Assembly: GCA_031266435.1 (NCBI GenBank) | Contig: JAISAZ010000082.1 | Span: forward strand, 62,001 to 126,000 | DNA: 64,000 bases | Direction of reading: 5' to 3' | Source of the DNA: Accumulibacter sp. | GTDB lineage: Bacteria > Pseudomonadota > Gammaproteobacteria > Burkholderiales > Rhodocyclaceae | Shown: positions 1-64,000 of the stretch, in pieces | Layout of the letters: each line of letters starts with the position of its first letter | Numbering within the stretch: position 1 is the stretch's first letter | The notes under the pieces: model-generated | What the model was told of the DNA's origin: nothing | What the model saw: only the letters and a program-made list of their open reading frames with translations | The model's database searches: none | Position numbers and translations under genes: made by a program

Positions 1-2
1 GC

Positions 3-413
3 TTGACCTCGGACGAGGCGCCGGATCCGCTCGACACGATCGAAAAATTCCTGTACGGATTCATCGACGCGATGGAGAACAACCCATTGCTCAGGCAGAC
101 TTTCGAGATCATGATGTGGCGCTGCGAATACGTGAATGAATTCGCCTCGGTTCTCTACGAAATCGTCCGCCCGCGTCACGATTTTTTGTCGGAGTTGAAA
201 GTCATCTACGCGCGCGCCGCGGACCGAGGCTTCCTGCGCCCCACGCTCGACCCCGAAGCGATGGCTTACGATACGCTGTCGTTCACGACGGGGATCATCC
301 ACAACTGGCTGATCGCGCTGGGGAGCGCCCACGAACATTGTCCGCAGATACGCGCGTCGATCAGAAGCCACGTCGCGTTGCGTCGGCGCGACACGATTTC
401 CGGGACGGATTGA
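3..413 (+). CDS. TetR-family transcriptional regulator, C-terminal part (5' end outside window)
   Basis: ORF open to the window edge; sequence resembles the TetR ligand-binding C-terminal domain (MAATS/AcrR type). Confidence 0.6.
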
Positions 414-417
414 CAAG

Positions 418-1443
418 ATGCACATCGAACACGATATCAAACTCGACTTTGCCGACGTTCTCATTCGCCCCAAGCGCTCGACGCTCGATTCGCGCTCCGA
501 AGTCGACATCACGCGAGACTTCGTCTTCCTGCATTCGGGGCGACATTACCACGGCATCCCGATCATCGCTTCCAATATGGATACCGTCGGCACCTTCGAG
601 ATGGCCGACGCGCTCGCCAAAGAGTCGCTGTCCGTCGCGCTGCACAAGCACTACGCCGAAGAAGCGCTTTTCTCTTTCTTCAAGGGGCGCGCCGAGTCGC
701 CGCCGGTTTTCTATTCGATGGGAATCATGCCGGCAGACTACGAAAAATTCGTCCGTGTCATGGATGCGGCAGGCGACTCGATCCACTGCGTCTGCGTCGA
801 CGTCGCCAACGGCTACACGAGGGCCTTCATCCGCTTCATCCACAAACTGCGTTCCGCGTTCCCGAAAATCACCTTGATGGCAGGGAACGTCGTCACGGGC
901 GAGATGACGGAAGAATTGATCCTCGACGGCGTCGATATCGTCAAGGTCGGCATCGGCCCCGGTTCGGTCTGCACGACGCGCAAGGTTACCGGCGTCGGCT
1001 ACCCGCAGCTTTCCGCGATCATCGAATGCGCCGACGCGGCGCACGGCCTGCGCGGACTGATCTGCGCCGACGGCGGTTGCGTCTCCCCCGGCGACCTGGC
1101 GAAAGCCTTCGGCGCTGGCGCCGATTTCGTCATGCTCGGCGGGATGCTCGCCGGACACGACGAATGCGCGGGCGAAATCGTCGAAGTCGACGGCGCGCGC
1201 AAGATGTCCTTCTACGGAATGAGTTCGCGCGAGGCAATGACAAAGTATTCCGGCGGGATCGCGCCGTACCGCGCCTCCGAAGGCAGGGCGGTACTGCTCG
1301 ACTGTCGCGGCCCCGTCGCCGGTGCCGTGCGCGAAATCCTGGGCGGCGTGCGGTCGGCATGCACCTACGTCGGCGCGCTCCGCCTGAAGGAATTGTCGAA
1401 ACGAACGACCTTCGTGCGCGTCGTTCGGCAGACAGAAGACTGA
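418..1443 (+). CDS. guaC: GMP reductase
   Basis: 341 aa; IMPDH/GMPR motifs [51 protein letters not shown]. Confidence 0.93.
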
Positions 1444-1684
1444 AGACAGAGGACAGAAGACAGAACGGCCTTCGGCCTTGAGTAGTCAGTTGTCTGTAAT
1501 CCGAGGGAGGTAGTCACGCGACATCTGAATACTGAACACAGATCACGAAGCGAGCGCCAGCGAGCGCTCAGTCCTCTATCTTCTGTCTTCTGTCCTCTGA
1601 TGCGACATCTGAATACTGAACACAGATCACGAAGCGAGCGCCGGCGAGCGCTCAGTCTTCTGTCTTCTGTCCTCTGTCTTCTGA
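1429..1684. repeat. Composite heptad repeat element (AGRACAG)n - CGGCCTTCGGCCTT core - GCGACATCTGAATACTGAACACAGATCACGAAGCGAGCGC - (CTGTCYT)n
   Basis: Iterated 7-bp units on both sides in opposite orientation; GCGACATCTGAATACTGAACACAGATCACGAAGCGAGCGCC segment present twice. Confidence 0.85.
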
Positions 1685-2709
1685 TTTCCGTCGGCGCTTC
1701 CGCCGTATTTTTCGTCCTGTGGCGAAAGATGAGCACGGAGCCTGTCGAGATCGGGTACCCGAAGGGCGGCGACCGCATCGTGGCATCGAATTATGCAAAT
1801 CCGCATAACTGGCTGGCGGTCGAGCAAAGCCCGGAAAAACCCGTCGACGTTTTTTTCATCTACCCGACGAGTTGGCGCGCCAAGCCGGGCGAATACCCAA
1901 TAGCGGATATCGACAACAGCGAAATGCGGCACTGGGCAAAATATTACCTCGATACGCGCGCGTCGGCATTCAAGACCGCCGGGAATATCTACGCGCCGTT
2001 CTATCGGCAACTCGACGCCGCTTTCGCCTTGAGCCAGCATTCGACCACCACGGCATCGGCGTATTTTGCCGGGGTACCCTATGTGGATATCAAGGCGGCG
2101 TTCGCCCATTACATGAAGCACTTCAATCGTGGCCGTCCGTTCATCCTTGCCAGCCATTCGCAGGGTTCGGCGATGAGCCTCCTCCTTCTTGTCGATTACA
2201 TGAAGGAACACCCGGAAATTTACAGGCGGATGGTCGCCGCGTATCTCATCGGCATCCCCGTCACGCGTGACATCTACAGCGCGTATTCGTGGCTCAAACC
2301 CGCCCGGGCGCCCGACGATACCGGGGTCATCGTCTCGTACAACACGCAGTCGCCGATCGTCGACGCGCCGGGAAATCCGCTGGCGAATGAAAACTCGGTA
2401 TTGATCAACCCGGTTTCCTGGCAAACGAACGACGACGAAGCCCCCGCGAGTCGGAGCAAGGGCAGCGTGGCCGTAAACGAGGAAACCGGCGAACTCACCG
2501 ACCTAGGGTCGATCGCCAGCGCGCGGATCGACCCCGCGCGCGGGGTGATCGTCACGCTTGTGGCCCGTGAACGCTTCAGTTCGGACAGGGGGAGTCGTGC
2601 CTACTTCCCGCTGGGCGTCCTCCACGAAAACGATATCCCGCTCTTCTACTACGACCTTCGCGCGAACGCGGAACTGCGGGCGAAGGCTTTTCAGCGTTCA
2701 GAGGACTGA
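1600..2709 (+). CDS. DUF3089 (lipase-like alpha/beta hydrolase) protein with N-terminal hydrophobic anchor
   Basis: VDVFFIYPTSW, FILASHSQGSAM, VVSYNTQSP motifs typical of DUF3089; N-terminus overlaps repeat; alternative start ATG at 1729. Confidence 0.8.
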   Translation: MRHLNTEHRSRSERRRALSLLSSVLCLLISVGASAVFFVLWRKMSTEPVEIGYPKGGDRIVASNYANPHNWLAVEQSPEKPVDVFFIYPTSWRAKPGEYPIADIDNSEMRHWAKYYLDTRASAFKTAGNIYAPFYRQLDAAFALSQHSTTTASAYFAGVPYVDIKAAFAHYMKHFNRGRPFILASHSQGSAMSLLLLVDYMKEHPEIYRRMVAAYLIGIPVTRDIYSAYSWLKPARAPDDTGVIVSYNTQSPIVDAPGNPLANENSVLINPVSWQTNDDEAPASRSKGSVAVNEETGELTDLGSIASARIDPARGVIVTLVARERFSSDRGSRAYFPLGVLHENDIPLFYYDLRANAELRAKAFQRSED

Positions 2710-2790
2710 GGACAGAAGACAGAAGACAGAAGACTGAGCGCTCGCTGGCGCTTGCTTTGTAAGCAGTTGTCAGTATTCAGATGTCGCATG
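2698..2790. repeat. Heptad repeat element, partial copy
   Basis: gaggactgaggacagaagacagaagacagaagactgagcgctcgctggcgcttgctttg...cagtattcagatgtcgcatg. Confidence 0.8.
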
Positions 2791-2809
2791 GCTTGCTCCC
2801 ATCAGATTC

Positions 2810-2873
2810 CACACGAAGACACGAAGGCACGAAGGGATTCAGTAGGGACTTCGTGTCTTCGTGTCTTCGTGTG
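2810..2873. repeat. Large hairpin of 8-bp iterated units (CTTCGTGT)
   Basis: Arms CACACGAAGACACGAAGGCACGAAG / CTTCGTGTCTTCGTGTCTTCGTGTG, 24/25 complementary, 14-nt loop. Confidence 0.9.
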
Positions 2874-2904
2874 AACCAAAATAATCATATGTAATTCCTC
2901 AGCG

Positions 2905-3217
2905 CCATTCCAGCGCCTGCGGAACGTTGGGCTTCACTTCGTTCAGCCCAACCTATACCTGATGGGGTTTCGTCACTGCGGCGGCAACGCCGCCGGTTAC
3001 TGATCTGATTCCTGATCCCTGATTCCTGATACCTGATTGGGCATCGCTACGCTCACCCCAACCTATACCGCCGATAGGGCACGGCACGCCGTGCCCCTAC
3101 GAAAACCATTCCAGCGCCTGCGGAACGTTGGGCATCGCTTCGCTCACCCCAACCTATACCTGATGGGGTTTCGTCACTGCGGCGGCGAAGCCGCCGGTCA
3201 CTGATCTGATTCCTGAT
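2905..3217. repeat. Direct duplication (~112 bp, offset 201 bp) containing GTTGGGC hairpin, GC-rich hairpin and CTGATYC heptads
   Basis: CCATTCCAGCGCCTGCGGAACGTTGGGC...CCAACCTATACCTGATGGGGTTTCGTCACTGCGGCGGC...GCCGCCGGT at 2905 and 3106. Confidence 0.88.
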
Positions 3218-3262
3218 TCCTGATCCCTGATACCTGATCCCTGATTCCTGATCCCTGATTCG
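3196..3262. repeat. CTGATYC heptad array overlapping 3' end of rsmA
   Basis: ctgatctgattcctgattcctgatccctgatacctgatccctgattcctgatccctgattc. Confidence 0.9.
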
Positions 3263-4019
3263 CCAGCCTCACGTAGTCGTCGACGGACAACTCCTCGGCT
3301 CGCGCCGACGGGCTGATCCCGACCCGCGCCAGATCGGCGTCGCCAACCTCGTCCTTGAGCGTATTTCGCAGCATCTTGCGCCGCTGCGAAAAAGCCGCCC
3401 GGACGAGGCGGGAAAAACGTAGCTCGTCCCTCGCTTTCAGGTCTTCGGGCCGGCGCGGGATCATCCTGACGACCGACGAATCGACCTTCGGCGGCGGGTC
3501 GAACGATTCGGGCGGCACGTCGAAGAGACGGTCGATGACATAACGATACTGGAGCATCACCGACAGCCGTCCGTAATCGGCGGTGCGCGGTGTCGCCGCG
3601 AGCCGGTCGACGACTTCCTTTTGCAACATGAAGTGCATGTCGATCACGCGGTCGGCGTATTTTTCCAGATGGAAGAGAAGCGGCGTCGAAATATTGTACG
3701 GGAGGTTTCCGACGAGGCGCATTTTCGCGCCATCGGCAAACGTTCCGAAGTCGAAGCGGAGCGCGTCGCCTTCGGCGATCAGGAGTTTTTCGGGCGGGAA
3801 TTCGCGTTTCAGGCGCGCGACGATGTCGCGGTCGATTTCGACGACGCGCAGGCAGTCGACGCGCGAAATCAGCGGGCGCGTCAGCGCGCCGGCGCCTGGC
3901 CCGATTTCGACGATGCGCTCGCTTTTCCTCGGTGCGATGGCCTCCACGAGGGCGTTGATGACGCCGGCGTCGGTCAGAAAGTGCTGCCCGAAGCGTTTTC
4001 GGGTGACGGACCGCTTCAC
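3198..4019 (-). CDS. rsmA: 16S rRNA (adenine1518-N6/adenine1519-N6) dimethyltransferase RsmA/KsgA
   Basis: KRFGQHFLTD, EIGPGAGALT, GNLPYNISTPLLFHL; C-terminus runs into heptad repeat (SGIRDQVSGIRNQESDQ). Confidence 0.95.
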   Translation of the reverse strand: MKRSVTRKRFGQHFLTDAGVINALVEAIAPRKSERIVEIGPGAGALTRPLISRVDCLRVVEIDRDIVARLKREFPPEKLLIAEGDALRFDFGTFADGAKMRLVGNLPYNISTPLLFHLEKYADRVIDMHFMLQKEVVDRLAATPRTADYGRLSVMLQYRYVIDRLFDVPPESFDPPPKVDSSVVRMIPRRPEDLKARDELRFSRLVRAAFSQRRKMLRNTLKDEVGDADLARVGISPSARAEELSVDDYVRLANQGSGIRDQVSGIRNQESDQ

Positions 4020-4030
4020 TTTTTCACTTT

Positions 4031-4136
4031 GATTTCTTTTCCGCTTCGTTCATGCCTTGATGCCGAGCCGCTTCACAGGTCTTGCGTACGGCAAGGCGAA
4101 GTCGACAAAGGGTGGGACGATCTGGAAAAGGAATCC
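4031..4136. repeat. Inverted-repeat-ended element, copy 1 (overlaps pdxA 3' end)
   Basis: gatttcttttccgcttcgttcatgccttgatgccgagccgc...ggtgggacgatctggaaaaggaatcc; aligns with copies at 22464, 38300, 49968, 55120. Confidence 0.88.
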
Positions 4137-5113
4137 GCGCGGCGCGCCATCTCGACCGCCTGCTCGACCGCGGCGAAAAGGCTCGCCGCGTCGGCCTTCC
4201 CCGTTCCGGCGAGGTCAAGCGCCGTTCCGTGGTCGACCGAAGTCCGAATGACGGGTAAGCCCAGCGTGACGTTGATTCCCTTGCCGAAACTCGCGTATTT
4301 GAGCACCGCGAGCCCCTGGTCGTGGTACATCGCCAAAACGCAATCGCCGCGGGAGAGGATTGGCGGCGTAAAGAGCGTGTCCGCCGGGAAAGGGCCTTGA
4401 AGAAGCATCCCCTCACCGCGCAGACGTTCGAGAACCGGGATAATGACGTCGATCTCTTCCCTGCCGAGGTAGCCGCCCTCGCCGGCGTGCGGGTTCAGCC
4501 CGGAGACGAGAATGCGCGGCGACGCGACCCCGTATTTTCTTTTCATTTCGGCGTGCAGGATGCGCAAGGATTCTTCGAGCGAATCCGGCGTGATCGACGC
4601 GGGGACGTCTTTCAGCGCCAGGTGCGTCGTCGCGAGCGCGACCTTGAGGCCGCCGCCCGCGAGCATCATGACGACGCGCGGCGTCCGGGTTTTTTCGGCG
4701 AGGTATTTGGTATGCCCTGTGAATGGAATCCCGGCGTCGTTGATCGCGCCTTTGTGCACGGGCGCTGTGACCATCGCGGCGAATTCGCCCGACACACACC
4801 CCGCGAGTGCGCGGTCGAGCAGCTTCAATACGCAGGGTGAATTCACCGGGTCGGGACGCCCCGGCAGCGAGGGACGAAGGAGCGGCACGTCGAGGATGTC
4901 GAGCGTGGCCGGCGCGCTTTTCCCTGGAAAAGCATCTTCGCGCAGCGTGACCGACGCACCGAGGCGCGCGGCGCGCTCTTCCAGCATACGGCGGTCGCCG
5001 AGAACGACGACGCGCGCGCCGTCGAAACGCCGTTCGGCGAGGCGCAGACACAATTCGGGTCCGACGCCCGACGGCTCGCCCGAAGTGACGGCGACGAGGA
5101 ACGTGTCGCTCAT
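4073..5113 (-). CDS. pdxA: 4-hydroxythreonine-4-phosphate dehydrogenase
   Basis: TSGEPSGVGPEL, VTAPVHKGAINDAGIPFTGHTKYLAE, LVSGLNPHAGEGGYLGREE, MYHDQGL, ISTSVDHGTALDLAGTGKAD-like motifs. Confidence 0.95.
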   Translation of the reverse strand: MSDTFLVAVTSGEPSGVGPELCLRLAERRFDGARVVVLGDRRMLEERAARLGASVTLREDAFPGKSAPATLDILDVPLLRPSLPGRPDPVNSPCVLKLLDRALAGCVSGEFAAMVTAPVHKGAINDAGIPFTGHTKYLAEKTRTPRVVMMLAGGGLKVALATTHLALKDVPASITPDSLEESLRILHAEMKRKYGVASPRILVSGLNPHAGEGGYLGREEIDVIIPVLERLRGEGMLLQGPFPADTLFTPPILSRGDCVLAMYHDQGLAVLKYASFGKGINVTLGLPVIRTSVDHGTALDLAGTGKADAASLFAAVEQAVEMARRADSFSRSSHPLSTSPCRTQDL

Positions 5114-6414
5114 GTCGCTTCCGCCGCTTCGCCTTCGTTCAGACGGATTTCGATGTAGGCGCTGTCGCGCTCTTGGCGCAGCCAGTCCTGGTAGGCTTCG
5201 TCGAGCTTTCTTTCGCGCAGCGCCTGACGCGCGGCGGCACGCTGGCGTTCGGTCGAAACATCCTGGACGCGGCGCTCCAGAACTTCGATCAGGTGAAAGC
5301 CGAAAGGCGTCTGTACCGGCGCGCTGAGTTCGCCGGGTTTCAGCGCGTCCATCGCCTGTTCGAATTCCGGGACGGTGTCTCCGGGATACACCCAGCCCAG
5401 GTCGCCGCCCTTCGTCGCGGTCCCGTCCTGCGAGTAGAGACGCGCGAGTTCGGCGAAGTTCCCGCCGTAGCGAATCCGTTCGTAGAGGCCGTCGAGCCGG
5501 TGCTTCGCCTCCGATTCGGAAACGAGTTCGTTGACGCGGATCAGGATGTGGCGAACGCGCGTCTGCTGTACCGCCGGGAGGAGATTCCTTCCCCCCGTCT
5601 TCGAAATCAGCTTCACGATGTGAAAACCGTTCGGGCTGCGAAGGAGGCGCGAGATTTCTCCGTTGCCCATGCGGGCGACCGCGTCGGCGAAGAGGTTCGG
5701 AAGGCGGTTGAGCGGGCGTTTCTCCATGTAGCCGCCCTGGAGTCCGTCGGGCGCGTCGGAATACGCCGCCGCCATCTTGGCGAAGTCCTCGCCCTGACCG
5801 AGGCGTTCGAGGATCTCCTCGCCCTTTTTCTGAAGCGCCAGGATCTGTTCGGGACTCGCCGACTCGGGCGAGCGCAGGAGAATGTGCGCGATTTCGTATT
5901 CTTCTTCGGACGACGCGGCGTCTCCCGCGAGGTAGTTGTCGATTTCACCTTCCGATATGACGATTTTGTTCTCGACCTCGCGTTCGCGGAGCCGCGAGAT
6001 GGTCATTTCGTTTCGGATGTCTTCGCGGAAGCTCGCGAATGAAATCCCGTCTTTCTGCAATATCTCGCTGAACTGCGAAAGCGGCATATTGCTCCCCGCG
6101 GCGATCCTCTGGAGCGCCATTTCGAGCTGCATGTCGTCGATGCTGATCCCGACCTCGCGCGCGCGCTGCAACTGCACCTTGTCCATGATCAGGCGTTCGA
6201 GCATCTGCCTTTCGAGAACGTCGCGCGGCGGCAATTCCATCCCCTGTTTTTCCAGGCGCTTCAACGCCATATCGAGCCGCGAAAGCAATTCCAGATGCGT
6301 AATCACTTCGTCATTGACGACCGCGACGATGCGATCGGCGGGAACCGGCTCGCCGAACGAGGGCGCCGGCAGGGCGAAAACGAAAAAAAGGAGGAGGAAA
6401 CGGAGAGATTTCAT
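5110..6414 (-). CDS. surA: Periplasmic peptidyl-prolyl isomerase/chaperone SurA
   Basis: Signal peptide, SurA N domain, two parvulin domains (VRHILIRVNE...GGDLGWVYPGDTVPEFEQAM). Confidence 0.95.
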   Translation of the reverse strand: MKSLRFLLLFFVFALPAPSFGEPVPADRIVAVVNDEVITHLELLSRLDMALKRLEKQGMELPPRDVLERQMLERLIMDKVQLQRAREVGISIDDMQLEMALQRIAAGSNMPLSQFSEILQKDGISFASFREDIRNEMTISRLREREVENKIVISEGEIDNYLAGDAASSEEEYEIAHILLRSPESASPEQILALQKKGEEILERLGQGEDFAKMAAAYSDAPDGLQGGYMEKRPLNRLPNLFADAVARMGNGEISRLLRSPNGFHIVKLISKTGGRNLLPAVQQTRVRHILIRVNELVSESEAKHRLDGLYERIRYGGNFAELARLYSQDGTATKGGDLGWVYPGDTVPEFEQAMDALKPGELSAPVQTPFGFHLIEVLERRVQDVSTERQRAAARQALRERKLDEAYQDWLRQERDSAYIEIRLNEGEAAEAT

Positions 6415-6429
6415 GATGAATTCAACCTG

Positions 6430-9400
6430 TCATTGCCCTAGATACGAAGAGTCCTGATACGGTTCGTTGACCAGACTATACCCCTGGATATTGCGCCTGA
6501 GAATCTGGATCGGATTCGAGCCGATGCTTGCGAAGTCGTTGAGTTCGAGTTGCACGAAGAACGCCGCCGACGTCGAATCCTGCGTCAGCGCGAGCCTTTG
6601 CATGACCCCGCGCAGAACCCAGCAGCCGCCCTTGTATTCGACGCCGGTGACCGCCTGGACGACGCGCCCCGCCTGCGAAGCCGTCGAAAGCGTCGTTCCG
6701 GCGTCCTTGAACGAGTAATTGAGCCGCCCGACCGCGTAGAGACGCCCGCTGATCGGCCACTGCGCCGAAAAGTCGACCTGGTTGATCGGTGACGCTTCGT
6801 CGCGGTTGTAGCGGTAGGCCGCGTTGAACACCTTTCCGGGTTCGGGCACGTAGCGCATCCCGATCGACTGGCGCTTCACCTCGCGCTCCGAAAAATTGTA
6901 TTGCATCGAAAAATCGGCGTAAAGATGCGGGTAGATCTGCCCGTTGAACGACGCGAGGAAGTCCGACCGGTCCCACTTTCTGTCTTCCTGCGTTTGCGTC
7001 GGGTCTTCGACGAGGCCGACCTTGCCCTTCGTGAAGTAGAAGCGCTGCCCCAGCATCATGCGCATGATTTCCGTGCCGCTGCGCGGGTCGAGCAGGCGGC
7101 TCGAAAGTCCGGCGGTCAATTGGTTGGCGTTGCTGACCCGATCCCAGCTCGAAAACTGGTTTTCGGAAAAGATCTGCGCGAAGTTGAAGTCGGCCAGACC
7201 GGTATCGAACACGGGAATCTGGCTCTGATTCTTGTACGGGATATTCAGATAGTAGAGGCGCGGTTCGAGGGTCTGCGTGTAATCGCGTCCGAACCAGTTG
7301 CTCTTGCGCTCGAAGGTCATTCCCGAATCGACGCTGAGCACCGGAAGGTTGACGTTGATCTCGTGCTCCTGCCCTTGGGGGCCGCCCGAAAGCGAATAGC
7401 GCCGTATGTTCATGCCGACTTTCGGCGTGACGTACCACCCCGGCCGGATAAAGGGCAAGGAGACCTGCGGGTAGAGGACGACGCGCTGACCGACCGGCGG
7501 GTCGACGAGGAAGCCGTTGATCACCTGCTTCGGCCTCGAAAACGACGTATATTGAACCATCAGATTGCTGTCGGTCCCGTAGAGGTCGGGCTGGCGCGCG
7601 TTGAACGTGAGCTGCGGAAGCATGCGGTACTGTTCGACGATCGGGTTCTTCGGGTCGGGTTGCAGGGTCTGGTAGGCCTGGAAATTGGCCGTCGCGTTCC
7701 ACCACCCGCCGCCGTAATAGCTGAGAATCCCCTGTTGCAGGAGTTGGCCTTGCGAGGTCATCGAAACGTTGCTCGACAGGTCGGTGAAAAACCTGTCGTC
7801 CGAAACCTTGTTGTAATTGATCTGCCCGTAGAATCCGCTCGGCGTGTTCTGCGTATGCATCAGGGAGATTCCGTAGCGATTCTCTCCGTCGCGTAACTTG
7901 TCGGACGGAAGAACGTTGAGGCGTGCGAGTCCGCGTGCGTAGTTTCCGTCGCTCCTCCTGTCGAGGTAGCGGATTTCCGAATCCAGGAGCAGCCCGCGCC
8001 TCAAAAGGAGTTGCGGCGTAACGAGCGCGTCGAGGTTCGGCGCGATATTCCAGTAATACGGCGTCCGAATCATCGCGCCGACGTTGCTCGTCGCGCCGAA
8101 CGACGGCGCGAGGAAGCCCGACTTGCGCGCGTTGCTCAGCGAAAAGGGAAGGATCGGCGTATAAAACAGGGGAATATCCTTGAAATAAAGCGCCGCGCCG
8201 CGTCCCCGCCCTTCCTCCTTGTCGAAGTCGAGCTTGAGTTCGTCTGCCTTGAGATACCAGTCGTAGTTGTCCGGGGAACAGGTCGTGAAACGCGCGTTCG
8301 TCATGTTGTAGTGATTTTCGCCTTCGAGGTCAAGCCGCTCGGCGTCGCCGTGCGCGTCGGAGTAGGTCCGCCCGATCGCGCTCGAATTCCTGCGCTTGTA
8401 GTCGATCATCAGCGGCGGCGCGAAGCCCGAAGCGGCCTCGTCGGGGTCATCGGGCGCACCGAGATCGCCAGGGGACCGCATCCAGAAGGTATTGAGATTT
8501 TTCGGCTGCCGCTTGACGAGGAAGGTGGGGTTTTCAAAAAAACCGACCTTGTCTTCGAGCCGCATCCGCATCTTCGGTCCGGAAACGAGGTCCAGCCCGT
8601 GTTCGAGTCTCGCGTTGCCTTCCCCCTCGATTTCGTCCTCGACCGGCCAGTACGTCAGGCGGTCCGCCTTGATGACGACGTCGGGCTTGCGTAGCTCGGC
8701 AGCGCCGTAAGCGTTCATTTCGCTCTCTCCGTCGCCGACGACGCGGTCGGCGATCAGGAAGATCGGGCGATCGTCGCCGGAATCGCCTTCGGGCACCCCG
8801 CCGAGCGTCCTTGACAGCTTGAGTTCGAGCGGCGGCAGATCGTCGGTCGACTCTTCGGCATAAACGCTCTTTTCGAAGCTCTCGCCGGAGAAGGTCGGAG
8901 CGTTAGAAGCGTTCGGCGCGTCGGCGTCCGCCGCCGTTCCGGTTTCAGACGGCGCATAGACTCCGGGAAGCCCAAGCAGACGAGGGTCGACGCGCAAAAG
9001 ACCGAGACGGCGCACGCTTTCGACCTCGCTGGGAGTCGGCGTCGCCCACGGCGCGCGAGGTTTTTCCGCCGAAGGCGCGGGAGGTTTTTCCGCCGAAGCC
9101 GCGCGCGCTTCGCTCACGTCTCGCGCGTTTTCCCCGGTATCCACGTCCCGCGTTTTTACGCCACCCAAGCGGGGTTCGGGCGTATTGTCCGGCGCATCGC
9201 CGCGCGGCGCACGCGGCGTCGCGGGGGCGAAGTCGGATTCTGAGCCGAGTTCGGCGCCGGGTTCAAATTCAATCGGCGGGGCGCTCGCGGGGTCGGGCGT
9301 TGCCACCGGCGCGGCGAGCGTCCCGGGCACGCCGGATGCGTTGGACGCGTCGGACACGCCGGATGCGCCGGACACGCCGGACACTTCAGACGCTCCCGAT

Positions 9401-9900
9401 TCTTCGGGTTGGGCCGGAAGCGTGCTTTTCTCTTCGCTCACCGCCTCGGTCGTTTTTCGCGCTTCGTCTTCGGCGGCTTCTTTTTTCGAGTCCCCTTCGC
9501 CCCGCATTTGCGGCGTTTCCGCTACGGGCGCCGTCGGGGCGTCCGCCGCGCCGCGCGCGTCGGGAGGCGTCGTCTCGCGTTCCATGGCGCCGCGCTCGCG
9601 GGTTTCGTCGGGCCTTTCGCCGGAGATTCCTTCCCGCGACTCTTCGGTCGGCGGGGCGCCCGCGGAAGGCGCCGCGTCGCGCACGGGCGGCTCCGGTTTA
9701 CGCGCGGGCGGCAACCCCAGCAAGGCAGGATCGACGCGCAGGGGCGTCGGGGCCTGCGCAAGCGCCGCCTGATTCAATCCGCCGACGAACAGACAGAGCA
9801 CGCACGACACGCGCGCGAAGCGAAGGCTCCGCGCCGCGATTTGCGTCAAAAATCGTTGCCTACAAGGCCGAAAGGAAAAAATCATCCGGGCGTAAGACAC
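6430..9900 (-). CDS. lptD: LPS-assembly protein LptD with long low-complexity N-terminal extension
   Basis: C-terminal ~750 aa match LptD (ADRLTYWPVEDEIEGEGNARLEHG, YNMTNARFTTCSPDNYDWYLKADELKLD, GGCWVLRGVMQRL); first ~380 aa mostly Pro/Ala/Ser/Glu-rich. Confidence 0.92.
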   Translation of the reverse strand: MSYARMIFSFRPCRQRFLTQIAARSLRFARVSCVLCLFVGGLNQAALAQAPTPLRVDPALLGLPPARKPEPPVRDAAPSAGAPPTEESREGISGERPDETRERGAMERETTPPDARGAADAPTAPVAETPQMRGEGDSKKEAAEDEARKTTEAVSEEKSTLPAQPEESGASEVSGVSGASGVSDASNASGVPGTLAAPVATPDPASAPPIEFEPGAELGSESDFAPATPRAPRGDAPDNTPEPRLGGVKTRDVDTGENARDVSEARAASAEKPPAPSAEKPRAPWATPTPSEVESVRRLGLLRVDPRLLGLPGVYAPSETGTAADADAPNASNAPTFSGESFEKSVYAEESTDDLPPLELKLSRTLGGVPEGDSGDDRPIFLIADRVVGDGESEMNAYGAAELRKPDVVIKADRLTYWPVEDEIEGEGNARLEHGLDLVSGPKMRMRLEDKVGFFENPTFLVKRQPKNLNTFWMRSPGDLGAPDDPDEAASGFAPPLMIDYKRRNSSAIGRTYSDAHGDAERLDLEGENHYNMTNARFTTCSPDNYDWYLKADELKLDFDKEEGRGRGAALYFKDIPLFYTPILPFSLSNARKSGFLAPSFGATSNVGAMIRTPYYWNIAPNLDALVTPQLLLRRGLLLDSEIRYLDRRSDGNYARGLARLNVLPSDKLRDGENRYGISLMHTQNTPSGFYGQINYNKVSDDRFFTDLSSNVSMTSQGQLLQQGILSYYGGGWWNATANFQAYQTLQPDPKNPIVEQYRMLPQLTFNARQPDLYGTDSNLMVQYTSFSRPKQVINGFLVDPPVGQRVVLYPQVSLPFIRPGWYVTPKVGMNIRRYSLSGGPQGQEHEINVNLPVLSVDSGMTFERKSNWFGRDYTQTLEPRLYYLNIPYKNQSQIPVFDTGLADFNFAQIFSENQFSSWDRVSNANQLTAGLSSRLLDPRSGTEIMRMMLGQRFYFTKGKVGLVEDPTQTQEDRKWDRSDFLASFNGQIYPHLYADFSMQYNFSEREVKRQSIGMRYVPEPGKVFNAAYRYNRDEASPINQVDFSAQWPISGRLYAVGRLNYSFKDAGTTLSTASQAGRVVQAVTGVEYKGGCWVLRGVMQRLALTQDSTSAAFFVQLELNDFASIGSNPIQILRRNIQGYSLVNEPYQDSSYLGQ

Positions 9901-9980
9901 AAAAACAAGCGCTCAGACTCAGGGTTCACGAAGCTGTCGAATGATAAAATGATGAATTCTAACACTAAAGAGGAAGCGCG

Positions 9981-10991
9981 ATGCCGCGTCTCGCCCAGTT
10001 GGACGACTGGCTCAAGCGCCAATTTTCGCCGGACGGCGAAAAACACGACTTCCGGTTGACGCGCGCGTCGTCCGACGCGAGCTTTCGCCGTTATTTTCGA
10101 ATCACGCTCCCCGACGGCGGAACGCGGATCGTCATGGACGCCCCGCCGGAGCACGAGGACTGCCGTCCCTTCGTGAAAGTCGCCGCGCTGTTTAGCGCCG
10201 CGGGCGTCAATGTGCCCGCCGTCGAAGCCGAAGACCTCGCGCAGGGTTTCCTGCTCCTCTCCGACTTCGGCGATACGACTTACTTAAAAGCGCTCGACGC
10301 CTCGACGGCGCGGGAACTCTACGGAGACGCCGTCGACGCGCTCGTCGCGATCCAGCGCGCCAGCCGTCCCGGAATCCTGCCGGATTACGACCGGAACCTC
10401 TTGCGGCGCGAAATCGGCCTCTTCCCGAAGTGGTACGTCGCGCGTCATCGGCGCGTTGCACTGAACGATCGGCAGACCGCCGACCTTGGCGCCGTCTTCG
10501 AAAAGATACTCGAGAACGCGCTCGCGCAACCGAAGGTTTTCGTGCACCGCGACTACCACTCGCGCAACCTCATGCGGACCGCGCACGGCAATCCGGGCAT
10601 CCTCGACTTTCAGGACGCCGTCTATGGACCGATCACCTACGACCTCGTTTCACTCTTCCGCGACGCCTACATCGCGTGGGACGAAGAGACCGAACTTGAC
10701 TATGTCATCCGCTACTGGGAAACCGCGCGCGGCGCGGGACTCCCGGTACCGCTCGACTTTTACGACTTTTACCGCGATTACGAGTGGATGGGCGCGCAGC
10801 GCCAACTCAAGGTTCTCGGAATTTTTGCCCGCCTGTATCACCGCGACGCGAAGGACGATTACCTGAAAGACCTGCCGCGCGTGATGGACTATCTGCGCCG
10901 CGTCTGCACGCGCTACACCGAGCTGCGCCCGCTCGCGCGCGTCCTGAACGAGATCGAGGAAGTGAAGACCGAAACGCGTTTGAGCTTCTGA
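9981..10991 (+). CDS. amgK: Anomeric MurNAc/GlcNAc kinase (aminoglycoside phosphotransferase fold)
   Basis: HRDYHSRNLM...GILDFQDAVYGPITYDLVSL; followed directly by murU. Confidence 0.88.
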   Translation: MPRLAQLDDWLKRQFSPDGEKHDFRLTRASSDASFRRYFRITLPDGGTRIVMDAPPEHEDCRPFVKVAALFSAAGVNVPAVEAEDLAQGFLLLSDFGDTTYLKALDASTARELYGDAVDALVAIQRASRPGILPDYDRNLLRREIGLFPKWYVARHRRVALNDRQTADLGAVFEKILENALAQPKVFVHRDYHSRNLMRTAHGNPGILDFQDAVYGPITYDLVSLFRDAYIAWDEETELDYVIRYWETARGAGLPVPLDFYDFYRDYEWMGAQRQLKVLGIFARLYHRDAKDDYLKDLPRVMDYLRRVCTRYTELRPLARVLNEIEEVKTETRLSF

Positions 10992-10992
10992 G

Positions 10993-11697
10993 ATGAGAGC
11001 GATGATCCTCGCTGCGGGACGCGGCGAACGCATGCGCCCGTTGACCGACACGACGCCGAAGCCGCTCCTGTGTGTCGCCGGGAAACCGCTGATCGTCCAT
11101 CAGATCGAACGCTTGGCCGCCGTCGGCTTTCGCGAGATCGTGATCAACCTCGCGCACCTGGGCGACCGGATCGAAGCCGCGCTCGGCGACGGTCGGCGTT
11201 TCGGCATCGAAATCCATTACTCGCCGGAGACCTCCGGCGCGCTCGAAACCGCCGGAGGGATCGCGCACGCACTGCCGCTGCTTGGCGACGGCGCCTTCCT
11301 CGTCGTGAACGGCGACCTCTGGTGCGACTGGGACTTCGATCAGGTGCGTCGGGTCGCCCGGTGCCTCGATTCCGACCCCGCACGGTCGGCGCATCTCGTC
11401 CTCGTCGATAACCCGCCCTACCACCCCGAAGGCGACTTCCGCCTCGACGGCGGAAACCTTCGGAGCGTCGGCGACACGGAGGGCGAGGCGTTCACGTACG
11501 CGGGAATCGGCGTTTTCACCCCCGCTTTTTTCGCCGGGGTTCCCAAATCCACGTTCATGAAGCTGCGCCCCCTGCTCGACCAAGAGATCGCCCAAGGCCG
11601 CGTGACCGGCGAACACCATAAAGGCCGGTGGTTCAACGTCGGAACCCCCGAACAACTCGCCGTGCTCGACCGGGAATTGTCGATGGAAACAAAATGA
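10993..11697 (+). CDS. murU: MurNAc-1-phosphate uridylyltransferase
   Basis: MILAAGRGERMRPLTDTTPKPLL nucleotidyltransferase motif; adjacent to amgK. Confidence 0.9.
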   Translation: MRAMILAAGRGERMRPLTDTTPKPLLCVAGKPLIVHQIERLAAVGFREIVINLAHLGDRIEAALGDGRRFGIEIHYSPETSGALETAGGIAHALPLLGDGAFLVVNGDLWCDWDFDQVRRVARCLDSDPARSAHLVLVDNPPYHPEGDFRLDGGNLRSVGDTEGEAFTYAGIGVFTPAFFAGVPKSTFMKLRPLLDQEIAQGRVTGEHHKGRWFNVGTPEQLAVLDRELSMETK

Positions 11698-13022
11698 ACG
11701 CAAGCACGGACACTTTGCATCCCGCACCTTCCGTTTACTCCGTCCGCCGCCGCGCGCTGCTTGAACGGATCGGCGACGGAATCGCCGTCGTCCCGACCGC
11801 GCCACAGCGCCTCCGCAACCGCGATTCGTACTACCCCTACCGCCCCGATAGCTATTTCCACTACCTCAGCGGATTCCCGGAACCCGAAGCGCTCGTCGTC
11901 CTCGTCGGAGGCGCCGCGCCGCGCAGCCTGCTCTTCTGCCGTGAAAAAGACGAAGCGCGCGAGACCTGGGAGGGGTTTCGTTACGGCCCGGACGCCGCGC
12001 GCGCGTCTTTCGGTTTCGACGGGACTTACGCTTTTTCCGAAATCGACGCGCGTCTTCCCGAACTGTTTTCCGGGGTCGAAACTCTCTGGCTCCCCTTCGG
12101 GACTTACCGGGAGTGGGAGACCCGTGTCCTCGCGCTGATCGACGGCCTGCGCGCGTCCTCGCGCGCCGGGACGCGCGCTCCGACGCGCGTCGCCGACCTT
12201 TGCATCCACCTCGACGACATGCGGCGAATCAAGGACGCGTCCGAAGTCGCGCTGATGCGCAAGGCCGCGGCGATCGCGTCGGCGGGACACGCGCGCGCGA
12301 TGCGCGCCTGCCGTGTCGGGATGACCGAGTACGCGCTCGAAGCCGAACTCGACTACGAATTCCGCCGCTTGGGCGCCAGCGGCCACGCGTACCCGCCGAT
12401 CGTCGCCGGCGGCGCCAACGCCTGCGTCCTTCACTACGACGAAAATCGCGCGCCGCTCGCCGAAGGGACGCTCGTCCTGATCGACGCGGGTTGCGAATTC
12501 GAGAACTACGCCTCCGACATCACGCGGACTTTCCCGGTCGGAGGCCGCTTTTCCCCGGCGCAGCGCGATATTTATGAAATCGTCTTCGCGGCGCAGGCCG
12601 CCGCGTTTTCCGCGATCGCACCAAACGCCTCTTTCGACGCGTACCACGCCGCCGCGCTGCGCGTGCTCGTCCAGGGACTCGTCGACCTGAAGGTCTTGAA
12701 CGGTACGGTCGACGGCATGATCGAAAGCGAAGCGTACAAACCCTACTACATGCACCGAACGGGGCATTGGCTCGGACTCGACGTCCACGACGCGGGCGAA
12801 TACGTCTCCAGAACGCGCGAATCGGCCGTACTCGCGCCGGGGATGACGCTGACGGTCGAGCCGGGGCTTTATTTCCGCCCCGGATGCGCCGCGCCGGAAG
12901 TCTTCCACGGAACCGGCGTCCGCATCGAGGACGACGTTCTCGTCACCGAGACCGGCGCCGAAGTGTATACGTCGGCGCCGAAGACCGTCGCCGAAATCGA
13001 AAGCCTCGTCGGTCGGCAATGA
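11694..13022 (+). CDS. pepP: Xaa-Pro aminopeptidase P
   Basis: YPYRPDSYFHYLSGFPEPEA, HYDENRAPL, DAGCEFENYASDITRTFPVGG, HRTGHWLGLDVHD; ATGA overlap with murU. Confidence 0.93.
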   Translation: MNASTDTLHPAPSVYSVRRRALLERIGDGIAVVPTAPQRLRNRDSYYPYRPDSYFHYLSGFPEPEALVVLVGGAAPRSLLFCREKDEARETWEGFRYGPDAARASFGFDGTYAFSEIDARLPELFSGVETLWLPFGTYREWETRVLALIDGLRASSRAGTRAPTRVADLCIHLDDMRRIKDASEVALMRKAAAIASAGHARAMRACRVGMTEYALEAELDYEFRRLGASGHAYPPIVAGGANACVLHYDENRAPLAEGTLVLIDAGCEFENYASDITRTFPVGGRFSPAQRDIYEIVFAAQAAAFSAIAPNASFDAYHAAALRVLVQGLVDLKVLNGTVDGMIESEAYKPYYMHRTGHWLGLDVHDAGEYVSRTRESAVLAPGMTLTVEPGLYFRPGCAAPEVFHGTGVRIEDDVLVTETGAEVYTSAPKTVAEIESLVGRQ

Positions 13023-13188
13023 GCGGAGCGACGACGGCGGCGGAGTGACTTTCCGGCACGCCGATGCAACACGCCTCTGTTGGGCGTTTTTGATGTTGGG
13101 AGTTTTCCGATTGCCGCCATTTTCTGTCTTTTGTAGAATACCGATGCGCTGAAATAGTCAATCGCCGAAAAAACCGCCGAAGGAGCAC

Positions 13189-13827
13189 GTGGTGTTTTCC
13201 CTGTCGCTTGTTTTACTCGTCTGTATCTTCGCCTGCTACCAGGAGCGCGAGGTTCTCATGAAAAACAGCGACGAACTCGACTGCCGTGAATTTTTCAAAT
13301 TCAGGTCGGTACAGCATAGCGTCGTTTTTTATTGCGCGTTCGCTTTCTCCGCATTTCTGATGACTGTCGAGTTCAGTTCCTTTGACCTCGGAAAGGAGAT
13401 TCCCTTCCTGCCGTTGCCACTTTTCTTCGTGGCGTCTCTGATGCTCTTGCTGGAATCCTTTCTCTCGGAAACATCGCGCGAGACGTCGATGCGCCTGCGC
13501 GTCGAACAGCGTATCAGCAAAAATCTGGATAAATTCCCTCTCCTCTTTTTTCATCTTCTTGTCGCCGCGATAGTTTTCAAATTTACCTTTCGGGGAGGCG
13601 CCGAACGCATAATACGTTCGCCTGGAACTTTTTCGTTTGCCGGTGCGTCATTACGTTCCGGGGAGCAGGTCGTTGCCTATCTGAGCATCGTGTTGCGCGA
13701 GCTTCTCATGCCGAAAACCTTCCTCGGCGGCGATCAAAAAATCACGACGATTCGCAAAATTCTCAGATATTCTGGAATTCTATTGTTTGTCATCTCTTGC
13801 AGCCTGCCTTTCATTTTATGGAAATAA
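13189..13827 (+). CDS. Uncharacterised multi-pass membrane protein (family A, copy 1)
   Basis: Several hydrophobic segments; paralogous with next ORF (MKNSDELDCREFFKFRSVQHSVVF / MKNRAELDWREFLKFKAARHSFVF); GTG start. Confidence 0.7.
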   Translation: MVFSLSLVLLVCIFACYQEREVLMKNSDELDCREFFKFRSVQHSVVFYCAFAFSAFLMTVEFSSFDLGKEIPFLPLPLFFVASLMLLLESFLSETSRETSMRLRVEQRISKNLDKFPLLFFHLLVAAIVFKFTFRGGAERIIRSPGTFSFAGASLRSGEQVVAYLSIVLRELLMPKTFLGGDQKITTIRKILRYSGILLFVISCSLPFILWK

Positions 13828-13928
13828 TGATTATGTCAGGACAATTTCCAGAACAAAGCGCGTACCTCGATCAACTCCGCCTTTGTAAAGGCATTGCATC
13901 ATGACGGCTGGCGCATAAGGGGATAGAG

Positions 13929-14576
13929 ATGCTTATCCTCCCGCTTTTTTTGCTCTTTTCAGCCCTCGTCTGCGAATTTGAATATGAAGCGCATATGAAG
14001 AACCGGGCCGAACTGGATTGGCGGGAATTTCTGAAATTCAAAGCCGCGCGGCACAGCTTCGTATTCTGTTTTGTCGAGATCACGTTCTGTCTGTTCGCCT
14101 TGCTTGAGGTCGGTTTCCACGTTTATTTCAATTTCAGAAGATTGTCCGTGCTTTACCCTTGGCCATTTTCAATTTTATTCATTCTGTCGGCTCTTTTTTT
14201 TCTCATCACCACGCTGGATTGGATTCTGTCAGCGTCATCGCCGGAGTCATCGCTCACACAGGAAGTCAGAAGCGCACGATACAAAAAACCGGCGCGATTC
14301 GTATGGTTGATCATCGCCATTCCAATTCTTTTGTCGATCTTCCAAATAAAAACAAATGATTTTGATTCGGCGTCCCGGAAAATTCCCCTTTTGGTTGTTT
14401 TGTTTTATTCCAGATATTTGGGCGCTTACCTCCTTGCGTATCTGAACGACCTGATCACGTCGAAGTCATTTCTCAATGGAGACGCCGAACTGAATGGAAT
14501 CCGAAGGATTTTTCGTCGCATTGAACTTTCATTGCTTGCTTCAATTCTTGTCTCCTTTGTTTTTCTAATAAGGTAA
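13929..14576 (+). CDS. Uncharacterised multi-pass membrane protein (family A, copy 2)
   Basis: Paralogue of 13189..13827, shared C-terminal KSFLNGD...IRRIFRR / KTFLGGD...IRKILRY. Confidence 0.7.
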   Translation: MLILPLFLLFSALVCEFEYEAHMKNRAELDWREFLKFKAARHSFVFCFVEITFCLFALLEVGFHVYFNFRRLSVLYPWPFSILFILSALFFLITTLDWILSASSPESSLTQEVRSARYKKPARFVWLIIAIPILLSIFQIKTNDFDSASRKIPLLVVLFYSRYLGAYLLAYLNDLITSKSFLNGDAELNGIRRIFRRIELSLLASILVSFVFLIR

Positions 14577-14719
14577 ACGCGAAGTTCGGCGTACCGCGCA
14601 AAACGCCTCCGTTGGGGAGGTTCGACCCGTATCAGCGCACCCGTAATAACGCATATTGTCATTCTTTGTCACGCGCGGTATAGTTTATCGCAAATGAAAT
14701 AAACAGGGGTGGTCATGCC

Positions 14720-15301
14720 ATGCTCGATGATGTTCAAGAGGCCCTTCGCTGGGAAAATATCAAAAAGTCACACTTGGCGTATCTTCGCGCCTACGGCTGG
14801 TATTTTGCCCTGTCGCTTGTCGCTGCCTTGATCGCACCGGACGACATCCTGGCTTCTTTTCCTTTTCTGGCGGATTATTTTGTCGACCCGGTCTCGTCGA
14901 GTGTTTCTTTTTTAGTCCCCATCCAGAGATGGGCGGAACTTTCGAAATTCCCTGAAGTTACGCGACTTACCTTGGCTCTGTTGTGCGTCACCTACCCCAT
15001 CGTGACGCTCCATTACTTTTTTCTCTACCAAGCGCCAAAGCAACTTAAAAGTCGGGGCGCCGTCCTGTTTAGCCTATGTCTGGTCGTCCCGATTGCATTT
15101 TTAATTCCGTGGTTTCTCATCTTCAACTATACGGACCATTCTTACCGTGGCAGTGGCGCTTTCGTACTGAGGCAGATGGGGGCTTTTGCGATGACATCGC
15201 GCCTCGGCTTGGGCTTGGTGGCGCCATTACTTTTATCCGTAAGTTCCAATATTCTCGTAATGATACCTGGGATTCTTTTTCAAAAAAAACGCACTGAGTG
15301 A
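14720..15301 (+). CDS. Uncharacterised membrane protein (family B, single repeat unit)
   Basis: RAYGWYFALSLVAALIAPDDILASFPFLADYFVDPVSSSVSF matches 26035..27489 second half. Confidence 0.75.
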   Translation: MLDDVQEALRWENIKKSHLAYLRAYGWYFALSLVAALIAPDDILASFPFLADYFVDPVSSSVSFLVPIQRWAELSKFPEVTRLTLALLCVTYPIVTLHYFFLYQAPKQLKSRGAVLFSLCLVVPIAFLIPWFLIFNYTDHSYRGSGAFVLRQMGAFAMTSRLGLGLVAPLLLSVSSNILVMIPGILFQKKRTE

Positions 15302-15364
15302 GCAAATGCTTTCCAAACCATTCGATGCCCTGACGGCAACCCGGCAAATGTGCAGAGAAGCAAT

Positions 15365-16507
15365 ATGCAATTCACAACAAAAATCATAAGAGCCGCCGGG
15401 ATTGTCGCTGGAACTGTATTGCTGATATTGTTCGGTGGGGTTGCCGTATTTTGGGTCGTAAAAGACAGGATGGGGGCGGCGGAGAGAAACCTGCACCCGA
15501 TAGTCGACTTTAACCCAAGCAATTTCATCGAAGTGGCGGAAGCGCCCTTTTTTTATCGCATTGACAACAAATTGAAATACGCGGCGTCCATTGCTTCGGA
15601 TGCGCCGACGCTTTTCGAAAGTCCGCACTTGTATCGCTGGGATTTTTACCCCTCTCCCGACAATAAAAAACTACTCGCCGTCGATCGTAAAAACCTTTAT
15701 TTGATTCAAAAAGGGAAGGAAACCATTACGTTGATCGAAAATGCACGGTTTTACGATATTCCGCTCGGCGAGTTTTTTTACGACTCTCGCAATCTACAGT
15801 GGGACGCCGGCTCGCGCTATGTTTTCATCCCCTACGATAAAAAAACTGAGCCTCGAAATCGATCCAAAAATGCTGTCTTATTTCGAATCGACACGGAAAA
15901 CATTTCTGCTCCGGAGATTATCGCAAAAAATTTCAAGGCGGATGACAACTATTTTTCAGTTACCGACAAAGCGGTCTGTTTTGGATATTTGGCAGATAAA
16001 AACAAGAAAAAATGGCGATGCACTACAAAAAACAGCGTATCTGATATCGAAAAATACAGCCGTACCGGGATTCTCCTCGAAAATAGCGAGCGCATCACTG
16101 GAATACCTTTCGCATATCATTCGGGCGGCGGAGAAACATGGAGTCAACGCACAGGCTTTTTTATCAAACACCGATTCCGCGAGAATTTTGACGGCATGTT
16201 CTCGAAAAACGATCCAAACAAACCGCTGATACAATTCAGAAGATTCAAAAAATTTCCTCCTCTGGATAAGGAGTTCAGCGGATTTCTTAGTTTTCTCGCT
16301 GTTCTCCCCGGAGGGAGATATGTCGTTTTTTCCATCGACCACGGCGAAGACATTCTTCTGGACCGCTCCAGCCTCGCCTATCGCGCACTGCCTCGAAACG
16401 TGGAAGTAATGGATAATCCCGCAATCTCTTCCGACCCTGCGTTTCGCCCGTGGCCGGACCTGTTTTACTGGGGTAAAAGTTTGCATCGGGATTCGCCCGC
16501 CCCATAG
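15365..16507 (+). CDS. Uncharacterised single-anchor protein with propeller-like extracytoplasmic domain (family C, copy 1)
   Basis: N-terminal TM; APFFYRIDNKLKYAASIASDAPTLF, YPSPDNKKLLAVDRKNLYLIQKG, NLQWDAGSRYVFIPYDKK shared with next gene. Confidence 0.7.
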   Translation: MQFTTKIIRAAGIVAGTVLLILFGGVAVFWVVKDRMGAAERNLHPIVDFNPSNFIEVAEAPFFYRIDNKLKYAASIASDAPTLFESPHLYRWDFYPSPDNKKLLAVDRKNLYLIQKGKETITLIENARFYDIPLGEFFYDSRNLQWDAGSRYVFIPYDKKTEPRNRSKNAVLFRIDTENISAPEIIAKNFKADDNYFSVTDKAVCFGYLADKNKKKWRCTTKNSVSDIEKYSRTGILLENSERITGIPFAYHSGGGETWSQRTGFFIKHRFRENFDGMFSKNDPNKPLIQFRRFKKFPPLDKEFSGFLSFLAVLPGGRYVVFSIDHGEDILLDRSSLAYRALPRNVEVMDNPAISSDPAFRPWPDLFYWGKSLHRDSPAP

Positions 16508-16544
16508 GCCAAACCACAGCGCCGAGTAAATTTCCAAATCATTC

Positions 16545-18329
16545 ATGCTCAAGAAGCACGAGCCGATGCAACCCGCCCACGACCGCCGTCCTCTGCGAAT
16601 CCTCAATGCCTTGAAAGGCGCTCTTTTTGACGCGGTCAGGAATACCTTCAATTTCAACGGGAGGGCGAGCAGGAGGGAATTCTGGCTGTTTGTTCTTGCC
16701 TTTCTTCTGATTCACGCGCTCTCTTTTTTTGTCTTGCGGAGATTCCGGACACACGAGGAAGAAATCAAGCTCTTTTTCGATATCTCCTTCGATTCGCCGC
16801 TTGACGACCTGCTCGATTTTTACGTGTGGGAACGCAGATATATTACTTTCGTTCTTCTTCCGAGCTGCCTCCCTTTTTTCTCCTTGAGCTTAAGAAGGGT
16901 GCGTGATTCGGGCCTTTCAGGCGCGTGGGTTCTTCCGATATGGGGCCTGTCCTGCTTCGTGTTTCTCAATCCGCCCTTTCCTGCTTATCTTGTAGTGCCA
17001 ACGTGGTTTCTGATCGTGCTCCTCATTCTCTGCAGGCGTGGAGACCGTCCCACTGCGGGAAAGCCTGGCAAAGCGTTCTCCAGCCTTGTCTCGACATTGA
17101 AGAGGCGATACATTCCGATCGCCGTGGCGGCAACTCTCGTTGGGATTTCCGCCATTCTGTACAAAGCGAGCCCTGAGGCAGTGGGAATCGTCGATTATCG
17201 CCCGGTTGCTTTTCTGGAAAAAGCGGACGCACCTTTTTTCTATGTCTTTGGCAATCGACTCAAACACGGCGTGTCGATCGACCCTGACGCGCCGACGCTT
17301 TTTTCCGGCCCGTCATTAGCGCTTCCGGGAATCGATGTCGCCGAAAACGGGTTTCGGGTCTACCCATCGCCGAACAATCTGAAAGCCGCTGTCGTCAGCG
17401 AAGAAAAGCTCTACCTCGTTCAACCCGGCGAAGAGCCAAAATTATTGCTCAAAAAAGTCGATCGCCCCATCGACGGACTCATCAACGGGGAATCCTGGCA
17501 TCGAAGCGAGTTTCTGCAATGGGACGCCGATTCGCGGTATATCTACATCGCGCGCGACAAGAAACAGACTATTTTGTACAAAAATTACCACACCAGCACT
17601 TCCGAAGCGGCGCGACTCATTCGAATCGATACAGAAGATATTGCCCACCGGAAAACGATCGCCGAGGGCTTCCATGTTTTCTTTACGCCCTACGCTTCGC
17701 GTTATTTTCTTGTGGGCAAAGAAAGCGCGTGCTTCCTTGGTCTTTTTTCAGGAGGGGGATGGGAATGCGCGACGTCCGAAGGAACACACCGGATGATTTC
17801 CTACAGCGCGGACACCATTATCCTTGCCGACGATACGCGATTGACAGATGCGAAATTCATCACGGTCGACCACGGACAAAATGCTCGACGCCCAAAAGCC
17901 CACTCAGGGCATCTTGGCTCCCCCGCTCAGTTTCATTCTGATGATGATCCGAGGGTGGAAACGGAATTTCAAAGGCATAGTTGCCTATCCGTGAAGCAGC
18001 TTGAAGATAGTTCAGGCAGATTTTACAAAGGGCTTTTTTCGGAAGGCGGACGCAATTCCCCGTACTTCACGTTCAAAGAAGGCGCGGGCTTGAACAAATA
18101 CTGGAGCGTCGTTTTGCCTGGAAACAAATATGTTTTCCTGGATATTGGAACGCCGTCAAATTCCATCCGGATTCTACTGGATCGTACAAACGGGGAATAC
18201 CGTCAACTTCAAAAAAATACCCGCGTGTATGTTAACGATGCATTCGATGCATGCGGGAAAAGAATGACGCCGGAAATTCTGTGGGGTGAAAGGCTTCCCA
18301 TTCGGAAAATGTCGAAACCAACGGGATAA
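16545..18329 (+). CDS. DUF805 membrane domain fused to family C extracytoplasmic domain
   Basis: FNFNGRASRREFWLFVLAF and SLRRVRDSGLSGAWVLPIW are DUF805 hallmarks; C-terminal ~380 aa align with 15365..16507. Confidence 0.75.
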   Translation: MLKKHEPMQPAHDRRPLRILNALKGALFDAVRNTFNFNGRASRREFWLFVLAFLLIHALSFFVLRRFRTHEEEIKLFFDISFDSPLDDLLDFYVWERRYITFVLLPSCLPFFSLSLRRVRDSGLSGAWVLPIWGLSCFVFLNPPFPAYLVVPTWFLIVLLILCRRGDRPTAGKPGKAFSSLVSTLKRRYIPIAVAATLVGISAILYKASPEAVGIVDYRPVAFLEKADAPFFYVFGNRLKHGVSIDPDAPTLFSGPSLALPGIDVAENGFRVYPSPNNLKAAVVSEEKLYLVQPGEEPKLLLKKVDRPIDGLINGESWHRSEFLQWDADSRYIYIARDKKQTILYKNYHTSTSEAARLIRIDTEDIAHRKTIAEGFHVFFTPYASRYFLVGKESACFLGLFSGGGWECATSEGTHRMISYSADTIILADDTRLTDAKFITVDHGQNARRPKAHSGHLGSPAQFHSDDDPRVETEFQRHSCLSVKQLEDSSGRFYKGLFSEGGRNSPYFTFKEGAGLNKYWSVVLPGNKYVFLDIGTPSNSIRILLDRTNGEYRQLQKNTRVYVNDAFDACGKRMTPEILWGERLPIRKMSKPTG

Positions 18330-18587
18330 TATTACATTATACTAGTTTCTGGTCGAACGAACACTCCGCGCCGAGTGAAATCGGCATCGCCGGAGTCAAC
18401 ATCACACCGGACGGCAATCAGATCACCGCGACGAGAACATTGATCCGCGAAGATGCTCAAGAAAGCATCGCAGGTACGGGGAATGCAGCCGAAACCGTGA
18501 ACTTCGGCACACCCGCGCAAAAACACCTCTGTGCTCCGCGCGTCTGGAGTGATAGAATCGTTGCCCCTTCTGTGAGTTCCTTCTTTC

Positions 18588-20435
18588 ATGTCCCGTCCCG
18601 TACGCAATATTGCGATCATCGCCCACGTCGACCACGGTAAAACGACGCTCGTCGATAAACTCCTCATCCAGGCAGGCACTTTTGCGGCGCACCAGCACGT
18701 CGCCGAGCGCGTCATGGATTCGAACGACCTGGAGCGCGAGCGCGGGATTACGATCCTCGCCAAAAACCTCGCGGTCGATTATCAGGGCATCCACATCAAT
18801 ATCGTCGATACGCCGGGGCACGCCGATTTCGGCGGCGAGGTCGAGCGCGTGCTCAGCATGGTCGACGGCGTCCTCCTGCTCGTCGACGCCGTCGAGGGAC
18901 CGATGCCGCAGACGCGCTTCGTGACGCGCAAGGCGCTGTCGCTCGGTTTGAAGCCGATCGTCGTCGTCAACAAGATCGACCGCGACGGCGCGCGCCCGGA
19001 CTGGGTCGTCGACCACACCTTCGACCTTTTCGATAAATTGGGTGCTTCCGAGGATCAACTCGATTTCCCCGTGATTTACGCGTCGGCGATCAACGGCTAC
19101 GCGACGCTCGACCTGAAAACGCCTTCGACCGACATGCGAGTGCTTTTCGAGGCGATCCTGCGGCACGTTCCGCCGCCCGAAGCCGGCGACTCCGACGGCG
19201 CCCTGCAACTGCAAATCGCCGCGCTCGACTATTCTTCGTATATCGGGCGCATCGGCGTCGGGCGGATTCAGCGCGGACGCATCAGGAGCGCGCAGACGGT
19301 GACGGTGATGTACGGCTTGCCGGACGCCGAAGGCTGCTTCGAGCATGGCGCGCCGAAGGCCGCGAAGGTCAACCAGGTCTTTGGCTTCCGCGGGATCGAG
19401 CGCGTTCCGCTCGACGAGGCGCTTGCCGGCGACATCGTGCTCCTGAGCGGGATCGACGCGCTGTCGATCGGATGCACCGTCGTCGACCCCGACACGCCGG
19501 AGGCGCTCCCGATGCTGAAAGTCGACGAGCCGACGCTGAACATGACCTTCATGGTCAATGATTCGCCTTACGCGGGGACCGAAGGGAAGTTCGTGACGAG
19601 CCGCCAGATCCGCGAGCGTCTGCACAAGGAATTGCTGACGAATATGGCTTTGCGCGTCGAAGACATGGGGACGACCGATTCCTTTCTCGTTTCCGGGCGC
19701 GGCGAGCTGCATTTGACGATTCTGCTCGAAACGATGCGGCGCGAGGGTTACGAGTTGGCCGTCGGACGCCCGAAAGTTATTTTCAAGACGATAAACGGCG
19801 CGCAGTGCGAGCCTTACGAAATGCTGAGCCTCGACCTCGAAGAAACGCACCAGGGCGGCGTCATGGAGGCGCTCGGCACGCGCCGGGGGGACTTGCAGGA
19901 CATGGTTTCCGACGGACGGGGACGTGTCCGCCTCGAATACCGGATCCCGGCGCGCGGCCTGATCGGTTTTCAGAACGAGTTCCTGAACCTGACGCGCGGT
20001 ACCGGTCTGATGAGCCACGTTTTCGACGACTACGCGCCGGTCAAGGGCGATATTCCGGGTCGGCGCAACGGCGCTCTCGTTTCGGCAGAGCACGGCGAAG
20101 CGGTCGCTTACGCCCTCTGGAAGCTCCAGGAGCGCGGGCGGATGTTCGTTTCGCCGAACGACCGATTGTACGAGGGCATGGTAATCGGAGTTCATTCGCG
20201 CGAGAACGACCTCGTCGTCAACCCGATCAAGGGAAAGCAACTGACCAATATCCGCGCCTCCGGGACCGACGAGGCGGTGCGCCTGACGCCGCCGATCGCG
20301 CTGACGCTCGAAAGCGCGATCGAGTTCATCGAAGACGACGAACTCGTCGAGATCACACCGAAAACCATCCGCATCCGCAAACGATTTCTGACGGAGCTGG
20401 AACGGCGCAGGTCGTCGCGCACCGAGAAACGCTAA
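18588..20435 (+). CDS. typA: Ribosome-associated GTPase TypA/BipA
   Basis: [49 protein letters not shown]. Confidence 0.97.
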
Positions 20436-20495
20436 GCTTTTCTCGATCGGCGCTCTCGCGCGCGCTTGGGTCGAAATCCGGGGTAAAATCGCACG

Positions 20496-22115
20496 ATGAG
20501 CTATCAGGTTCTGGCGCGGAAATGGCGGCCGAAAACGTTTGAAACCCTCGTCGGGCAGGAGCACGTCGTCCGTGCGCTGACGCACGCGCTGACCGAGAAA
20601 CACCTGCATCACGCCTACCTTTTCACCGGTACGCGCGGCGTCGGAAAAACGACGCTCGCGCGGATTCTCGCCAAGGCGCTCAACTGCGAGAAGGGCATCA
20701 GCGCCAGCCCGTGCGGTGTGTGTTCGTCGTGCGTCGAAATCGATTCCGGGCGTTTCGTCGATATGCTCGAAGTCGACGCGGCGACGAACACCCGCGTCGA
20801 CGAGATGCGCCAGCTTCTCGAAGACGCGGTCTACGCGCCGACGCGCGGCCGCTTCCGCGTTTATGTCATCGACGAAGTCCATATGCTTTCCAATTCGGCG
20901 TTCAACGCGATGTTGAAGACGCTCGAAGAACCCCCCGAACACGTGAAATTCATCCTGGCGACGACCGACCCGCAAAAAATCCCGGTGACGGTGCTCTCGC
21001 GCTGTCTCCAGTTCAACCTGAAGCAAATGACACCGCCGCTCATCGCGGAACACCTCCAGGAAATTCTTTCGGTCGAAGGCGTCGAAGCCGAGGCCGGCGC
21101 GCTGAACCTGCTCGCGCGATCGGCGAACGGCAGCATGCGCGACGCGCTCTCGCTTCTCGACCAAGCGATCGCCCACGGCGGCGGCAAAGTCGACGAGGGG
21201 CAGGTCCGCGAGATGCTCGGGACGGTCGGGTCGGATTTCCTCTTCTCGATTCTCGACGCGCTGCTCGAAAGCGACGCGCAAAAGCTCGTCTCGGTCGCCG
21301 ACGCGATGACGGCACGCAGCCTTTCATTCGATATGGCTTTGCAGGGGCTGGCGTCGCTTTTCACTCAGATTCAGGTCGCGCAGCTTGCGCCGCAGGCGCT
21401 TGCCGACGCGCTTCCCGAACGCGCGCAAATCCTCGGCTGGGCGGAGCGTTTCGACCCGGAGTTCGTCCAGCTTGCTTACCAGATCGTCGCGCACGGGCGC
21501 AAGGAACTGCCGCTCGCGCCGGACGAGTGCGCGGGTTTCGTCATGACGCTCTTGCGCCTTCACGTTTTCCGCCCCGCCGAGAGCAGCGACGTGCCCCGCG
21601 CGCCAAGAGAAGCCGAAGCGCCCGTGCGCGCCGAAACGAGAGTGGAAACCGCCGCGCAACGCTCCGCGCCAGCGCGAAAACGCAGCGCGGACCAACCCGC
21701 TCCGGCGATCCCATCGCAGGCCAAGGCCGAAAAAACCGGCGACGCGTGGCATGAAATCATGGCGTCGACCACGCTGACCGGGATGGCTCGGGAACTCGGA
21801 CGACACTGCGGTCTCGCGCGCATCGACGGCGACTGCGTCGTCCTCAGCCTTCCCCCGGCGCACCGGCACTCGCAGATACAGTCGGCGCAGGAAAAACTCA
21901 AGCAGGCGCTTTCCGAGCATTTCGGGCGCCCCATGCGCCTCGTCATCAATCTCGAAGAGGCCAAGGGCGACACGCCCGCCGATACGGCGCGCCGCATCGA
22001 GGACAAGCGTCAGGAAAACGCCATCGCCTCGATTGAACAAAACGACTTCGTTCGTGAAGCCATCGATCTTTTCGACGCGAAACTGATCGAATCGTCGATC
22101 AAGCCTGCCGTTTGA
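20496..22115 (+). CDS. dnaX: DNA polymerase III subunits gamma/tau
   Basis: YQVLARKWRPKTFETLVGQEHVVRAL, FTGTRGVGKTTLARI, DEVHMLSNSAFNAMLKTLEEPPEHV. Confidence 0.96.
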   Translation: MSYQVLARKWRPKTFETLVGQEHVVRALTHALTEKHLHHAYLFTGTRGVGKTTLARILAKALNCEKGISASPCGVCSSCVEIDSGRFVDMLEVDAATNTRVDEMRQLLEDAVYAPTRGRFRVYVIDEVHMLSNSAFNAMLKTLEEPPEHVKFILATTDPQKIPVTVLSRCLQFNLKQMTPPLIAEHLQEILSVEGVEAEAGALNLLARSANGSMRDALSLLDQAIAHGGGKVDEGQVREMLGTVGSDFLFSILDALLESDAQKLVSVADAMTARSLSFDMALQGLASLFTQIQVAQLAPQALADALPERAQILGWAERFDPEFVQLAYQIVAHGRKELPLAPDECAGFVMTLLRLHVFRPAESSDVPRAPREAEAPVRAETRVETAAQRSAPARKRSADQPAPAIPSQAKAEKTGDAWHEIMASTTLTGMARELGRHCGLARIDGDCVVLSLPPAHRHSQIQSAQEKLKQALSEHFGRPMRLVINLEEAKGDTPADTARRIEDKRQENAIASIEQNDFVREAIDLFDAKLIESSIKPAV

Positions 22116-22141
22116 CCGGTCTTATTTGAAAAGGGATTGAC

Positions 22142-22465
22142 ATGATGAAAGGCGGAATGGCCGGGCTGTTGAAGCAAGCCCAGGTGATGCAGGAAAACAT
22201 GAAGAAGGCGCAGGACGAACTCGCACGAATCGAAGTCGAGGGAGAGTCGGGCGCGGGCATGGTCAAGGTGACGATGACGTGTTCGCACGATGTCCGTCGC
22301 GTCGCGATCGACGAGGCCGTCATGGACGACAGGGAAATGCTCGAAGACCTCGTCGCTGCGGCGTTCAACGACGCCGTCCGCCGCGCGGAGAAGACCTCGC
22401 ACGAGCGCATGGCGGGTTTCACGGCGGGACTCAACCTGCCGCCCGGAATGAAACTCCCCTTCTGA
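22142..22465 (+). CDS. ybaB: YbaB/EbfC nucleoid-associated protein
   Basis: [24 protein letters not shown]...[12 protein letters not shown]; between dnaX and recR. Confidence 0.95.
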
Positions 22466-22567
22466 TTCCAACTCCAGTTCATCCCACCCATTGTCGACTT
22501 CGCCTTGCGGCACGCAAGACCTGTGAAGCGGCTCGGCATCAAAGCATGAACGAACTGGAAAAGGAAT
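22464..22567. repeat. Inverted-repeat-ended element, copy 2 (opposite orientation to copy 1)
   Basis: gattccaactccagttcatcccacccattgtcgacttcgcc...catcaaagcatgaacgaactggaaaaggaat; starts inside the ybaB stop codon. Confidence 0.92.
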
Positions 22568-22572
22568 AAGCG

Positions 22573-23172
22573 ATGCAAACATCGAGCCTCGAAGCGCTGA
22601 CCACAGCCTTGCGTTGCCTCCCCGGAGTCGGGCCGAAATCGGCGCAGCGCATGGCGTTTCACCTGATGCAGCGCGAACGCGCCGGCGCCGACCGTCTGGC
22701 GAAATCGATCCTGCACGCGCTCGAAGCGCTCAGGCATTGCCGCTACTGCAATACCTTCACCGAAGACGAAGTCTGCGAGCGCTGCCGCTCACCGAAGCGC
22801 GACGCCAGCCAGCTCTGCATCGTCGAAACGCCTATCGATATGGCGATGATGGAGCAGACTCTTGCGTATTCCGGGATGTACTACGTCCTGATGGGGTGCG
22901 TCTCCCCGCTCGACGGCGTCGGAATCCGCGAACTCGGACTCGAAAAGCTCCTCGAACGCGTCGACGACGGCGTCGTGCGCGAAGTCGTCATCGCGACGAA
23001 TTTCACCAACGAAGGCGAGATTACGGCGCACTTCCTGACCGAAATGCTCAAGCCGCGTCCGCTTCGCGTATCGAGAATCGCGCGCGGCGTCCCGGTCGGC
23101 GGAGAACTCGAATACGTCGACGCGGGGACGCTTGCGCAGGCGTTCAGGGAACGCAGATCGCTCGTCGAATGA
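22573..23172 (+). CDS. recR: Recombination protein RecR
   Basis: [38 protein letters not shown] Zn finger, TOPRIM region. Confidence 0.96.
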
Positions 23173-23178
23173 TCGCCG

Positions 23179-23823
23179 ATGAACTCGACCGCCGGCGATT
23201 TGAAAACGGAGGGTGAAACGGCTCGCGAAACCGATTGCAAAACCGACACCCGACGGCGCCGCCTCGTCGCCGCCGTCGCGCTCGTCGGCGGGTCGGGAAT
23301 CACGGCCGCGGCCTTCCCTCTCTTGTCGAGCCTCGCGCCCTCGGCGCGCGCGCGGCTCGCCGCCGCGCCGGTCGAAGTCGATCTCGGCGACCTTTCGCCC
23401 GGACACCTGAAAATCGTCGAATGGCGCGCCCGACCCGTATGGATTCTCAAGCGGACGCCGGAGATGCTCGCGTGCCTGGCCGAAGTCGCGGACCGCGTCC
23501 TCGACCCCGAATCGAAGCAGGCGCAGCAGCCGAAAAACTGCGCCAACGCGACGCGCTCGATTCGCCCGAATCTGCTCGTCGTCCTTGGGGTGTGTACTCA
23601 CTTCGGCTGTTCGCCCGTTCCACGCTTCACGCGCGGCGCGGGCGAAGGAATGCCCGCCGAATGGCCCGGGGGTTTCGTGTGCCGATGCCACGGCGCGAGC
23701 TTCGACTTCGCGGGGCGCGCCTTCAAGAATACGCTCGCCGTGAAAAACCTCGAAGTCCCGCCGCATCGCTACCTCTCCGAAACCCGCCTCGTGATCGGCG
23801 ACGGCGCGGAGAGTACGACGTGA
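23179..23823 (+). CDS. petA: Ubiquinol-cytochrome c reductase Rieske iron-sulfur subunit
   Basis: CTHFGCSP and CRCHGASFDFAGR 2Fe-2S ligands; Tat-like N-terminus RRRLVAAVALVGG. Confidence 0.94.
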   Translation: MNSTAGDLKTEGETARETDCKTDTRRRRLVAAVALVGGSGITAAAFPLLSSLAPSARARLAAAPVEVDLGDLSPGHLKIVEWRARPVWILKRTPEMLACLAEVADRVLDPESKQAQQPKNCANATRSIRPNLLVVLGVCTHFGCSPVPRFTRGAGEGMPAEWPGGFVCRCHGASFDFAGRAFKNTLAVKNLEVPPHRYLSETRLVIGDGAESTT

Positions 23824-25136
23824 ACCTGAAAACCATGCGCGCCGGAAAATACCGCTCGAACGGCGGCTTTTTCGGCGATTGCATCGAGTGGCTCGACGCG
23901 CGCCTTCCGCTCTCTGCGTTCTGGCGAAAACACTTTTCGGAATACCTCGTTCCGAAAAACCTCAATTTTTGGTACTTCTTCGGATCGATCGCTCTCGTCG
24001 TCCTCCTGATGCAGATCGTCACCGGGATATTTCTCGCCATGTCCTACCAGCCGGACGCGACGCCGAACGCCGACGGCATCCCCGTGGCGTTCGCCAGCGT
24101 CGAGTACATCATGCGCGACGTAAACTGGGGCTGGCTGATCCGAACGACGCATTCGACGGGCGCGTCGGCGTTTTTCTTCGTCGTCTACCTGCACATTTTC
24201 CGCTGCATGCTCTACGGCTCGTACCGGAAACCGCGCGAACTCCTTTGGATCGTCGGCGTCGTGATCTTCTACGCGCTGATGGCAGAAGCCTTCACGGGCT
24301 ACGTGCTCCCCTGGGGGCAGATGTCGTTCTGGGCGGCGCAGGTCATCACCGACCTCGCCTCGGCATTCCCCTTCTTCGGTACCGCCCTCGCCGACTGGGT
24401 TCGTGGCGATTTTTCGGTCGGCGGCGCGACGCTCGGACGCTTCTTCGCGCTGCACGTCGTCGCGCTGCCGCTCGCGCTGATTCTCCTCGTCGTCCTGCAC
24501 CTCGTCGCGCTGCGCGAAGTCGGCTCGAACAACCCCGACGGGTTTGAGGCGCAAAAGCGCGTGAACGTCGAGGGGACTCTCCTCGACGGCGTCTCCTTCC
24601 ACCCCTACTACACGGTCAAGGAAGTCTTCGCGCTCAGCGTTTTTCTCCTCGTTTTTTTCTCGCTCGTCTTCTTCGCGCCCGAAGGCGGCGGCTATTTTCT
24701 CGAAACCGAGAACTTCCTCCCCGCCGACCCATTGAAGACGCCGGAATACATCAAACCTCTCTGGTACTTCACCCCGTTTTATTCGATGCTCCGCGCGATG
24801 ACGCGACCGCTTCTGGGCGTCGACGCAAAACTGCTCGGCGTCCTCGCGATGAACGGCGCCGTCGGCGTCCTGGTCTTTCTGCCCTGGCTCGACCGCGCCC
24901 CGGTCAGGTCGATCCGTCATCGCGGCCCTGTTTTCAAAGTCATGCTGTCCCTCTTCGTCGCGTCTTTTCTGACGCTCGGCTTCCTCGGCGCAAAACCGCC
25001 CGAATACGTTTTATGGGGGGCCATCCCCGGCGCGCCGATCGCGCGCGCGGCGACCTTCTTTTACTACTTCTACTTTCTTGCGATGCCGTGGTGGTCGAAA
25101 ATCGACCTTTGCGCGCAAGAAACGCAAGCGGCATGA
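23820..25136 (+). CDS. petB: Cytochrome b, bc1 complex
   Basis: LNFWYFFGSIALVVLLMQIVTGIFLAMSY, GYVLPWGQMSFWAAQVITDL; in-frame GTG at 23820 overlapping petA stop. Confidence 0.95.
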   Translation: MNLKTMRAGKYRSNGGFFGDCIEWLDARLPLSAFWRKHFSEYLVPKNLNFWYFFGSIALVVLLMQIVTGIFLAMSYQPDATPNADGIPVAFASVEYIMRDVNWGWLIRTTHSTGASAFFFVVYLHIFRCMLYGSYRKPRELLWIVGVVIFYALMAEAFTGYVLPWGQMSFWAAQVITDLASAFPFFGTALADWVRGDFSVGGATLGRFFALHVVALPLALILLVVLHLVALREVGSNNPDGFEAQKRVNVEGTLLDGVSFHPYYTVKEVFALSVFLLVFFSLVFFAPEGGGYFLETENFLPADPLKTPEYIKPLWYFTPFYSMLRAMTRPLLGVDAKLLGVLAMNGAVGVLVFLPWLDRAPVRSIRHRGPVFKVMLSLFVASFLTLGFLGAKPPEYVLWGAIPGAPIARAATFFYYFYFLAMPWWSKIDLCAQETQAA

Positions 25137-25852
25137 CTCCAATGACAACGCGCGCCGCCCTCCTCGCGTTCTGCCTCTTTCTGCCCTTCCAGAGCTTCGG
25201 CGGCGCCGCGCTCCCGACGGCGCCGGAAGTGCCGCGCGACGCCTTGCAAGAAGGCGCGGAACTCTTCGTCAACGAATGCCAGACTTGCCACGGCCTGAGC
25301 TTCGTTCGCTTCGGACAGCTTGCGGAACTCGGCTTTTCCGAAAAGGAAATCGCCGAAAAATTGCTCGCCGGCGCGCCGGGAGAATTTATGCGCGTCGCCG
25401 CGAAACGCGACGACCAAAAACGCTGGTTCGGCGTCGCTCCGCCCGACCTTTCCCTCACCGTGCGCGCGCACGCATCGAGTGAAGGCAGCGGCGCCGACTG
25501 GCTTTACGCCTACCTGCGCTCCTTCCGCCGAGACGATGCCAGTCCGACTGGATGGAACAACGACGTATTCACCAAGGTCGCGATGCCGCACGTCCTCTGG
25601 AGGATGCAGGACGCGACGAATCCAGAAGAAGGCGCCGCTGACGCGCTCTCCCCCGAAGACTACGACCGCCGCGTCGCCACGCTCGTCGGCTTCCTCGCGT
25701 GGGCGGGCGACCCGCACGCCGCCCTCCGCAAGCGCGTCGGCATCGGCGTCGTCGCCTTCCTGCTCGTCTTCTCGGCGCTGGCGTACGCGTTGAAAAGAGA
25801 GTATTGGCGGGACATTACGGGAGACAGGAGACAGGAAACAGGAGGCAGATGA
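25133..25852 (+). CDS. petC: Cytochrome c1, bc1 complex
   Basis: CQTCHG haem motif, APPDLSL; ATG overlapping petB stop; C-terminal RRQETGGR lies in repeat. Confidence 0.92.
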   Translation: MTPMTTRAALLAFCLFLPFQSFGGAALPTAPEVPRDALQEGAELFVNECQTCHGLSFVRFGQLAELGFSEKEIAEKLLAGAPGEFMRVAAKRDDQKRWFGVAPPDLSLTVRAHASSEGSGADWLYAYLRSFRRDDASPTGWNNDVFTKVAMPHVLWRMQDATNPEEGAADALSPEDYDRRVATLVGFLAWAGDPHAALRKRVGIGVVAFLLVFSALAYALKREYWRDITGDRRQETGGR

Positions 25853-26030
25853 AAACCGATCGGCGCTTCAAAGCTCTTCCCCGCTGGTGACCGACCCGTA
25901 GGGGCACGGCGTGCCGTGCCCATCGGCGGTATAGCTTGGGCTGAGCATTGCTACGCCCAACGATTCCGCATACGCATGAATGACGGAATAATGGAGGATA
26001 CAGCTTGGGCTGAGCTACTCCCAAGGGACA
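25815..26030. repeat. Composite intergenic repeat: AGACAGG heptads, GGGGCACGGCGTGCCGTGCCC palindrome, two TTGGGCTGAGC copies
   Basis: Same words recur at 2905-3217, 33700-33860, 54050-54300 and 54600-54782. Confidence 0.8.
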
Positions 26031-26034
26031 GATA

Positions 26035-27489
26035 TCATTCCAAATTAATAGATCCGGCGGTTTTCAATGATTTCAATGCGTTTGAAAACCCCTCTTTATG
26101 CATTATGATAAACTCACCGAGGAATAATGAGCTGACTATCATAATAATCGGCGCGACTGACCCCAAACCAATTCGTGATACAAACATAGATGTGAAAGCC
26201 TTGTCCACAATGCCGACTCGATCCGGCAAACCATGAAGGGAAACCATGATCTCCGGAAAATATAAAAACATGCCAAGAGTCATTAAATAGATCCACATCA
26301 AATTGACAAGTATTTTATTTCCTCGCGGCGCATCTGGAAGAATAAGACCGTAATGGAACGCTCGATCCTTTTTTGACAGCGCATGAACATAAATGGCAGT
26401 CACAACAGGAAAAAGCGCGACCAGTAAAGAAAATACAAAGAGAGTAACTTCCGGGAAATCGGACATCTCTGCAAATTCATGAATGGGCAACCAGAATGCG
26501 ACCAGCGAAGAGACCGGGTCGACAAAATAATCTTTCAGGATTGGACAGGAAGAAAGAATGTCTTTCGGTACAAACAAGGCTACGACAAGTGACAATTCGA
26601 AATACCATCCGTATGCACGGGGAAAGCTATAATCCAATTTCTTGTCTTTATAGTCAGCCCAATTATACATTATGAGGATACCAACTATCAACGCGGTAGG
26701 TAGACTAAAGTCATCATCGAGGTAAATGAAGACGGCGAGGAGCGCCATACAACCGAAATCCGTAAAAGACAGTTTTGATAGTTGGGCTTTCAAATTCCGA
26801 TACGCATTCATCACCGAGGCCTTTGTCAACACGCTCGGTTGTTCTGACCCAAAAAACGACATCCGCGAGTTCTCATAACTTCTTCTGTTCGCGCTCGGCG
26901 GCATCAGAAATCTGAGCGCAATAACAAGAATTGGCGCAATCGTCATGAAAAGAATGGCGCTCAAAGCCAAACCCATTCGTGAATCAAACATGAAGCCAGC
27001 GACTTCATTCGAAACATATCCTTTTTGCAAGAACCCATTGTAAAAATCCAACATCATTTTACTGGATAAAATGTACCCCATGATGGTTGTCATCAAATAA
27101 CTTTGGCCCAATGGTCCAATGAGCCATCTTCTGGATGGAGGGCATGGATAAAAAAAGAACAAAAGAATGGAAGCTATATTCAATATAGCAACTGTAAAGA
27201 GGGCGACTTCATTGAAATGAGAGAGAGCCGCAAATTCATCAACGGCACTCGACTTAAATAAAAAGCTAACGGTATAAGAAAAACCAATGAAGGAATCGCG
27301 CAAAACTGGATGGGAAGTCAGAATATCCTTGGGCGTCAATAAGGCCGACGCGGACGCCAAAGCGAAAAGCCACAGGTACACGCGCAAAACGTAAGACCCA
27401 TCGGTTTTTGTTTTTTCCCAGCGCGTTTCTTTTCCGGTCTCGACAACTTCGCTGTACCCGGCCTTCGAATTTTGAAGCAATTCCACCAT
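26035..27489 (-). CDS. Uncharacterised membrane protein with internal duplication (family B, two repeat units)
   Basis: Halves share LxFALASASALLTPKDILTSHPVLRDSFIG / YGWYFELSLVVALFVPKDILSSCPILKDYFVDP and DSRMGLALSAILF / VSRIGLGSVAPI. Confidence 0.75.
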   Translation of the reverse strand: MVELLQNSKAGYSEVVETGKETRWEKTKTDGSYVLRVYLWLFALASASALLTPKDILTSHPVLRDSFIGFSYTVSFLFKSSAVDEFAALSHFNEVALFTVAILNIASILLFFFYPCPPSRRWLIGPLGQSYLMTTIMGYILSSKMMLDFYNGFLQKGYVSNEVAGFMFDSRMGLALSAILFMTIAPILVIALRFLMPPSANRRSYENSRMSFFGSEQPSVLTKASVMNAYRNLKAQLSKLSFTDFGCMALLAVFIYLDDDFSLPTALIVGILIMYNWADYKDKKLDYSFPRAYGWYFELSLVVALFVPKDILSSCPILKDYFVDPVSSLVAFWLPIHEFAEMSDFPEVTLFVFSLLVALFPVVTAIYVHALSKKDRAFHYGLILPDAPRGNKILVNLMWIYLMTLGMFLYFPEIMVSLHGLPDRVGIVDKAFTSMFVSRIGLGSVAPIIMIVSSLFLGEFIIMHKEGFSNALKSLKTAGSINLE

Positions 27490-27661
27490 TTTAGCCCCTC
27501 CCCGAGATTGGCTTCATCCGATCCCCTTTTGACTATTCTGGCGCAGAAATATTCCGCCTGAAAAAATTCGTCGCGTTTCGGAAAAAACAGGGATGAAGCC
27601 GATAAACCCTACTCCTTTGATAAATTTGATGCAACACTTTTTGGCACACTTTTTCATACGT

Positions 27662-27707
27662 ATGCGGAACGTTGGGCATCGCTAAAGCTCAGCCCAACCT
27701 ATACAAG
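27662..27707. repeat. GTTGGGC hairpin repeat
   Basis: tgcggaacgttgggcatcgctaaagctcagcccaacctata. Confidence 0.75.
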
Positions 27708-27717
27708 CGGCGGCGCG

Positions 27718-29229
27718 TCAAAAACGCAACGAAAACAGGATCGCGGCGAGCAAGGCGGCGATCAGCGCCAGGAGGAGCGGCACGAGGTTTTGCCCGCGCG
27801 GCGGCGGCGTCTTCGACTTCGCGGCTTTTTCGCGCAGCAGCGCCTGGTGGACGAGGCGCGGTATCTGCGGGAGCGCGCGCGACCAGAACGGCGCTTCGCG
27901 CCGAATCGTCCGCACGACGCTCCGCCAGCCGATCTCTTCCTTCATCCAGCGTTCGAGGAAAGGCTTGGCGGTCTTCCAGAGGTCGAGGTCGGGGTCGAGG
28001 TCGCGGCCCATGCCCTCGATGTTGAGCAGCGTCTTTTGCAGCATGATCAACTGCGGCTGAATCTCGATGTTGAAGCGGCGCGAGGTCTGAAAAAGCTGGA
28101 GCAGCAGGCGGCCAAACGAGATTTCGTGCAGGGGGCGGTCGAAAACCGGCTCGCAGACCGTGCGGATCGCCGAGGCGAATTCGTCGACGCGCGTCTCGGG
28201 CGGCGCCCAGCCGGCTTCGATCTGCGTCGTCGCGACGCGCTTGTAGTCGCGCTGGAAAAATGCGAGCAGGTTCTGCGCGAGGTAGCTCTTGTCCTCGTCG
28301 GTCAGCATGCTGACGATGCCGAAATCGAGCGCGATGTACTTTCCGAGGTTCGCCGCGTCGACCGCGACGAAAACGTTACCGGGGTGCATGTCGGCGTGAA
28401 AGAAACCGTCGCGGAAAACCTGCGTGAAGAAAATCTCGACGCCCGCGCTCGACAGCGCCGAAAGGTCGACGCCCGCTTCGATCAGGCGGTCTTTCCGGCT
28501 GACGGGCACGCCGTGCATGCGCTCCATGACCATGACGGTCGGCGTGCAGAAATCCCAATAGACTTCGGGAACCAAGAGGAGTTCCGAATCCGCAAAATTG
28601 CGGCGAAGCTCCGAGCAGTTGGCCGCTTCGCGCGTGAGGTCGAGTTCGTCGTAGAGGTGGCGCGCGAATTCGGCGACGACTTCGCGCGGCTTCAGGCGCC
28701 GCCCGTCCCGCCAGACGGCGCTCAGCAGCGCAGCGAGACCGTCGAGGAGCGAAAGGTCGTGCGCGATGACGCCGCGAATGTCGGGGCGCAGGATTTTGAC
28801 GGCGACCTCGCGCTCGCCGCAACGCGCAAAATGAACCTGCGCGACCGACGCGCTGGCGACCGGGGTCGCGTCGAATTCGGTGAAAACTTCCGACGCGGGC
28901 CTGCCGTAAGCCGCCTCGATCCGCGCGAGCGCTTGTTCCGGCGGACACGGCGGAACGCTGTCCTGCAACTTTGCGAGTTCGTCGGCGATGTCGGGCGGCA
29001 GGAGGTCGCGGCGCGTCGAAAGCACCTGGCCGAATTTGACGAAGATCGGACCGAGCGCTTCGAGCGCCTGACGCAGGCGGACGGCGCGCGGCGCGGCAAA
29101 ACCGCGTCTTGACAGAAGCGCCCTGAAAAACGCCGTCGCTCCGCCCGCCGGCTCGACCTCGAAAATCATCGCATCAACGCCGAATCGGTGGAGGACGCTG
29201 AGAATTTTTGCGAGTCGAATGAGGTACAT
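27718..29229 (-). CDS. ubiB: Ubiquinone biosynthesis ABC1-family kinase UbiB
   Basis: [53 protein letters not shown]-terminal TM segment. Confidence 0.95.
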
Positions 29230-29328
29230 GGTGACGAGTATGGCACGGGGCGCGAAACGAAATCGAGAGTTTATCTCGATTCGTCGGGCGGCATCGTATA
29301 ATTGGAATTTTTACTCAAGCATTTTCGA

Positions 29329-31104
29329 ATGTCTCACGAACTCAAGGGCCACCTTGCCGGACTGATGCGCGCCGCGCTCGAAGAAGTCTTTCCCGATCAG
29401 CGCGATTCCGAAGTCTTTCTCGAACGCCCCAAGCTTGCGCAGCACGGCGACTTTTCCTGCAACCTCGCAATGCGGCTCGCGCGCCCACTCTCTCGCGCGC
29501 CGCGCGAGCTTGCGCGGCTTCTCATCGCGGCGATTCCAGAGTCTCCCTTCATCGAGAAGACCGAAATCGCCGGCGCGGGCTTCATCAATTTTTACCTGCT
29601 CCCCGCGGCGCGGCTCGAGGTCCTGCGTGAGATTCTTGCCGAAAAAGACGACTATGGGCGCTCCGACGCGGGCGCTAAAAAGACCCTGCAGATCGAATTC
29701 GTCTCGGCGAACCCGACGGGGCCGCTCCACGTTGGCCACGGACGCGGCGCGGCTTACGGCGCGAGCCTCGCCAATGTGATGACCTTCGCCGGGTGGGACG
29801 TCACGCGCGAATACTACGTCAACGACGCGGGGCGCCAGATGGACATCCTCGCCGTTTCGGTCTGGCTACGCTATCTGTCGCTTTTCGACGAAGGCGAGCC
29901 GCTGACCGCCGTGTTCCCGCCGAACGCGTATCAGGGCGATTACGTCATCGACATGGCAAAACAGATCAAAGCCGAGTACGGTGGCGAGTTTACGCGCCCC
30001 GCCGCCGACGTGACGGCCGATCTGCCGCCGCCGCCCCCGCCCGGATGCGCGGACGACGCGGCGAAAGAGATGCGCGAAGCGCGGCTCGACGCGCTGATCG
30101 CGCGCGCGAAAACGCTGCTCGGCGACACCTGGGGCGTGATCCACCACCATGCGCTGACGACGCAACTCGCCGAATGCCGGAACGACCTCGAAGAATTCGG
30201 CGTCTTTCACGAGGTCTGGTTTTCGGAAAAAGCCCTCTACGACTCAGGGCTCGTCGCGCGTTGCGTCGGGCGACTCGAAAAAGCCGGCCACGTTTATGAA
30301 AAAGACGGCGCGAAATGGTTTCGCTCGACGGCTTTCGGCGACGAAAAGGATCGCGTCGTCGTCCGCGAAAACGGCGTTTACACCTACTTCGCGTCGGACA
30401 TCGCGTACCACCTGAATAAATTCGAGCGGGGTTTCGACCGTATCGTCGACGTCTGGGGCGCCGACCACCACGGCTACATCCCGCGCGTCAAAGGCGCCGT
30501 CGCGGCGCTCGGCCTCGACGCGGAAAAGCTCGAAATCGCGCTCGTCCAGTTCGCCGTGCTCTACCGCGACGGGAAAAAAGTCTCGATGTCGACGCGTTCG
30601 GGAGAATTCGTCTCGCTACGCACCTTGCGCGAAGAAGTCGGCAACGACGCGTGCCGTTTCTTCTACATCCTCCGCAAATCCGACCAGCACCTCGACTTCG
30701 ACCTCGACCTCGCCAGAAGCCAGACCAACGAAAACCCGGTGTACTATATCCAGTACGCGCACGCGCGCCTCTGCTCGGTGCTCGCGCAGTGGGAGGGCGA
30801 CGCTGCGGCGCTCGACTTCGCCGACCTGTCGAGGCTCGAACATCCGCTCGAACTCGTGCTCGCCTCGCGCCTCTCAGAATTTCCCGAAATCGTCGAGGCG
30901 GCGGCGAAAGAACTCGCGCCGCACGCGGTCGCCTTTTATCTGAAAGAACTGGCTGCCGACTTCCACAGCTATTATAATGCCGAACGCATTCTCGTCGACG
31001 ACCCGGCGCTCAAGATCGCCCGCCTTGCGCTGGCGGCCTCCGTGCGGCAGGTCGTCCGCAACGGGCTGAAGATTCTCGGCGTAAGCTGCCCCGAATCCAT
31101 GTAA
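29329..31104 (+). CDS. argS: Arginyl-tRNA synthetase
   Basis: EFVSANPTGPLHVGHGRGAAYG, VWGADHHGYIPRVK, YYIQYAHARLCSVL. Confidence 0.96.
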   Translation: MSHELKGHLAGLMRAALEEVFPDQRDSEVFLERPKLAQHGDFSCNLAMRLARPLSRAPRELARLLIAAIPESPFIEKTEIAGAGFINFYLLPAARLEVLREILAEKDDYGRSDAGAKKTLQIEFVSANPTGPLHVGHGRGAAYGASLANVMTFAGWDVTREYYVNDAGRQMDILAVSVWLRYLSLFDEGEPLTAVFPPNAYQGDYVIDMAKQIKAEYGGEFTRPAADVTADLPPPPPPGCADDAAKEMREARLDALIARAKTLLGDTWGVIHHHALTTQLAECRNDLEEFGVFHEVWFSEKALYDSGLVARCVGRLEKAGHVYEKDGAKWFRSTAFGDEKDRVVVRENGVYTYFASDIAYHLNKFERGFDRIVDVWGADHHGYIPRVKGAVAALGLDAEKLEIALVQFAVLYRDGKKVSMSTRSGEFVSLRTLREEVGNDACRFFYILRKSDQHLDFDLDLARSQTNENPVYYIQYAHARLCSVLAQWEGDAAALDFADLSRLEHPLELVLASRLSEFPEIVEAAAKELAPHAVAFYLKELAADFHSYYNAERILVDDPALKIARLALAASVRQVVRNGLKILGVSCPESM

Positions 31105-31121
31105 AAAAACGGAAAGAACTC

Positions 31122-31730
31122 ATGATACGTCACTCATCTTCACGAAAAACGTCCGCTGGGAACACGATCATCGGGCTTTTCATCGGCCTCGTCGTCGGAA
31201 TGCTCGTTTCCGCCGCCGTCGTCTGGTATCTCAACAAGTCTCCGGTTCCTTTCGCCGGAACGGGCCGGACGCTACCCAGGCAGGAAAACGCGCAACCCCC
31301 GACGCCGCTCGCGTTGCCGGGAAAACCCGGCGACCCGATTCCCGAAGTATCGCCCGACAAGCCGCGCTTCGATTTCTACAGGATTCTTCCGGGGAATACC
31401 GATACGCTTCCCGCGCCGACGCGACCCGACGCCACGGCGCCCTCCGCATCCTCCCCGGCGCCCGGTGCATCGGGTGCCAAGCCCGACCCGAAAGACGTTC
31501 CGACCGACCCCCTCTTCCTGCAAACCGGGTCCTTCCAGTCGGCCGGCGACGCCGACGGACAAAAAGCCCGCTTGGCGATGATGGGGATCGAAGCGTCGAT
31601 CCAGCAAGTCATGGTGCAGGACAAAGTCTGGTACCGCGTTCGCATCGGCCCGTTCAAGAAGCAGGACGACCTCGCCGCCGTCCGCTCCGGTCTCGCCCGA
31701 CAAGGCATCCAGGCGAACACCGTCAAGTAA
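31122..31730 (+). CDS. SPOR-domain (FtsN-like) cell division protein
   Basis: N-terminal TM, Pro-rich linker, C-terminal SPOR domain FLQTGSFQSAGDADGQKARLAMMGI...WYRVRIGPF. Confidence 0.85.
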   Translation: MIRHSSSRKTSAGNTIIGLFIGLVVGMLVSAAVVWYLNKSPVPFAGTGRTLPRQENAQPPTPLALPGKPGDPIPEVSPDKPRFDFYRILPGNTDTLPAPTRPDATAPSASSPAPGASGAKPDPKDVPTDPLFLQTGSFQSAGDADGQKARLAMMGIEASIQQVMVQDKVWYRVRIGPFKKQDDLAAVRSGLARQGIQANTVK

Positions 31731-31743
31731 GGCTGAAAATCGA

Positions 31744-31761
31744 GATTACAGGAATGTAATC
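31744..31761. promoter_or_regulatory. Perfect 6-bp inverted repeat GATTAC-N6-GTAATC upstream of dsbA
   Basis: Read directly from sequence; function unknown. Confidence 0.45.
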
Positions 31762-31810
31762 CTCACGTCATCCTTTTGTCGCGCAGAAAAGTTTAGACTC
31801 ACGCAAGGAA

Positions 31811-31841
31811 TCGTCAAAAATAGCCTCCTGTTTTTTGACGA
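31811..31841. terminator. 10-bp perfect stem-loop between SPOR gene and dsbA (bidirectional terminator-like or leader hairpin)
   Basis: TCGTCAAAAA-tagcctcctgt-TTTTTGACGA. Confidence 0.5.
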
Positions 31842-31868
31842 ACACTTAGTTAAAGGAGATATATCACC

Positions 31869-32522
31869 ATGCAAACCTGCTTTTCCCGATGGATCGCCGT
31901 TTTTCTGCTCACCCTTGCCGGGTCTCTGCCCACGGCGTATGCGCAGGACGCGCTCGTCGTCGGTGAGGATTACCGCGTCCTCAACCCCCCGCTGCTGACC
32001 GACACGCCGGAGAAAATCGAAGTCATCGAGTTTTTCTCTTACGCCTGCCCGCATTGCAGCGAACTGAACCCGCTCGTCGCATCGTGGGCGTCCAAGCTGC
32101 CGTCCGACGTCGTCGTAAAGCGCGTTCCGGTCGGTTTCAACAACCCCTTCTATACGATCATGGCGCGTTTTTACTACGCGCTCGATGCGCTCGGCGAAGA
32201 AGAGCGCCTGAGCAACGCCGTCTTCGACGCGATTCACAACAAGAACCTTCGGCTCATCGATGAAAAAAGCATTACCGAATGGGTCGCCTCGCAAAACGTC
32301 GACCCGAAAAAATTCAGCGATGCGTTCAACGCCTTCAGCGTCGATAGCCGCATCAAGCGCGCCGAACAACTTCGGAACAACGCCAGAATCAACGGCGTCC
32401 CCGCGCTCATCGTCGACGGTCGCTACCAGGTCGTATCGAACCCCTCGTTCAACAGCTACGCCGACTTTCTGACGCTGACGAACAAGGTCATCGAAAAGCG
32501 CCGCCAGGAGCGCAGGAGGTAA
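31869..32522 (+). CDS. dsbA: Thiol:disulfide interchange protein DsbA
   Basis: Signal peptide; EFFSYACPHCSELNP active site; thioredoxin-like fold motifs. Confidence 0.92.
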   Translation: MQTCFSRWIAVFLLTLAGSLPTAYAQDALVVGEDYRVLNPPLLTDTPEKIEVIEFFSYACPHCSELNPLVASWASKLPSDVVVKRVPVGFNNPFYTIMARFYYALDALGEEERLSNAVFDAIHNKNLRLIDEKSITEWVASQNVDPKKFSDAFNAFSVDSRIKRAEQLRNNARINGVPALIVDGRYQVVSNPSFNSYADFLTLTNKVIEKRRQERRR

Positions 32523-32654
32523 CAAGCCGCCTCCAAAGCCGTGCCCGAACGCCCATACAGCCATGCACGCCCTTAAAGGGATTCGCGGTCGGGTACGTGG
32601 CATGTATGGCTTGTGCGGCGTGTGCGGTTTGCGCCGCTTGAAATCGAGTACGCG

Positions 32655-33533
32655 ATGAAAGCCTTTCGCTCCGAATTCGCCCCGATACGCGAAAGGCGTG
32701 TCCACGTCCGCGTCTGGGGCAAGGATCACGCCCCGACGCTCTTCTTTTTTCATGGATGGGGCGACACGGGCGCGTCGTTCCAGTTCGTCGTCGACGCCCT
32801 GGAGCGCGACTGGCGCGTCGTCGCGCCCGACTGGCGGGGTTTCGGGGAGTCGCAATGGAACGACGGCGTTTACTACTTCCAGGACTACATCGCCGACCTC
32901 GACGCGCTGCTCGAACGCTACTCGCCGCAAACGCCCGCACGCATCGTCGGGCACAGCATGGGCGGCATCGTCGCGAGCCTCTACGCGGGAATCCGGCCCG
33001 AACGCGTATCGCACTTCGCCAACCTCGAAGGCTTCGTTTTCTGGACATCGACGCCCGAAGAAAGCCCCGAACGCTTCGAGGCGTGGCTCCGGCAGATCAG
33101 TACCCAGGGCACCGCCTTCCACCGCTACGCGCGCCGCGAGGAATTCGCCGAAAACCTGACGCGCAAGAACCCGCGCCTCACCCCCGATCGCGCCGCTTTC
33201 CTCTCTCAGCATTCCTTGCGCGTCGACGAAAAAGGCGGATTCAGCTTCGCGGCCGACCCGCGCCACCGCTGGATCACGCCGCTGCTCCACCCGCTCGAAG
33301 AAGCGAAAGCGTGCTGGCGGCGCATCACCGCTCAAACGCTCTGGATATCGGCGTCCGACTCGCCCGTCTCGAAACTCTTCACCGCGCGCCCCGAAGAATT
33401 CCGCGAGCGGATCGCGTGCTTTTCCGACGTGCGGCAGGTCCCGATCGAAGACAGCGGGCACAACATCCACCACGACCAACCCGAACGCCTCGCGCGGCTC
33501 TTCGAAGAATTTTTCACGTTTTCAGAGGAGTGA
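32655..33533 (+). CDS. Alpha/beta-fold hydrolase
   Basis: FFFHGWGDTGASFQ, VVAPDWRGFGESQW, IVGHSMGGIVASLYAG, DSGHNIHHDQPERLA. Confidence 0.9.
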   Translation: MKAFRSEFAPIRERRVHVRVWGKDHAPTLFFFHGWGDTGASFQFVVDALERDWRVVAPDWRGFGESQWNDGVYYFQDYIADLDALLERYSPQTPARIVGHSMGGIVASLYAGIRPERVSHFANLEGFVFWTSTPEESPERFEAWLRQISTQGTAFHRYARREEFAENLTRKNPRLTPDRAAFLSQHSLRVDEKGGFSFAADPRHRWITPLLHPLEEAKACWRRITAQTLWISASDSPVSKLFTARPEEFRERIACFSDVRQVPIEDSGHNIHHDQPERLARLFEEFFTFSEE

Positions 33534-33976
33534 GGACTGAGGACAGAAGACAGAGGACAGAAGACAGTGCGGCCTTCGGCCTTTGTAATCAGGGTTCAGT
33601 AGTCTGACGGAGCATCCCACGCGACATCTGAATACGGAACACAGATCACGAAGCGAACGCAGTGAGCGCTCTGTCTTCCGTCCTCTGTCCTCTGTCCTCT
33701 GATACGCGCATACGGAATCGTTGTGGCTCTCGTTCCTCAGCCCAACCTATACCGCCGCTGGGCACGGCACGCCGTGCCCCTACAATTCCACCGATCCCCG
33801 ATCCCTGATATCTGATCCCTGATGGGCACGCCGTACCCCTGCAATTCCTCTGATCCCTGATCTGTAATCTGAAGGAGTGTCCCATCCTGCAACTGAATAC
33901 TGAACACAGATCACGAAGCGAACGCAGTGAGCGCTCTATCTTCCGTCCTCTGTCCTCTGTCTTCTGTCCCCGCTTC
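33527..33976. repeat. Composite repeat block: heptad element, GTTGGGC-type and GGGCACGGC palindromes, CTGATYC heptads, second heptad element
   Basis: gaggactgaggacagaagacagaggacagaagacag...cggccttcggcctttgtaatcagg...; two copies of the tgaatac(g/t)gaacacagatcacgaagcgaacgcagtgagcgctc segment. Confidence 0.88.
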
Positions 33977-35680
33977 TCCGATCGTGAATTCGAGCGAGTC
34001 CGAGTTCGAGTTGAGCGCGACGGTGATCGGTTGCTGCCGCGCTGCGGGGCCCCACATCTGACGCGGGCCCGGCGAAGAAAAATGGTCGTCGTCGGCCCAG
34101 TCGCCACGGCGCGACGCGAAGTAGCGCATCGCCGGCGAATTCATCTCGACGAGCGCCTTGCGGATCACGAATTCGTCCTGGCCTTGCCGACGCTCGATCT
34201 GGAGCAGTCCGGTCAGGGGGATCGCGATCGGGTGTCCGCCGTCGGTCAGATTCGTCACGCTCGCCATATAGCCGGTACGCCCGTCGAGAACGAGCGACGC
34301 GGCGGTCAGGCCGAGGTTGTAGGTATAGGCCGCGTCGAAGCGCGTCGGCGCGCCGCAGCGTCCTTCGTACCCGAAGAAATGACTTTGCGCGGCAAAGGGG
34401 ATTCCCGCGTCGATTTCCCGCACGTAGCGCGCGACCATGTCGATCAGCAGTTGTTCGGTCGGAATCAGGGAAACCTGGAGGTTTCCGTGCGAATCGCGGT
34501 CGGTCAAAAGCTGGTTGACGATGTAATCCGGCAGCGACGCGAGCAGGCGGGCGTTCTCGGACGAGAGCTTGTTCTGGATGAAGATGAGCCGCGCCGAGTC
34601 GTGCAGCCTCGAAAATTCCTTTTCGTTGTGCGCGAGCACGTCGTTGAGTTCGACGATCAGGTAATGAATTTCCGGGATGAATTCGATCAGGCCTTCGGGA
34701 ACGAGGACGACGCCGTGATTCATCGCCTTGCGCGCACGCGCGACGACGGCGCGCGCGATCTGGTCGACGATCGAACTCAAGGACTGCTTCTTTTCGGCGA
34801 CCTCTTCGGAGACCAGCGCGACGGCAGGTTTCGTCTGGAGGGCGACTTCGAGCGTGACGTGCGACGCGGAACGCCCCATCAGCTTGATGAAATGCCAATA
34901 CTTCAGCGAAGAGCGCGTGTCCTGGAGGATGTTGCCGACCATTTCGGAATAGATTTTGGTCGCGGTGTCGAATCCAAAGGAAATCGGCAGAAAGCCCTTG
35001 ACCTGCAAGTCGCCGTCTATCGTCTTCGGGACGCCGATGACCTGTACGCCCGAACCGTCGGGTTTTGCGTCCTTGAAGAGGTATTCGGCCAGGATTGCGG
35101 CGTTCGTGTTCGAATCGTCTCCGCCGATGATGATGATTGCGTCGATGCCGTATTCGACGCAGTTTTCCTTGACCTTCCTGAACTGGGCGTCGGTCTTGAT
35201 TTTCGTGCGGTCGGTGCCGAGGAAATCGAAACCGCCCGTGTTGAGGTAGGAAGCGATCGCGTCGTCGGTGATTTCGAAAAACGCTCCCTTGATCAGCCCT
35301 TTCGGTCCCGGCGTTACGCCGAGCAACGTGTTTCCGTCCCCGAGTATCCGCCGGATTCCGGCGACGACGTTGTGACCGCCGGCGGCGGGCCCGCCGGAAA
35401 ACAGAACGGCGACGCGCTTGCCTTTCACGGGCGGCGCGTCGCTCGGCGTCGGAACGAGAACGGCGTTGCCCGACGCTTCGATCGAGAGCGGGAAACTTCG
35501 GGCGACGATCGCGTTGTCGGGCGTTCTGAGAATTTTATCGCTCGCGGCAAAACGGACGGGGACGGGTTGATCCGGCGATCTGAAAACGGTGCAGACGGGC
35601 AGGGGCAGACGGCGCAGCGCCGATTCGAAAATGGAGTGGTGCGATTCCATTTCCCGCAATTGTTCCGGCAGGGTGCTCAT
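33911..35680 (-). CDS. Pyrophosphate-type 6-phosphofructokinase (long form)
   Basis: AVLFSGGPAAGGHNVVAGI, IIGGDDSNTNAAILAEYL, GVPKTIDGDLQ, GFDTATKIYSEMVGN; repeat-encoded C-terminal tail. Confidence 0.88.
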   Translation of the reverse strand: MSTLPEQLREMESHHSIFESALRRLPLPVCTVFRSPDQPVPVRFAASDKILRTPDNAIVARSFPLSIEASGNAVLVPTPSDAPPVKGKRVAVLFSGGPAAGGHNVVAGIRRILGDGNTLLGVTPGPKGLIKGAFFEITDDAIASYLNTGGFDFLGTDRTKIKTDAQFRKVKENCVEYGIDAIIIIGGDDSNTNAAILAEYLFKDAKPDGSGVQVIGVPKTIDGDLQVKGFLPISFGFDTATKIYSEMVGNILQDTRSSLKYWHFIKLMGRSASHVTLEVALQTKPAVALVSEEVAEKKQSLSSIVDQIARAVVARARKAMNHGVVLVPEGLIEFIPEIHYLIVELNDVLAHNEKEFSRLHDSARLIFIQNKLSSENARLLASLPDYIVNQLLTDRDSHGNLQVSLIPTEQLLIDMVARYVREIDAGIPFAAQSHFFGYEGRCGAPTRFDAAYTYNLGLTAASLVLDGRTGYMASVTNLTDGGHPIAIPLTGLLQIERRQGQDEFVIRKALVEMNSPAMRYFASRRGDWADDDHFSSPGPRQMWGPAARQQPITVALNSNSDSLEFTIGEAGTEDRGQRTEDRALTAFAS

Positions 35681-36010
35681 GTTCGTTCCTCGATTGAAAG
35701 CGGCGGACGGAAAATCGAAAGAGGGGGCGGCGCGCCGCCTGGGCAAGCCGCCGTCCTCGCTCCATTCATCAACGGAGCTGGATAAACTTAAAACCTTCAG
35801 ATTCTATCCGGCTTTGCGAAATCGCGGGAGAGGAATTCGTAAAATCGGGAACTCTCAGGAACACGGTGTGGTCAAATACAGGGCCAAGGCGCGAAGACGC
35901 GCGCAGGCCAGTTCAAAGAAGGTTTTGGAATCACAGGAAAATCGTTTACAGTTCCAAGCGCCGGGTCTCGACCCGATACCCGACCGAATACCACAAAAAC
36001 AGGAGTTTTC

Positions 36011-37285
36011 ATGACTAAAGAAGAATTACGGATTGCCGCCCTCGATTATCACCGTTATCCCGAGCCTGGGAAGATTTCCATGTGCACGACGAAGGTTCTG
36101 AAAAACCAGCAGGACCTCGCGCTCGCCTACACGCCCGGCGTCGCTTGCGCGTGCGAAGCGATCAAGGAAAATCCCGAAACGGCGGCTTTGTATACCTCCC
36201 GCGCCAATCTTGTAGGCGTCATTTCCAACGGAACGGCGGTGCTCGGCCTCGGCAACATCGGGCCTCTGGCCTCCAAGCCCGTCATGGAAGGGAAAGCGTG
36301 CTTGTTCAAGAAATTCGCCGGGGTCGACGTTTTCGACATCGAACTCGCCGAAAACGACCCGGACAAGCTGATCGACATCATCGCCGCGCTCGAACCGACG
36401 CTCGGCGGAATCAACCTCGAAGACATCAAGGCGCCCGAGTGTTTCTACATCGAAAACGCGCTCAAAAAACGTCTCTCGATCCCTGTATTCCACGACGACC
36501 AGCACGGTACGGCGATCATCACGGCGGCGGCGATGCTCAACGCGCTCGAAGTGACCGGAAAGAAAATCGACGAAATCAAGGTCGTGTGTTCGGGCGCGGG
36601 CGCCGCGGCGATTTCGGCGCTGACGCTCTGGTGCGAACTCGGAGTCCAGCGCAAAAACCTCATCGTCTGCGACACGCGCGGCGTCATCCACGCGGGTCGG
36701 GACGGCCTGACCGACGTCAAGAAGAAATTCGCCGCCGATACGAAAGCGCGGACGCTCGCCGACGCCCTCGAAGGCGCCGACATCTTCCTGGGGCTTTCCG
36801 CGCCAGGTGTGCTGAAGGGTGAAATGCTGGTGAAAATGGCCAAACGCCCCGTCGTATTCGCGCTGTGCAATCCGACGCCCGAAATCATGCCCGAAGAGGC
36901 GCACAAGGCGCGCCCCGACATCATCATGGCGACGGGACGCTCCGACTATCCGAACCAGGTCAACAACGTCCTGTGCTTCCCGTTCATCTTCCGTGGCGCG
37001 CTCGACGTCGGCGCGACGGCGATCACGGAAGAGATGAAGCTCACCTGCGTCCACACGATCGCCGCGATCGCAAGGGAAGAGATTCATCCCGAGGTCGCAA
37101 AAGCCTACCCTGGACGCGACTTCAGCTTCGGGCAGAACAACCTCGTTCCCCTGACCTTCGACCCGCGTCTGATCGAGCGCATCCCGCCGGCGGTCGCGCA
37201 AACCGCGATGGAACAAGGCATCGCCACGCGCCCGATCACCGACATGGAAGCGTACCGGGTGCGCCTGAAGAAACTCGTCGCTTGA
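36011..37285 (+). CDS. NAD(P)-dependent malic enzyme (short form, no PTA domain)
   Basis: [78 protein letters not shown]. Confidence 0.92.
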
Positions 37286-37472
37286 GGGTCAGGGTTCACT
37301 CGGAAGTCAGTCATCCAGAGAACAGATCTTGATTCAAACCCTCCCCTCTCCCCTATGGCGGAGAGGGGGGTCTCACGCCCTCTCCATGCCATCTCTATTT
37401 ATGTCCTTTCGTATCTCGTCCCGGAATCATTTATGCATAAAATACGGGCGCATATCTTTGGGTGATCCCGCA

Positions 37473-37503
37473 TAGGTTGGGGTGAGCGAAGCGAACCCCA
37501 ACA
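37473..37503. repeat. GTTGGGG hairpin repeat
   Basis: taggttggggtgagcgaagcgaaccccaaca, near-perfect inverted repeat. Confidence 0.75.
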
Positions 37504-37539
37504 AAAGGTGACAGGAGCAACCCCGAAAATGAATACAAG

Positions 37540-38301
37540 ATGATGCTGCAAGAAACTCCGGCAACCCTGTCGCAGCGAATCACGCTGGTTACCGGGGCAA
37601 GCAGCGGCATTGGCCGCGCAGTGGCTTTGGCCTTGGCCCGCGCCGGCGCTTTTGTGGTCGCCACAGGCAGGAGCCGGGAACGGCTCGCGGCGCTGGCCGA
37701 TGAACTCGCCGGACAAGGCGAGGCGCTTCCTCTCGACGTCTCCGAGCCTGACGACATCGCCCGATTCATGCGGTCGATGGGGGAACGCCACGGGCGCATC
37801 AACGCCCTGGTCGTGAATGCGGGAGTCTCTCCCGCCGTCGAGATCGACACGCTGACCGTCACCGAATACCAGTCCCTGATGGACGTCAATGTCCGTGGGG
37901 CGGTCTTTACTTTCGCGCATGCCTTGCCGCTCCTCTCTGAAGGCGCTTCGGTCGTATTCGTCGGGTCGGTCGCCGCGCGCAAGGGGCAGCCGGGGGACGC
38001 GGTCTATGCGGGGAGCAAGGGCTTCGTCCGAGCGTTTGCCCGCAGCCTGGGTACGTCGCCGGATTTGATGAAGCGCCGGATTCGGGTCAACGTGGTGTCG
38101 CCCGGCCCCATCGAAACGCCGCTCACCGAAGAGGCGACGCGCAATCCCGAAGCGAAGGTCTACGTCGAACAACTGATCCCGATGCGCCGCTGGGGGCGAG
38201 ACGCCGAAGTCGCGCAGGCCGTTCTTTTCCTGCTTTCCGAGGCTTCGAGTTTCACGACGGGCGCGGACTTGACCGTGGACGGAGGCATGTCGCACGTCTG
38301 A
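37540..38301 (+). CDS. SDR-family oxidoreductase
   Basis: LVTGASSGIGRAVALALARAGA, NALVVNAGVSP, YAGSKGFVRAFARSL, LTVDGGMSHV. Confidence 0.92.
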   Translation: MMLQETPATLSQRITLVTGASSGIGRAVALALARAGAFVVATGRSRERLAALADELAGQGEALPLDVSEPDDIARFMRSMGERHGRINALVVNAGVSPAVEIDTLTVTEYQSLMDVNVRGAVFTFAHALPLLSEGASVVFVGSVAARKGQPGDAVYAGSKGFVRAFARSLGTSPDLMKRRIRVNVVSPGPIETPLTEEATRNPEAKVYVEQLIPMRRWGRDAEVAQAVLFLLSEASSFTTGADLTVDGGMSHV

Positions 38302-38401
38302 TTCCATTTCCAGTTCATCCCTACCAACGTCGACTCGCCTTGCGGGACGCAAGTACTGTCTGCGGCTCGGCATCAAAGCATGAATGAACTGGAAAAGGAA
38401 T
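38300..38401. repeat. Inverted-repeat-ended element, copy 3
   Basis: gattccatttccagttcatccctaccaacgtcgactcgcc...catcaaagcatgaatgaactggaaaaggaat; starts inside the SDR stop codon. Confidence 0.92.
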
Positions 38402-38450
38402 GACGTGGGACGCGGGCAGAGTACATTCGTCCTTGCGAATCGGTATTATA

Positions 38451-38469
38451 TGAGATACAATGTATCTCA
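38451..38469. promoter_or_regulatory. Predicted toxin-antitoxin operator, perfect palindrome TGAGATACA-A-TGTATCTCA
   Basis: 9-bp perfect arms just upstream of relB-like ATG and overlapping TATTAT. Confidence 0.75.
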
Positions 38470-38489
38470 CAAGTTCCAGGGAGAAACAC

Positions 38490-38768
38490 ATGACCAGCAC
38501 AGCAATGCTTCACGTTCGCGTAGACGAGCACATGAAGGCACAAGCCACCGAAACGCTTGCCGCGATGGGGCTTTCCGTTTCGGATGCCGTGCGCGTATTC
38601 CTGACGCGCGTCGTCGCCGAGAAACAACTGCCGTTCGTACTCAAAGTGCCGAATGCCGAAACCCGCCTCGCGATGACTGAGGCCGATGCGATTGTCCGTA
38701 CGCACCATGCGCGCTTTGCCACAGCCGCCGAGTTGTTCGATGATCTCGAAAAAAACACCAGCTCGTAA
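38490..38768 (+). CDS. RelB/DinJ-family antitoxin
   Basis: LHVRVDEHMKAQATETLAAMGLSVSDAVRVFLTRVVAEKQLPF. Confidence 0.88.
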   Translation: MTSTAMLHVRVDEHMKAQATETLAAMGLSVSDAVRVFLTRVVAEKQLPFVLKVPNAETRLAMTEADAIVRTHHARFATAAELFDDLEKNTSS

Positions 38769-39068
38769 ACGCGCCTCGCCGCCCAGGACGGCCGACTACG
38801 CAAAGTCCTTTCTCAAGGATTGGGAGCGTCTATCGCGGTCTGGCAGATACGATATGAATCGGCTAAAGGAAGCCATGCTCTTGCTGATCGCCAATGAAGG
38901 ACCACTCGGCCCGGAATGGTTGGATCATCCACTCGGCGGGGATTGGTATGGACACAGGGAGTGTCACATCGGCGGAGACTTCCTGTTGGCATACAAAATC
39001 TATGATAGCGGCAAAAAAAATCGATAGTCTTTGTACGTGCGGGCACACATGCGGAGTTGTTCGAGTAA
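38740..39068 (+). pseudogene. YafQ-family toxin, frameshifted at A8 tract (annotated ORF stops at 39027)
   Basis: Frame 1 gives ...HIGGDFLLAYKIYDSGKKNR*; a +1 shift at 39013-39020 restores KKKSIVFVRAGTHAELFE*, the YafQ C-terminal motif. Confidence 0.8.
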
Positions 39069-39115
39069 GAGAGTTTCGGCAACTGGCAATTTAACTGGAA
39101 ATGGAATGAGGCGGA

Positions 39116-40087
39116 TCAACTCGCTTCGGGTGCCCCTCGCAGGAAACCGCGCCACGCGTCGCTGTACAGAACGCCCAGATCGCCGAGGGCGGTCTGTATT
39201 CCTGTTTCGACGTTGACGACGGGCAGGCGCCTGAGCAAGTCCGACCGCGCTTCGCCTTTTACAAAAGAAAGCTTGCCGCGCTCATCGCGCGCGTCGCTGC
39301 ACCGCATGGGGAAGGATACCACCGGGGGACGCTTGTCGCCGAGCCTTGGAATCAGGTCGTCCCGGACGAAGAAAACATTCACGCCCGAAGAGCCGGTTCC
39401 GATGAATGTATAGCCTTTTCGTTTCGCAAGATGGATGAAGGCTTTTACGGAAGCACCGAAATACTGCCCCGAATAATGCCCTTCGAAGCGGGAAAAACTT
39501 TCCCGGTACGGAATCGAAATCGGATGAATGTCTCCGAAATGGGCGCAGTATTCGCAGACGACGATGGCGGGGCTGACGCTTTGTATCGCCTCCCAGACCC
39601 AGTAATCGTTTCCGTCGATATCCACGCTCAGGAGGCCGATCTCGCCGGAGAACCCGTGCGCCTCGAACAGGCCGTCGATGTTTTCCCGCGTGATGAATCG
39701 GGCGCAGGCGGTCAGGTCGTGACGCCAATACAGATTGCTTGCCTTGATCTGCTCGACATTGTCTTCCGACCCGTCGATGACGAGTCCCCGCCAGTTTCTG
39801 TTCATCAGCAGGAATCGCGTATTGGACTCCCTGTAATTATCGACGCCGAACTCGATGAAAACCTGAGGGAGCGGCGAGAGGCTTTCAACGAGCCAGTCGA
39901 TGATGCCGTCTTCGCCCCATTGGGAAAAAACCCTGAATTCAAAATCGGCGAGGCTCTTCGGATTCACAACGAGCATCGACTTCAAAAGCGCGAGTTGCTT
40001 TCCCTGCATCGTCAATGCTGTTTCGCTGGCGCGCCCAAAGACGTAGTCCCTTAGCTTATTGAGCGCTCTTTTGACCAAATTTTTCAT
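39116..40087 (-). CDS. FkbM-like SAM-dependent methyltransferase-type protein
   Basis: FIEFGVDNYRESNTRFLLMNRNWRGLVIDGS, LLSVDIDGNDYWVWEAI. Confidence 0.65.
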   Translation of the reverse strand: MKNLVKRALNKLRDYVFGRASETALTMQGKQLALLKSMLVVNPKSLADFEFRVFSQWGEDGIIDWLVESLSPLPQVFIEFGVDNYRESNTRFLLMNRNWRGLVIDGSEDNVEQIKASNLYWRHDLTACARFITRENIDGLFEAHGFSGEIGLLSVDIDGNDYWVWEAIQSVSPAIVVCEYCAHFGDIHPISIPYRESFSRFEGHYSGQYFGASVKAFIHLAKRKGYTFIGTGSSGVNVFFVRDDLIPRLGDKRPPVVSFPMRCSDARDERGKLSFVKGEARSDLLRRLPVVNVETGIQTALGDLGVLYSDAWRGFLRGAPEAS

Positions 40088-40156
40088 GGGTATCATTCTT
40101 GTAAGCGAAAGAGCACGAAAAACCGCCAGGGCGAGGAGGGTGAGGGGTGATTGAAG

Positions 40157-40246
<90 letters not shown>

Positions 40247-40342
40247 GCAGGAGGCGAAATCTTAGCACAAGTTGGACGCGCGCGGCGGTGGCGCGGCGAA
40301 AATCACGCGCACAGCGCGGACGGGGCGAACCGGAAAAAGGAA

Positions 40343-42957
<2,615 letters not shown>

Positions 42958-42968
<11 letters not shown>

Positions 42969-43599
42969 GGATGTCGGTTCCGTCGGGGGGCGTGAAACGC
43001 AGTTGCGCGGGGTCGACCGCCGGGTTGTATTCGACGCCGGAAAATCGCAGCGTCGTCGTTTGACCGAAGTTGTCGTAAATCTCCATCGCCGCCAAACGCT
43101 TCCCGGAAAAGCCGATCCGTATTTTTTCAAACCCGCTTTCCGGCGCTTTCGGCGTCGCTTCGAGCCATTCGAGCGCGTCGCCCGAAGGATCGAGCGCGCG
43201 GAGCGTGAAAGACGCGTCGAGCGCGCCCTTCCCGCCGGTCAGCAGCGCCGCGGGCGTCCCGGAAAGCGCGGCGTCGGCGCTTTTGAAACTCGCCTGGTTC
43301 AGGTCGGGGTCGTACATCCAGATCTTTTGTCCGTCGCCGACGATCAACTGGCTGTACGGACGGTCTATTTCCCAGCGGAATTTTCCGGGACGCGAGACGA
43401 TCATCCGTCCGGTCGATTGGCGGGGCGGTTTCGCGTCTTTCGTCGCGACGGTCTGCGTGAATTCGGCGCGCAGGGTTCGCGTCGATTCGAGGAAGCGGTT
43501 CAGCGCGTCGATCGCGTCGGCGTGCGCGACTCCGACCGCGAGAAAGAACGCCGCTCCGAAAAGTACGCGCGGGATACAGGCGATTTGAGCGATTTTCAT
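42958..43599 (-). CDS. lolA: Outer-membrane lipoprotein carrier protein LolA
   Basis: [19 protein letters not shown]...[32 protein letters not shown]. Confidence 0.93.
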
Positions 43600-45944
43600 T
43601 GCGCATCCTTGGGCGCGGGGGCGGGCGCAAGTACCTCGCGCCCGCCACGGTTGTCCATCGCCGAGACGATGCCCGCTTTTTCCATCGCCTCGATCATTCG
43701 CGCCGAGCGGTTGTAACCGATCCGCAAGTGACGCTGAACGAGCGAAATCGACGCGCGCCGGTTTTTGAGGACGACTTCGACGGCCTGGTCGTAGAGCGGG
43801 TCGGTTTCGGCGTCGAAACCCTCTGCGTCGCCGCCCGACGCGCCGCCGTCATCGTCGTCGCCGGCGTCGCCGTTCATCAGGACGCCATCAACGTAATTCG
43901 GCGCGCCGACGCGCTTCAGGTAGTCGACGACGCGGCGGACTTCGTCGTCGTCGACGAAGGCGCCGTGGACGCGCGTCGGATACCCCGCGCCGGGGGCGAG
44001 GTAGAGCATGTCGCCCTGGCCGAGCAAGGCTTCCGCGCCCATCTGATCGAGGATCGTGCGCGAGTCGATTTTCGAGGAGACCTGGAACGAGATGCGCGTC
44101 GGGATGTTGGCCTTGATCAGGCCGGTGATCACGTCGACCGACGGACGCTGCGTTGCAAGGATCAGGTGAATACCGGACGCGCGGGCCTTTTGCGCGAGTC
44201 GGGCGATCAACTGCTCGACTTTTTTTCCGGCGACCATCATCAGATCCGCGAGTTCGTCGATGACGACGACGATATACGGCATGAGTTCGAGCGGCTCCGG
44301 CGCCTCCGGCGTCAAGGACAGGGGATTCATCACTTTTTCGTCGTTTTTCACGCCGTCGCGGATGCGCGCGTTGAGTCCGGCGATATTGCGGACGCCGAGC
44401 GCGGACATCAGCTTGTAGCGCTTTTCCATTTCGCCGATGCACCAAGAAAGCGCGTTCGCCGCCTGCTTCATGTCGACGACGACGGGCGCGAGCAGGTGCG
44501 GAATTCCCTCATAGACCGAGAGTTCGAGCATTTTCGGGTCGACGAGGATCAAGCGCACGCTGTCGGGTTCGGATTTGTAGAGCAGCGACAAAATCATCGC
44601 GTTGATTCCGACCGATTTCCCCGACCCGGTCGTCCCGGCGACGAGGAGGTGCGGCATCTTGGCGAGGTCGACGACGACCGGCTGACCGCTGATGTCCTTT
44701 CCGAGCGTCATCGTCAGCGGCGCGCTCGTGTTGCCGTACGCGCCGCTTTCGATGATTTCGGAAAGCCGGACGATCTGACGCTTCGGGTTCGGCAGTTCCA
44801 GCGCCATGCACGACTTTCCCGGAACGATTTCGACGACGCGGATCGACGTCATCGAAAGCGCGCGCGCAACATCGGTGGCAAGGTTGACGACCTGCGACCC
44901 TTTGACACCGACGGCAGGCTCGACTTCGTAGCGCGTGATGACGGGGCCGGGATACGCCGCCAAAACCTTGACCTGAACGCCGAAATCCGCCAGCTTGCGC
45001 TCGATCAGGCGCGAGGTGTATTCGAGGCTTTCCGGGGTGACTTCGCTGCCCTGCGCGTCGACCGCATCGAGCAGGTGCAGGGGCGGCAGAAGACCGCCGA
45101 CGACGGCTTCGGGGAAGAGCGGCGTCTGGCGTTCGCGCTCGATGCGTTTTTCGATCTTGGGCGACGGGTGGAGCACGGGTTCGACTTTTTCGATGAAGAT
45201 CGGCTCGTGCGTCCCCATGCGGCGTTTTTCGTCCTCGACGACGACGCCGCGTTCGCGCGCCGTCTCACGACCGATGCGTTCGTCCTGCCAGCGCTCGACG
45301 AGGGACTTGATACGAAAAAACGAAAACTCGGCCAGCGTACCGAGCCGTTCGCAGAAGGCGACCCACGACATCCCCGAAAAAAGGCTCCATCCGATCGCCA
45401 TCGCCGCGAGCAGGATCAGCGTCGCGCCGGTATAGCCCAGAAAGCGGACGGCGACCTGACCGACTTCGACGCCGATGAGGCCGCCGGGTCCCGGAGACGA
45501 CGGCAGGCGCAGCGAGTGCGAATAGAAGCGGAGCGCTTCGATCCCGCAACTCGCGACGAGAAGGACGATGAAGCCCGCGAAGGAAAAGTAAAAGGGGCGT
45601 CGCTCGACCTGCCGCAGGGCGTCGAGCCGCCGATAACCCCACCAGAACATCGCGAAACAGAAAAGAACCCACCACCACGCCGAAAGGCCGAAAACGAAGA
45701 GCAGGAGGTCGGCGATCCACGCGCCCGCGCTTCCCGCCGGATTGCGCGGCATCGCCTCGCGCACGGCGTGCGACCAACCGGGGTCTTCCGGGGAGTAGCC
45801 CAAGAGGGCGAGGGCGAGAAAAGCGCCGAGTGCGAAAACGATGAGCCAGCGCGCTTCTTGCAGGACCGATGCCACTTTTTCCGGCAACGCGCCGGAGGAA
45901 TTTGGGGCGTCTTTCGATGCGCCGGGGAATTTACCGCGAGGCAA
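43596..45944 (-). CDS. ftsK: DNA translocase FtsK
   Basis: N-terminal TMs, [59 protein letters not shown], gamma domain. Confidence 0.96.
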
Positions 45945-46122
45945 TGCAATCGCTTCCGTCGAAAAATCGGATCAGCGGGACGCGCGTGCGAACGCCGTCC
46001 CGCAACGGGCGAGCGAGGCGCGCCGACACGCCCTCGATCTCTTGTAAAGAGGAGAGGACAAAAGGCTCACCCGAGGGGCGAGCGGTAGAAAGACACTTCG
46101 CCATCGTATCGCTTTGCGAAAA

Positions 46123-46396
46123 GAAATCGGTGCTCAAGCACGGTTTTCAGGATTATCCTGGAAACCGCTTTGAACGTGCTTGGGAGTGCTGTCCCGGAGT
46201 GTGCTGGCAAGGCGCGACGACGCGGCAGACTCATGTCTGCAAGGAGGAGCAACACCGCCAGCGCGCTCTGGGGCGGCGCTCACAGGCGCGTAACGGACTC
46301 TCCCAAGTGGGTGAGCGGTCAAAAAAACAGAGAAGATTGTCATCACCTGCCCTTCAATGGGAAAAATCAGTGCTCAAAGCGGTTTTCAGGATTATA
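46123..46396. repeat. Two copies of ATAATCCTGAAAACCGnnnTTGAGCAC (minus-strand sense) plus 27-bp palindrome at 46141-46167
   Basis: gaaatcggtgctcaagcacggttttcaggattat and aaatcagtgctcaaagcggttttcaggattata; third, inverted copy at 47304-47338. Confidence 0.8.
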
Positions 46397-46471
46397 TAGC
46401 GCCCGTCCGTGCGGACGGAAAAACAGCGCGCGCACGACCGCGACTCCGTGACGCGGGGGCGTGGAAAAAGC

Positions 46472-47152
46472 TCAATCGCTCCGTGGGGCGACGGTCAGGA
46501 CGATCTTGTTTTTTTCGATGCGGATGTGGCCCGTTTTTTCGAGGTCCTTCATCACGCGACTGACCATTTCGCGCGAAGCGCCGATCATCTTGGAAATGTC
46601 CTGCTTCGTGATGCGCCGCTTGATGACCTTGACGCCGTCCTCATTTTCGGCGAGGTCGAGAAGAAGGCGCGCGACGCGACCGTAAACGTCCATCAGAACG
46701 AGGCTCTCGATCTTGCGATTCGCGTTCCTCAGGCGCAGGACGAGGCTCTTCATGATGTTCAGGCAAAGGTCGACGTTCTTTTCCATCACCTTGGCGAGGT
46801 CGTTCTGATATATTTCGAGCAATTCGCAAGGCTCGCTGCTCACGACGTCCGCCGAACGCGGCAGACCGTCGATCAAGCTCATTTCGCCGATACATTCACC
46901 CGCCTGGAGGAAGGTCAGGATGACCTCGTTGCCTTCCGAATCGCGGTTGAGTACCGTCGCGCGACCGTTTACGAGAATGAACATCGACTCGACGCGGTCG
47001 CCCGCATAGACGATCGTTTTGTTTCTCGGCACTTTCCGGAAGACGGCCATGCTCATCAGTTGGTCGAGCTGGTCGTCGGGCAGACCTGAAAAAAGCGGGA
47101 TCTGCTTCAAAAGCAGGATCGATTTCTTTCCCTGAAACGTTTCCGTCGGCAT
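46472..47152 (-). CDS. Crp/Fnr-family transcriptional regulator
   Basis: cNMP-binding-type domain (AGECIGEMSLIDGLPRSADVV) plus HTH (ITKQDISKMIGASREMVSRVMKDLEKTG). Confidence 0.92.
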   Translation of the reverse strand: MPTETFQGKKSILLLKQIPLFSGLPDDQLDQLMSMAVFRKVPRNKTIVYAGDRVESMFILVNGRATVLNRDSEGNEVILTFLQAGECIGEMSLIDGLPRSADVVSSEPCELLEIYQNDLAKVMEKNVDLCLNIMKSLVLRLRNANRKIESLVLMDVYGRVARLLLDLAENEDGVKVIKRRITKQDISKMIGASREMVSRVMKDLEKTGHIRIEKNKIVLTVAPRSD

Positions 47153-47253
47153 GGTGGCCTCTCGCTGGAAATGACGTTGAATAACAGAAACGACCTTCCC
47201 TGAATTGTTCAGAATAACACGAATTTCTCCAAACGGCTATGAAAAGTTCTTGA

Positions 47254-48929
<1,676 letters not shown>

Positions 48930-48938
48930 CGAACGGGC

Positions 48939-48967
48939 TTGAATCCCCCGCGTATCGGCCTCATAAT
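48939..48967 (+). promoter_or_regulatory. Predicted sigma70 promoter of permuted ssrA: TTGAAT-N17-CATAAT
   Basis: Exact 17-bp spacing, placed just upstream of the acceptor piece. Confidence 0.6.
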
Positions 48968-48973
48968 GGCGGC

Positions 48974-49252
48974 ATGGTTGTAATTCCGGCCATCTGGAGT
49001 CATTCTGGACGCGGGTTCGAATCCCGCCACCTCCACCCAAGCGGCCTCGATTCGCGGACGTTTGGGTGGGGGTGTACCGGTTTCGACAGGGTGTGCAAAG
49101 GGTGAGCAGGCAACCCGTCAGGCGATCGACGTTAATGAAGCAAACCTATAAACGCCAATGATGAGCGTTTCGCACTGGCCGCCTAAGGCCGATGCCGGGG
49201 CCGCTTGAGCCTTGTCACCCAAGAAAAGCCGACGGGGACGAAAGTCCCCGTC
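48974..49252 (+). ncRNA. ssrA: tmRNA, circularly permuted (two-piece): acceptor piece to ~49038, intervening loop, coding piece from 49068, tag ANDERFALAA at 49154-49183
   Basis: T arm GCGGGTTCGAATCCCGC and CACCTCCACC acceptor strand lie upstream of GGGGGTGTACCGGTTTCGACAGGG; GCCAATGATGAGCGTTTCGCACTGGCCGCCTAA tag. Confidence 0.93.
49230..49252 (+). terminator. Stem-loop at 3' end of tmRNA coding piece
   Basis: GACGGGGACGAAAGTCCCCGTC; no clear U-run. Confidence 0.6.
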
Positions 49253-49257
49253 GTCAT

Positions 49258-49540
49258 TCTGAGGACAGGAGACAGAGGACAGAAGACAGAGCGCTCGCTA
49301 CGCTCGCTTCGTGACCAGTAATCAGTATTCAGTGGTCGCATCAGAGGACAGAGCACTCGCTGACACTCGCTTTGTGATCTGTTTTCAGTCGTCTGTTGTC
49401 GCATGATTTCCTCCCTCTGATTACAGATGCCTGACTACAAAGGCCGAAGGCCGCTCTGTCCTCTGTCTTCTCTCCTCTGTCCTCTGTCCTCTGTCCTCTG
49501 TCCTCTGTCCTCTGTCCTCTGTCCTCTGTCCTCTGTCCTC
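49258..49540. repeat. Composite heptad repeat element with 12 tandem CTCTGTC units immediately upstream of hpnC
   Basis: 49454-49537 is 12 x 7-bp, last nine units identical; left half AGGACAG units from 49260. Confidence 0.95.
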
Positions 49541-49559
49541 AGCCCGGTTACAATGCGGT

Positions 49560-50480
49560 ATGCCCGTCGACCACTACGAAAACTTTCCCGTCGCGTCGTT
49601 TTTGTTGCCCAAACGCCTGCGCCGCCCGGTCGAGGCGATCTATCGCTTTGCGCGGAGCGCCGACGATATCGCCGACGAAGGCGACGCGAGTGACGCCGAA
49701 CGTCTGCGCGACCTCGCCGAGTTCGACGCCGAACTCGACCGGATCGAACGCGGCGAGGCGCCGTTGCGCGCCGACTTCCAGGCGCTCGCGCCGCTCGTCG
49801 AAGAATGGGGCCTCCCGATTCAACTCTTCCGCGACCTTCTCGACGCGTTCTCGCAGGATGTCGTGAAAAAGCGCTACGCCGATTACGACGAACTGCTCGA
49901 CTACGCGCGGCGTTCGGCCAACCCGGTCGGGCGCCTCCTGCTCCACCTCGTCGCGCGCGCGAGCGGTGATTCCTTTTCCGGTTCATTCATGCCGAGAAGA
50001 CGAGCCGTAGACAGTACTGCAGTACGACAAGGCGAGTCGACAAAGGAAGGGATGGGCCGGAAATGGAATGAAAATCTAAGCCGCTCCGACTGCATCTGCT
50101 CGTCGCTGCAACTCATCAACTTCTGGCAGGACATCGCGCTCGACTGGCGCAAGGGGCGCGTCTATATCCCGCAGGACGCGCTTTCCCGCTTTTCGATCGA
50201 CGAGCGCCAGATCGCCGAGGCGCGCTGGTCGCCCGAATGGGCCGCGCTGATGGATTTTCTCGTCGACCACGCGCGAAACCTGATGCTCGAAGGCGCGCCG
50301 CTCGTCCGGGACCTGCCGGGACGCATGGGGATCGAAATCCGTCTCACGGTGCAAGGCGGGCTACGCATTCTCGAACGCATCCGCGCGGCGCGCGGCGATA
50401 TTTTCCGCCGTCGTCCCACGCTCGGCACGCTCGACTGGTTACGCATGGGCGTTCGCGCCGTCTCGGTAGCTTTGCCATGA
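49560..50480 (+). CDS. hpnC: Squalene synthase HpnC with ~35-aa in-frame repeat-encoded insertion
   Basis: NFPVASFLLPKRLRRPVEAIYRFARSADDIADEGDA, CSSLQLINFWQDIALDW; insertion DSFSGSFMPRRRAVDSTAVRQGESTKEGMGRKWNEN. Confidence 0.93.
   Translation: MPVDHYENFPVASFLLPKRLRRPVEAIYRFARSADDIADEGDASDAERLRDLAEFDAELDRIERGEAPLRADFQALAPLVEEWGLPIQLFRDLLDAFSQDVVKKRYADYDELLDYARRSANPVGRLLLHLVARASGDSFSGSFMPRRRAVDSTAVRQGESTKEGMGRKWNENLSRSDCICSSLQLINFWQDIALDWRKGRVYIPQDALSRFSIDERQIAEARWSPEWAALMDFLVDHARNLMLEGAPLVRDLPGRMGIEIRLTVQGGLRILERIRAARGDIFRRRPTLGTLDWLRMGVRAVSVALP
49968..50070. repeat. Inverted-repeat-ended element, copy 4, inside hpnC coding sequence
   Basis: gattccttttccggttcattcatgccgagaagacgagccgtagacagtactgcagtacgacaaggcgagtcgacaaaggaagggatgggccggaaatggaat. 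Confidence 0.93.
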
Positions 50481-51310
50481 CGCCCGAAGAATACTGCCAA
50501 CGGAAAGCCCAAGCGAGCGGGTCGAGTTTCTACACGAGCTTTTTCTTTCTGCCGCCGATGCGCCGCCGCGCGATCACGGCGCTCTACGCCTACTGCCGCG
50601 AGGTCGACGATGTCGTCGACGAATCGACCGACGCGAGCGAAGCCGCGCGGCAGCTCGAAAAATGGCGCGGCGAGATCGAAGACCTCTACGCGGGCGCGCC
50701 GAAACACCCGGTGACGCGCGCGCTCCTCCCCTTCCTTTCGGAATTCCATCTCCCGAAAGCGCGTTTTCTCGAAATCATCGACGGGATGGAGATGGACCTG
50801 CGTCAGGCGCGTTACCCGGACTTCGACGCGCTCGTGCTTTACTGCTACCGCGTCGCGGGCGCCGTCGGACTGCTCGCCGTCGAAATTTTCGGCAGGCGCG
50901 AAGAGGCGACCTGCGATTACGCGTGCGCGCTGGGCACGGCGCTGCAACTGACGAACATCGTCCGCGATGTCGCCGAGGACGCCGCGCGCGGACGCATCTA
51001 CTTCCCGCTCGACGAACTCGCGCGTTTCGGCGTCTCCGAAGACGACATTCTCGCGCTGCGCGACTCCGAAGGCTTCCGTCGGCTGATGCCCTTCCAGATC
51101 GCGCGCGCCGAGCGCTTTTACGCCGAAGCGGGTCGCGCGCTTCCCGACGCCGACAGGAAGGCGCAACGCCCCGGCCTCGTCATGGCGGCGATCTACCGCG
51201 CGGTGCTCGACGAAATAAAGCGCGACCCCGCGCAAGTCCTGACGCGCCGCGTCTCGCTCTCGACGTGGAAAAAGCTCCGAACCGCGGCGCTCGCCTGGAT
51301 TCGGGGATAG
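50477..51310 (+). CDS. hpnD: Presqualene diphosphate synthase HpnD
   Basis: SSFYTSFFFLPPMRRRAITALYAYCREVDDVVDE, LGTALQLTNIVRDVAEDAARGRIYFP. Confidence 0.94.
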   Translation: MTPEEYCQRKAQASGSSFYTSFFFLPPMRRRAITALYAYCREVDDVVDESTDASEAARQLEKWRGEIEDLYAGAPKHPVTRALLPFLSEFHLPKARFLEIIDGMEMDLRQARYPDFDALVLYCYRVAGAVGLLAVEIFGRREEATCDYACALGTALQLTNIVRDVAEDAARGRIYFPLDELARFGVSEDDILALRDSEGFRRLMPFQIARAERFYAEAGRALPDADRKAQRPGLVMAAIYRAVLDEIKRDPAQVLTRRVSLSTWKKLRTAALAWIRG

Positions 51311-51312
51311 AC

Positions 51313-52653
51313 ATGCGCCTAGCCCCCCGAAACGCGCGAATCGCGGTCGTCGGCGCCGGCTGGGCCGGCCTTGCCGCCGCCGTCGAACTCTGCGCGGCGG
51401 GGATGCGCCCCGTCGTTTTCGAAGCGGCGAAGCAGATCGGTGGGCGCGCGCGCCGCGTCGAATTCCACGGCCACCCGCTCGACAACGGGCAGCACATCCT
51501 CGCGGGCGCGTACCACGAAACCCTGCGCGTGATGAAGCGCGTCGGCGCCGACCCCGAACGCCTCTTTCACCGCTTTCCGCTCGAAATCGAACACGCGCTC
51601 GCGGGTTTTCGTCTCGCCTTGCCGGAATCCGGGAATATTTTCGGGAAAACACTCAATCTCGCCAGCGCGTTCTTCATGGCGCAAGGCGCCCCGTTCGACG
51701 AAAAAATCGCGGGCGCGCGCTTCGTCCAATCGCTGAAACGCCGAGGTTTCCGTTTGTCCGAGGACTGCGCGGCGAGCGAACTCTACGACCGCAGCGGCTT
51801 GCGCGGGAAGATGCGCCGCTACTTCTGGGACCCGATCTGCCTTTCGGCGCTCAATACGCCGCCGGAAAAAGCGTCCGCGCAAATCCTCGCCAATGTCCTG
51901 CGCGACACGCTCGACGGCGCGCAGTCCGACACCGATTTTCTGCTCCCCGCCACCGACATGAGCGCGCTCTTTCCCGACGCGGCGGCGGCCTTCATCGACG
52001 CGAACGGCGGCGAACTGCGCGTTCAGCGTCGCGTCGGAGCCTTGCGGCCCGAAGCGAATGAAATTTTCATCGATGAGGAGGCTTTTGGTCACGTGATCCT
52101 CGCGGTCGCGCCGCAGCATGCGCTCACTCTCCTTGAAAGCCACGCGGAAGCGAGGGCGACCGTGGAAATCCTCTCGACCTACGCGTTTGAAACGATCGGC
52201 ACCGTCTATGCGGCGTACCCGGAAGAAATCGACCTTCCCGCGCGGATGCGCGGAATGGAATGCGACGCGCCGGGGTCGATCGGGCAATGGGTCTTCGACC
52301 GTGGGCGCCTCGACGAAAGAAATCGCGGAATCTTCAGTTTCGTCCTGAGTTCGAGCGCGAACGGCTGGGAAGAGTACGACGACGACGCGCTCGCGTCACG
52401 CCTCCACCGCGAGCTCGAAACGCTGCTCAAATGTTCTCTCCCCGCGCCTCGGTGGACGCGCGTCGTCCGCGATCGCCGCGCGACGCTCTCGTGCCGCCCG
52501 AAGCTCCAAAGACCCGCAGCGGAAACGCCGATCGCAGGGTTGCAACTCGCCGGCGATTACGTCTACGCCGACTACCCCGCGACGATCGAGAGCGCCGTCC
52601 GAAGTGGCGTCGCCGCAGCCGCGCGCGTCGTCGAAAAAGCGCGCGCGCAGTAA
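51313..52653 (+). CDS. hpnE: Hydroxysqualene dehydroxylase HpnE
   Basis: FAD motif IAVVGAGWAGLAAAVELCAAG; IGGRARRVEFHGHPLDNGQHILAGAY; C-terminal GDYVYADYPATIESAVRSG. Confidence 0.94.
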   Translation: MRLAPRNARIAVVGAGWAGLAAAVELCAAGMRPVVFEAAKQIGGRARRVEFHGHPLDNGQHILAGAYHETLRVMKRVGADPERLFHRFPLEIEHALAGFRLALPESGNIFGKTLNLASAFFMAQGAPFDEKIAGARFVQSLKRRGFRLSEDCAASELYDRSGLRGKMRRYFWDPICLSALNTPPEKASAQILANVLRDTLDGAQSDTDFLLPATDMSALFPDAAAAFIDANGGELRVQRRVGALRPEANEIFIDEEAFGHVILAVAPQHALTLLESHAEARATVEILSTYAFETIGTVYAAYPEEIDLPARMRGMECDAPGSIGQWVFDRGRLDERNRGIFSFVLSSSANGWEEYDDDALASRLHRELETLLKCSLPAPRWTRVVRDRRATLSCRPKLQRPAAETPIAGLQLAGDYVYADYPATIESAVRSGVAAAARVVEKARAQ

Positions 52654-52727
52654 GCCCGACGCGATGCGCGGCGCGGCGCCGAAGCGACCGCTCACTCCGC
52701 CGCCGGAAGGCTGCGGAGGGGCGATGA

Positions 52728-53393
52728 TCAGACGGCTTCTTCTATCCGTCCCGCGTGCATCCTCAAGCGTCGGCGGCACCGCGCCGCGATCTTGTCGTCG
52801 TGCGTCGCCAGGACGAGCGTCGTGCGGCTTTCCGCGTTGATTGCGAACATCAGGTCGATGATCTGGCGGCCGGTTGCCTCGTCGAGGTTGCCCGTCGGCT
52901 CGTCGCCGAGAACGATCCGGGGGCGCGGCGCGAAAGCCCGCGCGAGCGCGACGCGCTGCTGTTCGCCGCCCGAAAGATGGCGCGGATAATGCTTCGTCCG
53001 GTGCGAGAGGCCGACGCGGTCGAGCCAGAGTCCGGCGTCCTTTTCCGCGTTCGAAGCGCCCGCGAGTTCGAGCGGCAGCATGACGTTCTCGATCGCGTTC
53101 AACGAAGGCAGAAGCTGAAACGACTGGAAGACGAAACCGACGCTGCGTCCGCGCAAGGCGGCGCGCGCGTCCTCGTCCATCGCGCCGATGTCGTGCCCGT
53201 CAATCACGATGCGACCCTCGCTCGGCGTATCGAGTCCGGCGAGGAGCCCGAGCAGCGTCGACTTGCCCGACCCGGAGACGCCGACGATCGCAACGCTCTC
53301 GCCCTCCGAGACAGTGAAAGAATTCTCGTGCAAAATAACGAGCGGAGTCCCGCCGTTGTCGACGCTTTTACCGATTCCGACGGCTTCGATCAT
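52728..53393 (-). CDS. ABC transporter ATP-binding protein (LolD/YbbA-like)
   Basis: VGVSGSGKSTLLGLLAGLD, HLSGGEQQRVALARA, LGDEPTGNLDEATG; ORF extends to 53417 but ATG at 53393 likelier. Confidence 0.9.
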   Translation of the reverse strand: MIEAVGIGKSVDNGGTPLVILHENSFTVSEGESVAIVGVSGSGKSTLLGLLAGLDTPSEGRIVIDGHDIGAMDEDARAALRGRSVGFVFQSFQLLPSLNAIENVMLPLELAGASNAEKDAGLWLDRVGLSHRTKHYPRHLSGGEQQRVALARAFAPRPRIVLGDEPTGNLDEATGRQIIDLMFAINAESRTTLVLATHDDKIAARCRRRLRMHAGRIEEAV

Positions 53394-53409
53394 CGTTGTG
53401 GAGAGATTC

Positions 53410-54039
53410 ATGTTCATATTTTCATTACCGTTATCCTTGCTGCGCGGGGGCGTCCTCGTCGTCGTCCTCGCGCTGTCTCCGTCCGTGTTCGCCGCCGGAA
53501 AAATCCTCGTCCACGGAGACTCGCTCTCCGCCGGCTACGGAATCCGCCGCGACGCCGCGTGGCCGGCGCTTCTCGCGCCACGGCTGCGAAAAGAAGGTTT
53601 CGATTATACTGTCATCAACGCGAGCATCTCCGGAGAAACAACGAGCGGCGGACTCGCGCGCCTGCCCGCCGCGCTGAAACGCCACCGTCCCAGCGTCGTC
53701 GTCATCGCGCTCGGCAGCAACGACGGCTTGCGCGGAATCCCCGTCGCGGTCATGCGCGGCAACCTCGAAGCGATGACGCAGGCCGCGCAGGCCGCCGGCG
53801 CGCGTGTCCTGATCGTCGGCCAGCGCCTCCCGCCGAACTTCGGAGTCTTCGCCGAGCGATTTCACGCAGCCTTCGGCGAAGCCGCGCGCGCGAAGAAGGT
53901 AGCATACGTCGACTTTCTGCTCGACGGTGTTGCGGACCGTTCCGAATTATTTCAGCCCGACAACCTCCACCCGACCGCCGAAGCTCAGCCGCGCCTGCTC
54001 GAAAACGTCTGGAAAGGGCTACGGCCGCTGCTTTTATAG
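53410..54039 (+). CDS. Arylesterase / lysophospholipase TesA-like (SGNH hydrolase)
   Basis: Signal peptide; ILVHGDSLSAGYGI, VIALGSNDGLRG, DNLHPTAEAQ; divergent from YbbA-like gene. Confidence 0.92.
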   Translation: MFIFSLPLSLLRGGVLVVVLALSPSVFAAGKILVHGDSLSAGYGIRRDAAWPALLAPRLRKEGFDYTVINASISGETTSGGLARLPAALKRHRPSVVVIALGSNDGLRGIPVAVMRGNLEAMTQAAQAAGARVLIVGQRLPPNFGVFAERFHAAFGEAARAKKVAYVDFLLDGVADRSELFQPDNLHPTAEAQPRLLENVWKGLRPLLL

Positions 54040-54049
54040 CTTGGGCTGC

Positions 54050-54300
54050 GGCGAAGGGAGAGCCACAACGTTCCGCAGGCGCATATCAGGAGACAGGAGA
54101 CAGAGGACAGGAGACAGATCAGTCAGCGGCGGCGTTGCCACCGGAGAAGAGCTTTTTCAACCCGTCCCGGAATCGTTGGGCTTCACATTCGTTCAGCCCA
54201 ACCTATACCCTTTATCCTCCGCCCTCGGCGGTATAGGTTGGGCTGAACCTGTGAAGCCCAACGATTCCGCATACGTGGGAATGATGCTGGGTTTTGCTTC
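54050..54300. repeat. Composite GTTGGGC / GGAGACAG repeat block
   Basis: agcttgggct, tcaggagacaggagacagaggacaggagacag, cgttgggcttcacattcgttcagcccaacctata, ggcggtataggttgggctgaacctgtgaagcccaacgattccgcatac. Confidence 0.85.
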
Positions 54301-54436
54301 GCCAAAATCGGCGGTACGCGCGCTTCGACGATGCTTCCAAAATTTTCCATTTCAATCCTCCTGCATAACAATCCGCCATGGTCAGGGTATCCTTTCGGGC
54401 CTGTTACGCGACCGCGTCGGCGTGAAACACGCGCTC

Positions 54437-54523
54437 TTCGGGCATATCGGGTGTCTGCGCGCCACCGCAGGCCGAACCGGTTCCTTCGGGCGTCTCGGGT
54501 GTCTGCGTACCGTCGCAGGCCGA
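54437..54523. repeat. Two-unit 48-bp-period direct repeat
   Basis: TTCGGGCATATCGGGTGTCTGCGCGCCACCGCAGGCCGA and TTCGGGCGTCTCGGGTGTCTGCGTACCGTCGCAGGCCGA. Confidence 0.85.
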
Positions 54524-54584
54524 GCAATCCGACCGGATGCCGCCATTGTCCGATAGGGCCGTGATCGGTTTCCCGACCAAACAG

Positions 54585-54782
54585 GGATCAGATGTCAGGG
54601 ATCAGGGATCAGATGAAAACCGATCGGTTTTTTGTTGATTCTCTCCGGTGGCAACGCCACCGGTAACCGATCTGATTCCTGTCCTCTGATTCCTGATACC
54701 TGACAGGGCACGGCGCGCCGTGCCCATCGGCGGTAGAGGTTGGGCTGAGGAACGACGCCCAACGATTCCGCAGACGCATGAT
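54585..54782. repeat. CTGATYC heptads, GGGCACGGCGCGCCGTGCCC palindrome and GTTGGGC repeat block
   Basis: cagggatcagggatcagatg..., ctgattcctgtcctctgattcctgatacctgacagggcacggcgcgccgtgcccatcggcggtagaggttgggctgaggaacgacgcccaacgattccgc. Confidence 0.85.
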
Positions 54783-54887
54783 TCAAAAGCTTGAAAAACC
54801 GCGGAACGTCCTTATTTATTCATTGTCAAAGGAGATACGGAAGAAAATCGCGGCGCGCTTCATAATCCGTCACCAAAGGAGAATGCC

Positions 54888-55121
54888 ATGAATGTCGTCT
54901 ATAACAGCAGCCAATACGCCATCCTCGCTTATCCGGTCGTGCGTGCGTTCGAACTTGTCGATAAAACAAGCCGCCGCGCGCTCTTCCTCCAGGGTTCCGT
55001 GGCAATGGGTCTGCAAGAAGCGATCAACGGGCTTTCCGACGACGAACGCACCGAAGAATCGGTCGACTCGCTACTCGACGAGTATTGCGTGGGCGCCGCC
55101 AAACCGATCGCCTTCCACTGA
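54888..55121 (+). CDS. DUF3567-like small protein
   Basis: MNVVYNSSQYAILAYP...FELVDKTSRRALFLQGSVAMGLQEAIN resembles the betaproteobacterial DUF3567 family. Confidence 0.65.
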   Translation: MNVVYNSSQYAILAYPVVRAFELVDKTSRRALFLQGSVAMGLQEAINGLSDDERTEESVDSLLDEYCVGAAKPIAFH

Positions 55122-55217
55122 TTCCATTTCCAGTTCATTCATACCGAGAAGACGAGCCGTAGGCAGTACTCGCGTCCCGCAAGGCGAGGTCGAGCACAAA
55201 CGACTTGGGAAAGAAAT
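55120..55217. repeat. Inverted-repeat-ended element, copy 5 (right end diverged)
   Basis: gattccatttccagttcattcataccgagaagacgagccgtaggcagtactcgcgtcccgcaaggcgaggtcgag...; starts inside the DUF3567-like stop codon. Confidence 0.88.
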
Positions 55218-55313
55218 AAAACCAAGGGCGAAATAAAAGCGAGGGCGCTATTTGCCGCGCCCTCGCGTTATCAGTGATTCGTGAATGCGAACGTCTATGA
55301 ACGCATCAGCGCA

Positions 55314-56495
55314 TCAACTCTTCACGTCGAAGAAAGCCGCGGTTTTTTGTTCGTCCCAACCCAGGAATTCCTTGAGGATTTCGGCGGTGTGCTCTCCGAG
55401 CAGAGGCGCGGGGCCACCGACCGCACCCGGCGTGAGGGAGAGTTTCACGGGGACGCCCGGCATCTTGAGGCGACCGGCGACCGGGTGCTCGACCTCGACG
55501 ATCATCTCTCTCGCCTTGACCTGCGGGTCGTTGACGATCTTGTCGACCGTGTTGATCGGCGCGCACGGCAGCCCCGCGGCTTCGAGCAATTCCATCCATT
55601 CGGCGATCGTCTTGGTGATGAAGATCTTGTTCAGGATGTCCGCGAGTTCCTTGGCGTTGTTCGTCCGGTTTCCGTTGGAGTTGAAGCGTTCGTCGGCCAC
55701 GAGTTCCGTACAGTTCATTTCCTTGCACAGCCTTTGCCAGAGCCGGTCGTTGCCCGCGCCGACGATGATGTGGCCGTCTTTTGCCGTAAAGGCGGAGAAA
55801 GGCGTGATCGAGGGGTGACGGTTTCCGAGCGGGCCGGGGACGGCGCCCGAGGTGACATAGCGCGCGATCGCGTTTTCGAGGACGGCGACCTGGCAGTCGA
55901 GCATGCCGACGTCGACCTTCTGGCCTTCACCGGTCTTGGAGCGGTGGTAGAGCGCGAGCATGACGCCCCACGCGGTGAATATCCCCGCGATGATGTCGCC
56001 GAGCGAGGCGCCGATCCGCGTCGGTTCGCCGCCTTCCGGCCCCGTGACGCTCATCACGCCGCCCATCGCCTGGACGATGATGTCGTACGCGGGCTTGAGC
56101 ATGTACGGCCCGCTGTGGCCGAAGCCCGAGCACGCCGCGTAGATCAGGTCGGGTTTGATTTTCTTGAGTTCTTCGTAGCCAAGGCCGAATTTTTCCATCG
56201 TCCCCGGACGGTAGTTTTCGAGCACCACGTCGGCTTTTTTGACCAATTCACGGAAGACGTCGATTTCTTCCTGGCGCTTGAAATTCAGCGTGATCGAACG
56301 CTTGCTGCGGTTCAGGCTCATGAAGTAGGCGCTTTCCTTACCGACAAAAGGCCCGAAAGCGCGCGAATCGTCGCCGACGCCCGGCGGTTCGACCTTGACG
56401 ACGTTCGCGCCGTTGTCCGCGAGCATCATGCCGCAATAGGGTCCCGCCAATACGCGGCTCAAATCCAGTACCGTTATCCCTTCGAGTGTTTTCAT
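55314..56495 (-). CDS. CaiB/BaiF family III CoA-transferase
   Basis: VLDLSRVLAGPYCGMMLADNGANVVKVEPPGVGDDSR, YDIIVQAMGGVMSVTGPEGGEPTRIGASLGD. Confidence 0.93.
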   Translation of the reverse strand: MKTLEGITVLDLSRVLAGPYCGMMLADNGANVVKVEPPGVGDDSRAFGPFVGKESAYFMSLNRSKRSITLNFKRQEEIDVFRELVKKADVVLENYRPGTMEKFGLGYEELKKIKPDLIYAACSGFGHSGPYMLKPAYDIIVQAMGGVMSVTGPEGGEPTRIGASLGDIIAGIFTAWGVMLALYHRSKTGEGQKVDVGMLDCQVAVLENAIARYVTSGAVPGPLGNRHPSITPFSAFTAKDGHIIVGAGNDRLWQRLCKEMNCTELVADERFNSNGNRTNNAKELADILNKIFITKTIAEWMELLEAAGLPCAPINTVDKIVNDPQVKAREMIVEVEHPVAGRLKMPGVPVKLSLTPGAVGGPAPLLGEHTAEILKEFLGWDEQKTAAFFDVKS

Positions 56496-56630
56496 GACGT
56501 CTCCTTTGATTTTAATCTTGCTGGTATGGGGGGTTCCACTTGAAATCCATGCGAAGCGACCGCCTTCCCACGATGTTTTGAGCGCCGAAACCACGGGTTT
56601 TTGCGCGGGATGTATTCGGGGAAGCCGACC

Positions 56631-56640
56631 TTGTATACAA
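56631..56640. promoter_or_regulatory. Candidate GntR/FCD operator TTGTATACAA
   Basis: Perfect 10-bp palindrome in the divergent CoA-transferase/GntR intergenic region. Confidence 0.55.
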
Positions 56641-56830
56641 TATTACATCTCGCGGACGCGGGCAAGAGATTTGGCGTGTGCGAACGATACGTAAACCCCG
56701 GCGTTCTGGCCTCTCCCGACTTCTGGAAGCGGGATCGCGGCACCTGAAAGGGACTTGCCGAGAAGGAGCTTCCTTCCGAAACGCCGGGGTTTCTTCCGAA
56801 GACGAGGTTTCAACCCGGAGTGGGTGGGTA

Positions 56831-57520
56831 GTGAAGGAAAAGGCAACGTATTCCAGGATTTCGGAAAAAATCGCGGAAACGCTCGAAGACCGCATCGTTT
56901 TCGGGCGTTATCTGCCTGGGATGCGTCTCGACGAAACCGAGCTTGCGGAGGAGCTTTCCGTTTCGCGCACGCCCGTCCGCGAGGCCTTGAACCAGCTCGC
57001 CTTCCACGGCCTGATCAACCTTCGCCCGAGGCGCGGCGCGATCGTCACGCAGGTCTCGCCGCAGAGGCTTTACGAGATGTTCGAGGTCATGGCCGAACTC
57101 GAAGCCGTCTGCGCGCGCCTCGCCGCGCGCCGGCACGACGATGACGACATAAAAAGCCTGCGGGAAGCGCAAAGCGAATGCGGCAGGGTCTACGCGAGCA
57201 ACGACATCGACGCGTACTATCACGCGAACGAGCGTTTTCATCAGACGATCTATCGGGCGAGCCACAACGGCTTTCTCGTCGAAAGAACCGCCCGGATTTT
57301 CCGCAGCCTCGGCGTCTATCGCAGGCTGCAACTCAGGATTCGCGGTCGGATGGCGACTTCGCACAACGAGCACGCCGAGGTCGTCGAAGCGATCCTCGCG
57401 GGCGACTCCGGGCTTGCGGCGCAGCGCATCCACAAGCACGTCATCGTCCAGGGCGAATTGTTTTCCGACCTCGTCGCGTCGATCACGAATCTTGGCGCGC
57501 CTGTGAATTCACGGGCTTGA
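56831..57520 (+). CDS. GntR-family (FCD domain) transcriptional regulator
   Basis: LDETELAEELSVSRTPVREALNQLAFHGLINLRPRRGAIV; FCD domain; GTG start inferred. Confidence 0.92.
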   Translation: MKEKATYSRISEKIAETLEDRIVFGRYLPGMRLDETELAEELSVSRTPVREALNQLAFHGLINLRPRRGAIVTQVSPQRLYEMFEVMAELEAVCARLAARRHDDDDIKSLREAQSECGRVYASNDIDAYYHANERFHQTIYRASHNGFLVERTARIFRSLGVYRRLQLRIRGRMATSHNEHAEVVEAILAGDSGLAAQRIHKHVIVQGELFSDLVASITNLGAPVNSRA

Positions 57521-57985
57521 CTACGGAAGAGTTTACGATATTGAACGCTTTTGAAAAAGTAAGTTAAAATGCGCCACTGGTTGAGTAAACGCATTCACGG
57601 CTTCGGTAGAAGGTCGCAAATGCGATGGAGGGAAAAAGGGAGTTCTTCGTGAAGGGGCCGCGAGGTCGTCACGACCCCGGATTCGATCTCTAATAAAAAG
57701 AGTGTCCATGTTGGCTTTTTCTTCGTAATAGGCTACTCTTGCTCCGTTTGAAAAGTCACGGCGCGAGTTTTCGGCGAAAGGAGGTGTGGATGACAAAAAA
57801 CCCAGCCCTTACTCAGCTTTACTTCAAAGGGCATCTGGTGGCATCGCTGTTCGCAGTTTCGTATTCTGAAACACCCTTACTTCGATTTCCCTGTTCGGCG
57901 TAGAATAGTTACCGCACGGGGGTGGAACTAAGGGTTTTCAACGAGGGTTCTCTTTAGTAAGTTAATTTTTAGTGGGGAGGTACAT

Positions 57986-59341
57986 GTGGAAATATCAACC
58001 GTAGCACTTATGTCAATCATCGCCTTGGTGATCGTCGTCGTCATCAGTTGCGTCAACGAGGATCTCCACGTAGGCTTCCTGGCGATCGGTCTTGCCATTC
58101 TTGTCGGCGGTATCTGGGGCAAGACGACCGGCGCCGCTGTCATGCGCTATTTTCCGGTTCCCCTGTTCATGATCCTTGTCGGCGTGACGTTTTTGTTCGG
58201 CATGGCTCAAACGAACGGGACGATGGAAAAGCTCACGACGTACTCGATCCGCGCCTGCGGGGGTAACGTGGCGTACATGCCGATGATCCTGTGGCTTCTG
58301 ACGACCTTCGTCACGACGATCGGACCGGGCAACATCGCGGGGACCGCTCTGATGGCGCCGGTTGCAATGGCGATCGCGGGGCGCATCAAGATGTCGGCCT
58401 TCCTGATGACGCTGATCGTCGTCGGCGCGGCAAACGGCGCGGCTTTCTCGCCGTTCGCTCCGACCGGGATCATCTCCAACGGCATCATCGCCCGGATCGC
58501 CCCGGAACTCGGACTCGCCGCGGATTCGCTGAGCGGTCTGGCGTGGAAGATCCACTTCAACTCCGAAGTCGCGCAAGCCTTCGTCAACCTCGGTGGCTTC
58601 TTCATCCTCGGCGGCTGGGCATGGATTACGCAACAAAAATCCACCACGATCAACCTCGATGAGTTCGCGCCGAAACCCGAACCGTTCAACAGCGCGCAAC
58701 TCCTGACGCTGTCGATGGTCGCAGTGCTGATCGTTCTCGTCGTCGTTCCGGGTCTGCCGTTCATGCGTCCGTGGTTTGCCAAGAACCTGTGGCTCAGAAA
58801 TCTGCTGACGAATGTCGGTACGATCTCCTTCATCCTCTCGATCGTCCTGATGCTTTCCGGTTCCGGTGACAGCAAGGCCGCGATCAAGGTCATGCCTTGG
58901 GGCGTCATCATGATGGTCTGCGGCGTTACCGTTCTGATCGAAGTCATGGACAAGTCCGGTGGTTTGAACGTCCTCGTCAAGATCATCAGCAAGGTCTCCA
59001 ACCCGACGACGGTCAACGGCACCCTCGCGCTCGTCACCGGTGTGATCTCGGCGTACTCAAGCTCGTCCGGCGTCGTCATGCCGATGTTCCTGCCGATGGT
59101 TCCGGGTCTGATCAAGGAACTCGGCGGCGGTGACGCGGTTGCGATCATCTCGTCGATCAACGTCGGCGCGCACTTGGTCGACACCTCGCCGCTCTCGACT
59201 CTCGGTGCTCTTTGCATCGCGTGCGCGGGTGACCACGAAGACAAGGCGAAGCTGTTCCGCAACCTGCTGGTCTGGGGTCTCGCCATGTCGCTCGTCGGCA
59301 CGGTCGTTTGCTACGTCTTCTTCGGACTGCTCGGCTTCTAA
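57986..59341 (+). CDS. MatC/DASS-type dicarboxylate carrier
   Basis: 451 aa, many TMs; MatC-like N-terminus and ITxxSSxxG-type motifs; adjacent to CoA-transferase and GntR genes. Confidence 0.75.
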   Translation: MEISTVALMSIIALVIVVVISCVNEDLHVGFLAIGLAILVGGIWGKTTGAAVMRYFPVPLFMILVGVTFLFGMAQTNGTMEKLTTYSIRACGGNVAYMPMILWLLTTFVTTIGPGNIAGTALMAPVAMAIAGRIKMSAFLMTLIVVGAANGAAFSPFAPTGIISNGIIARIAPELGLAADSLSGLAWKIHFNSEVAQAFVNLGGFFILGGWAWITQQKSTTINLDEFAPKPEPFNSAQLLTLSMVAVLIVLVVVPGLPFMRPWFAKNLWLRNLLTNVGTISFILSIVLMLSGSGDSKAAIKVMPWGVIMMVCGVTVLIEVMDKSGGLNVLVKIISKVSNPTTVNGTLALVTGVISAYSSSSGVVMPMFLPMVPGLIKELGGGDAVAIISSINVGAHLVDTSPLSTLGALCIACAGDHEDKAKLFRNLLVWGLAMSLVGTVVCYVFFGLLGF

Positions 59342-59412
59342 AAGCTCAAAGCATCCAGTAGCACAAGAAGAACAAAAGCCGGTGGAGTTTATGCTCCGCC
59401 GGCTTTTCATTT

Positions 59413-59575
59413 TCAGAGGACAGAAGACAGAGGACAGAGGACAGAGCGGCCTTCGGCCTTTGTAATCAGGTATCAGTAATCAGAGGGAGGAAGTCATGCG
59501 ACAACAGACAACTGAAAACAGATCACAAAGCGAGCGCCAGCGAGCGCTCTGTCTTCTGTCCTCAGTCCTCTGTCC

Positions 59576-59597
<22 letters not shown>
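59413..59597. repeat. Composite heptad repeat element overlapping clpB 3' end
   Basis: cagaggacagaagacagaggacagaggacagagcggccttcggcctttgtaatcagg...agcgctctgtcttctgtcctcagtcctctgtcctcagtcctcagtcctctgattcctgaa. Confidence 0.92.
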
Positions 59598-62167
<2,570 letters not shown>

Positions 62168-62227
62168 GAGAATTTCCGTGAGGGGAGATGATATGGGGAT
62201 TAGATGGGGCGAATCGGCGGAAGTTCA

Positions 62228-62430
62228 ATACTGAAGACAGAGGACAGAGGACAGGGAACAGAAGACAGACGGCAGAAGATAGAAGACTGAGCGCTCGCTG
62301 GCGCTCGCTTCGTGGTCTGTTTTCAGTATTCAGAGGTCGCAGGACTTCCTCCCTCTGATTACTGATGCCTGATTACAAAGGCCGAAGGCCGCTCAGTCCT
62401 CTGTCCTCAGTCTTCTGTCCTCTGATCCCC
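62228..62430. repeat. Composite heptad repeat element overlapping Opp-type ATPase 3' end
   Basis: ctgaagacagaggacagaggacagggaacagaagacag...tacaaaggccgaaggccgctcagtcctctgtcctcagtcttctgtcctctgatc. Confidence 0.92.
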
Positions 62431-64000
62431 CGCAATATCGGGAACGCCGAGTCCCGGTTCGGGTGTGAGGATCGACGCAAGGAGGGTGCGGGTGTAGGGG
62501 TGGCGCGGCGCGTGGAATATTTGCGCGCAATCGCCGCGTTCGACGATCACGCCGCCGCGCATTACGGCGACTTCGTCGACGATGTGTTCGACGACCGAGA
62601 GGTTGTGGCTGATGAAAAGATAGGTCAGACCGAGGTCTTTTTTGAGCGTCAAGAGGAGGTTGAGAATCTGCGCCTGAACGGAAACGTCGAGCGCGGAGGT
62701 CGGTTCGTCGCAGATCAGTATTTTCGGGCGCAGGATCAGCGCACGCGCGATCGCGACGCGCTGGCGCTGCCCGCCGGACAACTGGCCGGGATACTGGTGG
62801 TGCGTGCGCGCGGGCATCCCGACGCGGTCGAGCATCTCGCCGACGTCGCGCTTGCGCGATTCAGGCGTGCCGACCTTGTGCAGGCGCAAGGCGACTTCGA
62901 CGAGGTCGAAAACCGTGCGGCGCGGGTTGAGCGACGAATACGGGTCCTGGAAAATTGGCTGCATCCTCGAAGTCAGCGCCCTGTGGCCCGCCGAGTCCGT
63001 CGTGTCGATTTTCTTCCCCTCGATCAGGATACTCCCGGCGGTCGGCGGCATCAGGCCGAGGAGCATCCGCGCAAGCGTCGTTTTGCCGCAGCCCGATTCG
63101 CCGACGAGACCGAGGCTCGTGCCGCGCTTTACGCGCAGGGAAACCTCGTCGACGGCGCGGATTTCCCACGGGGGGCGAAAAAGGCCGCGCCCGAGGCGGA
63201 AGACCTTCGTGAGCGAGATGAGTTCGAGCGCGGGTTCGTCTTCCGCCTTGGCGGGGAGCCTGGAGGCTGGGGTGAATTCGGCAGATTTGGCGGATTCGTC
63301 GGGCTGGAGCGGCGGAGCGTTCGAAATGTGTCCGGCGCGGACGCAGCGCACGCCGTGTTCGGGTCCAAGTGCCGCGAGCGGGGGCGCCTTCCGGCAATCC
63401 TCGACGGCGTAGGCGCAGCGGTTTCGGAAGGCGCAGCCCAAGAGGGTGCCGACCAGATTGGGGACGACGCCGGGAATCGCCTGAAGCGGCTGACCCGGAG
63501 CAGTTTTTCCGGGGACGGGGATACATTCGAGAAGCCCCCGCGTATAGGGGTGTTCGGGGCGCTCGAAGAGTTCGCGCACCGGCGCGGTTTCGACGATCTC
63601 GCCGGCGTACATTACGGCGACGCGGTCGGCGATGCGCGCGACGACGCCCAGGTCGTGCGTGATGAAGATCACCGCCGTCCTGAATTCCCGTTGCAGGTCG
63701 CGGAGCAGGTGTAGTATCTGCGCCTGGATCGTGACGTCGAGCGCGGTCGTCGGTTCGTCGGCGATGATCAGATCGGGCCCGCACATCAGCGCCATCGCGA
63801 TCATGACGCGTTGGCGCAAGCCGCCGGAAAGCTGGTGGGGATACTGATTCAGCCGCTCGGACGCCGAAGGGATTCCCACTTTTTCGAGCAGCCAGACGGC
63901 GCGGTCACGTGCCTGCGCCCACGTCGCGTCGGTATGCGCGCGCAGCGTTTCGCACAACTGGTTGCCGAGCGTCCAGGAAGGATTCAGCGAAGTCATCGGC
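62407..64000 (-). CDS. Dipeptide/oligopeptide-type ABC transporter, tandem ATP-binding domains (5' end outside window)
   Basis: Two NBDs: [16 protein letters not shown]...[10 protein letters not shown] and [17 protein letters not shown]...[16 protein letters not shown]; open to window end. Confidence 0.9.

Follow-up and report, generated by a model that had tools for sequence, protein, structure and literature searches.

The hpnC gene of this genome contains a copy of a mobile palindromic element, which leaves the reading frame open and adds 34 residues to the squalene synthase HpnC. The gene is located at 49560–50480 on the + strand of the window, the whole stretch of 64,000 nucleotides analysed here, and it encodes 306 residues including the insert. 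The assignment is based on TIGR03464, on PF00494 (210.7 bits) and on the alignment with orthologues. The match to TIGR03464 reaches 330 bits (cut-off 250) and consists of two stretches, the first of which ends at residue 135. The HpnC protein of the sister genome gives 340 bits against the HpnC model, compared with 330 for the insert-bearing protein. The element (TTCC...GGAA, 99 bp, + strand) occupies 49970–50068. According to the flank table, it is bounded by two identical copies of the target triplet TGA, the left copy at 49967–49969 and the right copy at 50069–50071. The net gain is 102 bp (the 99-bp element and one TGA), and it corresponds to the 34 residues Asp137–Asn170. The encoded peptide, DSFSGSFMPRRRAVDSTAVRQGESTK, holds Arg and Lys cleavage sites. 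The sequence-only reading had described an in-frame insert of about 35 residues at 49968–50074. The insert itself is found as described, and its boundaries are tighter.

The site is empty in G024, the sister genome of the same genus and the closest relative of G000 (the genome of this window). The two hpnC genes show 95% DNA identity on both sides of the insert, and the sole difference at this point is a clean 102-bp indel. The sequence is AGTGG|GGAAAAC in G024 and AGCGG TGA [TTCC...GGAA] TGA AAATC in G000. Orthologues with homologous residues at this position, or absence of the element beyond the window, had been named beforehand as refuting results; neither was observed. All of the 34 aligned orthologues, which come from many genera, are without the insert residues, and a clean gap of 34 columns is observed between Gly136 and Glu137. 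The frame of hpnC is open and free of other lesions. As the sequence-only reading had stated, hpnD and hpnE follow intact: hpnD (50477–51310, + strand; TIGR03465, 364 bits) overlaps the hpnC stop codon in ATGA at 50477, and hpnE (TIGR03467, 370 bits) is located at 51313–52653 on the + strand. Both scores are above the cut-offs.

The element belongs to a large family in this genome, and a chance similarity is thereby excluded: a covariance model built on 50 copies gives 146 matches in the 2.66-Mb G000 genome, so the element is common in the rest of the genome as well. A genome-wide BLAST search with the element gives at least 40 matches at E ≤ 3.5e-29, and the hpnC element is 86–94% identical to the other copies among the matches listed. 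The pattern of the terminal repeats gives 167 matches, versus one for the reversed control pattern. The ends are terminal inverted repeats of about 20 bp with complementary arms of 19–20 bp, TTCCWTTTCCRGTTCRTTC. For the copy census, 1.23 of the 2.66 Mb were read in regions picked around copies, and 124 full copies were examined in this draft assembly of 121 contigs; gene calls were made with a home-made, retrained dicodon caller and are approximate. Identical TNA..TNA duplications bound 75 of the 124 full-length copies. For nine copies, including that of hpnC, the orthologous site is empty in the portion of G024 examined, and several of these sites have a single unduplicated target. For example, the site GCATGA[TTCC...GGAA]TGAAAG in G000 corresponds to GCATGAAAG in G024. 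The duplicated TNA and the empty sites in G024 indicate that the copies moved by transposition with a 3-bp duplication. According to these sequence features (about 100 bp, own coding capacity absent, many copies, terminal inverted repeats, target duplication and empty sites), the family is classified as a MITE-like, non-autonomous mobile palindrome. HpnC relatives with known names assign the host, a bacterium of the Propionivibrio/Accumulibacter type, to Rhodocyclaceae. Of 121 genomes sampled from this taxonomic family, 29 contain the repeat, and beyond Rhodocyclaceae only two weak matches were found among 291 genomes of the class. Searches of plasmid, phage and E. coli collections with the element gave zero matches, and no Rfam 15 family reaches its gathering score over the element or six relatives.

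Four other copies, all announced by the sequence-only reading, were confirmed in the window. The copy at 4032–4134 (+ strand, ATT..AAT limits) is located at the junction of a pdxA-like and an rsmA-like gene, which were named by eye from the translation. A perfect target duplication is absent here, and the upstream frame takes its last residues, about 20, and its stop codon from the copy. The remaining three, which start at 22465, 38301 and 55121, are exactly on stop codons, a feature missed in the sequence-only reading. The copy at 22465–22567 (− strand) is antisense to the upstream + strand gene on whose stop codon it lies, the copy at 38301–38401 (− strand, TGA/TGA) is also antisense, and the diverged copy at 55121–55217 (+ strand) is sense. 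Other repeats were also observed in the window. A 7-bp repeat, CTGATTC, is present at 3005–3038 and 3206–3261 in the 3′-terminal part of the rsmA-like gene, and it encodes SGIRDQ-like C-terminal repeats. Tandem repeats of another 7-bp unit (CTCTGTC / CAGAGGA) are dispersed at 1430–1685, 33523–33701, 49261–49540, 54092–54118, 59414–59593 and 62233–62422, with 12.4 copies just upstream of hpnC, and they often adjoin a common unit of 63–84 bp. A tmRNA gene of the betaproteobacterial type (48925–49256) is located directly upstream of the hpnC region.

Among the 124 copies, 35 have the TNA exactly on a stop codon, and any other offset within 12 bp of the stop is represented by at most two copies. 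When only perfect duplications at TGA/TCA sites are counted, the rate per 1000 sites is 32 at stop codons, against 4.7 in intergenic DNA and 0.53 within coding sequence; the sampling around copies affects these absolute values, but it should give stop codons no advantage over the remaining sites of the regions read. The odds ratio of stop codons against other non-coding TGA/TCA sites is 7 (p = 1e-10). Most of the available TNA sites lie within coding sequence (29,090, versus 9,290 outside genes). The hpnC copy aside, the family avoids genes. Among the stop-codon copies with perfect duplications, 21 of 27 are antisense (p = 0.006). More than 50 bp downstream of the stop, the orientation is reversed, with 11 sense and two antisense copies. 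Since the rate at stop codons shows a 3.6-fold excess over the next 25 bases downstream (p = 0.002), tolerance of the 3′ end explains a part of the stop-codon excess, not all of it. The stop codon survives the insertion because the TNA triplet is duplicated. The excess may arise from target choice or from selection. We see slightly less than an even chance that the family is an undescribed mobile palindrome of Rhodocyclaceae that targets stop codons, with a preference for TGA/TAA, restoring the codon and leaving the genes intact with a 3′ hairpin; the hpnC copy would then be an exceptional landing on an out-of-frame TGA inside a gene, where a length variant kept the frame.

The length of the hpnC copy is unusual in the family. 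As many as 88 of the 124 copies add 103 or 104 bp, and only 24 are multiples of three. When each copy is considered in its six reading phases, only 5.8% combine an open frame with a length that is a multiple of three. Relative to the 103-bp type (ATT..AAT), the hpnC copy lacks a single base at each of two positions. It adds 102 bp, or 34 codons, and is stop-free in the phase used; thus the frame of hpnC is kept. According to the read-through of each intragenic call, this is the sole internal, in-frame and stop-free insertion among the 124 copies examined. A second in-frame case in a threonine dehydratase-like gene (L278:14317) was rejected because translation probably starts at a later codon, downstream of the insert. 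A copy in a biotin synthase-like gene (L270:10218) was also rejected; its length is a multiple of three, yet the frame is stopped at the edge of the element. As coding sites are sparsely hit and the case is the only one in 124 copies, the hpnC insertion is a rare survivor and no habit of the repeat family.

The sequences of the arms suggest that one strand of the element folds. In the 50-copy model the arms covary, and the column pair 19–92 consists of 34 A-U, 14 G-C and two G-U pairs. In the arms of the copies detected by the sequence profile, 237 pairs are G-U and 44 are A-C; once a single position, occupied by G-U in almost every copy, is excluded, the numbers are 122 and 44. Only these sequence-profile copies were used for the strand asymmetry. 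The covariance-model matches of other genera (43 G-U and five A-C) were set aside because the model rewards G-U on the modelled strand. Relatives in other genera (L289–L316, one copy per genome) have a common core of about 58 nt, GACGCGAAGACGAGCCGCAGACAGTGCnnnnGCACGGCAAGGCGAAGTCGACAAAGTC, and arms of about 22 nt that differ and remain complementary. The covariation, the G-U excess and the complementary arms kept across genera point to the folding of one strand, as RNA or as single-stranded DNA, within the life of the element, a step for which plain double-stranded repeats would have no need. In the case of the hpnC insert, the calculated energy of the sense RNA is −44.2 kcal/mol (z −6.4), and that of the antisense RNA is −30.4 kcal/mol. 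Translation of hpnC must unwind this hairpin, and the hairpin could impede translation or attract a nuclease.

The structure of HpnC with the insert was predicted with AlphaFold2, and the sister HpnC without the insert (272 residues) was used as the control. In both models the pLDDT of the core is mostly above 90. Residues 140–159 of the insert-bearing protein are below 50, whereas the control shows one helix (136–156) starting at the junction. Thus, the insert is modelled as a mostly disordered surface loop, which lengthens the loop before the helix. The second Asp-rich motif, the catalytic QDIALD (190–195), is at the opposite end of this helix from the insert, some 20 residues on. The best match of the model among solved structures is the HpnC structure 4hd1, with a TM score of 0.82 on the target. 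The dN/dS ratio between G000 and G024 is 0.16 for hpnD and 0.12 for hpnC, and the polarised hpnC changes on the G000 branch are nine synonymous and one nonsynonymous. These values indicate, at the sequence level, that hpnC is under purifying selection; the hpnC ratio is an average over the whole branch and would carry little information on a very recent jump. Since the insertion may be a late event on the G000 branch, the selection data support a working HpnC and do not prove it. Taken with the model, they make it likely that the insert-bearing HpnC is a working enzyme. The suggestion of the sequence-only reading that the enzyme may tolerate the insert agrees with the open frame, the intact hpnCDE genes and the disordered loop of the model; the mapping of the insert on a structure model, proposed in the same reading, places it on the surface at the start of the helix.

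We propose that a MITE-like element was transposed in trans into hpnC, that it is read through in frame, and that HpnC folds and works; this course of events is quite probable. The non-autonomous element would have entered at the TGA that straddles codons 136 and 137 (GGT|GAA), where a putative transposase supplied in trans would have cut and duplicated the 3-bp TNA target. The 99-bp element and the duplication together would provide 34 codons in a stop-free phase. Ribosomes would read the hpnC mRNA without interruption, and HpnC would thereby gain a largely disordered loop of 34 residues where the helix leading to the second Asp-rich motif begins. Folding and activity would be retained, and the gene would be kept by selection. 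It is hardly credible, and already contradicted, that the extra stretch belonged to HpnC from the start or is a chimera of the assembly. The draft state of the genome, with 121 contigs and many repeats, speaks for such a reading, but both flanks are colinear with the sister hpnC at 95% identity, the 3-bp duplication is perfect, and the stretch is missing in the 34 orthologues of many genera.

A recent harmful or inactivating insertion, with HpnC dead or weak and the decay of the gene yet to come, is unlikely, though it deserves more weight. The empty site in G024 dates the jump after the split of the two genomes, a hairpin of −44 kcal/mol lies within the coding sequence, and the single case of this type in 124 copies implies that this class of site is normally purged. 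However, the frame is open with no other lesions, hpnD and hpnE are intact, and the changes on the G000 branch are 9:1 synonymous to nonsynonymous with a dN/dS of 0.12. The insert is in an inter-helix loop with the modelled core unchanged, and chance would more readily supply a frame-shifting copy (in 100 of 124 the length is no multiple of three). The residues might also be absent from the protein, if the hairpin were processed in the mRNA (RNase III cleavage into separate halves) or skipped by translational bypass. The strong sense hairpin, which brings its two ends together at the site of insertion, is consistent with this, and the ratio of G-U to A-C in the arms is that expected if one strand folds. 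Nevertheless, an open frame with a length that is a multiple of three makes removal unneeded, and the other copies are mostly outside genes with mixed orientation to transcription. We regard processing or bypass as very improbable.

Read as a transposition, the hpnC insertion offers a clean example, and one that can be dated, of a conserved enzyme gaining a peptide from mobile DNA in a bacterium other than Rickettsia. Because the close relative keeps the empty site, the effect of the insert on the activity is directly testable with two near-identical proteins. Landing on stop codons and regenerating them is a possible answer to how about 150 copies are carried in a 2.7-Mb genome without gene breakage. 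If an enzyme preferring stop codons exists, it would represent a new kind of target choice.

The 3-bp TNA duplication is shared with the IS1031 group of the IS5 family, in which the target is TNA and the duplication is exclusively 3 bp (PMC12016507). However, the ends of IS1031 start with GAACC (PMC12016507), whereas those of the hpnC element start with TTCC. Neither IS1031-type ends nor transposases were found, as DUF4096 (PF13340) is represented by zero proteins in G000 and in the copy-rich relatives G014, G024 and G064. The surroundings of the IS5-type transposases of G000 and six relatives were scanned, and the PF01609 loci were inspected; none bears the ends of the element. A TTATTCC site at L327 appeared to be a promising partner and was rejected because it is outside that IS. 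In G014 and G064, tens of copies coexist with hardly any IS5-type transposases; the family is thus maintained there with no evident partner. As none of the IS5-type transposases searched in G000 and the six relatives has matching ends, we infer the mode of movement.

The family resembles known bacterial MITEs (Correia/NEMIS and ERIC) in that it is short, multi-copy and non-coding, with terminal inverted repeats, a target duplication and a strong RNA hairpin. It differs from them in the 3-bp TNA duplication, in the core of about 58 nt conserved between genera with arms of about 22 nt that differ yet remain complementary, and in the partner transposase, which was not found among the IS5-type enzymes. 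MITEs are known to make in-frame additions to genes, and the Rickettsia palindromic elements (RPEs) are the most striking example; of the first 44 elements of R. conorii, which belong to three of ten families, nearly half are located in ORFs (PMC10969869). Like the RPEs, the hpnC element is a short palindrome in frame in a conserved metabolic gene, where it adds a few dozen residues that are presumably tolerated on the surface (PMC10969869). Unlike the RPEs, it has 99 bp instead of about 150 bp, its host belongs to Rhodocyclaceae and not to Rickettsia, and the great majority of its copies lie on stop codons or elsewhere outside coding sequence. The analogy with RPEs drawn in the sequence-only reading thus holds for the outcome and fails for frequent in-frame insertion, with one clear internal case in 124 copies. 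The hpnC element acts like an RPE and appears to belong to another family. The hpnC event belongs to an already-known phenomenon; what is new is the family, with its missing partner, its conserved core and covarying arms, and its excess on stop codons.
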